In this document: positions 1 through 64,000 of the stretch, in pieces
Layout of the letters: each line of letters begins with the position of its first letter
Position numbering within the stretch: the first letter of the stretch is position 1
Source of the DNA: Zhongshania aquatica
Lineage (GTDB): Bacteria; Pseudomonadota; Gammaproteobacteria; Pseudomonadales; Spongiibacteraceae
Assembly: GCF_027257955.1 (NCBI RefSeq)
Contig: NZ_JANZNQ010000008.1
Location: 62,001 to 126,000, forward strand
Direction of reading: 5' to 3'
Length of the DNA stretch: 64,000 nucleotides
Notes under the pieces: model-generated
What the model was told of the DNA's origin: nothing
The model's input: only the letters and a program-made list of their open reading frames with translations
The model's database searches: none
Made by a program: the position numbers and the translations under genes

Positions 1-443
1 AAACCGCTGGTTTTACCAACCTTGCGGAGTAAATCAAAATCGCCGCTGCGATTACGGCCAAATCGCAAATCGTCACCGACTACAATGTATTTCACGCCTA
101 AACCGACCACGAATAGCTTATAGATAAAATCATGGGCGGTCATATCGCGAAAATCAGGCGTAAAGCTAATTCGCATTACGCGGTCAATACCCAGATCTCG
201 CAGGGCAATAAATTTCTCGCGAAAACTCATCAAGCGCGCAGGCGCCTCATCGGGGGAGAAAAACTCTCTGGGAAGTGGCTCAAAAATAACCACTGTCGAA
301 GGCAGGCCCATTTCCCGCCCTTTGGCAATTAACTGGCGTAAGACCGCCTGATGCCCTAAATGCACACCATCAAATGCCCCTATCGTGGCAACACAGCCAC
401 GATGACGAGGACGAAAATGTTGAAATCCGCGGATTAACTCCAT
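1..443 (-). CDS. ribF: Bifunctional riboflavin kinase/FMN adenylyltransferase RibF (3' end outside window)
   Basis: The ATG lies at 441-443 and the frame stays open to the window edge, giving the first ~147 residues. The N-terminal FMN adenylyltransferase domain is clear: it begins MELIRGFQHF and carries the nucleotidyltransferase signature ATIGAFDGVHLGHQAVL, then the VVIFEPLP strand and the GDDLRFGRNRSGD segment typical of RibF. In the family the enzyme phosphorylates riboflavin with its C-terminal kinase domain and adenylates FMN to FAD with this domain. The kinase half lies beyond position 1. The gene follows murJ on the same strand with a gap of about 150 bp, a common order in gammaproteobacteria (murJ-ribF-ileS). 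The identification is secure; only the truncation by the window limits it. Confidence 0.95.
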   Translation of the reverse strand, partial: MELIRGFQHFRPRHRGCVATIGAFDGVHLGHQAVLRQLIAKGREMGLPSTVVIFEPLPREFFSPDEAPARLMSFREKFIALRDLGIDRVMRISFTPDFRDMTAHDFIYKLFVVGLGVKYIVVGDDLRFGRNRSGDFDLLRKVGKTSG

Positions 444-591
444 GGTTACCGTCTTTTTGCCCAGCAAAGCGGAGGATTATAGCCTAGGAGTAGGCCCGAC
501 TAAAACGCCAGTGTTTGTCACTCTTACCGCTGGACTCGATAAGCGCGAAATATTATCAATTTGTACACGCTTAAACAGCGTTATGGGAACG

Positions 592-2181
592 CTAATGGGC
601 TGCACCCCTAATATCACGCAGGCGTAATCCGCAGATAAACATCACCAGCACATAGGTCCCGCCACCCGCAACGCACAGCGTCAACAAGTGAAGTGCGCGT
701 TCCCACACACTCCAGACCTGCCAATCGGTGAACCACTGTAAGCCGAAATACAAACACGCGCTCATGGCAACGACACCGCAGCTTAATTGCAGGTAATAAC
801 GTCCCCAGCCAGCCAAGGGTGCAAAGCCCGCATCACGGCGCAATCCTCGATACAGCAGCCCTGCATTGAGCCAAGCCGAAGCTGCCGTTGCCAAAGCTAA
901 GCCCGCGTGACCAATCTGCCAGTAATGATGCAAGGGGACGACAAAGGCTATATTCATCACCATATTCGACACCATGGCGATAATACCAATTCGCACGGGA
1001 GTCTTGGTGTCCTGACGCGCATAAAACCCAGGCGCCAGTACTTTGATTAACATGAAAGGAATTAAGCCGATCGTATAGGCGCGCAAACTTAAGCCCGACA
1101 TGGTCACGTCGTGCATTTTCAATTCACCGTACTGGAACAGCGTAATTAAAATCGGCTCAGCGAGAATCATTAATGCCACGGCGGCCGGCACTGCCATGAG
1201 CAATACGCTTCTCAAACCCCAATCGAGGGTCGATGCGAACGCGGTTTCATTCCCTCCTGCGCGCTGACGTGACAAATTTGGCAACACTACCGTCGCAATT
1301 GCGATAGCGAAAACCCCCAACGGTAACTCGACTAGGCGGTCAGAATAATACAACCAAGAAATACTGCCGGTTGGCAGGAACGACGCCAGTATGGTGTCTA
1401 ACAGCAAATTGATCTGGCTCACTGAAACGCCAAATAAAGCAGGAATCATCAGGGTAACAATTTTCTGCACACCGTCGTTATGCCAGTCCCAACGAGGCCG
1501 CGGCAGCATTTGAATCTGCTTTAAAAATGGCAACTGAAATACCAGTTGGACCGCGCCTGCCATTAATACGCCCCAGGCCAAGGCCATTGCAGGCTCGGCA
1601 AAGTAAGACGACATATATAAGGCTGACACGATCAAACAGACGTTCAATAACACTGGCGTAAAGGCGGGAACAGCATAGCGGCCAAAGGTATTTAAAATAC
1701 CGCCAGCAAATCCGGTCATTGATATAAGGAACAAATACGGAAAGGTAATCCGGATCATGTCCGACGTTAGTTGAAATTTAGCAGGATCGTCGCGAAAGCC
1801 GGGGGCAAACAAGGTAGCCACTAAGGGCGAGGCAATAACCGCTACCGACGTTACCAGCAATAAAACGCCGCCAAGCGCACCCGCCGTGCGGTCGATCAAC
1901 AGCTTTACAGATTCTTTGCTGCCCTTTTCATGGTATTCAGACAAGACAGGCACAAAGGCCTGAGAAAAAGCACCTTCAGCGAATAAACGTCGCAGGAAAT
2001 TGGGAATTTTAAAGGCGACAAAAAAGCAGTCCGCGTTACTGCTCGCACCTAGGAATATCGCAATAACCACATCGCGAATCAGTCCCAAAACACGGGACAG
2101 TAGGGTCATCACACTAACTAATAAACTTGAGCTTAATAAGCCGCGCTGCTTTACTGGCTTCGGCGCTACTGCTTCGCTCAT
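592..2181 (-). CDS. murJ: Lipid II flippase MurJ (MviN)
   Basis: The 529-residue polytopic membrane protein flips lipid II across the inner membrane during peptidoglycan synthesis. The N-terminus reads SVMTLLSRVLGLIRDVVIA, followed by a conserved ADCFFVAFKIPNFLRRLFAEGAFSQ segment (split here across the motif), which are MurJ hallmarks; about 14 hydrophobic segments follow. I chose the ATG at 2179-2181 because it overlaps the nudF stop as ATGA, giving translational coupling, and a GGTGG stretch lies just upstream. A GTG at 2190 would add three residues (MVG). The length matches the family. ribF lies downstream on the same strand. Confidence 0.95.
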   Translation of the reverse strand: MSEAVAPKPVKQRGLLSSSLLVSVMTLLSRVLGLIRDVVIAIFLGASSNADCFFVAFKIPNFLRRLFAEGAFSQAFVPVLSEYHEKGSKESVKLLIDRTAGALGGVLLLVTSVAVIASPLVATLFAPGFRDDPAKFQLTSDMIRITFPYLFLISMTGFAGGILNTFGRYAVPAFTPVLLNVCLIVSALYMSSYFAEPAMALAWGVLMAGAVQLVFQLPFLKQIQMLPRPRWDWHNDGVQKIVTLMIPALFGVSVSQINLLLDTILASFLPTGSISWLYYSDRLVELPLGVFAIAIATVVLPNLSRQRAGGNETAFASTLDWGLRSVLLMAVPAAVALMILAEPILITLFQYGELKMHDVTMSGLSLRAYTIGLIPFMLIKVLAPGFYARQDTKTPVRIGIIAMVSNMVMNIAFVVPLHHYWQIGHAGLALATAASAWLNAGLLYRGLRRDAGFAPLAGWGRYYLQLSCGVVAMSACLYFGLQWFTDWQVWSVWERALHLLTLCVAGGGTYVLVMFICGLRLRDIRGAAH

Positions 2182-2789
2182 GCCAACCACCGGCGCCGCA
2201 GTTCATCACGGTGTTGACGCAGCCACTGCATCGCGATAATGCTATGTGCATTATCTATCTTGCCGGTGTCGAGCATCTCCATCGCATCAGCAAATGAAAT
2301 AACCTGAGCGTGAATATCTTCACCTTCATCAGCAAGACCGAAATAGCCGCCCGCCTTACTTAAGTCAGCCGAACCACAAAATAAATAAAAATATTCATCG
2401 CTTCCGCCCGGGGAAGAGTAATACTCGGCGATGGATTCCATCTCGCCGATGTCTATTCCCGCCTCTTCCATCGCCTCACGGCGAGCCACGTCAGCGGGAC
2501 TTTCGTCAGTATCGATAATGCCCGCGACCAATTCCAACAACCAAGGACTATTTGCGCGACTTAATGCGCCAACCCGAAATTGCTCAACTTTAAGAATACA
2601 ATCATTCACGGGATCGTAGGGCAGCAAGCCCACTGCTGGGCCGCGCACAAATAATTCACGGCTCAGCCAATTCCCCCAACCGCCGCCAAATAGGCGATGA
2701 CGCAAACGCAGTGCACGCACCTGAAAAAAACCGCGCCATGCTGCGCGGTCTTCATCAACCTCTACATCCTTGCGCTCAAAATCTGCCAT
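2178..2789 (-). CDS. nudF: ADP-ribose pyrophosphatase (Nudix hydrolase NudF)
   Basis: The 203-residue Nudix hydrolase is predicted to split ADP-ribose into AMP and ribose 5-phosphate. The Nudix box is complete in the middle of the protein: G-x5-E followed by REAMEEAGI, which supplies the metal-binding glutamates. The N-terminal half has the family segment GPAVGLLPYDP...VEQFRVGA and the C-terminal half SPGGSDEYFYLFCG, as in NudF. It overlaps murJ by 4 nt (ATGA), so the two are probably cotranscribed although functionally unrelated. pyrB lies 44 bp upstream on the same strand. Confidence 0.92.
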   Translation of the reverse strand: MADFERKDVEVDEDRAAWRGFFQVRALRLRHRLFGGGWGNWLSRELFVRGPAVGLLPYDPVNDCILKVEQFRVGALSRANSPWLLELVAGIIDTDESPADVARREAMEEAGIDIGEMESIAEYYSSPGGSDEYFYLFCGSADLSKAGGYFGLADEGEDIHAQVISFADAMEMLDTGKIDNAHSIIAMQWLRQHRDELRRRWLA

Positions 2790-2833
2790 TCAAAATTTCC
2801 GCCGCCCAAAGAGCTAAAAACAAAACAATAAAA

Positions 2834-3850
2834 TCAAAAACGTCTTTCGGTATACCAATTTACATCCCGCGCCGCTTTATCGACTTGGCCGGCAACATCC
2901 AGAATGAGCGCAAACAATGCCATTCGCACCAGCACTCCGTTATCTGCTTGACGGAAAATCGCTAGGTTCGGATTATCGTTAAGATCATTATCAAGCTCAT
3001 TGGCCTCGGTGCGCGAATCCCTTGGCAGCGGATGCATAATGACAGTGTTCGGCTCGCAGTAACGGGTATAAATAGCTTGGTTCAGGCGATAGCGGCCGCG
3101 ATATAAATCAGCCTCTGCCGGACTGGCAAAACGCTCTTCTTGAATCCGGGTAGAGTAGGCTATATCGACCTTGGAGATACTACCTTCCATCACGTCTGAC
3201 TCTTGCACGGTGTGACCCGCCTGCCGCAACTGCTCAACAATCGCCTCCGGCATTTTTAATTCATTAGGTGAAATCAGCACCACCGTCACGTTTTTATACA
3301 AGCACAGTAATTTACATAGCGAATGCACGGTACGGCCATATTTCAAATCGCCGATCATCGCAATTCGAAGGCCATCAAGATCGCTACGACCGTGATGCTG
3401 CAATTCTTTGCGAATGGTGTACAAATCAAGAAGCGCTTGGCTTGGGTGCTCGTTGGAGCCGTCGCCGCCATTGACGACAGGTACACGACTTGCCGCCGCA
3501 AATTCCGCCACCGAACCAGAAACCGGATGTCGCATCACAATAACGTCACTGTAGCCACTCAGCACTCGTGCGGTGTCGTAAAGTGATTCACCCTTGGCGA
3601 TGGCCGAAGTTTCAAAGCCGGTGGTTTCACGAACTTCGCCGCCCAGTAAATTAAACGCGCAGCCAAAACTCACGCGAGTTCGGGTAGAGGGTTCAAAAAA
3701 CATATTGCCGAGAATCGCGCCGTCCAGCACCTTGGTCACGCGCTGCCGATGAGCGTATGGCACCATGCGATCGGCAACCTGAAATACGCGCTCAATCTCA
3801 TCGCGATCAAACTGACTGATAGAGAGAATATGACTGCCTGAAAATTTCAC
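2834..3850 (-). CDS. pyrB: Aspartate carbamoyltransferase catalytic chain
   Basis: The 338-residue enzyme joins carbamoyl phosphate and aspartate, the first committed step of pyrimidine synthesis. Diagnostic motifs are FFEPSTRTRVSF (carbamoyl-phosphate loop, S-T-R-T-R), VMRHPVSGS, GDGSNEHPSQALLDLYTI and the aspartate-site IMHPLPR. It is longer than the E. coli catalytic chain and no pyrI regulatory chain follows it, so it belongs to the longer stand-alone form seen in several marine gammaproteobacteria. No PyrR-type leader was recognised upstream; an inverted repeat lies further upstream at 3991-4003. nudF follows 44 bp downstream. Confidence 0.95.
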   Translation of the reverse strand: MKFSGSHILSISQFDRDEIERVFQVADRMVPYAHRQRVTKVLDGAILGNMFFEPSTRTRVSFGCAFNLLGGEVRETTGFETSAIAKGESLYDTARVLSGYSDVIVMRHPVSGSVAEFAAASRVPVVNGGDGSNEHPSQALLDLYTIRKELQHHGRSDLDGLRIAMIGDLKYGRTVHSLCKLLCLYKNVTVVLISPNELKMPEAIVEQLRQAGHTVQESDVMEGSISKVDIAYSTRIQEERFASPAEADLYRGRYRLNQAIYTRYCEPNTVIMHPLPRDSRTEANELDNDLNDNPNLAIFRQADNGVLVRMALFALILDVAGQVDKAARDVNWYTERRF

Positions 3851-3987
3851 TACTGCCCCTCCGAGACCTTTGCATGATAGCTATTTGTTCTCTGACTTCG
3901 TCGCCTAAAAGCGCCTACTGTTGGCGAAAACGTACTCCATCGGTCATTTATAAGTATAAATTCCCTCAATTACCGCTCCCGTTGGTC

Positions 3988-4006
3988 ACTCGCACAATGT
4001 GCGTGA
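3988..4006. repeat. Inverted repeat between pyrB and the ABC exporter
   Basis: A perfect 6-bp inverted repeat, CGCACA-A-TGTGCG (3991-4003), is flanked by further partly symmetric bases (CACT and TGATC). It lies between the end of the ABC exporter gene and the start of pyrB, both transcribed leftward. It may be an operator or a short hairpin. There is no T-run, so it is not a convincing terminator. No coding sequence is supported in 3851-4084. Confidence 0.4.
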
Positions 4007-4084
4007 TCTCCGCTACGCTACGGTTCGTGCGCCTTTTCCTCGCCAGAAAAAAATTCCCGCTCGTGTAAAGGTCTCTCCGAAAAA

Positions 4085-5890
4085 TTAAACCGTGGCCAAC
4101 ACATCTGACGTGTTCGCGCCCTCATCAAATTGCAAGCTAGCCCAGCGCGCATAGAGTGGCGAACTGAGTAAAAGTTCTGAATGGCTGCCCGTTGCCACCA
4201 ACTTGCCATGGTCCAGCACCGCAATAATATCAACATCGACAACCGTCGCTAAGCGGTGGGCAATCACGATAGTGGTGCGGCCCTTCATTAGCAACTCCAG
4301 CGCCTGCTGCACCTGGAACTCGCTTTCAGCATCAAGTGCACTGGTCGCCTCATCCAAAAGAAGTAAGGTTGGGTCCGCTAAGATGGCTCGGGCAATAGCT
4401 ATGCGCTGACGCTGGCCACCGGAAAGGCGAATACCACCCTCGCCAACAAAGCTGTTATAGCCTTCAGACAAACGTTCAATAAATTCGTGAGCATAAGCGG
4501 AGCGCGATGCGGCTTCAATTTCAGCCAGCGTTGCACCCGGTTTACCATAGCGAATATTGTCTGCCACTGTGCCGGTAAAGAGCACCGGCTGCTGGGGAAC
4601 CATGGCGATTTGGCTACGCAGATCTTCAAGACTGAGTTCGCGAATATCAATGCCATCAAAGCGAATTGCGCCGCCCTGCACATCATAAAAGCGCAGTATT
4701 AAATCGACCAAGGTAGATTTACCCGCACCGGAACTACCCACCAAGGCCACACTCGTGCCCGGCGCTATATTTAAACTTAGATTATCAATGGCGCGTTGTT
4801 CCGGGCGCGATGGATAACTGAAACAGACCGCATCAAACTGCAAACTACCCTCTGGTGATTCTGGCAAAGCCAAGGGTTTTTCTGGCGTCGGCACCAAATT
4901 CTCAGCAGCCAACAATTCTAATAGACGCTCTGTAGCACCAGCTGCACGCTGCAAATCGCCATAAACTTCGGAGATCGCGCCCACAGAGGCCGCCACCATC
5001 ACCGCATAAAAAATAAATGCAGCTAACTCGCCGCCACTAATTTTGCCGGCCAGTACATCTAGCCCACCGATCCACAACATGGCAGTGACCGCACCGAGCA
5101 CAAGGGTTATTACTGTGGTAGATAGCCAAGCCCGCTGTTTTATGCGGATAATCGCAACCGTAAATGCTGATTCTACATGACCGTCAAAGGCGGCTTTATC
5201 GAGGGTCTGATGATTAAAGGCCTGCACCATCTTTATGTTCTTAACTGCCTCACCAACGAACGTACCCACTCCGGCAATACGATCTTGGCTGGTACGCGAA
5301 AGGCTACGAACTCGGCGACCAAATACAATAATCGGCACCACTACCAAAGGCACACTCAACATCACCAAACCCGTTAATTTGGGGTTGGTGATAAAGAGCA
5401 ATATCAGGCCACCGATGAACATCAAGAAGTTGCGCAGGGCAATGGACACCGAGGAACCAATCACCGTTTGCAGCAGGGTAGTGTCGGTAGTGATGCGCGA
5501 TTGAATTTCACCGCTGAGATTGGTTTCGAAATAACCGGGATGAAGATGCACGACGTGGGCGAACACTGCCTTGCGCAAATCCGCGCTGACCCGCTCGCCA
5601 ATCCACGACACCAAATAAAAGCGAACAAAGGTGCCTGTTGCCAGAAGAAGGATCATTACCATAAACAGCAGTAATGCCTGATTGAGGGCATCAACCGAGG
5701 CATTGCTGGAAAAGCCCTGATCCACCAACATGCGCAGACCTTGACCAATCGATAGGGTAATACCGGCGGTGCAAATAAGCGCGATACTGGCACCAATCAT
5801 CTGCCAGCGATAGGGTCGTAAAAAGGTCATCATCGCCTTTAATACGCCGACATTCGTACTTTTTTCGCGTTCTGAACCGGTATCCGTCAT
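4085..5890 (-). CDS. MsbA-related ABC exporter, fused permease/ATPase
   Basis: The 601-residue half-transporter has an N-terminal six-helix ABC exporter domain (about residues 20-320) and a C-terminal nucleotide-binding domain. The NBD shows Walker A GSSGAGKST, signature LSGGQRQRIAIARAIL, Walker B LLLLDEATSALD and the H-loop IVIAHRL. It probably homodimerises and exports a lipid, drug or peptide. It resembles the MsbA-related family (TIGR02204) rather than MsbA itself, and no lpxK lies beside it. It stands alone between pyrB and the GIY-YIG gene. The substrate cannot be told from sequence. Confidence 0.88.
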   Translation of the reverse strand: MTDTGSEREKSTNVGVLKAMMTFLRPYRWQMIGASIALICTAGITLSIGQGLRMLVDQGFSSNASVDALNQALLLFMVMILLLATGTFVRFYLVSWIGERVSADLRKAVFAHVVHLHPGYFETNLSGEIQSRITTDTTLLQTVIGSSVSIALRNFLMFIGGLILLFITNPKLTGLVMLSVPLVVVPIIVFGRRVRSLSRTSQDRIAGVGTFVGEAVKNIKMVQAFNHQTLDKAAFDGHVESAFTVAIIRIKQRAWLSTTVITLVLGAVTAMLWIGGLDVLAGKISGGELAAFIFYAVMVAASVGAISEVYGDLQRAAGATERLLELLAAENLVPTPEKPLALPESPEGSLQFDAVCFSYPSRPEQRAIDNLSLNIAPGTSVALVGSSGAGKSTLVDLILRFYDVQGGAIRFDGIDIRELSLEDLRSQIAMVPQQPVLFTGTVADNIRYGKPGATLAEIEAASRSAYAHEFIERLSEGYNSFVGEGGIRLSGGQRQRIAIARAILADPTLLLLDEATSALDAESEFQVQQALELLMKGRTTIVIAHRLATVVDVDIIAVLDHGKLVATGSHSELLLSSPLYARWASLQFDEGANTSDVLATV

Positions 5891-5987
5891 AACTCTCCCC
5901 TGCTTAGCAGCGCATTATCGCCTTTATCTCTGGCGCGGGAAAGCAACGTTTCAAGGCATTTACAAACCATGATTTTTTACGTAATCG

Positions 5988-6239
5988 CTAAAGGATCAAG
6001 GATTCTTTTTCGCTGCGACGCAGCTTCTTGATGGCGGCTTCGCGTTGCGACGCCTCTGAACGATTTTCCGCTGGCTCGCGATACACCATAGCCTCGGCCG
6101 GATCACCGCGAAAAAACCGTGCTCCGCGACCACCTTCGCCACAATGCTCTCTAAATCGGCGCTCAGGGTCAGTAGTAATGCCGGTATACAGCTTACCGCT
6201 GCGACTTCGCACCATATATACCCACCACGCCGAACTCAC
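5988..6239 (-). CDS. GIY-YIG domain protein (YhbQ/UPF0213-like)
   Basis: The 83-residue protein is a single GIY-YIG nuclease domain. The first motif appears as WVYMVRSRSGKLYTGIT (VYM and YTG stand for GIY and YIG), followed by the conserved R in DPERRFREH. The C-terminal EASQREAAIKKLRRSEK is typical of this small family. The family has the catalytic fold of UvrC and homing endonucleases; cellular roles of the stand-alone forms are mostly undefined, with suggestions of DNA damage processing. Its ATG overlaps the stop of sbcB by 4 nt (ATGA), so it is translated from the sbcB message, which fits a DNA-repair link. Confidence 0.85.
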   Translation of the reverse strand: MSSAWWVYMVRSRSGKLYTGITTDPERRFREHCGEGGRGARFFRGDPAEAMVYREPAENRSEASQREAAIKKLRRSEKESLIL

Positions 6240-7675
6240 AAACCCTCTTGCTCCAAGGCGTCGGCGTAGTCGTTTAGCTCACTCAAGATCATCACATCAG
6301 CGCTAGACGTTCGCTCGCCAGCGAGCTCAACCAAGCGCTGACGAAATTCAGTAAAACCGAGTTGCCCTTTCTCTGGCTCACGCAAACAACGGCGACAAAA
6401 GACACGCCATTTATCTCGTTCAGTGTCAGACAAACTCATCGGGAAATTACGGGCACGGTAGCGCCACAATAGCTCTGGCAGACGCGCGTCGCTAAAGTGA
6501 TAGCTCTGCATGGCAAGAATATCTGGCGTGGCTCTTCGAACCTCATCCATTAGCTTTTTATCATCGCCACTAAAAAATCCGCCACCGTAAAGCATCACGT
6601 CGGGATCATTACTTTCGGCAAATTCGCGCGCGCCAAAAATCTGCTGCAATTTTTCAACGACACCCTTTGCTTTATGGAGCTGCGCCCAATGCCGACGGCA
6701 CTGCGCCATATCAAGACCTATACGCTGACTTACCGACTCATCAACTAATTTAGCGGTAGCAACAATCGGCGCCCGATTGATATGAATTTCCTTGAGTGGA
6801 ATACGCTCGGTCCCTTCCGGTAAATCTGCTGCAGAGCTAAATACCCGCGCCGCAATTTCGTCAGAGGACAGCTCTATTAATGGCGCGGGATCAACACTCA
6901 AGTCATACACAATAACGCTGTTTTTATTATCTGGATGCAAGGCTAGCGGCATCATCAGCGCTGAACAAAACTTGGCCGCGGGTAAACGGCCAGAAACATG
7001 TAATACCGGCACTTGCGTAACCACGTCTAGCATCGCTGCCACCGTACGCTTATCGCGCAGGCTTAAGGCATAAGCAAATAACTTGGGCTGGCGTTGTTTT
7101 AACAGTTTCGCCAAATCGATAGTGGCATACACATCCGACAACGCATCGTGAGCAGATTCGTGGCTCAGGCCATTGGCGGCGCTCAGTTCTTCTAATTTAA
7201 AACTCGGAGTGCCGTCTTCACGCAAGGGCCATTCAATTCCGTCTGGTCGCAGCGCGCGACACAGGCGCGCAACGTCAATCAAATCCCAGCGCGAATTACC
7301 GTTTTGCCATTCACGCGCATAGGGATCATAAAAATTGCGATACAGGGTATAGCGAGTCACTTCATCGTCGAAACGAATACTATTGTACCCAACGCCACAG
7401 GTACCCGGTTGCGATAACTCTGCGTGCACAGCGGCAATAAACTCTGCCTCAGACACCCCTTCTTGCAGAGCTTGCTGGGGAGTTATGCCGGTAATTAAGC
7501 AGGCTTCGGGATGGGGAAGATAATCCGGGCTGGGTCGGCTGTACACCATCAACGGCTCGCCGATAATATTTAAGTCCGCGTCGGTTCGCACACCGGCAAA
7601 CTGCACTGGACGATCTCGAGCGGGATTTGCGCCCCAAGTTTCATAGTCATGCCAATAGAACGTTGAAGTGGCCAA
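6236..7675 (-). CDS. sbcB: Exodeoxyribonuclease I
   Basis: The 479-residue protein is the 3'-5' single-strand DNA exonuclease of recombination and mismatch repair. The DEDDh exonuclease residues are visible: FYWHDYETWG (first Asp and Glu), GVGYNSIRFDDE, and HDALSDVYAT (catalytic His and Asp). The length matches E. coli ExoI, including the SH3-like and C-terminal helical regions. It is followed by the overlapping GIY-YIG gene. An inverted repeat (7742-7757) lies between its start and the fumarase terminator and may belong to its promoter. Confidence 0.95.
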   Translation of the reverse strand: MATSTFYWHDYETWGANPARDRPVQFAGVRTDADLNIIGEPLMVYSRPSPDYLPHPEACLITGITPQQALQEGVSEAEFIAAVHAELSQPGTCGVGYNSIRFDDEVTRYTLYRNFYDPYAREWQNGNSRWDLIDVARLCRALRPDGIEWPLREDGTPSFKLEELSAANGLSHESAHDALSDVYATIDLAKLLKQRQPKLFAYALSLRDKRTVAAMLDVVTQVPVLHVSGRLPAAKFCSALMMPLALHPDNKNSVIVYDLSVDPAPLIELSSDEIAARVFSSAADLPEGTERIPLKEIHINRAPIVATAKLVDESVSQRIGLDMAQCRRHWAQLHKAKGVVEKLQQIFGAREFAESNDPDVMLYGGGFFSGDDKKLMDEVRRATPDILAMQSYHFSDARLPELLWRYRARNFPMSLSDTERDKWRVFCRRCLREPEKGQLGFTEFRQRLVELAGERTSSADVMILSELNDYADALEQEGL

Positions 7676-7741
7676 GATAGTGTCCGATCAAATAGGCGAT
7701 GACGGTATTGCACATGGCTAAGACAAAAAATGCAAACAATG

Positions 7742-7757
7742 TAACGATTTATCGTTA
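7742..7757. repeat. Perfect inverted repeat upstream of sbcB
   Basis: TAACGAT-TT-ATCGTTA is a perfect 7-bp dyad with a 2-bp centre. A third half-site, AACGAT, follows at about 7764-7769. It lies about 70 bp upstream of the sbcB start in the only spacer between sbcB and fumarase, so it could be an operator. No regulator is assigned. Confidence 0.45.
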
Positions 7758-7784
7758 ATCACCAACGATAAGGAGAAAATTTAG

Positions 7785-7826
7785 CATATAAAACGATAGC
7801 GGAGCGCGCGGTAACGCACTCCGCTT
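7785..7826 (-). terminator. Rho-independent terminator of the fumarase gene
   Basis: AGCGGAG (7798-7804) pairs with CTCCGCT (7819-7825), and GCG/CGC extends the stem inside one mismatch. Read leftward, the hairpin starts about 7 nt after the fumarase stop and is followed by ATCGTTTTATA, a moderate U-tract. Confidence 0.65.
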
Positions 7827-7831
7827 TGGGC

Positions 7832-9349
7832 TTAAGAGACGGTAATCGCCTGCTCTTCAATTTTAGCCTTCCAAATTTGGGGGCCAATTTTATGAACAGA
7901 CTCCCCGCGCACATCAACGGCAACCGTGACCGGCATATCTTCAATGGTGAATTCGTAAATGGCTTCCATACCAAGCTCAGGGAAGCCAACCACTTCGGAT
8001 TTCTTGATCGCCTGCGCCACCAAATATGCCGCGCCGCCTACTGCCATAAGGTAGGTTGCGCCGAACTCTTTGATGGCTTCAATAGCGACGTCGCCGCGCT
8101 CAGATTTGCCAATCATGCCCATTAACCCAGTTTCAGCCAGCATGGTGCGGGTAAATTTATCCATACGGGTCGCTGTAGTCGGGCCTGCAGGGCCAACCAC
8201 TTCGTCACGCACCGGATCAACTGGGCCAACGTAGTAAATAAACCGCCCCTTCATATCTACAGGCAACTTCTCACCACGGGCAAGCATGTCGACCATTTTT
8301 TTATGCGCGGCATCGCGACCGGTAAGCATTTTGCCACTCAGCAATATCGTATCACCGGGCTTCCACGTCGCCATTTCTTCCTGGGTAACGGTATCGAGGT
8401 TCACTCGTTTTACGTCACCACCTGCTTCGCGGGTCACTTCAGGCCACTCATCCAATGAAGGCGGTGTCAGCGCCGCTGGACCACTTCCATCCAAGGTAAA
8501 GTGGGCATGGCGTGTCGCGGCGCAATTCGGGATCATTGCTACGGCTTTATTGGCCGCATGGGTTGGAAAGTCTTTTACTTTCACATCTAACACAGTCGTC
8601 AAACCGCCAAGACCCTGAGCGCCAATACCGAGTTTGTTCACTTTTTCAAATAATTCTAAACGCAATTCTTCCGCACGATTGCTCGCGCCGCGCTTTTGCA
8701 GATCATGAATATCGATGGGATCAAGCAAGGCTTCTTTGGCGATAATCATCGCCTTCTCTGCCGTTCCACCAATACCGATACCAAGCATGCCCGGCGGACA
8801 CCAGCCAGCACCCATGGTCGGCACCATTTTTAATACCCAATCCACCACGGAGTCAGAGGGGTTCAACATGGCAAATTTTGATTTCGCCTCCGAACCGCCG
8901 CCTTTAGCAGCTACGTGTACCTCAACCGTGTCACCGGGAACAATCTCATAGTGAATAACCGCCGGCGTATTATCTTTAGTGTTGGCGCGGGTGCCGTCTG
9001 GATCGGCCAGTATTGAGGCGCGCAGGACGTTATCAGGAAGATTGTAGGCACGGCGAACGCCTTCGTTAACCATATCCGTCACGCCCATCGTGCCTTCCCA
9101 TTGCACATTCATACCTACTGTTAAGAACACGGTCACAATGCCGGTATCCTGACAAATCGGACGTTTGCCTTCGGCGCACATGCGGGAATTAATAAGAATC
9201 TGCGCCATTGCATCTTTAGCAGCAGGATTCTGCTCACGCTGATAGGCTTCATCCATCGCGCGGATAAAATCAACGGGGTGGTAGTAGGAAATGTATTGCA
9301 GCGCGTCGGCCACACTTTGAATAAGGTCGTCTTGACGAATTACGGTCAT
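7832..9349 (-). CDS. fumA: Class I (iron-sulfur) fumarate hydratase
   Basis: The 505-residue enzyme interconverts fumarate and malate in the TCA cycle using a [4Fe-4S] cluster. It carries both the alpha-like N-terminal part (RPICQDTGIVTVF, AKGGGSEAKSKF, CPPGMLGIGIGGTAEKA, PNCAATRHAHF) and the beta-like C-terminal part (GRDAAHKKM, GPTTATRMD) in one chain, as in E. coli FumA/FumB. Cysteines in QDTG-, CPPG- and NCAATR-type motifs supply the cluster ligands. It is oxygen-labile in characterised members. The gene is monocistronic, with a terminator just downstream; GGAGGA precedes the start. Confidence 0.93.
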   Translation of the reverse strand: MTVIRQDDLIQSVADALQYISYYHPVDFIRAMDEAYQREQNPAAKDAMAQILINSRMCAEGKRPICQDTGIVTVFLTVGMNVQWEGTMGVTDMVNEGVRRAYNLPDNVLRASILADPDGTRANTKDNTPAVIHYEIVPGDTVEVHVAAKGGGSEAKSKFAMLNPSDSVVDWVLKMVPTMGAGWCPPGMLGIGIGGTAEKAMIIAKEALLDPIDIHDLQKRGASNRAEELRLELFEKVNKLGIGAQGLGGLTTVLDVKVKDFPTHAANKAVAMIPNCAATRHAHFTLDGSGPAALTPPSLDEWPEVTREAGGDVKRVNLDTVTQEEMATWKPGDTILLSGKMLTGRDAAHKKMVDMLARGEKLPVDMKGRFIYYVGPVDPVRDEVVGPAGPTTATRMDKFTRTMLAETGLMGMIGKSERGDVAIEAIKEFGATYLMAVGGAAYLVAQAIKKSEVVGFPELGMEAIYEFTIEDMPVTVAVDVRGESVHKIGPQIWKAKIEEQAITVS

Positions 9350-9463
9350 CGGAGGACTCCTGCTAAATGGTTGGCGACAGCGCCCAGAAAGGCGGCAGAG
9401 TATACACTAGCAAATAGCCGGTAGTGTAGCGCAAAGGGCCACACCACCGTGTCTGGGGATATA

Positions 9464-10258
9464 TTAACGAGGAGCCGGGCTACCGGAATGATACTGCGTC
9501 ATGGTTTGGCGCATAGATTCAATATCGCGGTTTACCTGCTTACGGAAGGCATTGACTGAGTCTAACCACTCTTCATTTTGGGTGATGCGCCGCTCAAGGT
9601 CTTTAACCCGAACATCTAAACCGCCGCCCGCCGCAACTTGCTTACCCATATTGAGCAGTTCCTTGCGGTTAACCTCAGATTGCGCAATTACCCTGTCCAG
9701 TTTTCCAGACATAGAAGTAAAGGACTCGCGATCACTGCTATAAGATTTTACGATCTTACTTAGCTGCTCATCACTCGTTTTAAGCTTGGCTTCTAGTGCT
9801 ACGATACGCTTAATCGATTTGTCCATCTCAGACTGCTGCTTGTCTAAGGTCGCGTCATGCTGGGCTAGTTCGTCTTTTTGCTTTTTCCAAACATTGTCCC
9901 AAAGCTTGCGAACTTCCTGATCAAGCTCTTTCAACTTCACCGAAGTGGTCACAGTACTTTCACTAATACTCTCATCAGCAGATGATAGGCGCTGCTCAAG
10001 CGCATCAATTCGTTTTTGACCTAGCATTAACTGAGCTTGAGTGCCGCTTAATTGATCGTACAAATAATAAGAGACACCGGACAGTAGCAGTACCAATAGG
10101 GTCAACATAAACATGACGAACCCACCACCGCCGCCGCTTTTCGGCCCAGCGTCTTGAGGCGACACTGGCTGGCCGGGCTTTTTCATTGCCGCACGATGCG
10201 CAATATCATCATCGTCAATAGAGAGTGAAATTTTTGGTTCTTGTCTTTCCGTGCTCAC
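9464..10258 (-). CDS. Single-pass membrane protein with long coiled coil
   Basis: The 264-residue protein has an acidic cytoplasmic N-terminus (IDDDDIAHRAAMKKPGQP), a glycine run, one transmembrane helix (about residues 48-68, FVMFMLTLLVLLLSGVSYYL) and then about 190 residues of heptad-rich coiled coil ending in a disordered tail. The orientation is probably cytoplasm-in with the coiled coil in the periplasm. No catalytic domain is seen. Similar proteins occur in Pseudomonas-like genomes as uncharacterised membrane proteins. It lies between fumarase and a divergent PuuD-like gene. I assign no function. Confidence 0.8.
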   Translation of the reverse strand: MSTERQEPKISLSIDDDDIAHRAAMKKPGQPVSPQDAGPKSGGGGGFVMFMLTLLVLLLSGVSYYLYDQLSGTQAQLMLGQKRIDALEQRLSSADESISESTVTTSVKLKELDQEVRKLWDNVWKKQKDELAQHDATLDKQQSEMDKSIKRIVALEAKLKTSDEQLSKIVKSYSSDRESFTSMSGKLDRVIAQSEVNRKELLNMGKQVAAGGGLDVRVKDLERRITQNEEWLDSVNAFRKQVNRDIESMRQTMTQYHSGSPAPR

Positions 10259-10496
10259 GACTAATTAACTCACTGTATGAAGGGCGAAAAAGAATCATTA
10301 TGACATTGGCATGTCGGGTGTTAAAGCACCCGCTACCCGATTTGAACGGTATTCGCTGCCCAAGTTCATCTGCTTTGCTATACTTTAGCGGTTTTAGTGT
10401 TGCACCTTATGTTCAAGACGCGTCAAATGCGATTTCGAGCAGAAGAACAACAATAAAAATTTAACAACACCAATACGTAAAATGAGGCTACTTTAA

Positions 10497-11150
10497 ATGG
10501 ATGCATTTATTTCACCAGATTTATTACTGCGCTGGTTACACGTTCTCTTCGGTATCACGTGGATTGGCCTGCTGTACTACTTCAACTTTGTACAAACCGA
10601 ATACTTCAAAGAAGCCGAAGCTTCGGCGAAAGCGGATGCAGTTAAGAAATTAGCCCCAAGAGCCCTTTGGTGGTTCCGCTGGGGTGCCATGTTCACCTTT
10701 TTAACCGGCCTTGGTCTATTGCACTTCACCATGGCGCGCGGTCTGAACGGTTACATCATTATTGGCGCCCTCATGGGCACCTTAATGTTCTTAAACGTGT
10801 GGCTAATTATTTGGCCAAACCAAAAAATTGTTTGCGGTATTGTGCCCGGCGATGCATCAAAAGCGGCTCCCAAGGCTGGCTTGGCTTCTCGCACTAATAC
10901 CCTTTTCTCTGCACCAATGCTAATTGGTATGCTGGGCTCTTTCCACGGCGCGGGTGCCGCTGGTGCGGCTGCGGTAAGTAAAGCTGGTACGTCTATTAGC
11001 TTGGGCCTGTGGATTTGTATTGGTCTAATTGTTGTCCTTGAACTAAATGCTATCTTCGGCAAAACTGGCCCTATGACCACAGTAAAAGGCGTTGTACATT
11101 GCAGCATAGCGTTAGCCATAGCGATGGTTGCACTGCTTCAATTCGTGTAA
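10497..11150 (+). CDS. Urate hydroxylase PuuD-like membrane domain protein
   Basis: The 217-residue integral membrane protein begins MDAFISPDLLLRWLHVLFGITWIGLLYYFNF, which matches the N-terminal membrane domain of the PuuD/urate-oxidase N-terminal family (PF06181). In PuuD proper this domain is fused to a C-terminal cytochrome c; here the protein stops after about six hydrophobic segments and contains no CxxCH motif. No purine catabolism genes are adjacent, so urate hydroxylation is doubtful and the substrate or redox role is unknown. The gene stands alone and ends in a strong shared terminator. Confidence 0.75.
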   Translation: MDAFISPDLLLRWLHVLFGITWIGLLYYFNFVQTEYFKEAEASAKADAVKKLAPRALWWFRWGAMFTFLTGLGLLHFTMARGLNGYIIIGALMGTLMFLNVWLIIWPNQKIVCGIVPGDASKAAPKAGLASRTNTLFSAPMLIGMLGSFHGAGAAGAAAVSKAGTSISLGLWICIGLIVVLELNAIFGKTGPMTTVKGVVHCSIALAIAMVALLQFV

Positions 11151-11170
11151 TTGCCTAATATAACGAACTG

Positions 11171-11200
11171 AAAAGGGAGCCTTAAAGGCTCCCTTTTTTG
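11171..11200. terminator. Bidirectional rho-independent terminator
   Basis: GGGAGCC (11175-11181), loop TTAAA, GGCTCCC (11187-11193) and a T6 tract form a strong terminator for the PuuD-like gene. An A-run on the left arm makes it function for the convergent CoA-binding gene too. Confidence 0.9.
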
Positions 11201-11210
11201 TGAAGTTTTT

Positions 11211-11576
11211 CTAGTACTGACCGGTACGCAACAAGACTAAGGTGCACGCTTCTTCAGTCGCTATTCCTGCCTTTTCGAGCCGCTCTGCCATCTCGTCAGA
11301 TTCGGTGCCCGGATTAAAAATCACTCTACGTGGTGCCAACGCAATAAGCTGATCAATATCGTTTTTGAGTAAGTCCGCCCTAACATAGACTGTCACCGTA
11401 TCGACATGGTCGCTCACAGTGTTAATCATAGGAACACATTTCACGCCGGCTACTTCTTCATGATAGGGGTTCACCGGCAACACCTTGTGACCATATTCCT
11501 TGAGTAGCTGCACGGCTTTAAAGGAGTATCGCTCCGGCTTTGGGCTTGCACCCAACACCAATACTGTCTCGCTCAT
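11211..11576 (-). CDS. CoA-binding domain protein (YccU family)
   Basis: The 121-residue protein is a single Rossmann-type CoA-binding domain: it begins MSETVLVLGASPKPERYSF and continues with HKVLPVNPYHEEVAGVKC and RRVIFNPGTES, as in YccU. The longer frame from 11621 would add 15 residues, but GGAGAATGTG immediately before the ATG at 11574-11576 favours the shorter start. Members bind CoA in structures; the physiological role is unknown. It ends at the bidirectional terminator shared with the PuuD-like gene. Confidence 0.85.
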   Translation of the reverse strand: MSETVLVLGASPKPERYSFKAVQLLKEYGHKVLPVNPYHEEVAGVKCVPMINTVSDHVDTVTVYVRADLLKNDIDQLIALAPRRVIFNPGTESDEMAERLEKAGIATEEACTLVLLRTGQY

Positions 11577-11597
11577 CACATTCTCCAGACAAACAAA

Positions 11598-11622
11598 AAC
11601 CGGGCGACAGGCGCCCGGCAAT
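11598..11622 (-). terminator. Terminator of the CC0125-like lipoprotein gene
   Basis: CCGGGCG (11600-11606), loop ACAGG and CGCCCGG (11612-11618) make a perfect 7-bp GC stem. Read leftward it is followed by TTTTTGTTTG. It lies about 25 bp past the lipoprotein stop. Confidence 0.8.
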
Positions 11623-11642
11623 TTTTCCTATACTTCCGCAAA

Positions 11643-12188
11643 TTACTTCGCTTGTTTACCCATCCAGCGACGCAATGTAGATGCCAGTTCTTGTGCATTA
11701 TAAGCTTCTGCATCATCCGGCATAGGGTCTTTACCCATTTTAATTTCTAATGACGCTTGGTAGTTTGTACGCGTTGTTGTTGACGCTACGCCGCCGCTCA
11801 AACGTGATGGCGTTTGCGCCACTACCGTGCTGCAGCTCATTAAACCGCAACGTTGATACACGGCAGTATGGCCACCAAAATCGTTTACACCAGAGATACT
11901 GGTACTGCTACGACTTTTACTTTCTGTATCACGATTGACTAAATGGAACCAATTGTAGCCATTCTGCAAGGTTAGCTCCGCTGCGCGCAGCATTGCATAA
12001 TCATTAACCGTTTCTTTATCTGTACGGCTATTACCAGTAAACGTGACACGGTAACGATCACTACCCAATTCCGTTTCGGTATAACCATAAGCACCGCGCT
12101 CGTCAGCTGGCTGGTACGTTGTACCTGTGCTGCTGCAACCCACAACAAGACCAGATAACAACACGGCAAAAACCCACTGTAAACGCAT
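11643..12188 (-). CDS. Putative lipoprotein, CC0125/CC1285 family
   Basis: The 181-residue protein begins MRLQWVFAVLLSGLVVGCSS, a lipoprotein signal with lipobox LVVG-C at Cys18, so it is probably anchored in the outer membrane. The body has the family core YGYTETELGSDRYRVTFTGN...DYAMLRAAELTLQNGYNWF found in CC0125/CC1285-like lipoproteins. Two further cysteines (QRCGLMSC) may form a disulfide. The function is unknown. It is monocistronic with its own terminator. Confidence 0.75.
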   Translation of the reverse strand: MRLQWVFAVLLSGLVVGCSSTGTTYQPADERGAYGYTETELGSDRYRVTFTGNSRTDKETVNDYAMLRAAELTLQNGYNWFHLVNRDTESKSRSSTSISGVNDFGGHTAVYQRCGLMSCSTVVAQTPSRLSGGVASTTTRTNYQASLEIKMGKDPMPDDAEAYNAQELASTLRRWMGKQAK

Positions 12189-12314
12189 AACTTTCCCCTA
12201 AAAAAATCAACTTATAGCGATACTACCTTATGGTAGAACCCCGCACCTTTAACAAGCCACCATAATACGCACTGGAGCTGAACTGAAACTTAACAAAGCC
12301 ATTTAATTTTCAAA

Positions 12315-12743
12315 CTACTTGATATCGGTCCAATTTTTTTGCATTTCTAGATACATAAATGAAGCTGACCAGGCAATCATTACCAAGCCAATCAATGACT
12401 CTAAACCGCATAGAAAACGCAGATCTCCAACAGGGACAATGTCGCCAAACCCCAGTGAAGTGTAGACCGTAAATGAAAAGTAGGCACTGTCGAGCAAGGT
12501 TCCAGAGAAATTACCAGTTAAGGCACCAAAACTACCGTCTGCACTTAGCAGAAAATAAGCCAGCGAAAAAATCCATACCTCTACGGCATGAGCTAACAAA
12601 ACACCAGTCAATGCGACCAATACCCGGTGCCTCGGTTTAGCCAAGCGAGGGACAAACTTGGCCAAGGTAAATAAAGTTTCATGGTGTATCAGCACGGCTA
12701 CTGATATCACGGCGATATTAATTAAACAGAGAACAATAAACAT
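12315..12743 (-). CDS. Small two-TM potassium channel domain protein
   Basis: The 142-residue protein has four hydrophobic stretches. The last two flank a pore loop with the selectivity-filter sequence SLGFGDIVP (consensus TxGYGD/TxGFGD). The arrangement matches the Ion_trans_2 family. There is no cytoplasmic RCK/TrkA regulatory domain. It probably assembles as a tetrameric K+ channel in the inner membrane; gating is not evident. It lies 18 bp downstream of the mutarotase gene on the same strand, so the two are likely cotranscribed. Confidence 0.75.
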   Translation of the reverse strand: MFIVLCLINIAVISVAVLIHHETLFTLAKFVPRLAKPRHRVLVALTGVLLAHAVEVWIFSLAYFLLSADGSFGALTGNFSGTLLDSAYFSFTVYTSLGFGDIVPVGDLRFLCGLESLIGLVMIAWSASFMYLEMQKNWTDIK

Positions 12744-12761
12744 AAGACGACTAGGCTCAAA

Positions 12762-13706
12762 TCAATTAGACGACAAAGTCATCTCTGCAACAGTAACACC
12801 GCCGGCCGCTAATAACTGCTCATCGTCAAAGGCCATACCGCGCTCAACACATACATAGTCAAGGTAGTGCGGACCCACATCCGCCATTTTTCTCGCCAGT
12901 TCAGCCCCAGGGTTCCAGACCACGACGGTGTCACATCCTACACCGCCGATATCAATCCGACGGCCAGCATCAAGTATCGACTGACTACCACCAAGTCCTT
13001 CATACACTCGGTCGATTTCCTTATCGAAAACCAATGGATCACTTTGCACAAACTTAGCTAAGCCTTGGCAATTATCCAAGTAGGCGCTATCGGTAAGGCC
13101 ATCGATTTTCACACGACCTAAATCACCAACTGCAAAGTAAGTATGCAGCGCAAAACTGAGCGGCATGGTTTCTCGTCCTTGGTTAATGATGCTCAGTTTG
13201 AGATGTAATTCATGGCCCAAGGTCACATCTAGCCGAGCCCTAAATGAAAAAGGGAATGCCGCTAAATCGTCCTTCGTAGGACTAAATCCAAACTGCAAAG
13301 TGATGTTGTCATCTTCAGCTTGCTGTACATCATCTAAAGTCCAAAGTTGAGTACGCGCAAAGCCATGCTTCGCTAAGTCTACTTGGCGACGATTTACACC
13401 AAACCACGGCAAGCACAGTGGAATACCGCCGCGAATAGGGTCACCCACGCGAAAAGATGATAGCGGACTAAGCCATAACAACTCATCTTTTCCGTTTGGA
13501 CGGAAAGACAATATCTGCGCGCCCTGCAGAGATATCACAGCACGACAGGTTTCACTTATACATTCTAAAACTGGCAGATCAGCCGATTCAGAGCTTAGCT
13601 CAGAATAGCCATTTGCTTCGGTAAAAACAGTGCTTGCAGCGCGCAAATGAATCTGAGCATTGCGCAAATTAAGTACATCTAGGCTCGCAGCTATGTCGCT
13701 ATTCAC
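12762..13706 (-). CDS. D-hexose-6-phosphate mutarotase (YeaD family)
   Basis: The 314-residue protein belongs to the aldose-1-epimerase-like glucose-6-phosphate 1-epimerases. Visible motifs are the substrate-binding IRGGIPLCLPWFG, the catalytic-His region PLSFALHTYFAVGDL and the catalytic-Glu region YVCVERG. It would equilibrate alpha and beta anomers of glucose 6-phosphate for glycolysis or the pentose pathway. The length fits the family. It precedes the K+ channel gene in the same direction. Confidence 0.88.
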   Translation of the reverse strand: MNSDIAASLDVLNLRNAQIHLRAASTVFTEANGYSELSSESADLPVLECISETCRAVISLQGAQILSFRPNGKDELLWLSPLSSFRVGDPIRGGIPLCLPWFGVNRRQVDLAKHGFARTQLWTLDDVQQAEDDNITLQFGFSPTKDDLAAFPFSFRARLDVTLGHELHLKLSIINQGRETMPLSFALHTYFAVGDLGRVKIDGLTDSAYLDNCQGLAKFVQSDPLVFDKEIDRVYEGLGGSQSILDAGRRIDIGGVGCDTVVVWNPGAELARKMADVGPHYLDYVCVERGMAFDDEQLLAAGGVTVAEMTLSSN

Positions 13707-13748
13707 ATCAAGATTCCAATTAAATTATTCACTTTTAATATCACAGGT

Positions 13749-14432
13749 CTAGCTCGGCTTCTTTCGCAGCACCATCATATCCATTGCACCTTTCTGAAAC
13801 TGGTAGGCAACGGGCTTTAGCTCGGCAATATAATCTCGCTCATTAAAATAGCGAAGGACACCGGGAACGTGTTGAGAAATTCGACCATCTAAACTTAACA
13901 AGGGATACACCCGAACTTCCTTGGCAACGCGGCACATTTCAGACAGCGCCTCAATGTGCTGAGCCGCATCAATTTGCTCGCTGTATAAAAACAGTAGATG
14001 GGAGCTAAGTGCCAGATCAAATTCATCATCTAAAAACGGAAGTTCCGGCAGACTGGCATCAATGTAACGCCCCTCTTCGAGGCCCTTGTCAAAGTCATCC
14101 AGAAAGCGATTCATCGCCGACATTCGGATCGACCCCAAATGGCCGGGGTCTTTAAAGCTGGTCCAATAAAATTGCTGTGCATTTCGAGCAAGCTCGGCAA
14201 TCATTCCGGGGTACACTCGCTGGATACGGCTGCGAATACCCTCGGCTGAAAACTGGTAAATAGGATCAATAGACATGATCCGCCCGCCACGCTGAGTCAA
14301 TTCAGCATTAAAGCTGGCAGGGCCATCACCGCAGCCCAAAATATAGCCGTCAAGATCTCGCTCAGACAGCGAAAACATCCGGCAGTACTCCGCGTATGAT
14401 CGTCCCCAGGGGACAATGGATGACAGCTCCAA
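13749..14432 (-). CDS. SAM-dependent methyltransferase-like protein
   Basis: The 227-residue protein begins MELSSIVPWGRSYAEY and contains the class I methyltransferase motif I YILGCGDGPASFN, an acidic motif II end (IMSIDP) and a DLALSSHLLFLYS motif IV-like segment. This fits a Rossmann SAM-binding fold, but the substrate is unknown and the segment after motif I is less canonical than in characterised enzymes. It stands alone upstream of the mutarotase gene, separated by 42 bp. Confidence 0.65.
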   Translation of the reverse strand: MELSSIVPWGRSYAEYCRMFSLSERDLDGYILGCGDGPASFNAELTQRGGRIMSIDPIYQFSAEGIRSRIQRVYPGMIAELARNAQQFYWTSFKDPGHLGSIRMSAMNRFLDDFDKGLEEGRYIDASLPELPFLDDEFDLALSSHLLFLYSEQIDAAQHIEALSEMCRVAKEVRVYPLLSLDGRISQHVPGVLRYFNERDYIAELKPVAYQFQKGAMDMMVLRKKPS

Positions 14433-14604
14433 AACATCCTCACAATAATTATTGGCGCAAGTATTACGCCACGCCTACCTCGATGGACGCACAATACGCA
14501 TCGCTGCCCAGCAAGTATAGTGATGGTCACACTGGCAGCACAAACCCTTTGCGCAGCATGCCGGTGTTTTACGATGAACCGCTATATAAACCCGCGACTC
14601 AAAA

Positions 14605-14636
14605 CGTAAAAAGGCGACTTTCCAGTCGCCTTGAAG
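14605..14636 (-). terminator. Terminator of the TSP3/hydrolase lipoprotein gene
   Basis: AAGGCGACT (14611-14619), loop TTCC and AGTCGCCTT (14624-14632) form a perfect 9-bp stem. Read leftward it runs into TTTTTACG. It lies about 20 bp after the stop at 14656. Confidence 0.88.
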
Positions 14637-14655
14637 TATAGATTAACCCTGCTTA

Positions 14656-17457
14656 CTAGGGGCTTGGCAGCTCGCCAGCTAAATCAGGCAAACCACCACC
14701 TAAATCCGGTAATCCTCCGTCAATACCTAGCGCTGTACTTAACGGCTCCGGCGCACCCAAAGACTCAGTAGCGTTGGCGTCAAAATCAGGCTGCCCATCT
14801 GCGCCAACGGCAAACAGCGGCAAACGAAGACTTGCGGCGATATTAACTGCGGGAATGGTCAGGTCACGCGAGAAGGCTTCCAAGTATTGCGGATGATAGC
14901 CGCTCAACCACAAACCCAACTCATCACCTTGACCAAGGCGCTCTGCGATACCGACCATATCAATATCGAAATGCTGGCCAATACCGCGAACCGGCGTTAT
15001 TTGATCATCTAGCAAACGCCACTCGCCACCCGCACTGCGAATCGCCACCCCGGCAAACAAGATACTGTCGCAGCCGATGCGCAGAGTTGGAATACTGCCC
15101 AAGGCACACACCGCATCGTTAATTTGCTGAGGCGTCGTGACGGTCATATCCAACTGGGGAATACCCGCCACAATAAGCCCATTGCTACTTGTGACACTTA
15201 ACACCGGCACTATAACCACATCTTGACCAGGTAAATGCGCGACTTGAGCGGCAACACCGTTTAATACATTACTTGCCGAGAGATCACTGTACTCAGTAAA
15301 CGATACAGCGGTGTCGTCGTTAGCAGAGCGACGCGCCTTAAACTTCGACACTGGAATCATTACCGCGTCATCGTCAGCAAGCGATGTACAAATTGCATTC
15401 TCACCACTTAAATAGTCAGCCGCCGGCAGGCCACGCAGTTTTTCATCCAGCCACGCAATAGTCGCATCACGCTGGTCGATGCTGCCGCAGGCAAATTTGC
15501 CGCCTGGCGCCTGCATAAATATGGGGTCCGGTGTCTCGCCAATGAAACTAGAAATAATATGGCCACTTTCATGAGTCAGCATTCTAACTTCATGTCCGGT
15601 TTCAGCCGCACGCTCACTCAGACACTGAAAATTCCACCAGGCCTCATTGAAATTAAACAAGGTGTCGCGAATACCTTGAGTAAGTAATATGTCCACACCC
15701 GGCTGACCTGTATAAGTATTGCTGCCGGGTGCCTCATTAAATTCACTACTGATATTGTTATTCAGCGCACTCGCCGCCACGCTGTATGGCATGGTTGCCT
15801 GACCGTTCAATCCGCACCAATAGCGCGGGCTATGGTAGGTAAACCAGTCTAATGCATCACGAGGAAACTCGTTAGTTGCCAGACCGCGCGCTAAGGTTTC
15901 AACAACAAACGGGTCTAGACCACGGGCCAACGGAGATTCTTGATTCTCTAGCCCAGGCTGATAACTACCGGCTTCGCCGCCAGCGACCAGTAACAGTGCC
16001 CATGTCGATTTAACAACATCACCCTGGTTCAAACTGTAGGGCAGATTGTGCCAAGTAATATCAGGAACCATCGCATCTAAGCGCTGCTTTTCATCAACGC
16101 CGTGAATCAGCATTTGGTAGCCGCCGCCGTAGCTAGAACCCACCGAACCCACTAGCAGGTTCACGCCACCCGCTACACTCTCAGGCGCTGCGGGGCGGCC
16201 GACAAATTCACCCGTGCTTTCGTCACGCCAGGACAAGTAATCCAGATTCGCCTCTGCCCAATCTAGAATCTGCAGCAAATCCAAACCCTCGAAATCCGGA
16301 TCCATTACTCTTACTGTGCCACTGCTATCGCCAAAACCACGCAAATCGATACTGATTACCGGATAGCCACCAGCGACTAATCGATCAATCGCATTGCCGG
16401 TATACTCACTTCCCGTGTCACTCACTCGGGCGCCGCCAAAACCGTGACTATGTAATACCAAGGGGTGCGCTCCCTGAGCGCGCTGCCCACAATCAATTAC
16501 TGCCGGTTCGAAAACCTCGAAGCTAATATTTTCACCACTCGCCGAGGGCAAAATCACTTGATAGTGGCGATTAGCAACAACACTTGCAAAGCTATCGCCG
16601 CAGGACGCATTAGTTTGCGTTGCAGAGCATCCGCTGGCATCAACTTGCGCACCGGCTGATGAACCAGCGCAAAGATCAGCATCATTACCAACGCCATCTC
16701 CGTCGCTGTCGCGATTATCTTCTGGGTCACAGGCATCGCCGACCGTATCGACATCTAAATCTTGCTGATCCGTGTTTGCGGTAGATGGGCAATTATCTAG
16801 CGTGTCTAAAACACCATCACCGTCACTATCTCGATCATCCTGAGGATCGCAGGCATCACCAATACCGTCGGCATCGATATCTTGCTGCCCCGTATTTGGG
16901 GTCGCAGGACAGTTATCAACGCCATTAGAAACGCCATCATTATCAGCGTCGTTATCACAAGCATCGCCCACACCGTCGGTATCCGCATCTGCTTGACCAG
17001 GATTTGAGGCATTTGGACAATTATCACTGGTATCTGGAATACCATCAGAATCGCTATCGACTGGCTGGCCACCACCATTACCGCCATTGCCGCCGCTATT
17101 ATCAACCGCATCACAGGCATCACCGATGAGGTCGCCATCAAGATCAGATTGATTTGAATTCGCGACAGAGGGGCAATTATCACTGCTGTTGTCTATTCCG
17201 TCGTTATCAGCATCGTTATCACAAGCGTCGCCAAATCCATCTGAATCTATATCTGCTTGCCCGGCATTACTATTTACCGGACAGTTATCGACATTGTCAG
17301 CGATTCCGTCCGAATCCGCGTCCTGCAGCTGGTTAACTCCGCCGCCGCCATTATTTGGGGAGCCGGAAGAAGAACCTGAACTAGAAACCGAACTACCACC
17401 GCAGGCAGATAAAGCGGCAACGGTAAAAACGATGCATAAATAACGACTGTAAGACAT
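14656..17457 (-). CDS. Lipoprotein with thrombospondin type 3 repeats and S15/CocE-like hydrolase domain
   Basis: The protein has 933 residues from the ATG at 17455-17457 (an AGG lies upstream; 12 extra residues would come from 17493). It begins with a lipoprotein signal ending LSAC-GG, then a Ser/Gly linker. About 250 residues follow of calcium-binding thrombospondin type 3 repeats (units such as DSDGDGVLDTLDNCP and IGDACD, about seven). The C-terminal 630 residues form an alpha/beta hydrolase: LVLHSHGFGG, SIDLRGFGDSSG, nucleophile elbow GSSYG (Ser442) and HESGH near residue 630. This resembles X-Pro dipeptidyl-peptidase/CocE (S15) hydrolases. It is likely a surface-exposed, Ca-stabilised peptidase or esterase. 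The fusion of the two modules is notable; the substrate is unknown. Confidence 0.8.
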   Translation of the reverse strand: MSYSRYLCIVFTVAALSACGGSSVSSSGSSSGSPNNGGGGVNQLQDADSDGIADNVDNCPVNSNAGQADIDSDGFGDACDNDADNDGIDNSSDNCPSVANSNQSDLDGDLIGDACDAVDNSGGNGGNGGGQPVDSDSDGIPDTSDNCPNASNPGQADADTDGVGDACDNDADNDGVSNGVDNCPATPNTGQQDIDADGIGDACDPQDDRDSDGDGVLDTLDNCPSTANTDQQDLDVDTVGDACDPEDNRDSDGDGVGNDADLCAGSSAGAQVDASGCSATQTNASCGDSFASVVANRHYQVILPSASGENISFEVFEPAVIDCGQRAQGAHPLVLHSHGFGGARVSDTGSEYTGNAIDRLVAGGYPVISIDLRGFGDSSGTVRVMDPDFEGLDLLQILDWAEANLDYLSWRDESTGEFVGRPAAPESVAGGVNLLVGSVGSSYGGGYQMLIHGVDEKQRLDAMVPDITWHNLPYSLNQGDVVKSTWALLLVAGGEAGSYQPGLENQESPLARGLDPFVVETLARGLATNEFPRDALDWFTYHSPRYWCGLNGQATMPYSVAASALNNNISSEFNEAPGSNTYTGQPGVDILLTQGIRDTLFNFNEAWWNFQCLSERAAETGHEVRMLTHESGHIISSFIGETPDPIFMQAPGGKFACGSIDQRDATIAWLDEKLRGLPAADYLSGENAICTSLADDDAVMIPVSKFKARRSANDDTAVSFTEYSDLSASNVLNGVAAQVAHLPGQDVVIVPVLSVTSSNGLIVAGIPQLDMTVTTPQQINDAVCALGSIPTLRIGCDSILFAGVAIRSAGGEWRLLDDQITPVRGIGQHFDIDMVGIAERLGQGDELGLWLSGYHPQYLEAFSRDLTIPAVNIAASLRLPLFAVGADGQPDFDANATESLGAPEPLSTALGIDGGLPDLGGGLPDLAGELPSP

Positions 17458-17656
17458 GGGATACACCTGGCAACTTATTTTTATAACGAGCAAATATGCG
17501 TTTCTAGCCGCCTGTCAGTTCAGCATGAGCGCCACTATTACACATTTTAAACAATATATGACAATACTATACATGTTAACATCGATCACACAAGATCAAA
17601 CTTAAGTCTTTTGTTAGATTTAAGCCCGCAATATCCAGAAAAGCAAAATTCAGGCA

Positions 17657-17688
17657 TAAAAAAACCCCGCCGAAGCGAGGTTTTTAGG
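17657..17688 (-). terminator. groESL operon terminator
   Basis: On the minus strand AACCTCGC-TTCG-GCGGGGTT forms an 8-bp stem with a stable TTCG tetraloop and a following T-run (17663-17682 plus flank). It lies about 25 bp after the groEL stop. Confidence 0.9.
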
Positions 17689-17710
17689 TCGAGCTAGGTG
17701 GGGCTATAAA

Positions 17711-19384
<1,674 letters not shown>

Positions 19385-19427
19385 TTATTAACTAATTCGT
19401 TGATTCAAAAGAAACTTTGTGTGGGAC

Positions 19428-19718
19428 TTACGCTTCTACCACACCAAAGATTTCTGATTCATTCAGAACGATCAGCTCTTCGCCGTCGACTTTTACAGTG
19501 CTACCAGAGTACTGGCCGAAAATAACCAAATCACCAGCTTTTACGCCAACTGGACGCAATTCACCGCTTTCAAGCAATTTACCTTCGCCAACTGCAAGCA
19601 CTTCGCCTTGGTTTGGTTTCTCTTTTGCAGAACCAGGCAACACGATGCCGCCAGCGCTAGTTTTTTCTTCTTCCTTACGACGGACAACAACGCGATCGTA
19701 TAACGGACGAATTTTCAT
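19428..19718 (-). CDS. groES: Co-chaperonin GroES (10 kDa)
   Basis: The 96-residue lid of the GroEL cage begins [14 protein letters not shown] and includes the mobile loop [19 protein letters not shown]. The ATG at 19716-19718 is chosen because GGAG precedes it by 10 nt; an upstream TTG would add three residues. It is the first gene of the groESL operon, with a leader of about 180 nt from the predicted heat-shock promoter. Confidence 0.97.
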
Positions 19719-19906
19719 TTTTATCAATCTCCATTAAATCAATGAGTTAGAATTTTTTGACCGGCTAAACCGGCATTCAGCCCAAAAGCCGTAGATCTTA
19801 CTTCTACAGACCTTTTGATCTGAAACCCCTTCATACGGATCAGAACGAACAGATGTTCCGACTGGGAAAACCAAGTGCAATCACCAAGTCACCGTGGGCT
19901 GTCCTG

Positions 19907-19935
19907 TAAATGGGGTTCGTAGAAATCTTTTCAAG
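19907..19935 (-). promoter_or_regulatory. Sigma32 (RpoH) heat-shock promoter of groESL
   Basis: On the minus strand CTTGAAA (19929-19935), a 13-nt spacer and CCCCATTTA (19907-19915) match the RpoH consensus (CTTGAAA, CCCCATnTA) at every specified position. No CIRCE element is seen. The expected start near 19900 leaves about 180 nt of untranslated leader before groES. Confidence 0.9.
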
Positions 19936-19950
19936 AGCGCGACAAAAAAA

Positions 19951-20448
19951 TTATTCTTCTTTTTTGTACTCACCTTCAATAATGACCGATTCAACAGAGC
20001 GACTATCTGCCGCCTTATTCTGGGGCCTTTCGCCGAAAGGTTGGCCAGCAGAACCAAAAGGACTCGTGCCGTTATTGAATTGATTCATTTGCACCTGCAT
20101 AACGCCCCGTTTTATGAGCGCAGCAATGACCATACGACGCAACGGAGCGATAAGGCAGACAAAACCAATAGCGTCGGTCACAAATCCGGGGGTCAGTAAT
20201 AAGGCGCCGCCAACTGCCAGCATCAGACCTTCTAAAATCTCGGTCGCTGGCACCTCGCCGGAATTCAAGCGCTGCTGAGCGCGGGTCAGGGTTTGCAAGC
20301 CCTGTTGCTTAAGAAGTGCCGCACCAATAATAGCGGTCGTCACCACCATGGCAATAGTTGGCAGCGCACCGATAACAGCACCTACTTTGATCAACAACCA
20401 CATTTCAATGATTGGCAGGACGACAAACATGACGAACAAAAATCGCAT
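19951..20448 (-). CDS. fxsA: FxsA family membrane protein
   Basis: The 165-residue inner-membrane protein begins MRFLFVMFVVLPIIEMWLLIKVG and shows the conserved GLMLAVGGALLLTPGFVTDAIG segment of FxsA, followed by a hydrophilic C-terminal tail. In E. coli FxsA (suppressor of phage F exclusion) lies next to groESL as here. The sigma32 promoter of groESL lies just beyond its stop. The biochemical role is unknown. Confidence 0.92.
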   Translation of the reverse strand: MRFLFVMFVVLPIIEMWLLIKVGAVIGALPTIAMVVTTAIIGAALLKQQGLQTLTRAQQRLNSGEVPATEILEGLMLAVGGALLLTPGFVTDAIGFVCLIAPLRRMVIAALIKRGVMQVQMNQFNNGTSPFGSAGQPFGERPQNKAADSRSVESVIIEGEYKKEE

Positions 20449-20629
20449 CAGAGACTCACTTAGCTCGGGCTTTATAAAGAGGTTGGGGTTTTAATGTCAA
20501 ATTCAAGCGCCAGCTACAGACGCAAATGCTGATTGCAAAATAGGCTATAAAAACTCCATCACACTATGTCACTTTCGTTTACAATCGCAGGCTCCCACAA
20601 ACCTACTTCATAAGGAGATATAGCGCAAA

Positions 20630-21640
20630 ATGCGATTTGCTAAACGCCTCGCGCTGCTATTGCTCTACGTGGGTCAATGTCAGGCACAAACTACCGACAG
20701 CAACGCTGAATGTTTGCAAATGGCGACGCAGTCCGCTGCCGAATCGACGACCGTTGGCGAACTCCGCGCACTGTGCAACACGCCCAATGCTTGGACTAAC
20801 ACTAGCGAGAGAGTTCCCGTAACAGAGGACTCTGACAATTATCAGCGCAGCGGTGTTGTCGAAGAGCGGCTCGCGCTCGAACGCTTCACCATCGACAACC
20901 CTTTCGTACTCACGCCACACCGAACCAATTATGTCTTACCAGTCTCATATCGAGACGATATTACCGATTACAGCGGTATTCTTCCCAACAATAGCGGCGA
21001 TGCAGACCGCGTCGAGCTGGAGTTTCAGCTCAGTATTAAAATCACGGTTTGGGAGCAAATTTTTAAAGACAACGGCTATCTCAGTGTTGGTTATACCAAT
21101 CGATCATATTGGCAGGCCTACAATAGCGCCGCGTCAGCGCCCTTTCGGGAAACCAATCACGAACCGGAAATAATGCTCACTTTTGCCAATGATTGGGAAT
21201 GGATGGGTATACGCAATGTGGCCAACCAGTTTATCTTTAACCACCAATCGAACGGTCGCAGCGAACCTCTGTCGCGGAGTTGGAACCGCATCATGTTAAA
21301 TATGATATTTGAACGAGATCGCTTTGCGATGTCATTCAAACCCTGGTACCGATTACCGGAATCATCTAAAGACGATGACAACCCAGATATCGGAAAATAT
21401 TTAGGCCATTTTGAATGGATGGGTATGTACCAGTGGCACAATAGAACCCTTAGTCTCATGCTACGAAATAACTTACGTAGCGAGAACAAAGGCGCTATTG
21501 AAATAGGCTGGAGCTTCCCGATCAGTTCGCGGGTAAAAGCCTATGTGAAGTACTTTAATGGCTACGGAGAGAGCCTGATTGAATACAATAATGCCATCGA
21601 AAGTGTCGGTATTGGCGTACTGATCAGCGACTGGCTATAG
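20630..21640 (+). CDS. pldA: Outer-membrane phospholipase A1 (OMPLA)
   Basis: The 336-residue protein has a signal peptide (cleavage near AQA/QT at residue 20) and a 12-strand beta-barrel pattern. The catalytic triad region is explicit: NHQSNGRSEPLSRSWNR supplies the His and Ser, with the Asn in SRSWNR, and conserved YTNRSYWQ and FRETNHEPEI precede it. The enzyme hydrolyses phospholipids that reach the outer leaflet of the outer membrane. It is followed by a carbonic anhydrase gene 29 bp downstream on the same strand. Confidence 0.93.
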   Translation: MRFAKRLALLLLYVGQCQAQTTDSNAECLQMATQSAAESTTVGELRALCNTPNAWTNTSERVPVTEDSDNYQRSGVVEERLALERFTIDNPFVLTPHRTNYVLPVSYRDDITDYSGILPNNSGDADRVELEFQLSIKITVWEQIFKDNGYLSVGYTNRSYWQAYNSAASAPFRETNHEPEIMLTFANDWEWMGIRNVANQFIFNHQSNGRSEPLSRSWNRIMLNMIFERDRFAMSFKPWYRLPESSKDDDNPDIGKYLGHFEWMGMYQWHNRTLSLMLRNNLRSENKGAIEIGWSFPISSRVKAYVKYFNGYGESLIEYNNAIESVGIGVLISDWL

Positions 21641-21669
21641 AGATAAACTCACTCAACGGGAAACTACAC

Positions 21670-22332
21670 ATGATCACAGCACAAGAAGCGCTAGCGCGAT
21701 TAAAAGAAGGCAATGCCCGCTTTGTCAAAAACCTAAACAGCGAATACGCAACGGTCCTTCATACCAAGCGTCCAGAGCTAGTCGAAGTTCAAGCTCCGCT
21801 TGCCATCGTGCTCGGTTGCTCCGACGCCCGTGTGCCGGCCGAACTCGTGTTCGACCAAGGCCTAGGCGACCTATTTGTTATCCGCGTGGCGGGCAATGTA
21901 GTCGCACCGTCTGGCATTGGTAGCGTTGAATTCGCCGCCTTAAGCTTTGGTACCCCCTTAGTTGTGGTACTTGGCCACTCAAGCTGCGGGGCGATCTCAG
22001 CCACCGTCGACGTACTCACCGGAAACAGTAAAATTCCATCGCAAAATCTTCACTCTATCGTCAAACGTATTCGCCCAGCGGTAGAAACCCTGTTGTGCAC
22101 AGAATTACGCCACGACCATAAAGCGCTCATCGAGCAATCTGTTCGCGCCAATGTCAGAAGCTCTGTTGAACATCTCAGCAGTGGTTCACCCACTTTGGAA
22201 AAGCTCATTAGCGAAGGAAAACTCATGGTAGTGGGTGCCGAGTACTCGCTCGAAACCGGCGAGGTTGATTTCTTTTACGAAGATTACTGGGAACGCACTC
22301 GCAACTTAGAAGCCGAAAGCAACGCTGAATAA
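21670..22332 (+). CDS. Beta-class carbonic anhydrase
   Basis: The 220-residue cytoplasmic zinc enzyme interconverts CO2 and bicarbonate. Zinc ligands and the catalytic dyad are in GCSDARVPAE (Cys, Asp/Arg) and GHSSCGAI (His, Cys). The length and the NxxSxxxxL-type helix in the C-terminal half fit the beta class. It lies between pldA and an alkyltransferase-like gene, all on the plus strand with short gaps, perhaps one transcript. Confidence 0.93.
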   Translation: MITAQEALARLKEGNARFVKNLNSEYATVLHTKRPELVEVQAPLAIVLGCSDARVPAELVFDQGLGDLFVIRVAGNVVAPSGIGSVEFAALSFGTPLVVVLGHSSCGAISATVDVLTGNSKIPSQNLHSIVKRIRPAVETLLCTELRHDHKALIEQSVRANVRSSVEHLSSGSPTLEKLISEGKLMVVGAEYSLETGEVDFFYEDYWERTRNLEAESNAE

Positions 22333-22359
22333 CAATTAGGCCACGCAATCGAGAGCCCA

Positions 22360-22668
22360 ATGAAGAGCGAGGCCATTGAGCAAATTTACGCAGCAATTTA
22401 CGGCGTCCCAGAGGGACGCCTTTGCAGTTACGGTAAAATTGCTGAACTAGCAGGCCTCCCCGGTCACGCTCGCTACGTGGGCCGCCTGCTCAGCCACCTC
22501 CCGAAAGACACCAACCTACCTTGGTTCAGAATCGTAAATAGTCAAGGGAAGATAAGCTTACCGTTAGATAGCGAAAGCTACCGACGCCAATTAAGTCATT
22601 TAATTGAAGAATCCAGCGCAGACGAATCTGGTCGCTTATTTTGGCGGCAATGTCGCTGGCCCGATTAA
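22360..22668 (+). CDS. Alkyltransferase-like protein (ATL)
   Basis: The 102-residue protein is a homologue of the DNA-binding domain of O6-alkylguanine-DNA alkyltransferase. It has the helix-turn-helix VPEGRLCSYGKIAELAGLPGHAR and the active-site region PWFRIVNSQGKIS, in which the alkyl-accepting Cys of PCHR is replaced by Trp. This is the definition of ATLs, which bind alkylated guanine and recruit nucleotide excision repair. Its 3' end overlaps the convergent rhombosortase gene by 33 bp. Confidence 0.9.
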   Translation: MKSEAIEQIYAAIYGVPEGRLCSYGKIAELAGLPGHARYVGRLLSHLPKDTNLPWFRIVNSQGKISLPLDSESYRRQLSHLIEESSADESGRLFWRQCRWPD

Positions 22669-23250
22669 ACCCAGCGCAGCTTCACCCACGCCAACTAACA
22701 CACCGGCAAGTACCCCAACAAAATGCGCCTCGACAGCCACCGGAACGCCAATGCGCTCCGATACCGCACCAACGGAATCAGGCACAAAATAATCTAATGA
22801 TAATTTAGCGATAATAAGTACGAATAAGGACACGCCCGCATATGGCCGTCCACGCCACATAGCCAAAGCACCCGCAATCAAAACCCCATAGAGTGCCGCC
22901 GACACACCTAAATAATAGTCATATGACGGCAATAAAAAATGAATCAACACGCCAGTCAACAACGCGCAGCTCAATAAACTGAGGATGAAATTACGTTCGC
23001 TATACACTATCGACAGCAAGGCTCTGCACAGCAGCAACGCCGCCATATTTGAAAATAGATGAGAGCTATTATTATGAACAAATTGCCCGCTGAGGAGTCT
23101 CCACCACTGACCTTCTGCCACCAAAATCCGCTGATAGGACAGATCGTACTTTGTATGAAAATAGTAAAATATTAATAAGGAAAAAAGGACAAGCGCTGTC
23201 GGCCAACAGTTCGTAAAAAGGCGCCGCACAACTGAGCCGCCCGTATTCAT
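22636..23250 (-). CDS. rrtA: Rhombosortase-like rhomboid intramembrane protease
   Basis: The 204-residue, six-helix rhomboid protein has the Ser-His dyad: LGVSAALYGVL (Ser in helix 4) and VEAHFVGVLAGVLVG (His in helix 6), with conserved GQWWRLLSGQFVHNNSSHLFSNM. The short length and the motifs fit rhombosortase, which processes GlyGly-CTERM proteins for surface delivery. No GlyGly-CTERM protein is found in this window. It overlaps the AmpG-like gene by 4 nt (ATGA) and the ATL gene by 33 bp convergently. Confidence 0.8.
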   Translation of the reverse strand: MNTGGSVVRRLFTNCWPTALVLFSLLIFYYFHTKYDLSYQRILVAEGQWWRLLSGQFVHNNSSHLFSNMAALLLCRALLSIVYSERNFILSLLSCALLTGVLIHFLLPSYDYYLGVSAALYGVLIAGALAMWRGRPYAGVSLFVLIIAKLSLDYFVPDSVGAVSERIGVPVAVEAHFVGVLAGVLVGVGEAALGLIGPATLPPK

Positions 23251-24518
23251 TTATTGCCGTCTAACACGGCATCTTCTGACCACGGCGCCACCTTGAACAG
23301 CATTAACATGCCGGGAATGGCAACTGCGGTGCACAACAGATAGAAGTTAGTCCAACCCACCGACTCAACAATAATACCGGTAGTGGCATTGGCAAAGGTG
23401 CGCGGCAGCGCAGCTAAAGCAGTAAACAATGCAAACTGAGTTGCTGCATAGGCTGGCATTGTTGCCCGGGCAATAAAGGCCGTAAATGCCGCGGTGCCCA
23501 AGCCCACTCCGAGATACTCAAATACAATGACACCAGCCAACGCGAGGCGGTTTGGCCCAATTTCCGCCAATGCGGCAAAACCGAGAATACTCATCACCTG
23601 TACCACGCCAAATAGCCACAAAGCGCGATTGATACCCAGACGAATCATAATAATGCCGCCCGCCAAGCCGCCGAGAATAGCTGCCGTCAGCGACGCGGTT
23701 TTCGCGATCGTGCCAATTTCAGTCAAAGTAAAGCCAAGATCTAAATAAAATGGCGATGACAGCGCTGTGGCCATATTGTCGCCAAGTTTGTAAAGGAAGA
23801 GGAATAACAATAAATACAGTGCGCTGCTCCAGCCTTTTCGATTAACAAACTCTTTGAATGGCTCAACTACCGCAGCGCGCAAACTCAGTGGTGCAATACT
23901 CGCGTCAACAGCTTCTTCAATCCAGATTGTCGCCGCCACCGCGATCATCATGAATCCAGCCATGACAATAAACACCGTACTCCAAGGAAGAAAATCGCCA
24001 AGAATGACACCAATAGAGCCTGGGACCAGCCCGGCCAAACGGTATGCTTGTACGTGAATTGAGTTCCCCAATCCAAGTTCTTCATCAAGCAATAACTCAC
24101 GCCGATAAGCGTCTAAGACCACATCCTGACTGGCGCTGCAAAAAGCCACCGCCGCCGCGCCGTAGGCAACTAATCCAACAGAAAACACCGGATTAATGAA
24201 CCCCAACCCAGCCATAGACACGATAAGGCCTATCTGGGTAATTAGCATCCAGCCGCGGCGACGCCCTAAAAATGGTGGCACATAGCGATCCATCAACGGC
24301 GCCCAAACAAACTTCCAGTTGTAGGGAAAGCCAACCAAGGCGAACAAGCCAATTTCCGTCAGCCCCACACCTTCGCTGCGCAGCCATGCCGGAACTAACT
24401 GAATCAAAAAATACAGAGGTAAACCCGAGGCGAAACCGGTTAGCACGCAAATGAACATATGACGATTAAAAATCGCCTTGTGCCAAGGCAAAGCCGAAAC
24501 CGACTGCTGATCACTCAT
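23247..24518 (-). CDS. ampG: AmpG-like MFS permease
   Basis: The 423-residue, roughly 12-14-helix major-facilitator protein begins (after MSDQQSVSALPWHKA) with MFICVLTGFASGLPLYFLIQL and has PLMDRYVPPFLGRRRGWM and ASQDVVLDAYRREL, hallmarks of AmpG, the inner-membrane importer of anhydromuropeptides for wall recycling. The ATG at 24518 is chosen because GTGGAA precedes it; a GTG at 24530 would add four residues. It is the first gene of a two-gene unit with the rhombosortase. Confidence 0.85.
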   Translation of the reverse strand: MSDQQSVSALPWHKAIFNRHMFICVLTGFASGLPLYFLIQLVPAWLRSEGVGLTEIGLFALVGFPYNWKFVWAPLMDRYVPPFLGRRRGWMLITQIGLIVSMAGLGFINPVFSVGLVAYGAAAVAFCSASQDVVLDAYRRELLLDEELGLGNSIHVQAYRLAGLVPGSIGVILGDFLPWSTVFIVMAGFMMIAVAATIWIEEAVDASIAPLSLRAAVVEPFKEFVNRKGWSSALYLLLFLFLYKLGDNMATALSSPFYLDLGFTLTEIGTIAKTASLTAAILGGLAGGIIMIRLGINRALWLFGVVQVMSILGFAALAEIGPNRLALAGVIVFEYLGVGLGTAAFTAFIARATMPAYAATQFALFTALAALPRTFANATTGIIVESVGWTNFYLLCTAVAIPGMLMLFKVAPWSEDAVLDGNK

Positions 24519-24617
24519 AGGGAATTCCACAAAAACAATGGCTTCATTCTGGCGACCGCCAGCAATATTGCAAGGGCTTATCGATTGCTCCGACGCATTC
24601 GACAGCCCCTGATTAGA

Positions 24618-25100
24618 TTAATCGCGGAAATTAGTGAACTGTAAGGGCTGATCTAATTCTTCCGCCCGCAACAGAGCCATCACCTGTTGGAGGTCATCGC
24701 GTTTTTTACCTGTCACACGCACCTGTTCATCCTGAATCTGGCTTTGTACTTTAATTTTGCTTTCTTTGATTAATTTAATAATTTTACGAGCGACATCTGA
24801 AGTCAGGCCGCTTTGCATCGTTACCAGTTGTTTTACCTGTTTACCTGCGCCCTTAACATCACCTATTTCCATTGCTAAGGGATCAATTTTCACCTTGACC
24901 AAAGCAGCACGCAGCAGGTCTTCCATTTGCTGTAATTGGAACTCCGCCTCAGCAAACATGGTTACCGTTAGTGCGTCGCGTTCGAATCGCGCATCGACAC
25001 CTTTAAAATCAAAGCGCGTTTCAATAACCCGCCCAGCCTGATCGACGGCATTGGTAAAGACGTGTAGGTCCACTTCCGAGACAATATCAAACGCTGGCAT
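24618..25100 (-). CDS. yajQ: YajQ family nucleotide-binding protein
   Basis: The 160-residue protein starts PAFDIVSEVDLHVFTNAVDQ and contains TRFDFKGVDARFERD and VQSQIQDEQVRVTGKKRDDLQ, the conserved ends of YajQ. Members bind nucleotides; a Xanthomonas homologue binds cyclic di-GMP. It lies back to back with panE. Confidence 0.95.
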   Translation of the reverse strand: MPAFDIVSEVDLHVFTNAVDQAGRVIETRFDFKGVDARFERDALTVTMFAEAEFQLQQMEDLLRAALVKVKIDPLAMEIGDVKGAGKQVKQLVTMQSGLTSDVARKIIKLIKESKIKVQSQIQDEQVRVTGKKRDDLQQVMALLRAEELDQPLQFTNFRD

Positions 25101-25191
25101 AGCCTAGTTTCCTTTGTTATGTTGCTGGGCGCAGTTTAGCATCCCCAGCAACGCGACAAAACGTATCTCGGGCAAAATGAAGGCAACACAT

Positions 25192-26157
25192 ATGTTAACA
25201 GCCAATCTAAAGCCCACCTCACAAAGTCCCTTGTATATTTTGGGCGCCGGAGCCATCGGCAGTCTCTGGGGCGCGTATGGCTATCAAGCCGGCGCGGATA
25301 TTCGTCTTATTCTACGGAATCAACAGACCGTTAATGACTACCAACAACACGGTGGCATTCACTTAATCAGTGCACACCAAACCTTGGTCAGCCCGGTACC
25401 CGCAGATTACCCACAAAGTATATCCACTCCGATTCAGAATCTGCTGATCACCACCAAGGCCCCCCAAACCATGGATGCATTGAGCGCCATAAAGCCCCAT
25501 ATTGCTGAACAGGCTGTATTTCTTTTACTTCAAAATGGCCTAGGCATTGCGGATCAAATCCGTCAAGAATTCCCGAGTGTAACCGTACTACAGGGCTCCA
25601 CTACCGAAGGCTGTTATCGCCAATCCGGCTTCGAGTTTGTGCATGCAGGTCACGGCCATACGTTTATTGGTGCGACAGGAGGGAGCGGAATACGCGACTT
25701 CAACGCTCTAGACCAACTCGCGGCATCGCTCTCTTTTCCACCGTTAAATGTAAACATTAGCAACGATATCGACGCAGTGCTATGGCGCAAGCTGGCGGTG
25801 AATTGTGCAATAAACCCGCTAACGGTGATTCATCACTGCCGCAACGGTGAATTACTACATAAACCAAAAGCCCTCGCCCAAATGCGACAGATCGTTGATG
25901 AAATACTCGCCGTGAGTGTCGCCTTGAATCGCACACATTGGCTGACCAACCTTCACGAATACGTCGAGAATGTCGCCAAAACCACTGCAGACAATCGGTC
26001 ATCAATGCTGCAAGACATTGAAGCGGGTCGTGAAACCGAAATCGATGCTATTACCGGATACCTCTGTCAATTAGCTGAGCAGCACAATATCAACGTACCC
26101 TTAAATCAGGAAATACTGGCGGAGATTAAGCGTCTTTCAAGAGAAGCAAAACACTAA
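25192..26157 (+). CDS. panE: 2-dehydropantoate 2-reductase (ketopantoate reductase)
   Basis: The 321-residue NADPH-dependent enzyme reduces ketopantoate to pantoate in pantothenate/CoA synthesis. It shows the dinucleotide fold YILGAGAIGSLWGAYG, the catalytic-Lys region LWRKLAVNCAINPLTV and SSMLQDIEAGRETEID in the C-terminal helical domain. The ATG at 25192 is chosen because AAGG lies 8 nt upstream; earlier ATGs at 25177 and 25114 are in frame. It is monocistronic; the B12 locus starts downstream. Confidence 0.92.
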   Translation: MLTANLKPTSQSPLYILGAGAIGSLWGAYGYQAGADIRLILRNQQTVNDYQQHGGIHLISAHQTLVSPVPADYPQSISTPIQNLLITTKAPQTMDALSAIKPHIAEQAVFLLLQNGLGIADQIRQEFPSVTVLQGSTTEGCYRQSGFEFVHAGHGHTFIGATGGSGIRDFNALDQLAASLSFPPLNVNISNDIDAVLWRKLAVNCAINPLTVIHHCRNGELLHKPKALAQMRQIVDEILAVSVALNRTHWLTNLHEYVENVAKTTADNRSSMLQDIEAGRETEIDAITGYLCQLAEQHNINVPLNQEILAEIKRLSREAKH

Positions 26158-26184
26158 CAATGCAACCAAAAATCCCCTCTTAAT

Positions 26185-26213
26185 TTGACAAAATCACAAC
26201 ACCGCCTTAGAGT
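26185..26213 (+). promoter_or_regulatory. Sigma70 promoter of the B12 riboswitch/btuB transcript
   Basis: A perfect TTGACA -35 box (26185-26190), a 17-nt spacer and TAGAGT -10 (26208-26213) lie just before the conserved core of the cobalamin riboswitch, so transcription should start near 26220. Confidence 0.75.
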
Positions 26214-26219
26214 GCGCGC

Positions 26220-26420
26220 CAAGTAACAGGTGCTCTGCGTCAGCAATTAGTGACAAGGAGTTAAACGGGAAGTCAGGTGCGCGAACGCTCAACACGAGTC
26301 GCCGCAATGCCGACGCTGCCCCCGCAACGGTAAGTACATTTCAGCTTTGCTGAGTGCACGAGCCCGGAACCGGCCTCTACTGATTCACCCGATGAAGCGG
26401 AGGGCTCCATCAGCGGTCGT
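26220..26420 (+). ncRNA. Cobalamin riboswitch
   Basis: The region between panE and btuB carries the conserved pieces in order: AACAGGTGCTCTG, the GTTAAACGGGAAGTCAGGTG segment, the B12 box GCTGCCCCCGCAACGGTAAG (26315-26334) and AGCCCGGAACCGGCC (26361-26375). These define an AdoCbl-type aptamer. A following segment (GAAGCGGAGGGCTCCATCA) could form the expression platform. It should repress btuB, and perhaps the following cob/btu genes, when cobalamin is plentiful. Confidence 0.95.
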
Positions 26421-26482
26421 ATACTTGTATATAACCCCTACCCCTCCCTCATTGCTTCCTTTTATAGCTTTGAGGTTTAACC

Positions 26483-28357
26483 ATGAACAACACTAGGCTT
26501 GCTGCCATTGGCAGTATTTTTACCCTTGCATCGTCACCACTTTTTGCGGCGGACGAATCCCATATCGAAACCACCATCGTCACTGCAACCCGCACCGAGC
26601 AATCGGTGGCCGATATTCTGGCGCCGGTGACCGTCTTTGAACGTGCAGATATAGAGCGCATTCAGCCAGCAGACTTACAAGAATTACTGTCCCGTGCAGT
26701 CGGTGTTAGCTTTGTTCGCAATGGCGGACGCGGCGCCAGCACTAGCCTGTTTTTGCGTGGCAACCAAAGTAATCACACCTTAGTCCTGATCGACGGTGTT
26801 CGCATTGGCTCCGCCACACTTGGTAGCCCATCACTTACCAATCTCCCGCCTGAGCTCATCGAGCGCGTGGAGATTGTGCGCGGTTCACGCTCCAGCCTCT
26901 ATGGCTCTGAGGCCATTGGCGGGGTAATCAACATTATCACCCGCAAGTACCATGACACCGACGGCCTACAACCCATGCTGCAATTAGGTGTAGGCACGCA
27001 GGGCACTCAAAAAGCGCTGGTCGCGATCAGCGGTGGTGATGAACAAACACAAGTAAATATCAGCGTACTGCGTGAAGAGACCGACGGTGTCGATAATACT
27101 TCAAGCAAAAGCGGTGTCAGCGGTGACGACGATGGCTTTGAACAAACTGCGGTTAACGCCAGTATCAGCCACAAGATTAGCGACGCCGCGGAGCTCTTTG
27201 CCTTTTATCAAAATAGTAAAACCGAAAGTGACTACGACAATAGCTGCTACGACGCCAGCTTCGCGAACTTTGAATGTTCGCCTTATACCGACGGCGAAGT
27301 TAGCATCGCGAATATTCGCGGCGAATTTCGACCAATGGAGAATTGGTTACTTACACTTTCTGCTGGTGAGTCAAAAGACCAATCAACCATCGACTATCGC
27401 TATGTAGACCCCGCCGCAGTCGGTATAAGCGGAGACACCTTCGACACCACACGTAGAATCTACAGCGTGCAAAATGACTGGATGATTGGTAAACATCATG
27501 TCATCACCGTCGGTTTCGAAAGACTATTAGACAGCGTTGAAAGTAACCTCAGCTATGATGAACAAAGTCGCGGCAACAAAGCCTATTTCGCGCAATGGCA
27601 GGCAGAGTTCGGCCCCGTTGACCTTACGATTGGAGGCCGTAACGACGACAACAATCAGTTTGGTTCAAACGACACTGGAAATGCCTCGGCCGGATTCGAT
27701 ATTAGCGACGCGATAAAGATCATTGCGTCCTACGGTGAAGGCTTTAATGCACCAACATTCAATGATCTGTATTACCCTTTTTACGGTGTAGCCACCTTAG
27801 AACCGGAAACCTCTGAAAATATTGAACTAGAACTTCGAGGCAATCACCGCTGGGGCAGCTGGAGTGTCGGACGATTTAAGAATGACGTAGACAATCTAAT
27901 CCAATACAACCCCGCCACATTCGGGCCAGACCAAATCGAAGGCGCAGAAATAAAAGGTTGGGAATTTAGCGTTTCAAGCGCGATTCAAAATTGGAGCATC
28001 GACGCCAACATCAGCCTCCTCAACGCCCGCGACGCCAATACCGGCTTAGATCTGCGCCGCCGCGCCGACAAGCAAGCCAACCTTGATATTGGTCGTGAAT
28101 GGCAACACTGGGGCGTGAGCGGCAGTCTGCGTTTAGTCAGTAGCCGCTATGAAGACACCGCCAATACTGATGAACTCGGCGGCTACGGCTTAGTCGACAG
28201 CGCGGTGTCTTACCGTGTAAACGATCAGGTCAAACTGCAACTGGCCCTTAAAAATATATTCGACAAAGAATATGTAAGTGCACGCAGTTTCAGCTTTGGC
28301 GACTACCTTTCCATTGGTCGCGAGGCGATGCTCACCATCACTTATACGCCAAAATAA
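26483..28357 (+). CDS. btuB: TonB-dependent vitamin B12 receptor BtuB
   Basis: The 624-residue outer-membrane transporter imports cobalamin using TonB energy. It has a signal peptide (cleavage after FAA near residue 23), a TonB box-like ETTIVTATRTEQ, the plug motifs GVSFVRNGGRGASTSLFLRG and VEIVRGSRSSLYGSEAIGGVINI, and a C-terminal barrel strand ending in an aromatic-containing MLTITYTPK. The riboswitch directly upstream confirms the substrate. It heads the B12 locus. Confidence 0.95.
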   Translation: MNNTRLAAIGSIFTLASSPLFAADESHIETTIVTATRTEQSVADILAPVTVFERADIERIQPADLQELLSRAVGVSFVRNGGRGASTSLFLRGNQSNHTLVLIDGVRIGSATLGSPSLTNLPPELIERVEIVRGSRSSLYGSEAIGGVINIITRKYHDTDGLQPMLQLGVGTQGTQKALVAISGGDEQTQVNISVLREETDGVDNTSSKSGVSGDDDGFEQTAVNASISHKISDAAELFAFYQNSKTESDYDNSCYDASFANFECSPYTDGEVSIANIRGEFRPMENWLLTLSAGESKDQSTIDYRYVDPAAVGISGDTFDTTRRIYSVQNDWMIGKHHVITVGFERLLDSVESNLSYDEQSRGNKAYFAQWQAEFGPVDLTIGGRNDDNNQFGSNDTGNASAGFDISDAIKIIASYGEGFNAPTFNDLYYPFYGVATLEPETSENIELELRGNHRWGSWSVGRFKNDVDNLIQYNPATFGPDQIEGAEIKGWEFSVSSAIQNWSIDANISLLNARDANTGLDLRRRADKQANLDIGREWQHWGVSGSLRLVSSRYEDTANTDELGGYGLVDSAVSYRVNDQVKLQLALKNIFDKEYVSARSFSFGDYLSIGREAMLTITYTPK

Positions 28358-28376
28358 AGGTATCATTGACCGCTAA

Positions 28377-28407
28377 CTAATCTGCGTTGCGAGGCAACGC
28401 AGATTAG
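28377..28407 (+). repeat. Perfect 14-bp intercistronic hairpin after btuB
   Basis: CTAATCTGCGTTGC (28377-28390), loop GAG and its exact reverse complement (28394-28407) form a very stable hairpin in the 71-bp btuB-cobO spacer. There is no T-run, so it is unlikely to be a full terminator. It may stabilise the btuB mRNA 3' end, act as a rho-assisted terminator or set a processing site. Confidence 0.75.
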
Positions 28408-28428
28408 ACTCAGCAATTAGGAGCCACC

Positions 28429-29034
28429 ATGACACTGAGTGAAGAAGAAAAGCACCAAAAGCGAATGCAGATTAAAAAGGCGATGATCGACGAAAAAGTC
28501 GCACTGGCAACTGAAGAGCGCGGCGTGCTGATCGTATTAAGCGGGCCCGGCAAGGGCAAATCCAGCTCTGGTTTTGGCACTATTATTCGCGCACTCGGAC
28601 ACGGCTATAAAGCCGCCGTCGTACAATTTATTAAAGGCACATGGGACTGCGGTGAGCGCAATTTCATTCAACAGCGCTGCCCAGAAGTACCCTTTATAGT
28701 GATGGGTTCCGGCTTCACTTGGGAAACCCAGAGCAAAGAACAAGATCGCGAAGCGGCTCAGCAAGCCTGGCAGCAAACCAAAATCTTACTGCAAGATGAA
28801 TCAATTCATTTAGTACTGCTAGACGAACTTACCTACATTTTAAAATACGGCTACATTGACGCCGAAGAAGTTTACGAGGCCCTGCGCAATCGCCCCCGCG
28901 AGCAGAGCGTGATTATCACTGGTCGTGGCGCACCGGTGCCGCTCAAAGAACTCGCCGACACCGTGTCGATGATCGATGACAAAAAGCACGCCTTCCGCGG
29001 TGGTATCAAAGCCCGCAAGGGTGTGGAGTGGTAA
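28429..29034 (+). CDS. cobO: Cob(I)yrinic acid a,c-diamide adenosyltransferase
   Basis: The 201-residue CobA/CobO/BtuR-type enzyme transfers the 5'-deoxyadenosyl group from ATP to cob(I)alamin or its precursor. The P-loop GPGKGKSSSGFG, the VVQFIKGTW segment, LLDELTYILKYG and the C-terminal HAFRGGIKARKGVEW are diagnostic. AGGAG precedes the ATG. Its stop overlaps the btuF start as TAATG. Confidence 0.95.
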   Translation: MTLSEEEKHQKRMQIKKAMIDEKVALATEERGVLIVLSGPGKGKSSSGFGTIIRALGHGYKAAVVQFIKGTWDCGERNFIQQRCPEVPFIVMGSGFTWETQSKEQDREAAQQAWQQTKILLQDESIHLVLLDELTYILKYGYIDAEEVYEALRNRPREQSVIITGRGAPVPLKELADTVSMIDDKKHAFRGGIKARKGVEW

Positions 29035-29927
29035 TGCGCCGCTACCACATAAATTTAGTTCGCGGTTTATTGTTTGTCACCGCGCTGTTAGCGGCTCATG
29101 TACATGCTGATATTTGCGTTAACGACGACAGCGGTGCGCAACTCTGTTTAACCAAAGCCGCACAGCGCATTATCGCTTTATCACCCGGTGCAACCGAGTT
29201 GGTTTACGCAGCAGGTGCCGGCGACAAATTAGTCGCAGCAGTCAGTTTTAGCGACTATCCAGAACCGGCCAAAAATCTCCCTCGTGTCGGCAGTTATAAC
29301 CGTTTTGATCAAGAGGCGATTCTCGCCTTAAAGCCAGATTTACTCATAGGCTGGCTCAGCGGAAATCCGCGTGAACAGCTATCACAATTGCACTCACTAG
29401 GCTTGTCGGTTTACTACAGCGAACTACGCTCTTTCGAAGATGTTGCCTCTACACTAGAGCGCATCGGCGCATTAGCGGGTACCGATAGCACCGCAAAAAC
29501 AGCCGCGAAGAAATTCCGTGTTGGCGTAAACGATTTACGGACACGTTATCAAAATTCGGCGCCGGTCACTGTCTTTCAACAAATTTGGACAAACCCGCTA
29601 ATGACAGTCAATAACGAACACATCATCAGCGAGGCCACCCGTATTTGCGGCGGCGTAAATGTATTTGGTGACTTACCAAACTTAACGGCACGTATCGACA
29701 ACGAAGCGGTACTGGCAGCCCAACCAGAGGCCATCATCGCCGGCGGCATGGGTGAAGAAAATCGTGATTGGCTCAATGAATGGCGTCGTTTCAGTGGACT
29801 GACTGCCGTGCGCAAAAATAATTTATTTTTTATTCCGCCATCGACAATACAACGCCCAACACCGCGTTTACTGCAGGGCACTACCTTACTTTGCAAACAC
29901 TTGGACACTGCCCGTGGCCGTCGTTAA
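29034..29927 (+). CDS. btuF: Periplasmic cobalamin-binding protein BtuF
   Basis: The 297-residue class III substrate-binding protein has a signal peptide ending AAHVHA-DI. The helical-backbone lobes show RIIALSPGATELVYAAGAGDKLVAAVSFSDYP (split over two motifs) and PDLLIGWLSGNP, as in BtuF. It would hand cobalamin to BtuCD in the inner membrane. The ATG at 29034 (GGAG five nt upstream) is preferred over the GTG at 29028 because it overlaps the cobO stop. The 3' end overlaps btuC by 14 bp. Confidence 0.9.
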   Translation: MRRYHINLVRGLLFVTALLAAHVHADICVNDDSGAQLCLTKAAQRIIALSPGATELVYAAGAGDKLVAAVSFSDYPEPAKNLPRVGSYNRFDQEAILALKPDLLIGWLSGNPREQLSQLHSLGLSVYYSELRSFEDVASTLERIGALAGTDSTAKTAAKKFRVGVNDLRTRYQNSAPVTVFQQIWTNPLMTVNNEHIISEATRICGGVNVFGDLPNLTARIDNEAVLAAQPEAIIAGGMGEENRDWLNEWRRFSGLTAVRKNNLFFIPPSTIQRPTPRLLQGTTLLCKHLDTARGRR

Positions 29928-30918
29928 AACGAATAACGCCACAAGCGCACTACCGCGTTTTTTAACGCCGCTGCTGCTGCTATTTATCTTTACACTCGGC
30001 GCCTTAATACTGGCGATTACTACTGGCAGCGTACATATTTCTAATCAGGAGCTATGGCAGGTCTTAAGTGGCGGCGGTGAACCGTTGCACCGGACGCTGG
30101 TCTTTGAACTACGTCTACCCCGCGCGCTTTCCGCGTTTGCCGCAGGTGGCTTACTCGCTGTTGCCGGTGCTTTAATGCAGGTATTATTGCGCAACCCCCT
30201 AGCCGACCCCTATGTACTGGGTCTGTCTGGTGGAGCCGCTGTTGGCGCCTTAATCGCCATGCTCAGCGGACTAAGTGCGACGGTTGTTTCTGGCTCTGCG
30301 TTTATCGGCGCGATGATTTCTGCGGTCACCGTATTTGGTCTTGCCCACGGCACCGGTAGCTGGACGCCCACCCGCTTATTACTGACCGGCGTGGTAATTG
30401 CCTCTGGCTGGGGCGCGGCAATAACCTTTATGTTGGCGGTCAGCCCCAGCGATCAACTACCCGGCATGCTCTACTGGCTTATGGGCGACCTCGCCTACGC
30501 GCGCTCCCCGTGGATGGCGCTCACCGTACTTGCGATTATTTCTGTTGTTATGTTGCCATTGGGACGCAGCTTAAATGTGTTAGCTCGCGGGCAAATGCAA
30601 GCCGCTGCACTGGGTGTTTCTGTTCGGCCGCTAGAGTGGACAATCTATATTTGCGCGAGCTTACTCACTGCCTTTGCCGTTACCACCGCAGGCAGTATTG
30701 GCTTTGTCGGCTTGATTGTTCCCCATATGTTACGTCTGGTACTAGGCAACGATCAGCGCCTTATTTTGCCCGCCGCCGCCTTAGCCGGCGGCGCTTTACT
30801 TACATTAGCCGACACGCTGGCCCGCACCGTAATTGCGCCAGAACAATTACCCGCAGGTGTTATCACCGCCCTCATCGGCGTACCTAGTTTTCTATATTTA
30901 TTACACCGGAGTCGCTGA
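29914..30918 (+). CDS. btuC: Vitamin B12 ABC transporter permease BtuC (FecCD family)
   Basis: The 334-residue, ten-helix FecCD-type permease begins with GTG inside the btuF 3' end. Motifs LRLPRALSAFAAGGLLAVAGALMQ, RNPLADPYVLGLSGGAAVGAL and GSIGFVGLIVPHMLRL are typical of the family. Position between btuF and btuD identifies the substrate as cobalamin. Overlaps point to tight translational coupling. Confidence 0.9.
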   Translation: MAVVKTNNATSALPRFLTPLLLLFIFTLGALILAITTGSVHISNQELWQVLSGGGEPLHRTLVFELRLPRALSAFAAGGLLAVAGALMQVLLRNPLADPYVLGLSGGAAVGALIAMLSGLSATVVSGSAFIGAMISAVTVFGLAHGTGSWTPTRLLLTGVVIASGWGAAITFMLAVSPSDQLPGMLYWLMGDLAYARSPWMALTVLAIISVVMLPLGRSLNVLARGQMQAAALGVSVRPLEWTIYICASLLTAFAVTTAGSIGFVGLIVPHMLRLVLGNDQRLILPAAALAGGALLTLADTLARTVIAPEQLPAGVITALIGVPSFLYLLHRSR

Positions 30919-30920
30919 AA

Positions 30921-31703
30921 ATGTTATCCGCGACTGACTTAGTTATTGATATCCCAGAACGCAAAAGTGGTACGCCGCTATGTTTCGACGTTAAGTCTGG
31001 AGAAATATGGGGCATACTCGGCCCCAACGGTGCAGGCAAAACCACCTTATTACACACCCTTGCAGGGCTTAAAAAACCTCGCTCTGGAAAAGTGAATTTA
31101 AATAATAGCGATATTCAACAGTTACGCCGCAAACACGTTGCCCAGCAATTGGCGGTGGTATTTCAAAACAATGGTGAAGGCTTTCCCGCCACTGTATTAG
31201 AAACCGCCATGATCGGTCGCCATCCTTTTATTTCACCTTGGGATATTGAAACCGCAGACGATCTCGCTATCGCGCGAAGCGCACTGCAAAAATTAGAACT
31301 TAGCAATTTAGAGCAGCGTTTAGTCAGCACTCTGTCTGGCGGCGAACGCCAACGACTCGCCATTGCCACCGCTCTTTGTCAGAGCCCGAAGTTATGGCTG
31401 GCCGACGAACCTAGCAACCACCTTGATCTAAAGCATCAGGTGCAAATTATGGCGCTACTCGCAGAGCAAGCGGATAGCGGCTGCGGAATTATTCTTTGCC
31501 TACATGATTTGAATCTAGCGGCACACTGGTGCGATAAAATTCTGCTGTTGTATCCCAACGGCGACGCATGTTGGGGGGATGCCGATACCATGCTTACCGT
31601 TACAGCACTGGAGCGACTCTACGACCAAGAGCTCAGTATGATCTCCAGCGAAGGCCAAACTTATTTCATGCCCGTCAGCAGCAGGAACTCTCGCCGTGAC
31701 TAA
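30921..31703 (+). CDS. btuD: Vitamin B12 ABC transporter ATPase BtuD
   Basis: The 260-residue ABC ATPase has Walker A GPNGAGKTT, Q-loop VVFQNNGEGFP, signature LSGGERQRLAIATAL, Walker B LWLADEPSNHLD and H-loop CLHDLNLA. It energises BtuC. It starts 3 nt after btuC and overlaps bluB by 8 bp. Confidence 0.92.
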   Translation: MLSATDLVIDIPERKSGTPLCFDVKSGEIWGILGPNGAGKTTLLHTLAGLKKPRSGKVNLNNSDIQQLRRKHVAQQLAVVFQNNGEGFPATVLETAMIGRHPFISPWDIETADDLAIARSALQKLELSNLEQRLVSTLSGGERQRLAIATALCQSPKLWLADEPSNHLDLKHQVQIMALLAEQADSGCGIILCLHDLNLAAHWCDKILLLYPNGDACWGDADTMLTVTALERLYDQELSMISSEGQTYFMPVSSRNSRRD

Positions 31704-32355
31704 ATCCAACATCGACGATTTACGGTACAGCGCGGCAGATCGCGATACCGTCTATCGAGTCATGGCTGAGCGTCGCGACATGCGCCATTTCAGTGGAGGT
31801 CAGGTAGACGAAACCACCTTAAAGAAATTGCTTTCTGCCGCCCACCTCGCACCCAGTGTTGGTTTTATGCAACCGTGGCGATTTATTCGTATTCGCAAAG
31901 CCGAGCTACGCGAAAATATTTATCAGCTAGTCCAAGACGAAAGAATCAAAACCGCACAAGCACTTAATGAACGCGAAGATGAATTCATGCGTTTAAAGGT
32001 AGAAGGCGTGCGTGACTGTGCTGAACTACTTGTAGTCTGTTTAATGAACGGCCGCGACAAACATATATTTGGTCGCCGCACCCTACCAGAAATGGACTTA
32101 GCTTCCGCCTCCTGCGCCATTCAAAACCTGTGGCTGGCCGCTCGCGCGGAAGGTCTTGGCATGGGCTGGGTATCGCTATTCGATCCAGATTCACTACAAA
32201 ATTTACTCAATATGCCCGAGGGCTGTCGCGCTATTGCCGTGCTATGCCTTGGCCCTGTAGAGGAATTTTATCCTCGCCCCATGCTAGAGACCGAGCGCTG
32301 GGCTGAGCGCAAAAATATTGACGAATTGATAATGCAAGATGGGTGGCTGGATTAG
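31696..32355 (+). CDS. bluB: 5,6-dimethylbenzimidazole synthase BluB
   Basis: The 219-residue nitroreductase-fold enzyme cannibalises FMNH2 with oxygen to give 5,6-dimethylbenzimidazole, the lower ligand of B12. Motifs ERRDMRHFSGGQVD, LSAAHLAPSVGFMQPWRFI and EGLGMGWVSLFDP match BluB rather than generic nitroreductases. GTG start with AGGA upstream, overlapping btuD. Its presence implies aerobic B12 synthesis or remodelling, not only uptake. Confidence 0.93.
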   Translation: MTKSNIDDLRYSAADRDTVYRVMAERRDMRHFSGGQVDETTLKKLLSAAHLAPSVGFMQPWRFIRIRKAELRENIYQLVQDERIKTAQALNEREDEFMRLKVEGVRDCAELLVVCLMNGRDKHIFGRRTLPEMDLASASCAIQNLWLAARAEGLGMGWVSLFDPDSLQNLLNMPEGCRAIAVLCLGPVEEFYPRPMLETERWAERKNIDELIMQDGWLD

Positions 32356-32610
32356 GTCTGATGTCGGACGCGGTGGCTGCAGAACGCTGGACGGGAGACG
32401 CTTAAAATACTGCTCGAAGCTAGGTTGAGAAGTGGCAATATATCGCGGCCTGTCCACTTACGTCCGACGTCAGACACCCGACTTCCGACCAATCTTCTTA
32501 GCGTTTACCGTCTCCCATCTAGCGTAAAGCATTCTCAGAACACGGGAGACGCTAGGCGAAGAACACTAATTCGCTCGTCCGACTTCCGACACCAGACATC
32601 CGACGAATTA
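32356..32610. repeat. Cluster of dispersed short repeats between bluB and cobQ
   Basis: The spacer holds two intermixed imperfect repeat families in both orientations. Family A is CGTCCGAC followed by CCGAC/CAGAC steps: reverse copy near 32357-32372, forward copies near 32460-32490 and 32576-32605. Family B is CGGGAGACGCT: forward near 32391-32402 and 32542-32553, reverse (CGTCTCCC) near 32509-32516. One frame through it encodes TSD-rich peptide; that is a by-product of the repeats. It resembles noncoding intergenic repeat clusters and the two families could fold back on each other. Confidence 0.6.
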
Positions 32611-32627
32611 AATTAAGTGATACAACC

Positions 32628-34076
32628 ATGACCCTAACATTAATGATTCAAGGCACCACCTCAGACGCAGGCAAAAGTGTCACTGTCGCGGGGCTGTGCC
32701 GAGTATTTAAACGTCGCGGTTTGAGCGTAGCGCCGTTTAAACCGCAGAATATGGCATTGAACAGCGCCGTCACCCCAGAGGGTGGCGAAATTGGTCGCGC
32801 CCAAGCAGTTCAAGCACAGGCCTGCGGCTTGCTGCCGCACACAGACATGAATCCAGTATTACTCAAACCCAATAGCGATACAGGCGCGCAAGTAATTATT
32901 CACGGCAAAGCGCTGAGTAATATGGAAGCTCAGGATTATCACGCCTATAAAAAACGCGCCATGAGCGCGGTACTAGAATCACATCAGCGACTCAGCGAAC
33001 AATACGATGTGATCGTGGTGGAAGGTGCCGGCAGCCCTGCGGAAATCAATTTACGCGCCAACGACATTGCCAATATGGGCTTTGCTGAAGCGGTGGACTG
33101 CCCCGTGGTGATCGTCGCCGACATTGACCGCGGCGGCGTATTCGCTCACCTCGTCGGCACACTGGATTTACTTTCTGCCACTGAACAGGCGCGGGTTAAA
33201 GGCTTTATCATCAATCGTTTTCGCGGTGATATCGCCCTACTCCAATCCGGTCTAGATTGGTTAGAAGAGCGCACCGGAAAAAAAGTCATTGGCGTGGTTC
33301 CCTATATTCACGACCTTCACTTGGAAGCCGAAGACGCAATAGACAGCCGCCAACAACTGAATGACAAAGTCATTAAAGTTGCGGTGCCGGTGCTCACCCG
33401 CATAAGTAACCACACCGACTTTGACGTGCTACGTCTGCACCCCCAGGTAGATCTTTGTTTTGTCGGCAAAGGCGAATCAATTCCGCCATGCGAGCTAATC
33501 ATCATTCCCGGCAGCAAAAGCACACGCCGCGACCTAGAGTATTTACGCAGCAATGGCTGGGACAGCGACATTAACAAACACCTCCGCTATGGTGGCAAAG
33601 TGCTTGGGATATGCGGCGGGTTTCAAATGCTGGGTAAGACCGTTCACGATCCCGATGGCATCGAAGGCGATGCCGGTTCCAGCACCGGTTTAGGTTTTCT
33701 CGATATGGAAACCACCCTCGGCAGCGACAAAACCCTGCGCCGCGTTAGCGGCCAACTTATCGGCAGCGGCGCAAAAATTAGCGGCTACGAAATTCACGCA
33801 GGCATTAGCAGCGGCACTGCACTAAATACTCCCTTCGCAGATTTGGGTAGCCATAAAGATGGCAGCCGCAGTGACGACGGCCAGATCATTGGCAGCTATT
33901 TACATGGGCTATTTGATGAAAGCGATACCCGCAATGAATTGCTATCGTGGGCGGGCATCGCGCAGGTAGAACAACTAAATTACGCCGGTATTATCGAAAG
34001 TAATATTGATCGCTTGGCCGACTCTTTAGAAACACATTTGGATATTGATGAGTTACTAAAGTCATCGCCCACCTAA
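32628..34076 (+). CDS. cobQ: Cobyric acid synthase
   Basis: The 482-residue glutamine-dependent amidotransferase amidates adenosylcobyrinic diamide at four carboxylates. The N-terminal synthetase has the P-loop [20 protein letters not shown] and [12 protein letters not shown]; the C-terminal triad-type glutaminase domain shows [10 protein letters not shown] (nucleophile Cys) and SYLHGLFD (His). The length fits. It is the last B12 gene in this window; cbiB, cobU, cobS and cobT are not here. Confidence 0.96.
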
Positions 34077-34084
34077 CAAAAGAT

Positions 34085-35020
34085 CTAAGATTTAAATAAG
34101 CTACACAGCACGTCTCGTCCCTGGGGAATATAATCGCTGAAGCTACAAAAGCCGTGGATTTGGCCTGGCACACAGCGATGTTCAACGGTATTACCCGCCG
34201 CTTTCAGATTGTCCGCATAGAGTCTCCCCTCATCTGACAGTGGATCATATTCAGCGGTAATAATCATAGCGGGCGGCAAGTCAGTTAGATCGGCTTCCAG
34301 CAAATCAACATACGGCGTTTTTGCATCTGTGGCGTCACCGAGGTAATGCTGCCAAAACCATTGCATTTGTTCGCGGGTCAAAAAGTAGCCTTCGGCAAAT
34401 TTATGGTGCGAGTCAGTATCGCAATTTGGCGATGTTACTGGATACAGAAGCAATTGTTTTTGTATCGCCGGGCCACGTCGATCTCGAGTAAGGAGGCACA
34501 AAACCGCCGCAAGGTTGCCGCCAGCACTATCACCACAAACCGAAATGGCATTGGCATCAACACCTAAGGTTTCTGCTTCTTGATGCAGCCAAAGTAATGA
34601 GCGATACGCATCTTCCGGAGCAGCAGGAAAATGCGCCTCAGGTGCCAGCCGATAATCCACCGAAACCACAACCGCCTGACTGGCATTACACAGCGTTCGG
34701 CACATTCCATCGTGACTATCCAAATCACACATAACAAAGCCGCCGCCGTGATAGAACAACACCGCAGGCAACAGAGCACCACCATTCGCTTTAGCGTTTT
34801 CCGGATAATAGATCCGGACTCTTAGCGGGTCGCTCTGCCCAGGCTCGCTGTCGCTGGCCGCAATAGTGATTTGAGAATTCTCAACCTTAAATACCGGCTC
34901 AACAGCGCCACCGACAGTCTTAGCACTTTCCCGCAACACGGCAGGTGTGACATCAGACATTGGAAAACTAGGCTGACTATTAATAAACTCTAGTAAAGCT
35001 TTCACTTCTGGGGCTAGCAT
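34085..35020 (-). CDS. HSL-family alpha/beta hydrolase (esterase)
   Basis: The 311-residue esterase of the hormone-sensitive-lipase (family IV) type has the oxyanion HGGGFV motif, nucleophile GDSAGGN, acid DPLSDEG and IHGF histidine. It should hydrolyse short-chain or alicyclic esters in the cytoplasm. The ATG at 35020 has GGGAG 5 nt upstream; GTG 35026 is an alternative. It sits beside an SDR gene and near the Baeyer-Villiger monooxygenase, whose ester or lactone product it could hydrolyse. Confidence 0.88.
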   Translation of the reverse strand: MLAPEVKALLEFINSQPSFPMSDVTPAVLRESAKTVGGAVEPVFKVENSQITIAASDSEPGQSDPLRVRIYYPENAKANGGALLPAVLFYHGGGFVMCDLDSHDGMCRTLCNASQAVVVSVDYRLAPEAHFPAAPEDAYRSLLWLHQEAETLGVDANAISVCGDSAGGNLAAVLCLLTRDRRGPAIQKQLLLYPVTSPNCDTDSHHKFAEGYFLTREQMQWFWQHYLGDATDAKTPYVDLLEADLTDLPPAMIITAEYDPLSDEGRLYADNLKAAGNTVEHRCVPGQIHGFCSFSDYIPQGRDVLCSLFKS

Positions 35021-35072
35021 CAACACTCCCTTATTATTTTTGGTCTAGATAACATTCAGTCGCACACGCGAC

Positions 35073-35900
35073 TTAATCGCAAATCACCTGTTCAAAAACT
35101 GGATTCCGCTCGTTAAGCAAAGCGTCTGTCTTGGCGGCGTAAGTAGGCTTAAAATCAGGATGCGTGAATATCCAAAATGCATTGCGTTCAATAGCGTCGA
35201 GTACGTTCTCTGCCACATCATTCGGGGCCATACCTTGGCGAATACCATCGCGTAAAAAATCATTTAGCCGCTCTGCGCCGTGTTGCTTACCCTCGCCAGT
35301 ATCAATCGCATCCATAATATTACTAGTAACTTGAGCAGGACACAGCACAGAAATGCCAATCTTCGCACCCTGCGCCTGCAGGTCATAAAGCAAGGTCTCT
35401 GACAACGAAACCAAAGCATGCTTACTGGCACCATACGGGCCCATCAACGGCGAACTCAGCAGCCCCGCCAATGATGACGTGTTCACGATATGGGCTGGCG
35501 ATGCCTGCTCCAACATACGTGGCACAAATTCACGTATGCCATAAACAGCTCCTAGAAAATTGATACTCATGGTCTTTTGCCAATCGGCAACACTGCATTC
35601 CCAACTCAGGCCGTTAATCATAATACCGGCATTATTAAACAACGCATTCACTTGGCCAAACTGTGTATATGCGAGATCGGCCAAGGCATTAACCTGCAGG
35701 GGATCCGCAACATCGCAGACCATTATTTGATGCTCAATATTACGAAATTGTAAATCTCGACTTAAGGCTTCCAGCCTTGAATGACTAATATCCGCAGCAA
35801 CAATACGCATCCGTCTCGCAGCACAGGCGTTCACCAAACCCAAGCCAATACCACTTGCCGCGCCAGTTATAACTGCGACCTGTTGTTGATCTATTACCAT
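35073..35900 (-). CDS. Short-chain dehydrogenase/reductase (SDR)
   Basis: The 275-residue classical SDR has the cofactor motif TGAASGIGLG, NNAG (ALFNNAGIMING), catalytic Ser in VNTSSLAG and YGASKHAL (Tyr-x3-Lys). Asp after beta-2 (AADISHS) suggests NAD preference. Start 35900 follows GAGGAA. A C-terminal extension of about 40 residues carries EVNAFWIFTHPDF-like text typical of steroid- or terpene-associated SDRs. It is divergent from the LuxR-type regulator and cotranscribed with the esterase. Confidence 0.88.
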   Translation of the reverse strand: MVIDQQQVAVITGAASGIGLGLVNACAARRMRIVAADISHSRLEALSRDLQFRNIEHQIMVCDVADPLQVNALADLAYTQFGQVNALFNNAGIMINGLSWECSVADWQKTMSINFLGAVYGIREFVPRMLEQASPAHIVNTSSLAGLLSSPLMGPYGASKHALVSLSETLLYDLQAQGAKIGISVLCPAQVTSNIMDAIDTGEGKQHGAERLNDFLRDGIRQGMAPNDVAENVLDAIERNAFWIFTHPDFKPTYAAKTDALLNERNPVFEQVICD

Positions 35901-36076
35901 TATTCCTCGCCCTGCCAAAGCGCTTATTAACTTTATGAGGTACTAATGTGCAACCAATAGGCCAAACTATCATCGTCGAGATGGACTAGTACAAAGCTAA
36001 GTCATCAGGCTATGCTAGTAGACTGCTCTAGAAAAGCGGCAAACCATGTCAAAAGCCAATAAGTGACTCCGCCAAC

Positions 36077-37237
36077 ATGACGCACAATAAGAATGCTACC
36101 TATGACGTAAATACATTTAGCGAATTGCTAGAAAGTATCTATAGCGGCTTGGATGAAACGCCGCTTTGGCAGAAATTTCTGAGCCTACTACGGACAGAAA
36201 TGAACGCAAATATTTGCTTTCTTATTTTACGAAACCCCAACCCAGGGGATGCGGGTTTACTATTGAGCGACGGACTGCCATCAACCTTGTCTGAAAGCCC
36301 AAACAACGCCTACAGCGATGGCCTATACGCGATAGATCCCTTTGCAAATCTTCCCACCGGCCAAGTCATCACCCTGGAAGAGTTTGTACCCCAGAATCAG
36401 CTGCTACGAAGCGAATTTTATCTGCGCTGTATGAAACCCTATGATTTGTTACACAATCTTGGCGTAGACATACAGCTCGCTGACGGCATGCGGGTAAGTC
36501 TGAGAATAACCCGCGGTTCTGACGCGCCGTCATTTACGAGCACAGACAAGGAAAAAATAGCGCTTCTGGTTCCGCATTTGCAGCGTGCCATACTCTTGTA
36601 TACCAGACTACAAAAAATGGAATCCCAAAACACGCTACTCGACCGAACGGTGTCGCAATTGTCTTTGGGCACCATTATTCTCGACGAGAAACGTCAAGTA
36701 ATACACTGTAATCCGGTTGCTGATCGCATTCTGTCGAATAAGGATGGTCTTGGCCTAAACGGCCAGCAATTACAAATAAACCAAGGAAGTGAAGCAAGTT
36801 ATTTTAAGAAAATTGTTAATGATGCAATAAACGCCCACCGGCAAAATACGCCTTATATTGTGCAAGCCATGGCGATAACCCGAAGCAGCGGACACTTACC
36901 ACTAAACATCGTCGTGCGCTCTATGCCACAAGCTAGCCGTGTCGATGGCCAAGCGATTGCCGCAGTCGCCATATTCTTGAGCGACCCAGAAAATAAATCA
37001 CAGACATCAAGCGAAGTACTGGGCCAACTCTACGGCTTAACACCGGCGGAATCACGGCTCGCGATGGCCTTAGCCGACGGCCAAAACTTAGAAGACGCTA
37101 GCAACTTCCTGCATATCAGCCGAAATACCGCCCGCGCCCACCTACGCGCCATCTTTACTAAAACCGGCGTTACCCAGCAAACAATGCTAGTGAGCCTGCT
37201 ACTAAAAAGCGTCGCTGCCTATCTAGCAATAGAATAA
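36077..37237 (+). CDS. LuxR-type HTH transcriptional regulator
   Basis: The 386-residue regulator has an N-terminal sensory region without an obvious receiver domain, a PAS-like middle (SLGTIILDEKRQVIHCNPVA), and a C-terminal LuxR HTH: LTPAESRLAMALADGQNLEDA...ISRNTARAHLRAIFTKTGV. The C-terminal LLKSVAAYLA completes the fold. Its place between the divergent SDR/esterase pair and the monooxygenase suggests that it controls this catabolic island. The inducer is unknown. Confidence 0.85.
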   Translation: MTHNKNATYDVNTFSELLESIYSGLDETPLWQKFLSLLRTEMNANICFLILRNPNPGDAGLLLSDGLPSTLSESPNNAYSDGLYAIDPFANLPTGQVITLEEFVPQNQLLRSEFYLRCMKPYDLLHNLGVDIQLADGMRVSLRITRGSDAPSFTSTDKEKIALLVPHLQRAILLYTRLQKMESQNTLLDRTVSQLSLGTIILDEKRQVIHCNPVADRILSNKDGLGLNGQQLQINQGSEASYFKKIVNDAINAHRQNTPYIVQAMAITRSSGHLPLNIVVRSMPQASRVDGQAIAAVAIFLSDPENKSQTSSEVLGQLYGLTPAESRLAMALADGQNLEDASNFLHISRNTARAHLRAIFTKTGVTQQTMLVSLLLKSVAAYLAIE

Positions 37238-37247
37238 ATATGTACGA

Positions 37248-37318
37248 CAAAGTGCAAAAATAGTTTATCTGGACGATTTAAGCCCCGACGAACCCTCATA
37301 GGATAAGCAAAGTGCAAA
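37248..37318 (+). promoter_or_regulatory. Duplicated 11-bp element upstream of the monooxygenase
   Basis: CAAAGTGCAAA occurs at 37248-37258 and again at 37308-37318, exactly 60 bp apart, in the 118-bp spacer before the monooxygenase gene. The spacing is near six helical turns, so the two copies would face the same side of the helix. They could be activator sites, for example of the adjacent LuxR-type protein. Confidence 0.4.
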
Positions 37319-37355
37319 CAGGCGCTTTTAAAAAGCTATGTAAGGTATAGTCAAT

Positions 37356-38816
37356 ATGAATAAGAATAAGCAATATCGATACGTCATTATCGGCGCCGGG
37401 ATGGCGGGAATTTTGGCGGCTATCAAGCTGCTTGACGCTGGCAAAAAAAATGTTCGCGTTTATGAAAAAGCCGACCGGATCGGAGGCACATGGCGAGAAA
37501 ATACCTATCCCGGATTAACGTGTGACGTACCCTCGCACTCTTACACCTACTCCTTTGAACCAAACCCAAACTGGAGCCGGTATTTACCGCCAGGATCAGA
37601 AGTACAAGCCTATTTTGAATCGGTGGCCGCTAAATATCATCTAGAAGATATTATTTCATTCAATGAAGAAATAAACAGTTGCCAATTTATTGATAATCAA
37701 TGGCAAATTGTTACATCACTTGGCCATACCGATTACGCCGATTTTGTAATAGCGGCCACCGGAGTATTACACCACCCGCGCATTCCGAATATAAAAGGCA
37801 TGGACAGCTTTAAAGGTCATATATTCCACAGCGCGCGCTGGGATCACTCGGTGAAATTAGATGGTCAGCGAATTGCCGTTGTTGGCACGGGGTCGACTGG
37901 CGTACAAATTGTCACCGCCCTCGCAGACAGAGCGGCAAGCTTATGCCATTACCAACGCACACCGCAGTGGATTATGCCGGTCATCAACGGGGAATTTAGC
38001 GAGGCTGAAAAGGAGCTTTTTCGCACAGACGCCGCCGCACTAAAGCGCATCCAAAACGACCCAGAATTGGAAGCCAATATTGAGCGCTTTTCAGTAGCGA
38101 TAACCGAGCCAGATTCAGCCGCCATGCATGAAATCGAAAATATCGTGGCGCAAAATCTTGAGCTGTCTGTAAGCGATCCAATACTTAGGGAGCGTTTACG
38201 ACCAAACTATCGCGCCGCCTGCAAACGACTCATTTACTCGGAGGGCTTTTACAGCGCGGTGCAAAAACCCAATGTCGAGATCCTCATCGAAGGCGCAGAC
38301 ACGATTGAAGAATACGGGATACGTAGCCCCGACGGCACACTCAGAGAATTTGACATTATTGTGCTCGCCACCGGCTTTGAGGCCGACCGTTTTATGCGGC
38401 CAATGGCGATCACTGGCGAAAACGGTATAACTTTAGAGCAAGCCTGGGCCGACCGCCCAACGGCATATATGTCGGTATCAATTCCCGAGTTTCCGAACCT
38501 GTTTATGCTCAACGGGCCCAATGGCCCGGTCGGGAACTTCTCACTCATCGAAATAGCAGAGCAGCAGTGGCATTACATTAGTCAACTGATGGCATTAGTC
38601 GAGAGTGGCGACTACAGCAAAGTTAGCGCAAAACAATCTGCGCTGAATGACTTTGATGCAGCTCGTGTCATTGCAGCTAAAAAATCGATATTCGGATCGG
38701 GTTGCCAAAGCTGGTATCTGGATGCGCAGGGCGTTCCTGCGACTTGGCCATGGACTCGCGCCCAGTTTAAAGAAGCGATGCAGCGACCTGATATTTCCGC
38801 GTATAACTTAAGTTAA
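37356..38816 (+). CDS. Baeyer-Villiger-type flavin monooxygenase
   Basis: The 486-residue protein has two Rossmann motifs, IIGAGMAGI (FAD) and VVGTGSTGVQIV (NADPH), and between them the Baeyer-Villiger fingerprint FKGHIFHSARWDHS, which fits FxGxxxHxxxW(P/D) exactly. WRENTYPGLTCDVPSHSYTYSF is also characteristic. Such enzymes insert oxygen next to a ketone to give an ester or lactone. It is followed by an SDR gene and flanked by an esterase, giving a plausible alcohol-ketone-ester-acid route. Confidence 0.9.
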   Translation: MNKNKQYRYVIIGAGMAGILAAIKLLDAGKKNVRVYEKADRIGGTWRENTYPGLTCDVPSHSYTYSFEPNPNWSRYLPPGSEVQAYFESVAAKYHLEDIISFNEEINSCQFIDNQWQIVTSLGHTDYADFVIAATGVLHHPRIPNIKGMDSFKGHIFHSARWDHSVKLDGQRIAVVGTGSTGVQIVTALADRAASLCHYQRTPQWIMPVINGEFSEAEKELFRTDAAALKRIQNDPELEANIERFSVAITEPDSAAMHEIENIVAQNLELSVSDPILRERLRPNYRAACKRLIYSEGFYSAVQKPNVEILIEGADTIEEYGIRSPDGTLREFDIIVLATGFEADRFMRPMAITGENGITLEQAWADRPTAYMSVSIPEFPNLFMLNGPNGPVGNFSLIEIAEQQWHYISQLMALVESGDYSKVSAKQSALNDFDAARVIAAKKSIFGSGCQSWYLDAQGVPATWPWTRAQFKEAMQRPDISAYNLS

Positions 38817-38869
38817 AAAAATAGCGATATTTTATTCATTCTACATAAAAAAATAATGAGGCCTCTAGC

Positions 38870-39625
38870 ATGAGAAATGTAGCACTTATCACCGGCGCCT
38901 GTTCTGGGATCGGTCTGGCCAGTGTCGACACGCTGCTTGCAAGCGGCGCTAGCGTTATCGCCTGCGATATAAATTCTCCATCTTCAAGCGTAAAACACAA
39001 GTGGGATTCAGAAAACGTACACTTCCTGAATCTGAATGTAGAGAGTGAAGCAGCCATTCGGTCGGCTATTAATCAACTCGCCGACGAGTTTGCAGGCATA
39101 GATACCTTGATAAACTGCGCCGGCATTAGTGGCTGGGGCGGGGTGAATGATATAGAGATGGCTCAGTGGCAAAAAGTATTAAACATCAATCTGACCGGCA
39201 CGATGCTGATGTGTAAATACGTGTTGCCGATTATGCTCGCTCAGGGCGCTGGCAATATTATTAACGTTGCCAGCATCTTCGGCTTGGAAGCCTGCGACAA
39301 CAATGTCGCCTACAACGTATCTAAAGGAGGTATCATCCAGCTCACCCGCAGTATCACCGCTGACTATGCTAGCCAAGGTATACGATGCAATAGTGTGGCT
39401 CCCGGCTTGATTGAAACTGCTATGACCAAAGATATTGCACTCGACCCACAGCTACATGAAAAATTTATCAGCTGGCATCTTCAAGGACGTGCGGGTCGCG
39501 CCGAAGAAGTCGCCAGCGTTATCGGGTTTCTTTCATCAAACGCGGCATCATTTGTCAACGGCCAAACCATCGCTGTTGACGGAGGCTTTAGTGCCGGCCG
39601 CAGGTTCTCAGCACATCCTGGGTGA
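38870..39625 (+). CDS. Short-chain dehydrogenase/reductase (SDR)
   Basis: The 251-residue classical SDR shows TGACSGIGLAS, LINCAGISG, catalytic Ser in VASIFG and YNVSKGG, plus the ending GQTIAVDGGFSAG. D in CDINSP suggests NAD(H). It lies 53 bp after the monooxygenase and ends at a strong terminator, so both belong to one transcript. It would oxidise an alcohol to the ketone substrate of the monooxygenase. Confidence 0.9.
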   Translation: MRNVALITGACSGIGLASVDTLLASGASVIACDINSPSSSVKHKWDSENVHFLNLNVESEAAIRSAINQLADEFAGIDTLINCAGISGWGGVNDIEMAQWQKVLNINLTGTMLMCKYVLPIMLAQGAGNIINVASIFGLEACDNNVAYNVSKGGIIQLTRSITADYASQGIRCNSVAPGLIETAMTKDIALDPQLHEKFISWHLQGRAGRAEEVASVIGFLSSNAASFVNGQTIAVDGGFSAGRRFSAHPG

Positions 39626-39632
39626 GCGCTTT

Positions 39633-39660
39633 GGGCCACCGCTTGCGGCGGCCCTTTTTT
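39633..39660 (+). terminator. Terminator after the monooxygenase-SDR unit
   Basis: GGGCC-A-CCGC, loop TT and GCGG-C-GGCCC form a GC-rich stem with one mismatch, followed by six T residues. It starts 8 nt after the SDR stop. Confidence 0.9.
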
Positions 39661-39831
39661 AATCGTCTTAGTAATATCTGATATTCCATCTCGAATAGTC
39701 CAAGTCAACGATGTCACACGCTGTTATCCATGACATAAATACGAGTATCAATAATACTGCCCAACATCGATAAGACAGCGCCGTATTTTGAGTTTTAAAC
39801 AATAAATAACAAGGTTTTTCCGGAGTAAATT

Positions 39832-42048
39832 ATGTCTTCATTTCGACCCTACGCTCTGTCCGCTGGCGTTCTATTAGCGGCGACATCTTTAATTAATACT
39901 AGCTATGCTGAACAAACGCCTAATGGCCTAACACTCGAAGAGGTTGTTGTTACTGCGCAGAAAAAAACCGAATCATTACAAGACGCCCCTATTTCCCTAA
40001 TCGCGTTCAACAGCGAAAAATTAGAGAAATTAGGTATTAGCGATGTAGGGGATATTCAAAGCGCCGTTCCGAATTTATCCACTGCGCCGCATCCAACTAA
40101 CAGAAACTCGCTTACCGCTTTTATTCGCGGTGTCGGGAATGCTGACTTACAAGTCACCAAAGACCCCGCCGTCGGTGTGTATTTAGATGGTGTATATTTA
40201 GGCCGTGCTGCAGGGCTAAGCGCAGACATAGCAGACTTAGAGGCTATTGAAGTATTACGTGGACCACAGGGCACCCTCTACGGGCGCAACACTACCGGTG
40301 GCGCAATTTCCATTCGCAGCGCGCTGCCCAATGAAGAATTCAGCCTTAAGCAAAAGCTTAGCAAAGGCAATCGCGGTTATTGGCGCACCACAACTCAGGC
40401 CAACCTTCCTGTTACCGATACATTTATGCTGCGCGCAGCCTATAGTCGCAGCGCTGAGGACGGCTGGGTAGAGAACACCGGCGATGGAAAAGATTTCGGC
40501 GAACAACAAAAGCAGGCTATACGTCTCGCTGCCCGCTGGCTAGTCAGTGACGACCTCTCTCTTGACTATGCATTCGACCAATCCGAAATTAACGGCGGTC
40601 AACTCGCCTACCAGATAACTCGCGTCACCAATGCCAATGCCGCAGGTTTTACGGCGTTTGCTAGAGAATCACGTCAATCAACATTGTCGGTAAACAATCT
40701 AGAAAATAGCAGCGATGACGTTGGCGGTCATAGCTTAACGGCAACATGGCTTGTTAATGACGACCTCACCATCAAATCCATTACGGCGTATCGCGAACTC
40801 GATGAGTTCGCCTATCAAGACTACTCTGCCAGTGCCCACCACTTTAGCGGCGGCACCTTCCCGTCTCTCGTTGCCAGCGGCGCGGAAATCCTCGACACTC
40901 GAACAAATAAAGTACAAGACCAATTTTCTCAAGAGATTCAATTTTTAGGCAGCTTTGCCGACGGTAAAGTTGACTACGTTGGCGGACTTTATTATTTCAA
41001 AGAAGACGGTAGCGAAGATCAGCTCGCATCTCTCAACTTACTTGCGCTGGGCGGCTTCCCGCAAATTGCAGAAGAATATTATGAAATCGACGCCAGTGCG
41101 GAATCCCTCGCGGCATTCTCACAACTTGAATACACACCTGAAGTACTAGAACAGCGTTTGCACCTAACCTTGGGGCTGCGATACACCAGCGACAAGCGCG
41201 ATGCGACTAAATACGATAATTTATATGACAATCAAAATGGCGCTACTGTTAGCGGCGACCAAACTTCTAGCAAGTTCACACCGAGCTTCACCATCGGCTA
41301 CGACATAAGCGACGACGTGAACGCCTATGCAAAAATCGCCACGGCCTACCGCGCTGGCGGTTTTAACACCCGCGGTACCGAAACCAGATTTGCTCAAGGT
41401 TTTGACCCAGAGGAATTGCTCGCCTACGAAATTGGTAGCAAGGCAGAACTATTCAATCGCCGAGTGCGAATAAACCTTGCGGCTTTTTGGTATGAATACA
41501 CAGACTTACAGGTAGACCAAAGCGACCCGGTGAACATCATTGCGACCGACACCTTTAATGCTGGTGAAGCAACAATGTCAGGGGCTGAGATGGATTTAAC
41601 CGCCCTAATAACGCGAGATCTACAGCTTAACGTTAGCTATGGCTATCTCAATGCAAATTATGACTCCTTCATTCAGTACGGGCAGGAAGTATCGCAATCG
41701 AAAAATGTCCCGTCGGCGCCTCAACACAGCTACAACGTCAGCTTAGATTATTCGCGCCCCATATCCATCGGTGAACTCAGTGCTGCTGTGAATTACAGCT
41801 GGGAAGACGAGTACTTCTTCAGTACTCAGGGTATAGCTCGCAAAGACGACGTCGGTCTACTGGGTGCGACGCTGGGTGTAAGTGCTATCGCCATTGGTAA
41901 AAGCGAACTAAGCGTGCAGTTGTGGGGAAGAAATTTGGAAAATAAAACCTACGCCGCACACGAAATAGACTGGGCCGCCAGTGGCTTTGTTACCACAATA
42001 TTTGGTGAGCAGCGGAGCTTTGGTGTCGATCTCACGCTGTCATTTTAA
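39832..42048 (+). CDS. TonB-dependent receptor (xenobiotic/steroid-type)
   Basis: The 738-residue outer-membrane receptor has a signal peptide (cleavage after SYA near residue 26), TonB box region LEEVVVTAQKK, plug motifs SLTAFIRGVGNADL, VGVYLDGVYLGRA and IEVLRGPQGTLYGRNTTGGAI, and a barrel ending in GVDLTLSF. The class with VVTAQKKTESLQDAP is abundant in proteobacteria that grow on hydrophobic compounds. It directly follows the monooxygenase/SDR genes, so it may import their substrate. The true ligand is unknown. Confidence 0.9.
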   Translation: MSSFRPYALSAGVLLAATSLINTSYAEQTPNGLTLEEVVVTAQKKTESLQDAPISLIAFNSEKLEKLGISDVGDIQSAVPNLSTAPHPTNRNSLTAFIRGVGNADLQVTKDPAVGVYLDGVYLGRAAGLSADIADLEAIEVLRGPQGTLYGRNTTGGAISIRSALPNEEFSLKQKLSKGNRGYWRTTTQANLPVTDTFMLRAAYSRSAEDGWVENTGDGKDFGEQQKQAIRLAARWLVSDDLSLDYAFDQSEINGGQLAYQITRVTNANAAGFTAFARESRQSTLSVNNLENSSDDVGGHSLTATWLVNDDLTIKSITAYRELDEFAYQDYSASAHHFSGGTFPSLVASGAEILDTRTNKVQDQFSQEIQFLGSFADGKVDYVGGLYYFKEDGSEDQLASLNLLALGGFPQIAEEYYEIDASAESLAAFSQLEYTPEVLEQRLHLTLGLRYTSDKRDATKYDNLYDNQNGATVSGDQTSSKFTPSFTIGYDISDDVNAYAKIATAYRAGGFNTRGTETRFAQGFDPEELLAYEIGSKAELFNRRVRINLAAFWYEYTDLQVDQSDPVNIIATDTFNAGEATMSGAEMDLTALITRDLQLNVSYGYLNANYDSFIQYGQEVSQSKNVPSAPQHSYNVSLDYSRPISIGELSAAVNYSWEDEYFFSTQGIARKDDVGLLGATLGVSAIAIGKSELSVQLWGRNLENKTYAAHEIDWAASGFVTTIFGEQRSFGVDLTLSF

Positions 42049-42061
42049 ATAAGCTCATATT

Positions 42062-42094
42062 GTTAAGTAGTCAGAACTGCGCTGGCTACTTAAC
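42062..42094 (+). terminator. Long hairpin after the TonB-dependent receptor
   Basis: GTTAAGTAGTCAG (42062-42074), loop AACTGCG and CTGGCTACTTAAC (42082-42094) make a 13-bp stem with one G-U pair, 14 nt after the stop. No T-run follows, so it may work only as a weak or factor-dependent terminator or an mRNA 3' stabiliser. Confidence 0.55.
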
Positions 42095-42228
42095 ACCCCT
42101 AAGTTGATACATCACGTATTTACAAACCTCCCTAATACTGACATCGTTAACCTTATAAGCTAAGTCGACCAACAAACCATTAGCCTATTTCAGATAGCCA
42201 TACCCCTAATTTTACCTAGGCAGAAACG

Positions 42229-42540
42229 GTGATGATATTTATTGCGTACTTTTTTGCCGGTGTACTCTTAGTCAATGGGCTGCCCCATTTCGTGAGCGGC
42301 ATCAGCGGGCAGGCATTTCCAAGTCCATTCGCACGACCGCCGGGTATCGGCAAATCCTCCCCAGTAATCAATGTGTTATGGGGCAGTGTTAACTTTATAA
42401 CGGGTTATGCATTGCTGGCATACAATGGTCGCTTTGAAGTAGGGTTAAATTTACCCAGTGTTGCCTGTTTGTCCGGCGGCTTATCCATCGCCCTGATATT
42501 AGCGGTGCATTTTGGCAGAGTCAGAAGCGGTAAAAATTAA
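42229..42540 (+). CDS. Small conserved membrane protein of unknown function
   Basis: The 103-residue protein has about three hydrophobic segments (residues 3-15, 42-60, 77-95) around a loop with FPSPFARPPGIGKSSPVINVLWG. I do not recognise a characterised family. It stands alone after the TonB receptor. Codon use and a coherent membrane pattern support a real gene. Confidence 0.6.
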   Translation: MMIFIAYFFAGVLLVNGLPHFVSGISGQAFPSPFARPPGIGKSSPVINVLWGSVNFITGYALLAYNGRFEVGLNLPSVACLSGGLSIALILAVHFGRVRSGKN

Positions 42541-42960
42541 AGATCAATCGGCAAGTAATATCCGCTTGGGATTAAGCTCAGCTCTGTATCTCCAATAGCG
42601 TCTCTCGCAGTTTAATCATTCGGGCCTGTTACGCAGCGTGATTCATTGCAGGTTGCCAAATGCTAAATCTCAGTTTTTCCACACCCGATGGCATGAAACC
42701 TTCCGACCAATGATACAGCACGCCATTTTCTCATTTTACCAGTACTAAAGTACCCCAGCAATTAACGCCCAACGCCAGTTAATACTCTAAAGATGGCGCA
42801 GTTATTGCTGAATTTTTGGGGCGAAATCTAGTCACAAAATAGAGGTTATCTCACCCGACACTAAAAACAGTACAGTGATACACAGCAGTGACACACAATC
42901 GCCACATACAGCGCCTAATGTCGTTAACGCACGTACGCCAAAATAATGGAACACATCACT
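42541..42960. other. Spacer with possible gene remnant
   Basis: No intact gene is supported here. On the minus strand, 42629-42778 is a 50-codon reading frame interrupted once by TGA that would encode protein-like text ending ENGVLYHWSEGFMPSGVEK (continuing to NHAA). It could be the decayed C-terminus of a gene. Otherwise I see no hairpin or promoter of note apart from the region directly upstream of the WS/DGAT gene. Confidence 0.3.
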
Positions 42961-44418
42961 ATGCAACAATTAGACGGACTAGACGCCCTATTCGCTCTAA
43001 ACGAACGCCAACACGCGCCGATGCATATCGCCGCTTTTCTGGTTTACAAACCCAAGAACATCAAACACAAAACGTTCTTGCAGCAGGAAGTACGCGACAG
43101 CTTCAAACAAAGACTATCGGCATCCCCTATTTTTCGTCGTCGCTTACTTACCATACCCTACGGCATGGATCACCCATATTGGATTGAAGACCAACACTTC
43201 GATCTAGACCGCCATATTTTCAGCCATTCTATAAAAGACCATGGCGGTGACCTGCCATCGTTACTCGCTAAACTGCACGCGCAGCCAATGAACATGAAGC
43301 GCCCGCTCTGGGAGGTTCATGTTATTCACGGCCTCGGTACGTTAAAAACCTATGAAAAAGGATCCTTTGGCTTGTATTTGAAAGTGCATCACGCGGCGAT
43401 GGATGGTGTGTCAGGCACAGAGATACTGGCAGCCTTACACAATCTTGAGCCAATCGCCTTCGCCCTAGAAGATGCGTCCGAAAAGGAAGATCATTGGCAG
43501 CCAGACACACCGCCAAGCAGTTGGAGCATCGCGCGCCAAATTTGTATTAACAGCCTTCGCAAGCCAATGAATTTTGCCTGGCAGGCACGTAAATTAATTC
43601 CGACTATTCGACAGGCTGCCAGTGTAATAAGTACTCCGGATCATCGCCCAAGGGTGAATTGGCAGAAATCACCCTTTAATACTCGTATCACCGCCGAACG
43701 AAACATACAGCTGGTACATTTAGATTTTTCACGGTTGCGCCAAATACGCCGCCACTATCCACAAACCACGGTTAATCACGTCATTCTTAGCATTGTGGGT
43801 GGCGCGCTCAGACGGTATCTCATAGAGCTCAATAAACTACCTGACAACCCCCTGTCGTCGATGATTCCCGTGAATGTGCGAAGTAGCGACAGCAACATCG
43901 CGGGGAATGCCATCGGCATGATGATTGCCAGCCTACGCACTGACATTCAATGCCCCCTTCAGCGCTTACAGGCGGTGCGCGATGCCTCCAATAACGCAAA
44001 GCAGTTTTCAAGCACCATTGGCCGCAGCTCTCTTACCTCCTTGGTACGCGAAATGCCAAACGGTCTCGAGTCTGCGGCCTTGGGCGCGCTATCTGCCCTC
44101 GCTTATTGGCCTGGCGGTGTGTCACTGCCAGCTTGCACCATTGTTAGCAATGTTCCGGGGCCTCCGGTGCCGCTGTATTTTAATGATGCCAAACTGGTGG
44201 ACATGCTCGGCTTAGGCCTAATTGTCGATCATCTAGGATTGTTTCACGTCGCAATGAGCTACAACGGTGTCATGACCCTATCTGTACTAAGCAGCCCCAA
44301 CGCCCTAAAAGAACCCGCGCTTTATAAACGCTGCCTAGAAGAGTCTTTCGCCGCCTTGGATCAGGCCGTGTTAGAAGACACTGCAAGCAAAGACTGTCGG
44401 CCGGCAAAGCGCGCATGA
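42961..44418 (+). CDS. Wax ester synthase/diacylglycerol acyltransferase (WS/DGAT)
   Basis: The 485-residue acyltransferase begins MQQLDGLDALFALNERQHAPMHIAAF and carries the catalytic VHHAAMDGVSG (HHxxxDG) motif, and the C-terminal NVPGPP motif of the family. It esterifies fatty alcohols or diacylglycerol with acyl-CoA, forming storage lipids. The ATG at 42961 (GGAA upstream) gives the conserved N-terminus; 42946 is in frame and would add five residues. It is not linked to other lipid genes. Confidence 0.93.
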   Translation: MQQLDGLDALFALNERQHAPMHIAAFLVYKPKNIKHKTFLQQEVRDSFKQRLSASPIFRRRLLTIPYGMDHPYWIEDQHFDLDRHIFSHSIKDHGGDLPSLLAKLHAQPMNMKRPLWEVHVIHGLGTLKTYEKGSFGLYLKVHHAAMDGVSGTEILAALHNLEPIAFALEDASEKEDHWQPDTPPSSWSIARQICINSLRKPMNFAWQARKLIPTIRQAASVISTPDHRPRVNWQKSPFNTRITAERNIQLVHLDFSRLRQIRRHYPQTTVNHVILSIVGGALRRYLIELNKLPDNPLSSMIPVNVRSSDSNIAGNAIGMMIASLRTDIQCPLQRLQAVRDASNNAKQFSSTIGRSSLTSLVREMPNGLESAALGALSALAYWPGGVSLPACTIVSNVPGPPVPLYFNDAKLVDMLGLGLIVDHLGLFHVAMSYNGVMTLSVLSSPNALKEPALYKRCLEESFAALDQAVLEDTASKDCRPAKRA

Positions 44419-44549
44419 CGACCTAAATTCAACTTAAGGGGCATTAAAATACAGCAAAACTAAATTTTCCCTTGAAATCGCTGAGCAAAACCCCATTTTC
44501 ACTGTCACAAGAACGGATAATGACACTCGCTCGGCAAGGGAACCCCCCA

Positions 44550-45506
44550 ATGACGGAAAAACAATCCATTGGCCAATTACGTAATTGGCTGACTTCGCAA
44601 ATTATTGGCCAGCAAAGTCTGGTAGATCGCCTTCTTATTGCACTGCTTGCCGATGGCCATTTGCTGGTCGAGGGCGCGCCGGGTTTGGCAAAAACAAAGG
44701 CCATCAAAACCCTCTCAGATGGGATTGATGCCAGCTTTCAACGTATTCAGTTTACTCCAGACTTATTACCGGGCGACGTTACCGGGAGCGATATTTACCG
44801 CCCCGAAACCGGTGTGTTCGAATTTCAACCCGGGCCCATCTTTCACAATTTAGTTTTAGCCGACGAAATAAACCGCGCGCCTGCGAAAGTACAGTCTGCC
44901 CTACTAGAGGCGATGGCTGAGCGCCAGGTTAGCGTCGGTAGCAATACCCTGCCGCTGCCGCCACTATTTCTGGTGATGGCAACGCAAAACCCGCTTGAGC
45001 AAGAGGGCACATATCCGCTGCCCGAAGCTCAGCTTGACCGATTTTTGATGCACGTGAATGTCGCCTACCCCAACGCTGCCGCCGAGCTCGAAATCCTTCG
45101 CCGGGTTCGCGCCGAGGCAAGGGGAGAAATAGACACCCCTGCGCCACTCAGTCAAGAAACCCTACTCACCGCCCGCAAGCAAGTTTTAGAATTGCATATG
45201 GCGGAGGCTGTTGAGGAATATATGGTTCAGTTGGTTATCGCCAGCCGAGACCCAAAAGCCTTGGATGCCGATCTGGCAAACTGGATAGAAGTTGGCGCCA
45301 GTCCCCGTGCAACGATCGCCTTGGATCGCTGCGCTCGCGCCCACGCCTGGCTAAATGATAGAGATTACGTTAGCCCCGACGATGTTCAAGCAGTAGCGCA
45401 CGACGTACTTCGCCACCGCCTGATTTTAAGTTTTGAAGCCGAGGCCGACGGTATCCGTAAAGACCATATTATCGATCGCCTGTTGCAGGTGGTGCCAGTG
45501 GCATGA
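44550..45506 (+). CDS. MoxR-family AAA+ ATPase
   Basis: The 318-residue AAA+ protein has Walker A EGAPGLAKT, Walker B LVLADEINRAPAK, sensor MATQNPLEQEGTYPLPEAQLDRF and the C-terminal lid. The ATG at 44550 is preceded by AAGGGA; ATGs at 44472 and 44520 are less likely. MoxR ATPases are chaperone-like partners of VWA proteins, here the Bat proteins. It heads the operon and overlaps the DUF58 gene as ATGA. Confidence 0.92.
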   Translation: MTEKQSIGQLRNWLTSQIIGQQSLVDRLLIALLADGHLLVEGAPGLAKTKAIKTLSDGIDASFQRIQFTPDLLPGDVTGSDIYRPETGVFEFQPGPIFHNLVLADEINRAPAKVQSALLEAMAERQVSVGSNTLPLPPLFLVMATQNPLEQEGTYPLPEAQLDRFLMHVNVAYPNAAAELEILRRVRAEARGEIDTPAPLSQETLLTARKQVLELHMAEAVEEYMVQLVIASRDPKALDADLANWIEVGASPRATIALDRCARAHAWLNDRDYVSPDDVQAVAHDVLRHRLILSFEAEADGIRKDHIIDRLLQVVPVA

Positions 45507-46453
45507 GTAGCCAATTGCGCGGTGACTTTAGTGCGCCGGTAAAAGGTGCGGTAGTCGATCAGCAATCACTGATACACACCCGCTTTGCCGCCACTAAACT
45601 CAAAGCCAAACCGCGTCGTCGCCACTTTGCCAAACAGGGCGGCAACCACGCCTCGCCTTTTAAAGGCCGCGGTCTAGCCTTTCACCATGTTCGTGAGTAT
45701 CAGGGTGGCGACGAAATTCGTCACATCGACTGGCGAGTGACTGCTCGCACAGCAAAAGCCCACACCAAAATATTTGAAGAAGAGAAAGAGCGGCCGGTGG
45801 TGCTTTGCTTGGATCAGCGCGCGACCATGTTTTTCGGCAGCCGCCACTGTTTTAAATCTGTGCTGGCCTGCCACGTAGCCGCCACCCTCGCGTGGGCAGG
45901 TCTTGAAAACAACGATCGTGTTGGCGGCTTAATCTTTGCCGATGAACATCACCGAGAAGTACGGCCACGCCGCAGCCATCGCTCGGTGCTTAACTTTATT
46001 CATACCGCCACCGACTACAATCAAAGTCTGGCACAAACAACGAATGCATCAGATATTAGCAACGAAAAGAGCCTAGCATCAGCCTTTGAAGAACTGCGAC
46101 GAATCACCCGACCCGGATCAACTGTTTACGTGCTCAGCGATTTTGCGGGTTACGAGCAAGATGCAGAGCGCCAGCTCCATTTGATTGCACGCCATAACGA
46201 CGTGATTGCCATTTCTATTAGCGACCCAATGGAAGCAAGCCTACCAACAAACGGAAGTTATCCTGTTAGTAACGGCCGCGAACGAATTCAAATGACCCTA
46301 ACAAACCGTCTACGAGAACAGTTCATCAATCGTCACCAGCAGACCCGGCACTCCTTACAAGCCAGCCTTAAACGCGGTGGCATTCACCATATTTCTCTCT
46401 CGACAGACTCGGCTTATTTTCTGCACCTACAACGTGGAATGGGCCAGGCATGA
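45503..46453 (+). CDS. DUF58 domain protein
   Basis: The 316-residue protein holds the DUF58 core GRGLAFHHVREYQGGDEIR and HIDWRVTARTAKAHTKIFEEE, followed by a VWA-like fold (LCLDQRATM). It is the usual second member of MoxR-Bat operons, of unknown biochemical role. It overlaps both neighbours by 4 nt. Confidence 0.9.
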   Translation: MSSQLRGDFSAPVKGAVVDQQSLIHTRFAATKLKAKPRRRHFAKQGGNHASPFKGRGLAFHHVREYQGGDEIRHIDWRVTARTAKAHTKIFEEEKERPVVLCLDQRATMFFGSRHCFKSVLACHVAATLAWAGLENNDRVGGLIFADEHHREVRPRRSHRSVLNFIHTATDYNQSLAQTTNASDISNEKSLASAFEELRRITRPGSTVYVLSDFAGYEQDAERQLHLIARHNDVIAISISDPMEASLPTNGSYPVSNGRERIQMTLTNRLREQFINRHQQTRHSLQASLKRGGIHHISLSTDSAYFLHLQRGMGQA

Positions 46454-46977
46454 CAGCTAATGTCCCTCCAACAATGAGTCCAGCCATGAATGCCGCAGCG
46501 GGACAAACGTCTCCGCTAGCGCAATTGGCCGACATACATTTACCACCGCCTGTCGCCAATTTTCCTTGGGCGCCCGGCTGGTGGGTGCTACTCGGCATCG
46601 CTGTAATCGCCTTGCTATGTGGTGTTTTTTGGTATCGTCAACACCGCAGTAAGAGTGCCTTCCGGCGAGCCGCACTCGTAGAACTGAGCGACATTGCGAC
46701 GATCGAATCAGACCAATTATTCGCGCAGCAACTCAATCAATTACTGCGACGGGTCGCTTTACACAGTTACCCAAAAGAAAAAATAGCGGGCCTTAGTGGC
46801 GACAAATGGATGGATTTTTTATACCAGAACTGCGGCGAAAAGCCGATATTTGCGGACGCTAGTCTAGAGGCGTTGTTACAAGCAGCCTACCAATCACCAA
46901 CCCATACACTCGCGCGCGATGGACTCATTGCCGAAAGTAAGACGTGGATTCGCCGTCACCGGAGCCGCCATGTTTGA
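46450..46977 (+). CDS. DUF4381 membrane protein
   Basis: The 175-residue protein has one transmembrane helix (WWVLLGIAVIALLCGVFWY) after a DIHLPPPVANFPWAPGW leader, then a cytoplasmic helical tail with RRVALHSYPKEKIAGLSGDKW. This matches DUF4381, found between DUF58 and VWA genes in proteobacterial Bat operons. It overlaps batA by 8 bp. Confidence 0.88.
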   Translation: MTANVPPTMSPAMNAAAGQTSPLAQLADIHLPPPVANFPWAPGWWVLLGIAVIALLCGVFWYRQHRSKSAFRRAALVELSDIATIESDQLFAQQLNQLLRRVALHSYPKEKIAGLSGDKWMDFLYQNCGEKPIFADASLEALLQAAYQSPTHTLARDGLIAESKTWIRRHRSRHV

Positions 46978-48001
46978 GTTTCAATGGCCATTAATTTTTA
47001 TACTCGCCCCTCTACCACTTCTGGTGCGCTGGCTCTCCAAACCACAGAATCAGAACACAGCGGCTGCCCTACGCGTACCGTTTTTTGCGCAGCTCCGCAG
47101 TCTAAGCAGCGAGCACAATGGGCCACAAAGCAGCGGAAGTTATTTAAATATCCTTCTGTTCAGTCTGGTGTGGCTATCGCTACTCGCTGGCGCAGCGCGA
47201 CCAACTTGGATAGGTGACCCTGTTGCCATGCCCACCACTGGACGCGACCTCATGTTGGCCGTCGATATTTCTGGCTCCATGAATCAAGAAGACATGATCA
47301 TCAAAGGCCAAGGTTTACCCCGTATCGCCGTTGTTAAGGCGGTGGTCAACGAATTTGTTCGGCAGCGAGAGGGCGATAAACTTGGCTTAATTTTATTTGG
47401 TTCCAATCCCTACATCCAATCGCCATTGTCCTTCGATTTACATACCCTCAACACCTTGATGAACGAAGCGCAGGTTGGCTTCGCGGGTAAACAAACCGCC
47501 ATTGGCGACGCGATTGGTTTTGCTATCAAGCGACTACGCCAGCGGCCAGAAAACAGTCGCGTTCTCATATTGCTCACCGATGGCGCAGACACTGCGAGTA
47601 CCTTAAAGCCCTTAAAAGCAGCGGAAATAGCGGCGGCAGAAAAAATCAAAATTTACACCATCGGCGTTGGCGCTACCGAAATGAAAATACCTGGTATTTT
47701 CGGCAGCAATCTCGGTGCACGCACGGTAAATCCCTCTGCCGATCTGGACGAAGACACTCTTCAGACCATTGCCACTAAAACAGGTGGTGAGTACTTTCGT
47801 GCTCGAAATCCAGCTGAACTGCAGTCAGCCTATGATGCGATTGCCGCACTAGAACCGGTGGAGCAAGAACAGGAAATGCTGCGCCCAGAGCGTTCGTTGC
47901 TGCACTGGCCACTGCTCTGCGCAGGCTCACTCATGTTGATCCTCGCTCTCAGCCGCAACTGGCCCTTTGGTAGCGGCAAATCAAGTGAGGTGTCTTCATG
48001 A
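46970..48001 (+). CDS. batA: BatA-like VWA domain membrane protein
   Basis: The 343-residue protein has N-terminal hydrophobic segments, a von Willebrand A domain with MIDAS LAVDISGSMNQEDM (DxSxS) and ILLTDGADT, and a C-terminal helix. The ATG at 46970 follows GGAG; the frame from 46919 would overlap DUF4381 further. It probably acts with MoxR in the envelope. It is coupled to the next gene by ATGA. Confidence 0.9.
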   Translation: MFEFQWPLIFILAPLPLLVRWLSKPQNQNTAAALRVPFFAQLRSLSSEHNGPQSSGSYLNILLFSLVWLSLLAGAARPTWIGDPVAMPTTGRDLMLAVDISGSMNQEDMIIKGQGLPRIAVVKAVVNEFVRQREGDKLGLILFGSNPYIQSPLSFDLHTLNTLMNEAQVGFAGKQTAIGDAIGFAIKRLRQRPENSRVLILLTDGADTASTLKPLKAAEIAAAEKIKIYTIGVGATEMKIPGIFGSNLGARTVNPSADLDEDTLQTIATKTGGEYFRARNPAELQSAYDAIAALEPVEQEQEMLRPERSLLHWPLLCAGSLMLILALSRNWPFGSGKSSEVSS

Positions 48002-50043
48002 ACCTTGCTGGCATTGAATTACATTGGATACGTCCCGAACTACTGTGGACTGGCATACCCTTATTTATATGCGCCCTGTTACTAACCCGCCAAAGCTTTA
48101 AACAACGTAGCTGGCAACGGCATATCGACCCGGCATTGCTACCCTATTTATTAGATGGTAAACAGGGCGGTAAGCCGCGCCGCTCAGCGCTGATTTTGCT
48201 GCTCGCTGCTGCCTTAACGTGGATAGCGCTGCTTGGCCCCGCGTGGGAAAAAGTCCCGTCGCCGCTACACAAAAACACCAAAGGCTTGGTAGTGGTATTG
48301 GATTTATCACCCTCAATGCTAGCTGAAGATATTCAACCTTCCCGTATCCGCCAGGCACGATTCAAGCTGCGCGACATATTGCATTCACGCCGCGACGGGC
48401 AAACCGGTTTGGTAGTTTTTGCTGGCGATGCGTTCGTCGTTGCGCCGCTCACCGATGACGTAAATACCCTATTAACGCTCATCCCCGGACTCAGTCCTGA
48501 AATGATGCCTATGCCCGGCAGCAATCCATTAGCGGGACTGACACTGGCCAAGGATCTGCTGGACAACAGCGGCGGCAACGGCAGTATTCTACTGATCAGC
48601 GATGGCGTGAATGCAGAGCAGCTAGACGGCTTAAAAGACTTTATTAGCGACAGCGCTTACCCACTCTCTGTTCTAGGCGTTGGCAGTGCAGATGGCGCCC
48701 CCATTCCCTTACCGGGCGGTGGCTTTGCACGAGACAATAACGGAAATATCATTGTGCCAGCCTTGACCGTCGATGCACTGCAGTCCTTAGCGGGGGCGGG
48801 CAATGGAAGATACCGAGAACTCAGTTTGGACGACAGTGATATCGAAGCGCTTGCCATCGATACCGTGTCTGACTTAAAGGATAGCGAAACTGAAACCCGT
48901 TCTGAGCGCAATTACGATCAATGGAAAGACGCTGGCCCTTGGCTGGTATTGCTGCTATTACCTTTTGCATTAGTGGGCTTTCGTAAAAGCTGGTTACCCA
49001 GTCTATTGCCTTTGCTACTGCCGGTTTTAATTGCTGGGCAGCCTTCAACAGCCAATGCCTTTGAATTTGACGATCTTTGGCAAACGCCAGATCAACAGGC
49101 AGCCGCGCTTATGCGGGAAAGCCCGCAAGCTGCGGCTGAAAAATTCGAAGACCCAATGTGGAAAGCTGCAGCCCAATACCGCGCTGGCGATTTTGCTGGC
49201 GCGGCGGAAAGTTACGGGCAATTCGATACCGCTGATGCCCATTACAACAAAGGCAATGCCCTTGCGCAGGCCGGTAAACTAGACGAAGCCATAGCGTCCT
49301 ATGATGCAGCCTTAGAAAAGGACCCTTCACATGCCGACGCCCAGAAGAACAAAAAAATTCTTGAGGATTTAAAAAAATCTCAAGAGCAAAATCCCCAAGA
49401 TAATAAAGATCAACAATCTAAGGATGACAAACAGAAGCAAGACCAATCACAAGACGATAAACAAAATCAGCAGGGTGATAAAAGCCAACAGAATCAAGAT
49501 CAGCAGAATCAGGATTCAGAGAACAACGAGTCTGGGGAGAAGTCAGACAGCGCTGAGGATCAGCAACAATCAAAACAAGATAATTCACAGAAACAAGATG
49601 GCTCTGAGGGACAAGACTCCTCTGATTCTCAGCAAGACAATCGCTCAGACTCTCAGAATCAATCCAAGCAAGGCGAAGACAAGCAAGACCAAAGTGAACA
49701 ACAAGATAAGCAGTCTCAAGCTGAAAAAGAAGCTGCCGAAGAACGCAACGCAAAACTTGCCGAAGACTATGCCAAGCAGTCTGCGGAACAAAATGATGCC
49801 GTGCAAAAAGCGATGGAAGCCAAGCGAGATGCTAAAGAACAAAGTGATGCTGGCGAGCAAGCCGCCGCTGCTATGGCAAGCGACGAACCGCTAAGTGAAG
49901 AGGATCAAGCCCGCGAGCAGTGGCTGCGAAAGATTCCGGACAACCCCGGAAATTTACTGCGTAATAAATTCCGCTATCAACACTTAGATCGCCAGCAGCG
50001 CGGAGAACAACAAGGTAATAACGACGACTATGCACCCTATTAA
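47998..50043 (+). CDS. batB: BatB/BatC fusion: VWA plus TPR membrane protein
   Basis: The 681-residue protein joins a BatB-type VWA domain (MIDAS VVLDLSPSML, LLISDGVN) with two membrane segments, then a BatC-type TPR (AHYNKGNALAQAGKLDEAI) and about 200 residues of extreme Gln/Asp/Lys/Ser-rich low complexity. In Bacteroides BatB and BatC are separate. The low-complexity tail may be a flexible tether. It precedes batD by 34 bp. Confidence 0.88.
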   Translation: MNLAGIELHWIRPELLWTGIPLFICALLLTRQSFKQRSWQRHIDPALLPYLLDGKQGGKPRRSALILLLAAALTWIALLGPAWEKVPSPLHKNTKGLVVVLDLSPSMLAEDIQPSRIRQARFKLRDILHSRRDGQTGLVVFAGDAFVVAPLTDDVNTLLTLIPGLSPEMMPMPGSNPLAGLTLAKDLLDNSGGNGSILLISDGVNAEQLDGLKDFISDSAYPLSVLGVGSADGAPIPLPGGGFARDNNGNIIVPALTVDALQSLAGAGNGRYRELSLDDSDIEALAIDTVSDLKDSETETRSERNYDQWKDAGPWLVLLLLPFALVGFRKSWLPSLLPLLLPVLIAGQPSTANAFEFDDLWQTPDQQAAALMRESPQAAAEKFEDPMWKAAAQYRAGDFAGAAESYGQFDTADAHYNKGNALAQAGKLDEAIASYDAALEKDPSHADAQKNKKILEDLKKSQEQNPQDNKDQQSKDDKQKQDQSQDDKQNQQGDKSQQNQDQQNQDSENNESGEKSDSAEDQQQSKQDNSQKQDGSEGQDSSDSQQDNRSDSQNQSKQGEDKQDQSEQQDKQSQAEKEAAEERNAKLAEDYAKQSAEQNDAVQKAMEAKRDAKEQSDAGEQAAAAMASDEPLSEEDQAREQWLRKIPDNPGNLLRNKFRYQHLDRQQRGEQQGNNDDYAPY

Positions 50044-50077
50044 CCAGACTGTTAAACGGCTTCGCCACAGGAATGCC

Positions 50078-51811
50078 ATGATGCAAAACAGATCCCACAA
50101 TATATTTACACAAGGTGCTGCGATATTAGGCTTGCTGGTAGTACTGCTATGCCAAGCTGGCTTTGCCCACGCTGAAACCAATGTGCGCGCCACGGTCGAT
50201 CGCAGTCAGGTTTCTAGCGAAGAATCCTTTACCCTGTCGCTCACTGCCGACAGCATTTTGTTTTCAGGCGAACCTGATGTAAACGCTCTGGAAAAAGACT
50301 TTCATATTATTAATCGCCAACAGAGTAGCCGCACCAACATTATCAATGGCAAGGTCAACAGCAGTCGGCAATGGGACTACACCCTCGTCCCGAAGCGCGA
50401 AGGTACATTAACAATTCCGGCGCTTCCCATGGGCAAGTATAAAACCAGAGCGATCACAATTACTGTCAGCAAGGCTGCTAAAGCTCAGCAAACTGGCAAC
50501 GAAAGTATGTATATGGAATCTGACGTCTCGCCGCGCACAGCTTACGTACAACAAGAATTGCAATACACGGTAAAAATATTCACATCGGTAAATATTCTCG
50601 ACGCCTCATTGGATGCGCCAGAAGTGGACAATGCGGTTGTTGAAGCTGACGGAGAAGAACGCTATCAATCGCTTATCAATGGTCGTTATTTTCAAGTAAT
50701 TGAGCGACGGTATTCTATATATCCGCAAACCAGCGGCAACCTGACAATTCCGGCACTAACTCTTCAAGCACGTGTAGAGGGCTATCGTCCTTCTATGCTC
50801 GATCCCGGCCGATTAGTAGTAAAACGCAGCAGTGAACACCGTATCAAGGTGCTACCGCCACCGGCAGAATTTAAAGGCGCTGTCTGGCTGCCAGCCAAAG
50901 AAATTGCCCTTGAAGAAAGCTGGAGTAAAAATCCTGACACCTTAAAAGTTGGCGACTCAATTACTCGTACAGTCAACATTAAAGCCGACGGGCTATTAGG
51001 ATCTCAGCTACCGGCCTTGCCAACAATAGAGTTGAACAACGCCAAACTGTATCCTGATCAGGCAAAAATAGAGAAAGGTGACGACAAATCAAATTGGACG
51101 GGAATTCGCAGCGAGTCCTTAGCCATTATTCCGACCCACGCCGGCGAATTTGTTCTACCTGAAGTCCGCATTGCTTGGTGGAATACCGACAGTGATCGAG
51201 CGGAGTTTGCGGTACTGCCGGAGCGGAAGTTTACTGTTGCACCGGCACTCAGCACTAGTGGAGAAACGGGCGCCGCAAGCAGTAACTCGCTGATTCCGAA
51301 CACGCCGACCATCCATAACAAAGAAGCAAATGAGCCAGTTAACACAAATGCCGCTGATGCTTTAAGTGATCAGACATCAAGCAATAGTGTATTTATGTGG
51401 GTAGTCGTAGCGCTGTTGCTACTCAGCAATCTCGGATTTGCAGTGGCGTGGTGGCGGGGGCGACACCGCAGCTCGGCGACGCCTATCACACCAGAAATGG
51501 AAAGCAATTCTGAAAGTAAGGCATTTAAAGTATTAGAGAAAAGTGTAAAGACTAAGGCCGCGTACACCGAATTACGAAGCACTCTCAGCAAATGGGGGCA
51601 GTGCTATTGTAAACGTCCAGTGACCTTGAGCGAATTAGGAAACGCCATTCCCGAGTTACGCACGTTCTGCCAAAAGCTAGACGCGCATTTATTCTCCGGC
51701 CACGACATTGACTTCGATACCAATGCCCTACTCGACACAGTAAAATCTGTACGTAGCAAGGGAACTGTAAAAGGCCAAACTAGACCAGCATTGGCACCAC
51801 TCTACCGCTAG
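50078..51811 (+). CDS. batD: BatD-like protein (oxygen-tolerance family)
   Basis: The 577-residue protein begins with a long hydrophobic signal (LGLLVVLLCQAGFAHAET), a periplasmic beta-rich region with RATVDRSQVSSEESFTLSL and VPKREGTLTIPAL (BatD/PF13584), a membrane helix near residue 450 and a cytoplasmic tail. AGGA lies before tandem ATGs at 50078/50081. It closes the Bat operon. No terminator was recognised. Confidence 0.88.
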   Translation: MMQNRSHNIFTQGAAILGLLVVLLCQAGFAHAETNVRATVDRSQVSSEESFTLSLTADSILFSGEPDVNALEKDFHIINRQQSSRTNIINGKVNSSRQWDYTLVPKREGTLTIPALPMGKYKTRAITITVSKAAKAQQTGNESMYMESDVSPRTAYVQQELQYTVKIFTSVNILDASLDAPEVDNAVVEADGEERYQSLINGRYFQVIERRYSIYPQTSGNLTIPALTLQARVEGYRPSMLDPGRLVVKRSSEHRIKVLPPPAEFKGAVWLPAKEIALEESWSKNPDTLKVGDSITRTVNIKADGLLGSQLPALPTIELNNAKLYPDQAKIEKGDDKSNWTGIRSESLAIIPTHAGEFVLPEVRIAWWNTDSDRAEFAVLPERKFTVAPALSTSGETGAASSNSLIPNTPTIHNKEANEPVNTNAADALSDQTSSNSVFMWVVVALLLLSNLGFAVAWWRGRHRSSATPITPEMESNSESKAFKVLEKSVKTKAAYTELRSTLSKWGQCYCKRPVTLSELGNAIPELRTFCQKLDAHLFSGHDIDFDTNALLDTVKSVRSKGTVKGQTRPALAPLYR

Positions 51812-51850
51812 TAGCATGGCCGTCCCTTAAAAGTAGACCAGTGACTCAAA

Positions 51851-52723
51851 CTAAGCCGCTGGTACTTCTTTATGCCTTAGCACCAGCACACCACCCAATA
51901 TCACGCAGGCAATCCCCATCATGGTTAGCGCACCGGGAATATGATCCCAAATCAGCCAATCTAATAAGCCGCTAAATACCACACCAAAATAGCTTATTGG
52001 TGCGAGCGCCGCCGCAGATACATAGCGATACGCCATGGTGTACATCACAAAGCTGAGATAAATAACCACGCCCATATAAATCAGTCCGGGCCACGCAGAT
52101 GCAGGTATGGCTTGATAATTCCATAGAAAAAAAGGAAGACTGAACAGCAGGGAAATACTGAAATAATAAAATAAAATACGATTTTGCGGCTCGTGTTGTG
52201 CCAATACACGTGTACTAACCATAGAAACCGCAAGTCCCAAACCCGACAGTAGCGCCAGTAAATGCCATAGGCTTAAACCTGCGGCTCCCGGTTTAAGCAC
52301 CAGCACCACACCCAAAAATCCCACCACCAAAGGCAGCCACGTTTCTCGACGCACTCGCTGGCTAAACCAAAGGTAGATTACCAGCGGTACCATTAAGGGC
52401 GCAGACGAACGTAGGAGTGTCGCATCGACCAACGATATTTTGCTTAACGCGATATAGTACAAATAAAAACACGCGCAGCCACTCATCCCTCTTATTAAGT
52501 GAATACCGGGGCGAGATGTCGCTAGCCCAGAGCGACCCGCTCGTAATACTGACGGTAGAGCAAATAAAAAACTGATGCCATATTGCACCAAGACAATGGC
52601 GGATACATGAACTTCTTGCGAGACATGCTTGCCGACAGCGGCAACTGTGCTTGAGAAAAACACCGTCACTAAAGACAGCGCTAAGCCAGTGAACAATTGT
52701 TTTCTTTCTATCGATAATGCCAA
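51851..52723 (-). CDS. EamA-family (DMT) transporter
   Basis: The 290-residue, ten-helix drug/metabolite transporter has two EamA repeats, with RGMSGCACFYLYYIALSKISLVDATLL in the first and LSFVMYTMAYRYVSAAALAPISYFGVV in the second (each longer than the motif itself). The start is a TTG. The substrate is unknown. It lies between the Bat operon and the HvfA-like gene. Confidence 0.85.
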   Translation of the reverse strand: MALSIERKQLFTGLALSLVTVFFSSTVAAVGKHVSQEVHVSAIVLVQYGISFLFALPSVLRAGRSGLATSRPGIHLIRGMSGCACFYLYYIALSKISLVDATLLRSSAPLMVPLVIYLWFSQRVRRETWLPLVVGFLGVVLVLKPGAAGLSLWHLLALLSGLGLAVSMVSTRVLAQHEPQNRILFYYFSISLLFSLPFFLWNYQAIPASAWPGLIYMGVVIYLSFVMYTMAYRYVSAAALAPISYFGVVFSGLLDWLIWDHIPGALTMMGIACVILGGVLVLRHKEVPAA

Positions 52724-52890
52724 GGCTCAGTCTCTTTATACAATGATCCGCAACGACTATAAAACTCGCGTTTGCGCCGCCACTATAATGAGCCTGATTG
52801 ATATTGGCCAGTAATTGCCAAGTAGGGAAGGGGATTTTAGAGAATACAGCCCCTTCGCTAAGGCAAAGAGGCTGTGAAACAGACTAGATA

Positions 52891-53226
52891 TTACTTCTTA
52901 TCGGCGCCACATTTAGCTTCACCACACTTGCCCTCAGCAGCGGCTTTCTTTTCAGCACCGCATTTCGCTTCGCCGCACTTACCTTCAGCAGCCGCCTTCT
53001 TCTCGGCGCCGCACTTAGCTTCGCCACATTTCGCTTCAGCAGCTTTTTTCTCAGCGCCGCATTTCGCTTCACCACATTTACCTTCCGCGTCTTTAGCATA
53101 ATCAGCAAGCTGATAACCGCTGCTCATTACTGTTGCGGCAAAGGGGTTGGTATCTGCAACAGCAACTGATGCCATTGAGGAAGCTAGCATGGCCGCACCT
53201 AGTGCTGTCATCGCAGTATTTTTCAT
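52891..53226 (-). CDS. HvfA-like secreted Cys-rich repeat protein (putative copper-binding RiPP precursor)
   Basis: The 111-residue protein has a Sec signal (cleavage after VAVA near 24), a leader NPFAATVMSSGYQLADYAKD and four tandem units of 14-17 residues (48-63, 64-80, 81-97, 98-111). Each is a pair of EGKCG/EAKCG motifs, then AEKKAA. All eight cysteines (51, 56, 67, 72, 84, 89, 101, 106) lie in these motifs. This is the HvfA layout, in which MNIO enzymes convert EGKCG motifs to oxazolone/thioamide groups that bind copper. No MNIO gene is near. Promoter TTTGTAAC-N18-TCTTA matches that of the divergent DoxX gene. Product could alternatively be an unmodified metal-binding protein. Confidence 0.8.
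   Translation of the reverse strand: MKNTAMTALGAAMLASSMASVAVADTNPFAATVMSSGYQLADYAKDAEGKCGEAKCGAEKKAAEAKCGEAKCGAEKKAAAEGKCGEAKCGAEKKAAAEGKCGEAKCGADKK
52894..53085 (-). repeat. Tandem repeat inside the HvfA-like gene
   Basis: About four units of 48-51 bp (the last shorter) encode the paired EGKCG/EAKCG motifs. The DNA copies are similar but not identical, so the repeat seems old enough to have drifted at silent sites. Confidence 0.8.
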
Positions 53227-53289
53227 ATCGTCATCACCTGAATAATTAGTTGAAAGATTACATTGGCCGCTGCATAGCGACTCTACTTA

Positions 53290-53320
53290 TAAGAGTAACA
53301 ACAAGTCACCATGTTACAAA
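53290..53320 (-). promoter_or_regulatory. Predicted ECF-type promoter of the HvfA-like gene
   Basis: On the minus strand TTTGTAAC (53313-53320) is followed after exactly 18 nt by TCTTA (53290-53294). The same sequence and spacing occur on the plus strand upstream of the DoxX gene. The RNA would start roughly 55-60 nt before the ATG. Confidence 0.65.
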
Positions 53321-53350
53321 CGAGATGAAAAATAAATTAAATCACATTCC

Positions 53351-53381
53351 TTTGTAACAAGATTTGTCGCGGTACGTCTTA
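53351..53381 (+). promoter_or_regulatory. Predicted ECF-type promoter of the DoxX-sigma operon
   Basis: TTTGTAAC (53351-53358), 18 nt, TCTTA (53377-53381). Spacing and both boxes equal those of the divergent HvfA-like promoter. The arrangement resembles ECF promoters with TGTAAC-type -35 elements and supports control of both units by the sigma factor encoded at 54160. Confidence 0.65.
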
Positions 53382-53457
53382 CCAGCATATACATATAACA
53401 CGATTACGCCGCCAAGCGGCTGCAATGTAATCACCCATGTCATACGAGGCAAACCTC

Positions 53458-54069
53458 ATGGTAGATTTTTTCAGTAAACTTCAAAGCATTCAAAACGGCC
53501 TAGGAAAACTCGTCACACCGCTAGATGGTTTGCCATCGCTTGCCCTGCGACTTTACCTAGTACCAATATTTTGGATGGCTGGCAGTAGTAAAATGAGGCA
53601 TTTTTCCGACACCGTGGAATGGTTTGGCAATAGTGACTGGGGCCTAGGACTTCCCTTCCCCCTTGTTATGGCTTTTTTAGCAACCGCCACCGAGATCATC
53701 GGTGCGGTCTTTCTTCTTATCGGCTTCGCAACCCGCTGGATATCTATTCCACTGGCTATCACCATGCTAATTGCGGCCACAACCGTTCACTGGCAAAACG
53801 GCTGGCAAGCCATCGCCGATGCAAGCGCGCCCTTCGCCAATGAACGCGTTGTTGATTCCGTTGACAAGCTCGCCGCAGCACGATCTTTGTTAGAAGCACA
53901 TGGCAACTACGACTGGCTTACATCCAGCGGAAAATTCGTGATACTCAATAACGGTATCGAATTCGCGGTCACGTATTTGATTATGTTACTTGCGCTCATG
54001 GTGTTGGGAGGTGGCCGTTTTCTTAGCGTAGATTATTGGATAGCTAAGCAAATACCCACAAGTAAATAA
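53458..54069 (+). CDS. DoxX-family membrane protein (HvfX-like)
   Basis: The 203-residue, four-helix DoxX protein has LALRLYLVPIFWMAGSSKM, then PFPLVMAFLATATEIIGAVFLLIG (over two helices) and a longer loop with HWQNGWQAIAD before the last helix. The ATG at 53458 has GAGG at 8 nt. DoxX proteins recur beside HvfA/DUF692 loci; their function is undefined. It shares its promoter type with the HvfA-like gene and precedes the sigma gene by 90 bp. Confidence 0.8.
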   Translation: MVDFFSKLQSIQNGLGKLVTPLDGLPSLALRLYLVPIFWMAGSSKMRHFSDTVEWFGNSDWGLGLPFPLVMAFLATATEIIGAVFLLIGFATRWISIPLAITMLIAATTVHWQNGWQAIADASAPFANERVVDSVDKLAAARSLLEAHGNYDWLTSSGKFVILNNGIEFAVTYLIMLLALMVLGGGRFLSVDYWIAKQIPTSK

Positions 54070-54159
54070 CACAAAGTACGACTGAGAAGCAGTGAATTCT
54101 TGCCTGCGCGGTCCGGAATCAGAGACACTAGGAGTCTTAACCATGGTTTGGATTAACAC

Positions 54160-54774
54160 GTGTCATTGGCCGTTAACGAGCAGGAGCTTATCGCCCGTCT
54201 TAAAGCTGGCGATAACAATGCCTTCAAGCACCTTATCAGCGCGTATCACTTGAAATTAGTGATCGTTGCGAGGGCTATTGTCGGCGACGTCTTTGCTGAA
54301 GACGTCGCCCAAGAAGCCTGGGCTTCTATATATAAAGCCATTGGACACTTTGAAGGTCGCGCCAGCTTATCGACTTGGATGATTCAGATCGTCAGTAACG
54401 AAGCGAAGTCGAGATTACGGCGGGAAAAACGTCATAGTAGTTTTGGCGATATTGACGAGGTGCGCCCTGAGGTTGCTGCGGAAAACTTCGACGGCAACGG
54501 ACACTGGGTAAATCCACCAGCACATTGGGACATTAACACGCCGGAGCTTATGCTTCAGGAGGATCAACTAAGACACTGTATTGAGCACACTCTGACCATA
54601 TTGCCCGAAAATCAAAAGGCAGTTTTTTTGCTACGCGACGTTGAGCAACGCGATTTGGACGATATCGCCGAGTTACTTTCTTTGAGCGAGGCAAATGTTA
54701 GGGTGATTTTGCACCGTGCACGATTGCAACTTATGAAAACCATTAATCATTATCAGGAGACCGGAGAATGCTAA
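54160..54774 (+). CDS. ECF RNA polymerase sigma factor
   Basis: The 204-residue sigma-70-like factor has region 2 (FAEDVAQEAWASIYKAIGHFEG, FSTWMIQI-like LSTWMIQIVSNEAKSRLRR) and region 4 (LPENQKAVFLLRDVE...LSLSEANVRVILHRAR). The linker is long and acidic/aromatic (GHWVNPPAHWD). GTG start. Its stop overlaps the anti-sigma ATG by 7 nt, a typical sigma/anti-sigma pair. Confidence 0.9.
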   Translation: MSLAVNEQELIARLKAGDNNAFKHLISAYHLKLVIVARAIVGDVFAEDVAQEAWASIYKAIGHFEGRASLSTWMIQIVSNEAKSRLRREKRHSSFGDIDEVRPEVAAENFDGNGHWVNPPAHWDINTPELMLQEDQLRHCIEHTLTILPENQKAVFLLRDVEQRDLDDIAELLSLSEANVRVILHRARLQLMKTINHYQETGEC

Positions 54775-55025
54775 ATTGTAAGCAATTTACCGATCTTGCC
54801 AGCGAGCACATCGACCACGAGCATACCGGCTGGAAACGTGTCGAAGTTCGCTTGCACCTGATAATTTGTCGCCATTGCCGCCGCTTTAATCGCCACCTGG
54901 ATCGCAGTCGACAAACAGGTGCCACCATCGCTCAGCAAGTATGGCGCAGTGATGAGGGAACCAGCGACCTTATATTTTCGCGGATTATTGCTGCAGCTAA
55001 GAACAAAAACGACGCGAACCCTTAG
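54768..55025 (+). CDS. Short zinc-finger anti-sigma factor
   Basis: The 85-residue protein overlaps the sigma gene. It has the zf-HC2/ZAS motif EVRLHLIICRHCRRF (H-x3-C-x2-C) and an N-terminal CKQFTDLASEHID segment usual for sigma-binding ZAS domains. It lacks a membrane helix, so it is likely cytosolic. A redox or metal signal through the Cys/His site is possible; not shown. Confidence 0.82.
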   Translation: MLNCKQFTDLASEHIDHEHTGWKRVEVRLHLIICRHCRRFNRHLDRSRQTGATIAQQVWRSDEGTSDLIFSRIIAAAKNKNDANP

Positions 55026-55089
55026 TGTTTATTAAAAACTACGTCGCAGCTATTCGTATTCAGCCCGCGACGTCAACAAAGGACGCACA

Positions 55090-56322
55090 CTAAACAGCAG
55101 GTAAATAGACCCTGAACTCTGCTCCAGCCCCGTCCTCGCTAAAAAGTACTATACGACCATCGTACTCATCAAGAATACGCCGACAGATAGCGAGACCAAT
55201 TCCATTGCCCTCATAGTCTTGCTCTGTATGCAAACGTTCAAACACACCAAAAATGCGTTTACTGTAGTGCGAAGCAATGCCGATGCCATTGTCTCTTATA
55301 TAAAAGCCGATCTCGCCACTTTCAGTGTCATTTAAGGGACCAATTTCAATTTTTGGTACGTCCTCGCTACGGCTAAACTTAATTGCATTATTCACTAATT
55401 GCGACATTAGTTTTGCTAAAGGTTCACTTGGCATGCGCGCCATATCTAAGGCTTCTCGCTGTAATACAACCCCATACTTCTTAATGTCATCCGCGTTCGC
55501 GAGTAAAGCCTGGTCGAGCGCCGCATCCAAGGACGATGACTCACCATCGTTCACCGGCTGAGGTAATGAATACTCATATAAATCATCGATCATCGATGTT
55601 GTGCGCTTTGCCGATGTCACAATCATCGTCAACCATTTCGCTTCGTCTTCCGCCAAGCGATCGGCCAATCGCTCTGATAATAAATCACCAAACACCGCAA
55701 TAGAGCGCAACGGCTCTTTAATATCTCTAGCGGTGATAGACGCATACTGCTCCAGAGCAGAGTTGGAACGCTCAAGCGACGCATGATTCTGCTCAAGCAA
55801 CCGTTTCATTACCCGTGTTTGTGCCAGCTCTTCAGTTCGCTCGTCAACCACTTGCTGCAAATCGCGGGTTAAACGCTCCACCTCCATACGCTGTTTAGCA
55901 TTTTCTTCTACTTCGTCGCGCAACTTCTGGTTCAAATCTAATAATTGCTGATTGCTTGGTAATGCCAATGCTTTAGGAATTAACGGCCAAACCGCGACGG
56001 CAGTTCCAACCGATGCAATGGCTGTTATCAATTTCACCAAACCACTTAACCAGTAGGCGCCGTACCAAACGTTAAAAATATTAATGAGATGGGTGGCACC
56101 GCAGGCAAAAATGAATATCGCAAACATCACGAACATAAAATTGAATTTTAAGTCGTCACGCCTGCGAACTAAATACACCAAGGCAATAGGTATAGTGAAA
56201 TACGAAATGGTAATTAGCGCGTCACTCCAAACGTGTAATCGCACCAAATCTTCATTCCACAGGTAGCAGTGCCCATGCGGAGGCATTTCTGGGCCAAGCA
56301 GAAAACTCATAAAATCTGACAT
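55090..56322 (-). CDS. Ethylene-receptor-like sensor kinase with His-to-Arg change in the H-box
   Basis: The 410-residue protein has three N-terminal membrane helices that match the ETR1 ethylene-binding domain: Asp34, Pro45, Ile71, Cys74, His78 (CGATH motif) correspond to ETR1 Asp25, Pro36, Ile62, Cys65 and His69, a constant offset of nine. These residues hold the Cu(I) cofactor in ETR1. A coiled coil (125-195) leads to a HisKA-like helix, YASITARDIKEPLRSI, where the usual His is Arg199. The ATP domain is intact: NNAIKF, DNGIGI, EGNGIGLAIC. It may sense copper or an alkene and signal without normal autophosphorylation. No GAF domain and no receiver. Confidence 0.85.
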   Translation of the reverse strand: MSDFMSFLLGPEMPPHGHCYLWNEDLVRLHVWSDALITISYFTIPIALVYLVRRRDDLKFNFMFVMFAIFIFACGATHLINIFNVWYGAYWLSGLVKLITAIASVGTAVAVWPLIPKALALPSNQQLLDLNQKLRDEVEENAKQRMEVERLTRDLQQVVDERTEELAQTRVMKRLLEQNHASLERSNSALEQYASITARDIKEPLRSIAVFGDLLSERLADRLAEDEAKWLTMIVTSAKRTTSMIDDLYEYSLPQPVNDGESSSLDAALDQALLANADDIKKYGVVLQREALDMARMPSEPLAKLMSQLVNNAIKFSRSEDVPKIEIGPLNDTESGEIGFYIRDNGIGIASHYSKRIFGVFERLHTEQDYEGNGIGLAICRRILDEYDGRIVLFSEDGAGAEFRVYLPAV

Positions 56323-56974
56323 TTCTTTAATCCAATGGCTATGTTCGTTCCCTAATCAACCGCTACGGTCATAAGCCTGTGCTAAAGAACACACAACTCG
56401 ACATGCGGTCTACTTTTATAGCAAGACTACCCGTGCAAAAACACTGTGTGTTCCACCTAGTCTTTGTGAGAAACCCCTTAACTATAGCTCCTCAATAAAA
56501 AATACGTCCTTTTCACAATCTGTTTTTTATAATTTGCCCAGCACCAACCATTTGCGGTCGCTATTCCACCCCTTAACAAGCCGAAACGGGCTCTTAATCG
56601 CCGCTAAAATAGCGGCACTCCGTTGTTATTTCTATCTCTTTATAGCCGTCACCTTATAACAGGTGAACCTGCGCAAAATAATAACCCTGCGATAGCGGAT
56701 AAAACGCAACTGAAATGCTAAGTAATTGCTGCAGATCACCTTTTACGTTGATACCAGCTGTAAACTCAGGAAATTAGCGACAGCAGCAGTGTAAGGGCCC
56801 ACCACTGGGACTCAAGGTACTTTTGGGCATATCATCTACATATTGGCTACATATCATAGGGCGATATTACACAAATCTAGCCCAATGTGCTTGCCGCACC
56901 CGCCCTGCTCCACTATTCTGCAAAATCATAAAAACATTGTGCTAAACAATATCAAGCATAGGAAGAATAAGCAC
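56323..56974. other. Long spacer upstream of the outer-membrane protein gene
   Basis: No gene is supported in this 650-bp stretch. It contains two hairpins without T-runs: GCCGCTA-AAA-TAGCGGC at 56600-56616 (perfect 7 bp) and CACCT-TATAAC-AGGTG near 56650-56665. The divergent promoters of the sensor kinase and the outer-membrane protein must lie here. A small RNA is possible but not shown. Confidence 0.5.
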
Positions 56975-58108
56975 TTGCGACGATTTCAAGCGAACCCACA
57001 TCCATTATTAATAGCAAGCCTCCTGTTCTTATCATTTTCGGTCATAGCTGACGTCTCTGCCGATAATAATAGTCTAAGGACACTGCACTACAGTACGGCA
57101 ACATTTCCCGCAAAGAACCAATATGAAGGTTATACACAACAAGCCGGAGGATACGTCTTCGTAAACGACAAAGATCGACTGCTCGATAATCTTAAAAGTA
57201 TGTATGAAAAAGGACTCGTCTTAGAGGGAAAGTCCCGAGGCTTATTGGTTATCCCTGGCGATGAAGCTGAATTGGTTGAACAACTAGAAAATGCTGAAAA
57301 TGATAAAACAAGCTTTTCTGCTGGCGGTCATTTCGCTTTACTCACTGAAAGCAATGATTGGATTGTGGTTGGTGGTTCGGTATTTGATGCTAGCGGACGC
57401 TTCAATTACGACGACAACGACGCAAATCGGCTGCGCTTTGCAACCGTTCTGGGGCTATTTGGACTCGGAGATTTAGAGTCTACAGTAAATGTATCCGGGG
57501 TATGGAAAAACTATCTCGGCCTTAACTATCGCTACCAACTAGACAGCCTGCCCGACACCCGCATTGGACTCACAACAAAACTCCAGAGCATAAGCCTTAT
57601 AGAGCGAGCAATTTTTATTGACGAATACGACGAAGACAAGCTTTTCGACCAAAGTCGGGACGTAGGGAGCAAAGTACAACTGAATGCGGATTTAGGTATT
57701 CAGCATCAATTCGACTCATGGGTTATTGGCGTGAATGCTGCGGATATTTATCAGCAAAAATTTAAAGGGCCAAACGGAACGACCTATCAGCAACGCAGTC
57801 ACCTCAGCGGCAGTATAAGTTACGCTAGCAATTGGAGCACCGTCCTAATCAACGCAGACATTACACCGCAACAGGGTTTCGGCGAGCTTTCTTCCCATAA
57901 AGATTATCATATTCGCTTCTTGCTCCCAGTAAGTACAAAACTCGGGCTCATGCTCGGTTACCAATGGATAGACAGCAATGACCAATCGGATCTCCCACAT
58001 CTTGGGTTTCGCTACGCCGTGGGTGATCTACTTAGAATTGAAGCCGGCTTTAGCTTCGCCGGCCCACGTGAGTTTGGCGGCAGCGGCAGCCTTCAGCTAC
58101 CCCTTTAA
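56975..58108 (+). CDS. Probable outer-membrane protein (TraF_2-like)
   Basis: The protein has 377 residues if translation begins at the TTG 56975 (GGAAGA upstream), which gives MRRFQANPHP and a clear signal peptide ending near VSA-DN. The longer frame from 56843 starts with unlikely sequence. The body has LKSMYEKGLVLEG and long runs of amphipathic strands ending in SGSLQLPL. The pattern resembles the TraF_2 (conjugal transfer TraF-like) family, but no conjugation gene lies nearby, so the name carries little functional weight. Confidence 0.6.
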   Translation: MRRFQANPHPLLIASLLFLSFSVIADVSADNNSLRTLHYSTATFPAKNQYEGYTQQAGGYVFVNDKDRLLDNLKSMYEKGLVLEGKSRGLLVIPGDEAELVEQLENAENDKTSFSAGGHFALLTESNDWIVVGGSVFDASGRFNYDDNDANRLRFATVLGLFGLGDLESTVNVSGVWKNYLGLNYRYQLDSLPDTRIGLTTKLQSISLIERAIFIDEYDEDKLFDQSRDVGSKVQLNADLGIQHQFDSWVIGVNAADIYQQKFKGPNGTTYQQRSHLSGSISYASNWSTVLINADITPQQGFGELSSHKDYHIRFLLPVSTKLGLMLGYQWIDSNDQSDLPHLGFRYAVGDLLRIEAGFSFAGPREFGGSGSLQLPL

Positions 58109-58138
58109 TAATCGGCTATGCTGTGTGCGCAACCCCAA

Positions 58139-59749
58139 TCATTGTTTATCCGGTATATATGACATGGCATGCTCACTTACTGCGGTGATCGTCAGCGAGG
58201 GATTCACGCCAAGATTCGAAGATAATGTCGAACCATCACAAATCAGCATATTCTTATAGCCAAACACCCTGCTCTGAACATCGACCACGCCTTCATCCGC
58301 TGTGCGCCCCATACCTGCCCCACCCATGCAATGGGCTGTCGCCGGAATATTAAACAACACCTCGGTTATCAAACTGCCCGCCATCCCCCCCCTCCGCCGC
58401 GCAGCCTTTAGAGCGAATTCGCTGGCTTCAGGGATGTGCGCGGGTATCTTCGGGCCAAAACTCACCATACGCTTACTAAATGGCCAATACCAACGGCGCT
58501 TATAGAGCATATCGATATGCCCATCCAAGGTTTGCATACACAGTAAAATAATTGTTTGCTTAGCCAGCCCAAAGGGGATTAGTGACCCGATCGCTTGTTT
58601 CGGATTACGCAGCAACAAACGCAGCATGGTGTATATCCAATTAAAAATTCGACGCCAATCGGTCTTTCCACGGATCATTGCCGTTACCAGCAAACCCATG
58701 GCGTCAGACCCTCGCGGGTAGCGAGTTGCCTCAATATGGGTTTTATCATCAAGATAAATACCCGAGCCAATCGCAATACCAGCGTCCATATTATCGGCGT
58801 CGGGTAAACGAACACCAATCAGTGACTCGGCATTTGTTCTAACTCGACGACCTAATTGCTGGGAAATATTGGGTAGTGATTTTTTGTCTCGTAGCTTAAA
58901 CAGCAGTTCCTGCGTACCCAATGACGATCCCGCAAAGACGACTGATTTAACACGCCAGCGACGCTTATTACGAAACAAAAATGCAGTGCTGCTAACCGTC
59001 GTAACCTCATAACCGTCTTCGCCATCGGCCTTGCCGTTAAGAGGCACAACATCAATCACTTTGGTTTCGGCAAATACCTCTGCGCCCTGCTTTTCGGCTA
59101 GGTACAAATAATTCTTATCTAAGGAGTTTTTTGCGTTATAACGACAGCCCACCATGCAGCCACCGCAACCAATGCAACTATTGCGTACTGGGCCGTCGCC
59201 ATCGAAATAGGGATCTGGATAGGACTTGCCCTGCGGTTCGCCCTCATCGCCAAAAAACACACCAACCTGAGTTTTATAAAAGGTATCGCCGCAGCCCCAG
59301 TCTTCTGCGGCTTCTTTCAACATATCGTCCGCAGGACCGATGATTCTATTTTCAGTAACGCCGAGCATTTTCTTAGCGGTGGCGTAATGAGCAGGCATCA
59401 CCTGCTCCCAATCTCTTAAGCCAGCCCAACTGCCCTGCTGCCATATTACTGGCTTCGGTACTAACAAGGTATTTGCATAGGTAATTGAGCCGCCACCCAC
59501 TGCATTACCGTGCAAAACAAGCACATGCTTAAACCATTTGATATTAAAAAAGCCCTTTAATCCCAGCATAGGTCGCCATAACCAGCGATGAAAATGCCAG
59601 TTAGACGGCGGAAATGATTCTTCGCTCCAGCGTTTACCCATTTCCATCACCGCGACGGTGTAGCCCTTCTGTGTTAGCCGATAAGCAGACACAGAGCCAC
59701 CAAAACCAGAGCCAACCACCAAATAATCTACATCGTATTCCACGATCAA
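58139..59749 (-). CDS. GMC-family oxidoreductase (cholesterol-oxidase-like)
   Basis: The 536-residue flavoenzyme has an FAD motif VVGSGFGGSVSAYRL and LHGNAVGGGSITYANTLLVP, typical of GMC/cholesterol-oxidase-like enzymes (ChoD type). A four-Cys cluster SCIGCGGCMVGCRYNAKNSL (Cys192, 195, 198, 202) is conserved in this subgroup and looks like an Fe-S site. C-terminal PATAHCMGGAGMG and NPSLTITA complete the fold. The start is a TTG with AAGG upstream. It is divergent from the TetR gene. The substrate is likely an alcohol or sterol. Confidence 0.85.
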   Translation of the reverse strand: MIVEYDVDYLVVGSGFGGSVSAYRLTQKGYTVAVMEMGKRWSEESFPPSNWHFHRWLWRPMLGLKGFFNIKWFKHVLVLHGNAVGGGSITYANTLLVPKPVIWQQGSWAGLRDWEQVMPAHYATAKKMLGVTENRIIGPADDMLKEAAEDWGCGDTFYKTQVGVFFGDEGEPQGKSYPDPYFDGDGPVRNSCIGCGGCMVGCRYNAKNSLDKNYLYLAEKQGAEVFAETKVIDVVPLNGKADGEDGYEVTTVSSTAFLFRNKRRWRVKSVVFAGSSLGTQELLFKLRDKKSLPNISQQLGRRVRTNAESLIGVRLPDADNMDAGIAIGSGIYLDDKTHIEATRYPRGSDAMGLLVTAMIRGKTDWRRIFNWIYTMLRLLLRNPKQAIGSLIPFGLAKQTIILLCMQTLDGHIDMLYKRRWYWPFSKRMVSFGPKIPAHIPEASEFALKAARRRGGMAGSLITEVLFNIPATAHCMGGAGMGRTADEGVVDVQSRVFGYKNMLICDGSTLSSNLGVNPSLTITAVSEHAMSYIPDKQ

Positions 59750-59822
59750 TCACACCTTCATCGTCGCCAACGGCTCAGCAAAACCGACGATATATCGGTA
59801 GCTGTGTCTGGCTGCGTTAATT

Positions 59823-59867
59823 TGACAATATGTCATGTCACTTTACATCTGACATCAACTCATGTCA
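59823..59867. promoter_or_regulatory. TGACA/TGTCA operators between GMC gene and tetR
   Basis: Two dyads lie in the divergent spacer: TGACA-ATA-TGTCA (59823-59835, with another TGTCA directly after) and TGACAT-CAACTC-ATGTCA (59850-59867). A further ATGTCA covers the likely tetR start codon. Repeated half-sites next to a TetR gene suggest autoregulation and control of the GMC gene. Confidence 0.65.
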
Positions 59868-59877
59868 AAATTTCCGC

Positions 59878-60561
59878 ATGTCAAAATCTGCCTCAAAAAC
59901 CACAGCAAAACCATCGTCTGACAGCAAGCAGCCGACTCGCCGCTATCGTGGCAGCAGCGGCGACCAACGCCGCAACGAGCGCTACGAGCAATTACTTAGC
60001 GCTGGACTCTGCGTCATTGGCAGCAACGGCTATGCCGCCGCCAGTGTAAAAAGCATTTGTACGGAAGCCGGTTTAACAGAACGCTACTTCTATGAGTCGT
60101 TTGCGAATAGGGAAGCGCTCTTAGCCGAGGTTTATAAAACCCAAACTCGTTTTTTGAAGGAGCGGATGCTCGCTGCCTTTGAAATATCTGAACGCAGCAG
60201 CACTGCCTTTTCTCGCGCAGGCTTAAAAGCTTTTTTCGACACCTTGTATGAACACCCCGAAGTCGCCCGTTTATTACTTTTTGAAATTCTTGGCGTTAGC
60301 GACACAATAGACGTGTTGTATTACGAGGCAATGGAAGAGTTTGCCGTGTTGGTGAGAACCCTAACAGAGTCATTAGGTATCGCTGACATGTCAGAAATAC
60401 CAGACCAAGGCATGGTATACGCGGGCCTAGTTGGCGCAGTGCTACAAATTGCCCGGCGCTGGGCACTGAATAACTATCGGGAACCGGTCGATAGCATTAT
60501 TGAAAGCAGTTTGTTTTTATTTATTGCCGCCACAAGTTATAACGCGTCCATGTCGAAGTGA
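59878..60561 (+). CDS. TetR-family transcriptional regulator
   Basis: The 227-residue protein has the TetR HTH QLLSAGLCVIGSNGYAAASV and ICTEAGLTERYFYESFANREALLAEVY (continuous family pattern), then a helical ligand domain. Start ATG 59878 is assumed; the ATG 59830 would place the first codons inside the operator. It is divergent from the GMC gene, whose expression it probably represses. Confidence 0.88.
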   Translation: MSKSASKTTAKPSSDSKQPTRRYRGSSGDQRRNERYEQLLSAGLCVIGSNGYAAASVKSICTEAGLTERYFYESFANREALLAEVYKTQTRFLKERMLAAFEISERSSTAFSRAGLKAFFDTLYEHPEVARLLLFEILGVSDTIDVLYYEAMEEFAVLVRTLTESLGIADMSEIPDQGMVYAGLVGAVLQIARRWALNNYREPVDSIIESSLFLFIAATSYNASMSK

Positions 60562-60566
60562 ATTCG

Positions 60567-61322
60567 CTACTCACGAATCAATCGCCCCCCAACCGACTCT
60601 AGCTCTGCCTTATGCTGTTTCCAATCAGGCATAGCCTCCGCCATCAGGGCGTAAAATTGCTGACTGTGATTAAACTCCTGTAAATGGCAGAGCTCGTGAA
60701 CAATCACATAATCAATACAAACTTGGCTGGCTTTGATTAAATGGGTATTCAAACAAATGCGCCCATCTGCTGAGCAACTTCCCCACCGAGAACGCATACG
60801 CCTCAATCGCAAAACGGGTATGTCTTCAACCCACGGCAAGAGTGCAGCCCAATGGGATAACCGTGCAGAGAACACCTGCTGAGCTTGGAGCTGATACCAG
60901 CGTTGAAGGGCCCGACTTATCTGTTCTGAATCTTCGAGCTCGCCAGTAAGTACTATCTTGTCGCCATCGACCCCCACTTTCGCTCGGCCTTTACCAACGA
61001 GGATTTTCAATTCCCGCGACTCGCCTAAAAAATCATGGTGTTCACCCGCTATATAGCTCAAGGCCGCGTCTTGCTGACTTAAGAACTGCTGTTGACGCTC
61101 GTAAATCCACTCTCGATTCCGTGTCAGCATTGTATCTATGTGGACTGTAGACGTCGCAAATGGAGCCCGTAAAACCACCCCTTTTCGGCCTACTTGCAAC
61201 GTTAATTTAGAACGCCGACGTCGACTGCGAATAACGGTGATGGGGACGGACTGATCTCGGCACTGAAGAAATTGCTGACTGCGTAACTCGACAGCGCGCT
61301 TATATTTTTTTATTTTCAACAT
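60567..61322 (-). CDS. YgjP-like zinc metallopeptidase (DUF45)
   Basis: The 251-residue protein shows the HELCH motif in YVIVHELCHLQEFNHSQQFY, with the preceding MRSRWGSCSADGRICLNTHL segment of the YgjP/WLM clan. The third ligand (His in NHSQQF) is present. The cellular role is unknown. It lies 9 bp downstream of the response regulator-kinase gene and is possibly cotranscribed. Confidence 0.88.
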   Translation of the reverse strand: MLKIKKYKRAVELRSQQFLQCRDQSVPITVIRSRRRRSKLTLQVGRKGVVLRAPFATSTVHIDTMLTRNREWIYERQQQFLSQQDAALSYIAGEHHDFLGESRELKILVGKGRAKVGVDGDKIVLTGELEDSEQISRALQRWYQLQAQQVFSARLSHWAALLPWVEDIPVLRLRRMRSRWGSCSADGRICLNTHLIKASQVCIDYVIVHELCHLQEFNHSQQFYALMAEAMPDWKQHKAELESVGGRLIRE

Positions 61323-61330
61323 CGCTAATA

Positions 61331-62845
61331 CTAGTGGTGAACTGGAAATTCACAGCTAAAAATGGCGCCACCCTCAGGGTTGGCTTGAAAGCGAATATCA
61401 CCACCGTGTCCCTGCATAATAGATTTAGACACCGACAAGCCAATCCCCATCCCACCCTCTTTTGAGGTGACAAAAGGGCTGAACAATTGCTCTTCTATTT
61501 CTGGCGCTAAACCTGCGCCAAAATCCTTCACTTTGAAGCACACCATGCCGCCCTGGAGGTAGGTACTCACCTCGACCGGATTACTGTGCTCTGCATTAGA
61601 CGTTGATTCCATTGCGTTGCGAATCAGGTTTAAGGCAACCTGCTGCAACTGCACTTCGTCCGCAAAAATCGGCGGCAAATTTTCTCCGGCATTTAAGTGT
61701 ACTGGGATAGCATTCACCCGCGAATCAACCTCGGCAAGCGCAAGAACATCTTCCAGTACTTCATTGATATTAAGGACTTCCCGTCCACCAGAGGGCTTTT
61801 TAACGTAGCTACGCATGCGCTGAATAACTGCTGCTGCGCGCTCAGCCTGAATAATAATTTTAGACAGTACCTCTTCCATTTTTTGACGGCGATCTTCGGG
61901 TAAATCAAGCAGCAGGCGCTGGGCTACTCGAGAGTAATTCGTCACAGCGGTAAGCGGTTGATTCACTTCATGGGCAATACCAGCCGCCATTTCTCCACCA
62001 GTACTTAGGCGCTCTATATGCGCTAAATGCTGACGCTGAGTATCCATTTCTTCTCGCGCTTGCTCAAGGGCAAACTGGTTTTGCAGCCACTCACTAATAT
62101 CCCGTAACACTAAAACTGCACCACCTTCTGCTCGTGGTGAACCCATTAGCGCTACCGGTAAGATTTGACCAGTGCGAGCGCTAATACTAACGTGCTCCTT
62201 ACGTAGACCAACCCCGCCCTCACAAAGTAACGCTAATGACTGATTGAGCGCTTCGTCGCCGGCAAATAAATTAAGTTTTGAAAATAACTCGCCAACACAA
62301 TCCGCCGTCGCCCACCCAGTAATCGCCGACGCCTGCGCATTCATTGAGGTAACTCTGCCTGCCAAATCTAAACCGACGATACCTTCTTCGACCGCATTTA
62401 AAATTTGCTGGTTCTCATCTTCTAATTCGGTATTACGACGCGCTAATGCCCGCTCTAAACGTTGAATCTTAATATGTGTTCGGACCCGAGCCAAAACTTC
62501 GTCGGTCTGAAATGGCTTGGCAATATAGTCCACGCCACCAATCGCCAAACCGTGAACTTTAGACTGGCTATCGGTCAGCGCGGATAAAAAAATCACCGCA
62601 ATGTCTGCGGTCTCAGGGTCGGCTTTTAAATGCTCACAAACCTCAAAACCGTCCATTCCCGGCATCATGACATCAAGTAGAATCAAGGCTGGACGAGCTC
62701 GTTTAGCGGTGTATAAGGCGGCCTCACCATCACGTGCCGCTAATAGGCGGTAACCACTGCCCTCAAGGGTTTTAAATAAGACCTGTAAGTTAGTTGGATT
62801 GTCATCAACCAATAAAATTTGTTCGCTACCGCGATCAGGCATCAT
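61331..62845 (-). CDS. Response regulator-PAS-histidine kinase hybrid
   Basis: The 504-residue protein starts with a receiver domain (ILLVDDNPTNLQVL, phospho-Asp in LILLDVMMPGMDG, Lys in YIAKPFQ), then a PAS domain (ILNAVEEGIVGLDLAGRV), a coiled coil and a HisKA/HATPase kinase: H-box AAGIAHEVNQPLTAV (His292), NLIRNAMES, DFGAGLA and GMGIGLSVSKSI. No transmembrane segment is seen. It overlaps the upstream sensor gene by 11 bp and likely receives phosphate from it. Confidence 0.9.
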   Translation of the reverse strand: MMPDRGSEQILLVDDNPTNLQVLFKTLEGSGYRLLAARDGEAALYTAKRARPALILLDVMMPGMDGFEVCEHLKADPETADIAVIFLSALTDSQSKVHGLAIGGVDYIAKPFQTDEVLARVRTHIKIQRLERALARRNTELEDENQQILNAVEEGIVGLDLAGRVTSMNAQASAITGWATADCVGELFSKLNLFAGDEALNQSLALLCEGGVGLRKEHVSISARTGQILPVALMGSPRAEGGAVLVLRDISEWLQNQFALEQAREEMDTQRQHLAHIERLSTGGEMAAGIAHEVNQPLTAVTNYSRVAQRLLLDLPEDRRQKMEEVLSKIIIQAERAAAVIQRMRSYVKKPSGGREVLNINEVLEDVLALAEVDSRVNAIPVHLNAGENLPPIFADEVQLQQVALNLIRNAMESTSNAEHSNPVEVSTYLQGGMVCFKVKDFGAGLAPEIEEQLFSPFVTSKEGGMGIGLSVSKSIMQGHGGDIRFQANPEGGAIFSCEFPVHH

Positions 62846-64000
62846 TCAAACTAGCCTCACGCGACGCCTGCACCACCAAGTGAGTCAGCTTATCGAAATC
62901 AAACTCCCGTAAATATTCTTCTGCCTCGGTCACAAAGCCATCACACTCAGGATTGCGCTTACGTAGCTGCTGCAAAAGCTCCCGCAGGCTCGTTACATCA
63001 CCAAGATCAACCGCTGTGCTTAATTCCTGTAAATCCTTACCGGGAGGTAACATCAAATCGCAGGGCAGCATCGAATCTTCCCCTGCAGGCTCGGCAGCAG
63101 TAATGTTAGACGTCACGCCGCAGGTAGTGGCCACCACTTTAAGAAGGTCGCCGATACTTATCGGTTTAGGCAAGAAACCATCGCAACCCACTTCTATTGC
63201 CTCCTCCATCATTTCCTCATCAGTGGTTGCCGATGCCATAATAATGGCAACGTCGGTCATCTTCATTTCCTGCTTAATAATCCGTGTTGCCTCCATGCCA
63301 TCCATTTCCGGCATTCTTAAATCCATCAAAACTAACTTCGCTGTACGCTCTTTTAAATGTTCAATCACTTCAAGACCGTTGCCAGCCTCACGAATGTCGG
63401 TGGTAACGTCCTCGAGCATACTCAGCAATACATGGCGATTCACAGCAACATCATCGGCAACAATAATTGCAGGGTTTTCACCCGCGCTCGCCAACAATTG
63501 CGGGATAGGATCAAGCGCTTCTAGCAAATATTCGTCTGTATCCAAAGAAGCATCTAGTTCAAGCAACGGGATATCAAAGTAGAAACAGCTGCCTTGGCCG
63601 AACTCACTGCTAACGTTCAAGCTTCCACCCATGGCTTCGACCAAACGACGACAAATAGACAAGCCCAAGCCCGTTCCCTTTCCGTCCTGCGGATTAACCT
63701 GTCTGAAGGGCTCAAACACATCCCGCAATTTCTCTGCCGGAATACCCATACCACTGTCGGTTACTGAAAACATCAGTTGTTTTGTTTCTGGCGCTGCGTG
63801 CAGCTTTAAAACAACCTTGCCGACACTAGTAAATTTAACCGCATTGTCGAGTAAATTTACCAACACTTGGCGCAATTTCACCTCATCTACCTGCACTTGC
63901 TCGGGCAAATTCGGTGAGCGATCAACAATAAACTCCAAGCCTTTTGATTTAGCTCGATGAGCAACAATATCGCTGACGTTTGACACAATATCGTCAAGCT
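62835..64000 (-). CDS. Hybrid sensor histidine kinase (5' end outside window)
   Basis: The frame is open through position 64000, so the true start is outside. Visible parts, in order, are the end of the kinase core (LVNLLDNAVKFT, DSGMGIP, GKGTGLGLSICRRLVEAMGG) and a receiver (IIVADDVAVNRHVL, phospho-Asp in LVLMDLRMPEMDG, Lys in FLPKPI), then a helical C-terminal tail. It overlaps the next gene by 11 bp. Signal input and H-box lie outside the window. Confidence 0.9.
   Translation of the reverse strand, partial: LDDIVSNVSDIVAHRAKSKGLEFIVDRSPNLPEQVQVDEVKLRQVLVNLLDNAVKFTSVGKVVLKLHAAPETKQLMFSVTDSGMGIPAEKLRDVFEPFRQVNPQDGKGTGLGLSICRRLVEAMGGSLNVSSEFGQGSCFYFDIPLLELDASLDTDEYLLEALDPIPQLLASAGENPAIIVADDVAVNRHVLLSMLEDVTTDIREAGNGLEVIEHLKERTAKLVLMDLRMPEMDGMEATRIIKQEMKMTDVAIIMASATTDEEMMEEAIEVGCDGFLPKPISIGDLLKVVATTCGVTSNITAAEPAGEDSMLPCDLMLPPGKDLQELSTAVDLGDVTSLRELLQQLRKRNPECDGFVTEAEEYLREFDFDKLTHLVVQASREASLNDA

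Follow-up and report, generated by a model that had tools for sequence, protein, structure and literature searches.

In the excerpts of the literature considered here, the hvf genes of Haemophilus influenzae are described as encoding HvfA, which carries a signal peptide and repeated EGKCG motifs, the MNIO HvfB, HvfC and the DoxX-like HvfX, the last of which was called uncharacterised (PMC13419390). The ECF factor RpoE2 of H. influenzae, together with a small cytoplasmic zinc-type anti-sigma factor, is reported to regulate a cluster of a DoxX-like, a COG3767, a COG3220 and a DUF2063 gene, and the rpoE2 region holds a gene for a DMT transporter (PMC7907618). The product of the FonABC system contains 5-thiooxazole and binds Cu (PMC13097082). 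Buf_EGKCG/oxazolin precursors that are unlinked to MNIO genes, as well as genomes in which multiple precursors accompany a single MNIO/partner pair, were described by Antoine et al. (2025), who proposed that the MNIO-remote precursors are modified at a distance or not at all (PMC12452194). In Caulobacter, one ECF factor, sigma-F, acts on two separate MNIO operons via GTAACC-N16-CGAA (PMC3511200).

The system of the Zhongshania genome analysed here has the same components as the oxazolin hvfABCX genes of H. influenzae, namely HvfA, HvfB, HvfC and HvfX, an ECF factor with a zinc-type anti-sigma factor, and a DMT transporter. However, hvfABCX forms one operon there, whereas two precursors and one maturase pair are present here, with hvfA2, hvfX and ecf apart from hvfBC. 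With the fontiphorin FonABC of the captophorin class it shares the Lys-Cys MNIO class and a core that mixes EAKCG and EGKCG; FonABC is a single cluster, and the part of the paper considered mentions no second precursor at a remote site (PMC13097082), while such a precursor is found here. The MNIO-unlinked precursors and the single MNIO/partner pair for several of them are as in Antoine et al. (2025), but species with only a remote EGKCG precursor and intact hvfBC, and an ECF promoter that links the loci, were seen only here and not in the covered part of that text (PMC12452194). As in the Caulobacter sigma-F regulon (PMC3511200), a single ECF factor is proposed, here from sequence, for separate MNIO-related loci; in Caulobacter each precursor is a DUF2282 protein with a DUF692 gene of its own, and the negative regulator is a DUF1109 protein, in contrast to the zf-HC2 anti-sigma factor and the -10 element CGTCT found here. 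Maturation in trans and the use of one MNIO/partner pair for several precursors are already in print as suggestions (PMC12452194). Beyond these, the portions of the literature consulted contained no earlier account of a distant precursor being matured, or of an ECF promoter common to separate loci, in the HvfA family; the species whose sole precursor is the remote one, and the promoter that the loci share, appear to be new. Drawing on the observed gene content, family membership, promoter matches and species pattern, we consider it very probable that the genes form a split, co-regulated captophorin system, in which two precursors are served in trans by one maturase pair.

The window, i.e., the whole 64-kb stretch of DNA that was analysed, covers positions 62001-126000 of contig C96 of genome G000, which was rated 100% complete. 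The hvfA2 gene (52891..53226, minus strand) was recognised as an ORF and by its match to NF050137; it starts with ATG in the ORF listing of the window and encodes a precursor of 111 aa with 8 Cys. The original prediction had placed all eight Cys in EGKCG or EAKCG motifs, five of them with Ala, and the motif count of three EGKCG and five EAKCG agrees exactly. These motifs make up the core (52894..53085, minus strand), in which eight E[GA]KCG are arranged in repeats of roughly 17 residues. Residues 1-24 (53155..53226, minus strand) are a candidate Sec-type signal region, picked by eye; the N-terminus is hydrophobic, ends in AVA and looks alike in 14 orthologues when judged by eye on the alignment. 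It is followed by the motif NPFAATVMSSGY (53113..53148, minus strand), conserved in the alignment of 14 HvfA2 and 17 HvfA1 proteins and similar in HvfA1, the precursor encoded beside the maturases; an NPF...GY block is common to both. This motif is a candidate recognition sequence for HvfC/HvfB.

Against NCBIfam NF050137, the HvfA domain model, HvfA2 scored 106.7 bits (cut-off 19.5) in four stretches with an E-value of 3.1e-31, which upholds the predicted HvfA-like assignment. Against the strict equivalog NF050188 it reached 81.0 bits, below the cut-off of 95. A profile search had been named as the check that could place the protein outside the family; it lies inside by the domain model and under the cut-off of the equivalog. 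The corresponding scores of HvfA1 were 62.6 and 32.4 bits, both lower than those of HvfA2, and because HvfA1 scores only 32.4 beside the maturases, the NF050188 cut-off was not taken as family-defining. The Pfam profile search of HvfA2 gave no match at E<=0.001, and the DUF2282 domain by which a Buf1 bufferin is recognised was thus lacking at this threshold. Fourteen of the 18 Zhongshania genomes, the own genome included, carry an HvfA-like ORF at the corresponding position, and this, together with the NF050137 match in four stretches, argues that the ORF is not a chance one. Judged by its sequence, HvfA2 is a true precursor of the HvfA family (Buf_EGKCG/oxazolin, 'captophorin').

No MNIO or DUF2063 gene was found within the 64-kb window by profile search (E<=0.001), as the original prediction had stated, but its wording that no maturase was in reach did not hold for the genome. 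The genome search for DUF692/MNIO and DUF2063 genes that it had called for returned one match each at the same threshold, both on contig C41: hvfB (C41:229498-230280, minus strand), the sole MNIO, and hvfC (C41:229172-229429, minus strand), the sole DUF2063 gene. HvfA is encoded at two places (C96 and C41), and two HvfX genes are present (C96 and C19). The gene order on C41 is hvfA1-hvfB-hvfC-mlaA (L003, 10760 down to 7896), and hvfA2 does not adjoin hvfB and hvfC, an adjacency that is usual but not obligatory in HvfA systems. HvfB scored 433 bits against the HvfB model (cut-off 360) and HvfC 296 bits against the HvfC model (cut-off 142); the solved structures nearest by sequence are 3bww and 3dee, respectively. 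The HvfB motifs GLGLRR and ERDFN were present in all 21 family genomes. For Lys-Cys MNIOs, a role in substrate selection or catalysis has been discussed for the FonB residues Arg15, Arg16, Asp249 and Phe250 (PMC13097082), and with these residues mapped by eye, the HvfB sequence has the Arg-Arg/Asp-Phe signature of the Lys-Cys captophorin MNIO class. The prediction had offered maturases in trans or a divergent, perhaps unmodified, protein; the first branch is supported by these findings, and the second is not, given the higher scores of HvfA2 relative to HvfA1 and the frequency of EAKCG described below.

Divergent from hvfA2 lies hvfX (53437..54069, plus strand), a member of the HvfX family (DoxX) that scored 237.8 bits against NF050144 (cut-off 80) and whose best named relatives are all from Zhongshania (80, 78, 76, 75 and 72% identity). 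It is followed by a gene for an ECF sigma factor with Sigma70 r2 and r4 regions (54160..54774, plus strand) and by asf (54768..55025, plus strand), which encodes an anti-sigma factor of 85 aa with a zf-HC2 domain and an H-x3-C-x2-C motif (HLIICRHC), all recognised by profile search. HvfX, the fourth gene of hvf clusters, had been missed in the original prediction. The domains correspond to an ECF sigma factor with a ZAS-type anti-sigma factor, and the H-x3-C-x2-C motif was present at 16 of 16 loci. The ECF factor is the only match of its genome at E<=1e-25, and one homologue per genome was found at this threshold in all 21 family genomes, with identities of 63-87% in other Zhongshania, except for G006 (40%), and of 41-44% in the sister genus. 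On the other side, 167 nt downstream of hvfA2 and in the same direction, the profile search placed an EamA/DMT transporter gene (51851..52723, minus strand), which is possibly co-transcribed with hvfA2; among the 16 hvfX loci in the genus, 12 had an EamA match within the stretch examined per locus.

A histidine kinase gene (window positions 55090-56322, minus strand) ends 64 nt from the anti-sigma gene. Its product has an ETR1-like N-terminal domain (126.9 bits) with the sequence CGATH, which we take to be the pair of Cu(I) ligands known from ethylene receptors. The ETR1-like kinase was seen at nine of 63 loci scanned, all of them in Zhongshania (eight genomes) and at the hvfX-ecf-asf locus. 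The second HvfX gene (C19:329366-329917; L011, 7139-7990, minus strand) encodes a protein of 283 aa whose C-terminus carries an additional charged tail, and is adjoined by prfA-, prmC- and ThiF-like ORFs (named by eye); no HvfA or HvfB match was found in the 15 kb examined around it. A similar-scoring second HvfX was present in 16 of the 18 genus genomes, counted by score.

The species pattern was analysed by profile searches of 57 genomes, which included 18 of Zhongshania, among them the own genome, and three of the sister genus (G018-G020). The MNIO coordinates of G017, G016 and G002 are identical to those in the named records of Z. aliphaticivorans, Z. marina and Z. antarctica, respectively, in agreement with the assignment of the genus. 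Both precursors, hvfA1 by hvfB and hvfA2 by hvfX, were found in ten of the 18 genus genomes (G000, G002, G003, G005, G007, G008, G010 and G015-G017), hvfA1 alone in four (G001, G004, G006 and G009) and hvfA2 alone in another four (G011-G014), each with hvfB and hvfC elsewhere. HvfB was kept in 18/18, and none of the 18 was without both precursors. Around hvfB of G011-G014, no HvfA-like ORF with at least two motifs was found in the 6.0-6.5 kb examined, a filter that an unlike precursor beside hvfB would escape. The HvfA2 of G014 gave no match in the NF050137 search; it was detected as an ORF through its seven E[GSA]KCG motifs. On the HvfB and HvfX trees, the absence of hvfA1 needs two changes (G011 with G014, and G012 with G013), and in the sister genus hvfA stands beside hvfB in 3/3. 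The hvf modules are not strictly tied to each other, since G001 and G004 keep hvfX-ecf-asf without hvfA2 and G009 is without an hvfX match. In G006, the ECF and anti-sigma genes and hvfA, B, C and X all lie at one locus. This unified locus was considered as the ancestor of the split one and dropped; within the genus, its HvfX, ECF factor and HvfB diverge most from the rest, and transfer is therefore possible. Further MNIO matches occurred in G013, G019 and G020; the second MNIO locus of G013 (L160) had no HvfA match.

A similar split was observed in Methylophaga, to which four of the 58 HvfX loci found in named genomes belong (L122, L140, L142 and L149). At these loci, hvfA-hvfX lies with a divergent ECF/anti-sigma pair, and no HvfB match was found in the 12.5-12.6 kb examined per locus. 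All four genomes encode an HvfB-type MNIO (GLGLRR, ERDFN) and HvfC away from the hvfX locus, with no HvfA-like ORF in the 6.5 kb examined around the MNIO gene, where the upstream side of L205 is short, as this locus starts 1.8 kb before the MNIO gene at a contig end. By coordinate arithmetic, the only NF050137 matches (E<=0.001) fall at the hvfX/ECF locus in 4/4 genomes, and in G067 about 520 kb of a single contig separates the hvfX locus from hvfB. In Simiduia and Cellvibrio, hvfX-ecf-anti-sigma stands alone in the stretch examined (L108 and L118) and hvfA adjoins hvfB elsewhere (L211 and L212).

These genomes bear on the possibility that HvfA2 is expressed but stays unmodified, as a Cys-repeat protein whose free thiols would by themselves buffer metal or redox stress. 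The position of hvfA2 away from hvfBC would fit such a protein, and Antoine et al. (2025) allow for a lack of modification in precursors encoded apart from MNIO genes (PMC12452194). Yet HvfBC is kept in four genomes of Zhongshania and four of Methylophaga in which only a remote HvfA was detected, so that the enzymes would be left there with no detected HvfA substrate. Moreover, in the 14 HvfA2 proteins all 110 Cys after NPF are strictly in E[GAS]KCG (57 EGKCG, 46 EAKCG and 7 ESKCG) and the leader motif is kept, and we regard an unmodified HvfA2 as very unlikely. A second possibility, that HvfA2 is a redundant duplicate without a distinct role which is drifting to loss, with its regulation incidental, would account for its being missing in four of the 18 genus genomes, including G001 and G004 with their hvfX-ecf-asf. 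Against this, in four species it is hvfA1 and not hvfA2 that is missing, all 14 HvfA2 copies have canonical motifs, and the irregular motifs belong to HvfA1, in which 148 of 176 Cys (17 proteins) are in E[GA]KCG and 28 outside. The pooled pN/pS of the leader region (38 codons, ten genomes with both precursors) was 0.12 for HvfA2 and 0.16 for HvfA1, and a drifting duplicate is in our judgement unlikely.

Published work bears on the recognition and chemistry of maturation by HvfBC. HvfBC modifies full-length HvfA much better than signal-less HvfA (PMC13419390), which makes the N-terminal region of HvfA the likely recognition part. EAKCG is a common motif of the family, as counted in HvfA1 and HvfA2 proteins. 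Each conversion of a Cys into a 5-thiooxazole lowers the mass by 4 Da. In a shortened FonA with the core EAKCGEGKCG, as read from the variant names, both Cys were modified with a shift of -8 Da in the presence of FonBC, and the variants at positions 1 and 2 that were not processed carried Pro, or Arg at position 1 (PMC13097082). Because the EAKCGEGKCG core is processed, EAKCG is no sign of an unmodified protein, and the view that EAKCG is divergent was rejected on the FonA data and on the frequency of the motif in HvfA proteins. The oxazolone and thioamide groups named in the original prediction have since been revised in print to 5-thiooxazole, according to the parts of the two papers considered (PMC13097082, PMC13419390).

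Both sides of the hvfA2-hvfX intergenic region carry ECF-type promoter sequences. The pattern scan placed TGTAACAAGATTTGTCGCGGTACGTCT, an exact TGTAAC-N16-CGTCT, at 53353..53379 (plus strand), facing hvfX-ecf-asf, and the intergenic alignment placed one with a weaker -10 (TGTAACATGGTGACTTGTTGTTACTCT) at 53292..53318 (minus strand), facing hvfA2. Three exact matches were found in the own genome: the one before hvfX, one before hvfA1BC (C41:230972-230998, minus strand) and one at the start of a DUF1223 gene (C107:61022, genome-wide scan). The DUF1223 gene (L214, 4037-4879, plus strand; 150.8 bits, cut-off 30.7; sequence EGCSSCPSA) is a candidate third member of the regulon. In the intergenic alignment, TGTAAC-N16-CGTC faced hvfX in 14 of 16 genomes, the stretch of G012 and G013 being too short and their motif found by scan; the exact CGTCT form was present at 15 of 16 hvfX loci, with CGTCA in G011. 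TGTAAC faced hvfA2 in 14/14 genomes, with a weaker -10. At the MNIO loci of the genus, the exact motif occurred at eight of 18.

Over the 18 genomes, the strict motif had 51 hits, 23 at hvf loci (15 before hvfX and eight before hvfA1 or hvfB) and 28 elsewhere. A reversed-pattern control was as frequent, with five hits against three in G000 and 50 against 51 over the 18 genomes, and the four one-mismatch matches in the window were equalled by four of 100 shuffles. As the control hits as often and the number is not above chance, the counts mean little and the positions do; it is the placement of the motif at hvf loci that is striking, not its number of hits. Among 15 motif loci inspected, one (L179) is an hvfX locus, and a DUF1223-like ORF follows in four of the 14 others and not in ten. 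A scan with TGTAAC-N15..17-[CAG]NTCT gave 24 hits in 299,096 bases, a set that is largely sequence around the loci treated here with duplicates included, and only one of them (L168, position 579, plus strand) lay at neither an hvf nor a DUF1223 gene.

These results also bear on whether the ECF factor of the window controls hvfA1BC at all, or whether TGTAAC-N16-CGTC is there by chance or through the coding constraint of hrpA. In most Zhongshania, TGTAAC lies inside the last hrpA codons (by eye), and because of this overlap its conservation before hvfA1 is perhaps due in part to coding. The frequency of the reversed-pattern control genome-wide and a sigma70-like hexamer pair upstream of hvfA1 (by eye) point in the same direction. 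However, a relaxed pattern, TGTAAC-N16 or N17-NRTC, whose NRTC ends were chosen after the sequences were viewed, stands before hvfA1 or hvfB in 21/21 family genomes (18 by pattern; G001, G012 and G013 by eye), and TGTAAC lies past the hrpA stop in G014 and close to the gene in G006 and G018-G020 (by eye). The third genome-wide match at the DUF1223 gene, with DUF1223-like ORFs likewise after the motif in G007, G015 and, as a fragment of 74 aa, G017, and the control of two separate Caulobacter bufferin operons by one ECF factor (PMC3511200) argue for shared control as well. Taken together, an hvfA1BC operon outside the control of this ECF factor seems rather unlikely to us, although it keeps some weight. 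In Methylophaga, the TGTAAC-N16-CGTC match before hvfA (L140) is a plausible promoter; matches inside the ECF genes were discounted as probably coding.

For the split, co-regulated system, the following course can be envisaged. Stress, perhaps by copper or an oxidant, would free the ECF factor from its anti-sigma factor, which may be a thiol- or metal-sensing zinc protein that releases sigma. With RNA polymerase, the ECF factor would then give transcripts of hvfA2 (perhaps with eamA), hvfX-ecf-asf, hvfA1BC and the DUF1223 gene, pairing with TGTAAC-N16-CGTCT-type promoters and joining the loci hvfA2|hvfX-ecf-asf and hvfA1-hvfB-hvfC-mlaA. HvfB-HvfC made from C41 may recognise the signal-plus-leader of HvfA2 in the cytoplasm before export and modify both HvfA1 and HvfA2, presumably converting their Cys into 5-thiooxazoles, and the exported HvfA2 product would bind excess copper. 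More tentatively, and at somewhat less than even odds, we suggest a division of labour for the one HvfBC pair, with HvfA1 made beside the enzymes and HvfA2 tied to a membrane partner of its own, HvfX, under the ECF stress switch, some lineages being obligately split, with their sole precursor gene apart from the maturase genes and the shared promoter replacing linkage. The species with only the remote precursor make the question of modification in trans or none (PMC12452194) directly testable in a single strain by a single mass spectrum. If the proposal is true, genome mining that demands a precursor beside the MNIO gene misses substrates, and a shared ECF promoter is a route to such remote precursors. 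The conserved hvfX-ecf-anti-sigma module offers a handle on HvfX.

In Acinetobacter (L105, L107, L109, L110, L114-L116 and L120), hvfX is divergent from hvfA-hvfB-hvfC-ecf-anti-sigma, i.e., the arrangement is unsplit, and the ECF factor of this locus is distant (65-71 bits). Its identity with SigAb was considered and dropped, as the SigAb promoter differs (GTCAAC, CGTT; PMC12153292); the text on SigAb, in the part considered, contained no mention of DUF, DoxX, RiPP or bufferin (PMC12153292). HvfX genes of Alteromonadaceae, Colwellia, Bowmanella and Thiomicrorhabdus (L106, L111-L113, L119, L121, L124 and L131-L133) had no HvfA, HvfB or HvfC match within the stretch examined. A second MNIO type (GLGLRT, ERDDN) was seen at two Methylophaga loci (L204 and L208), adjacent to short Cys-rich ORFs that contain repeats of the kind CKGHNDCK.
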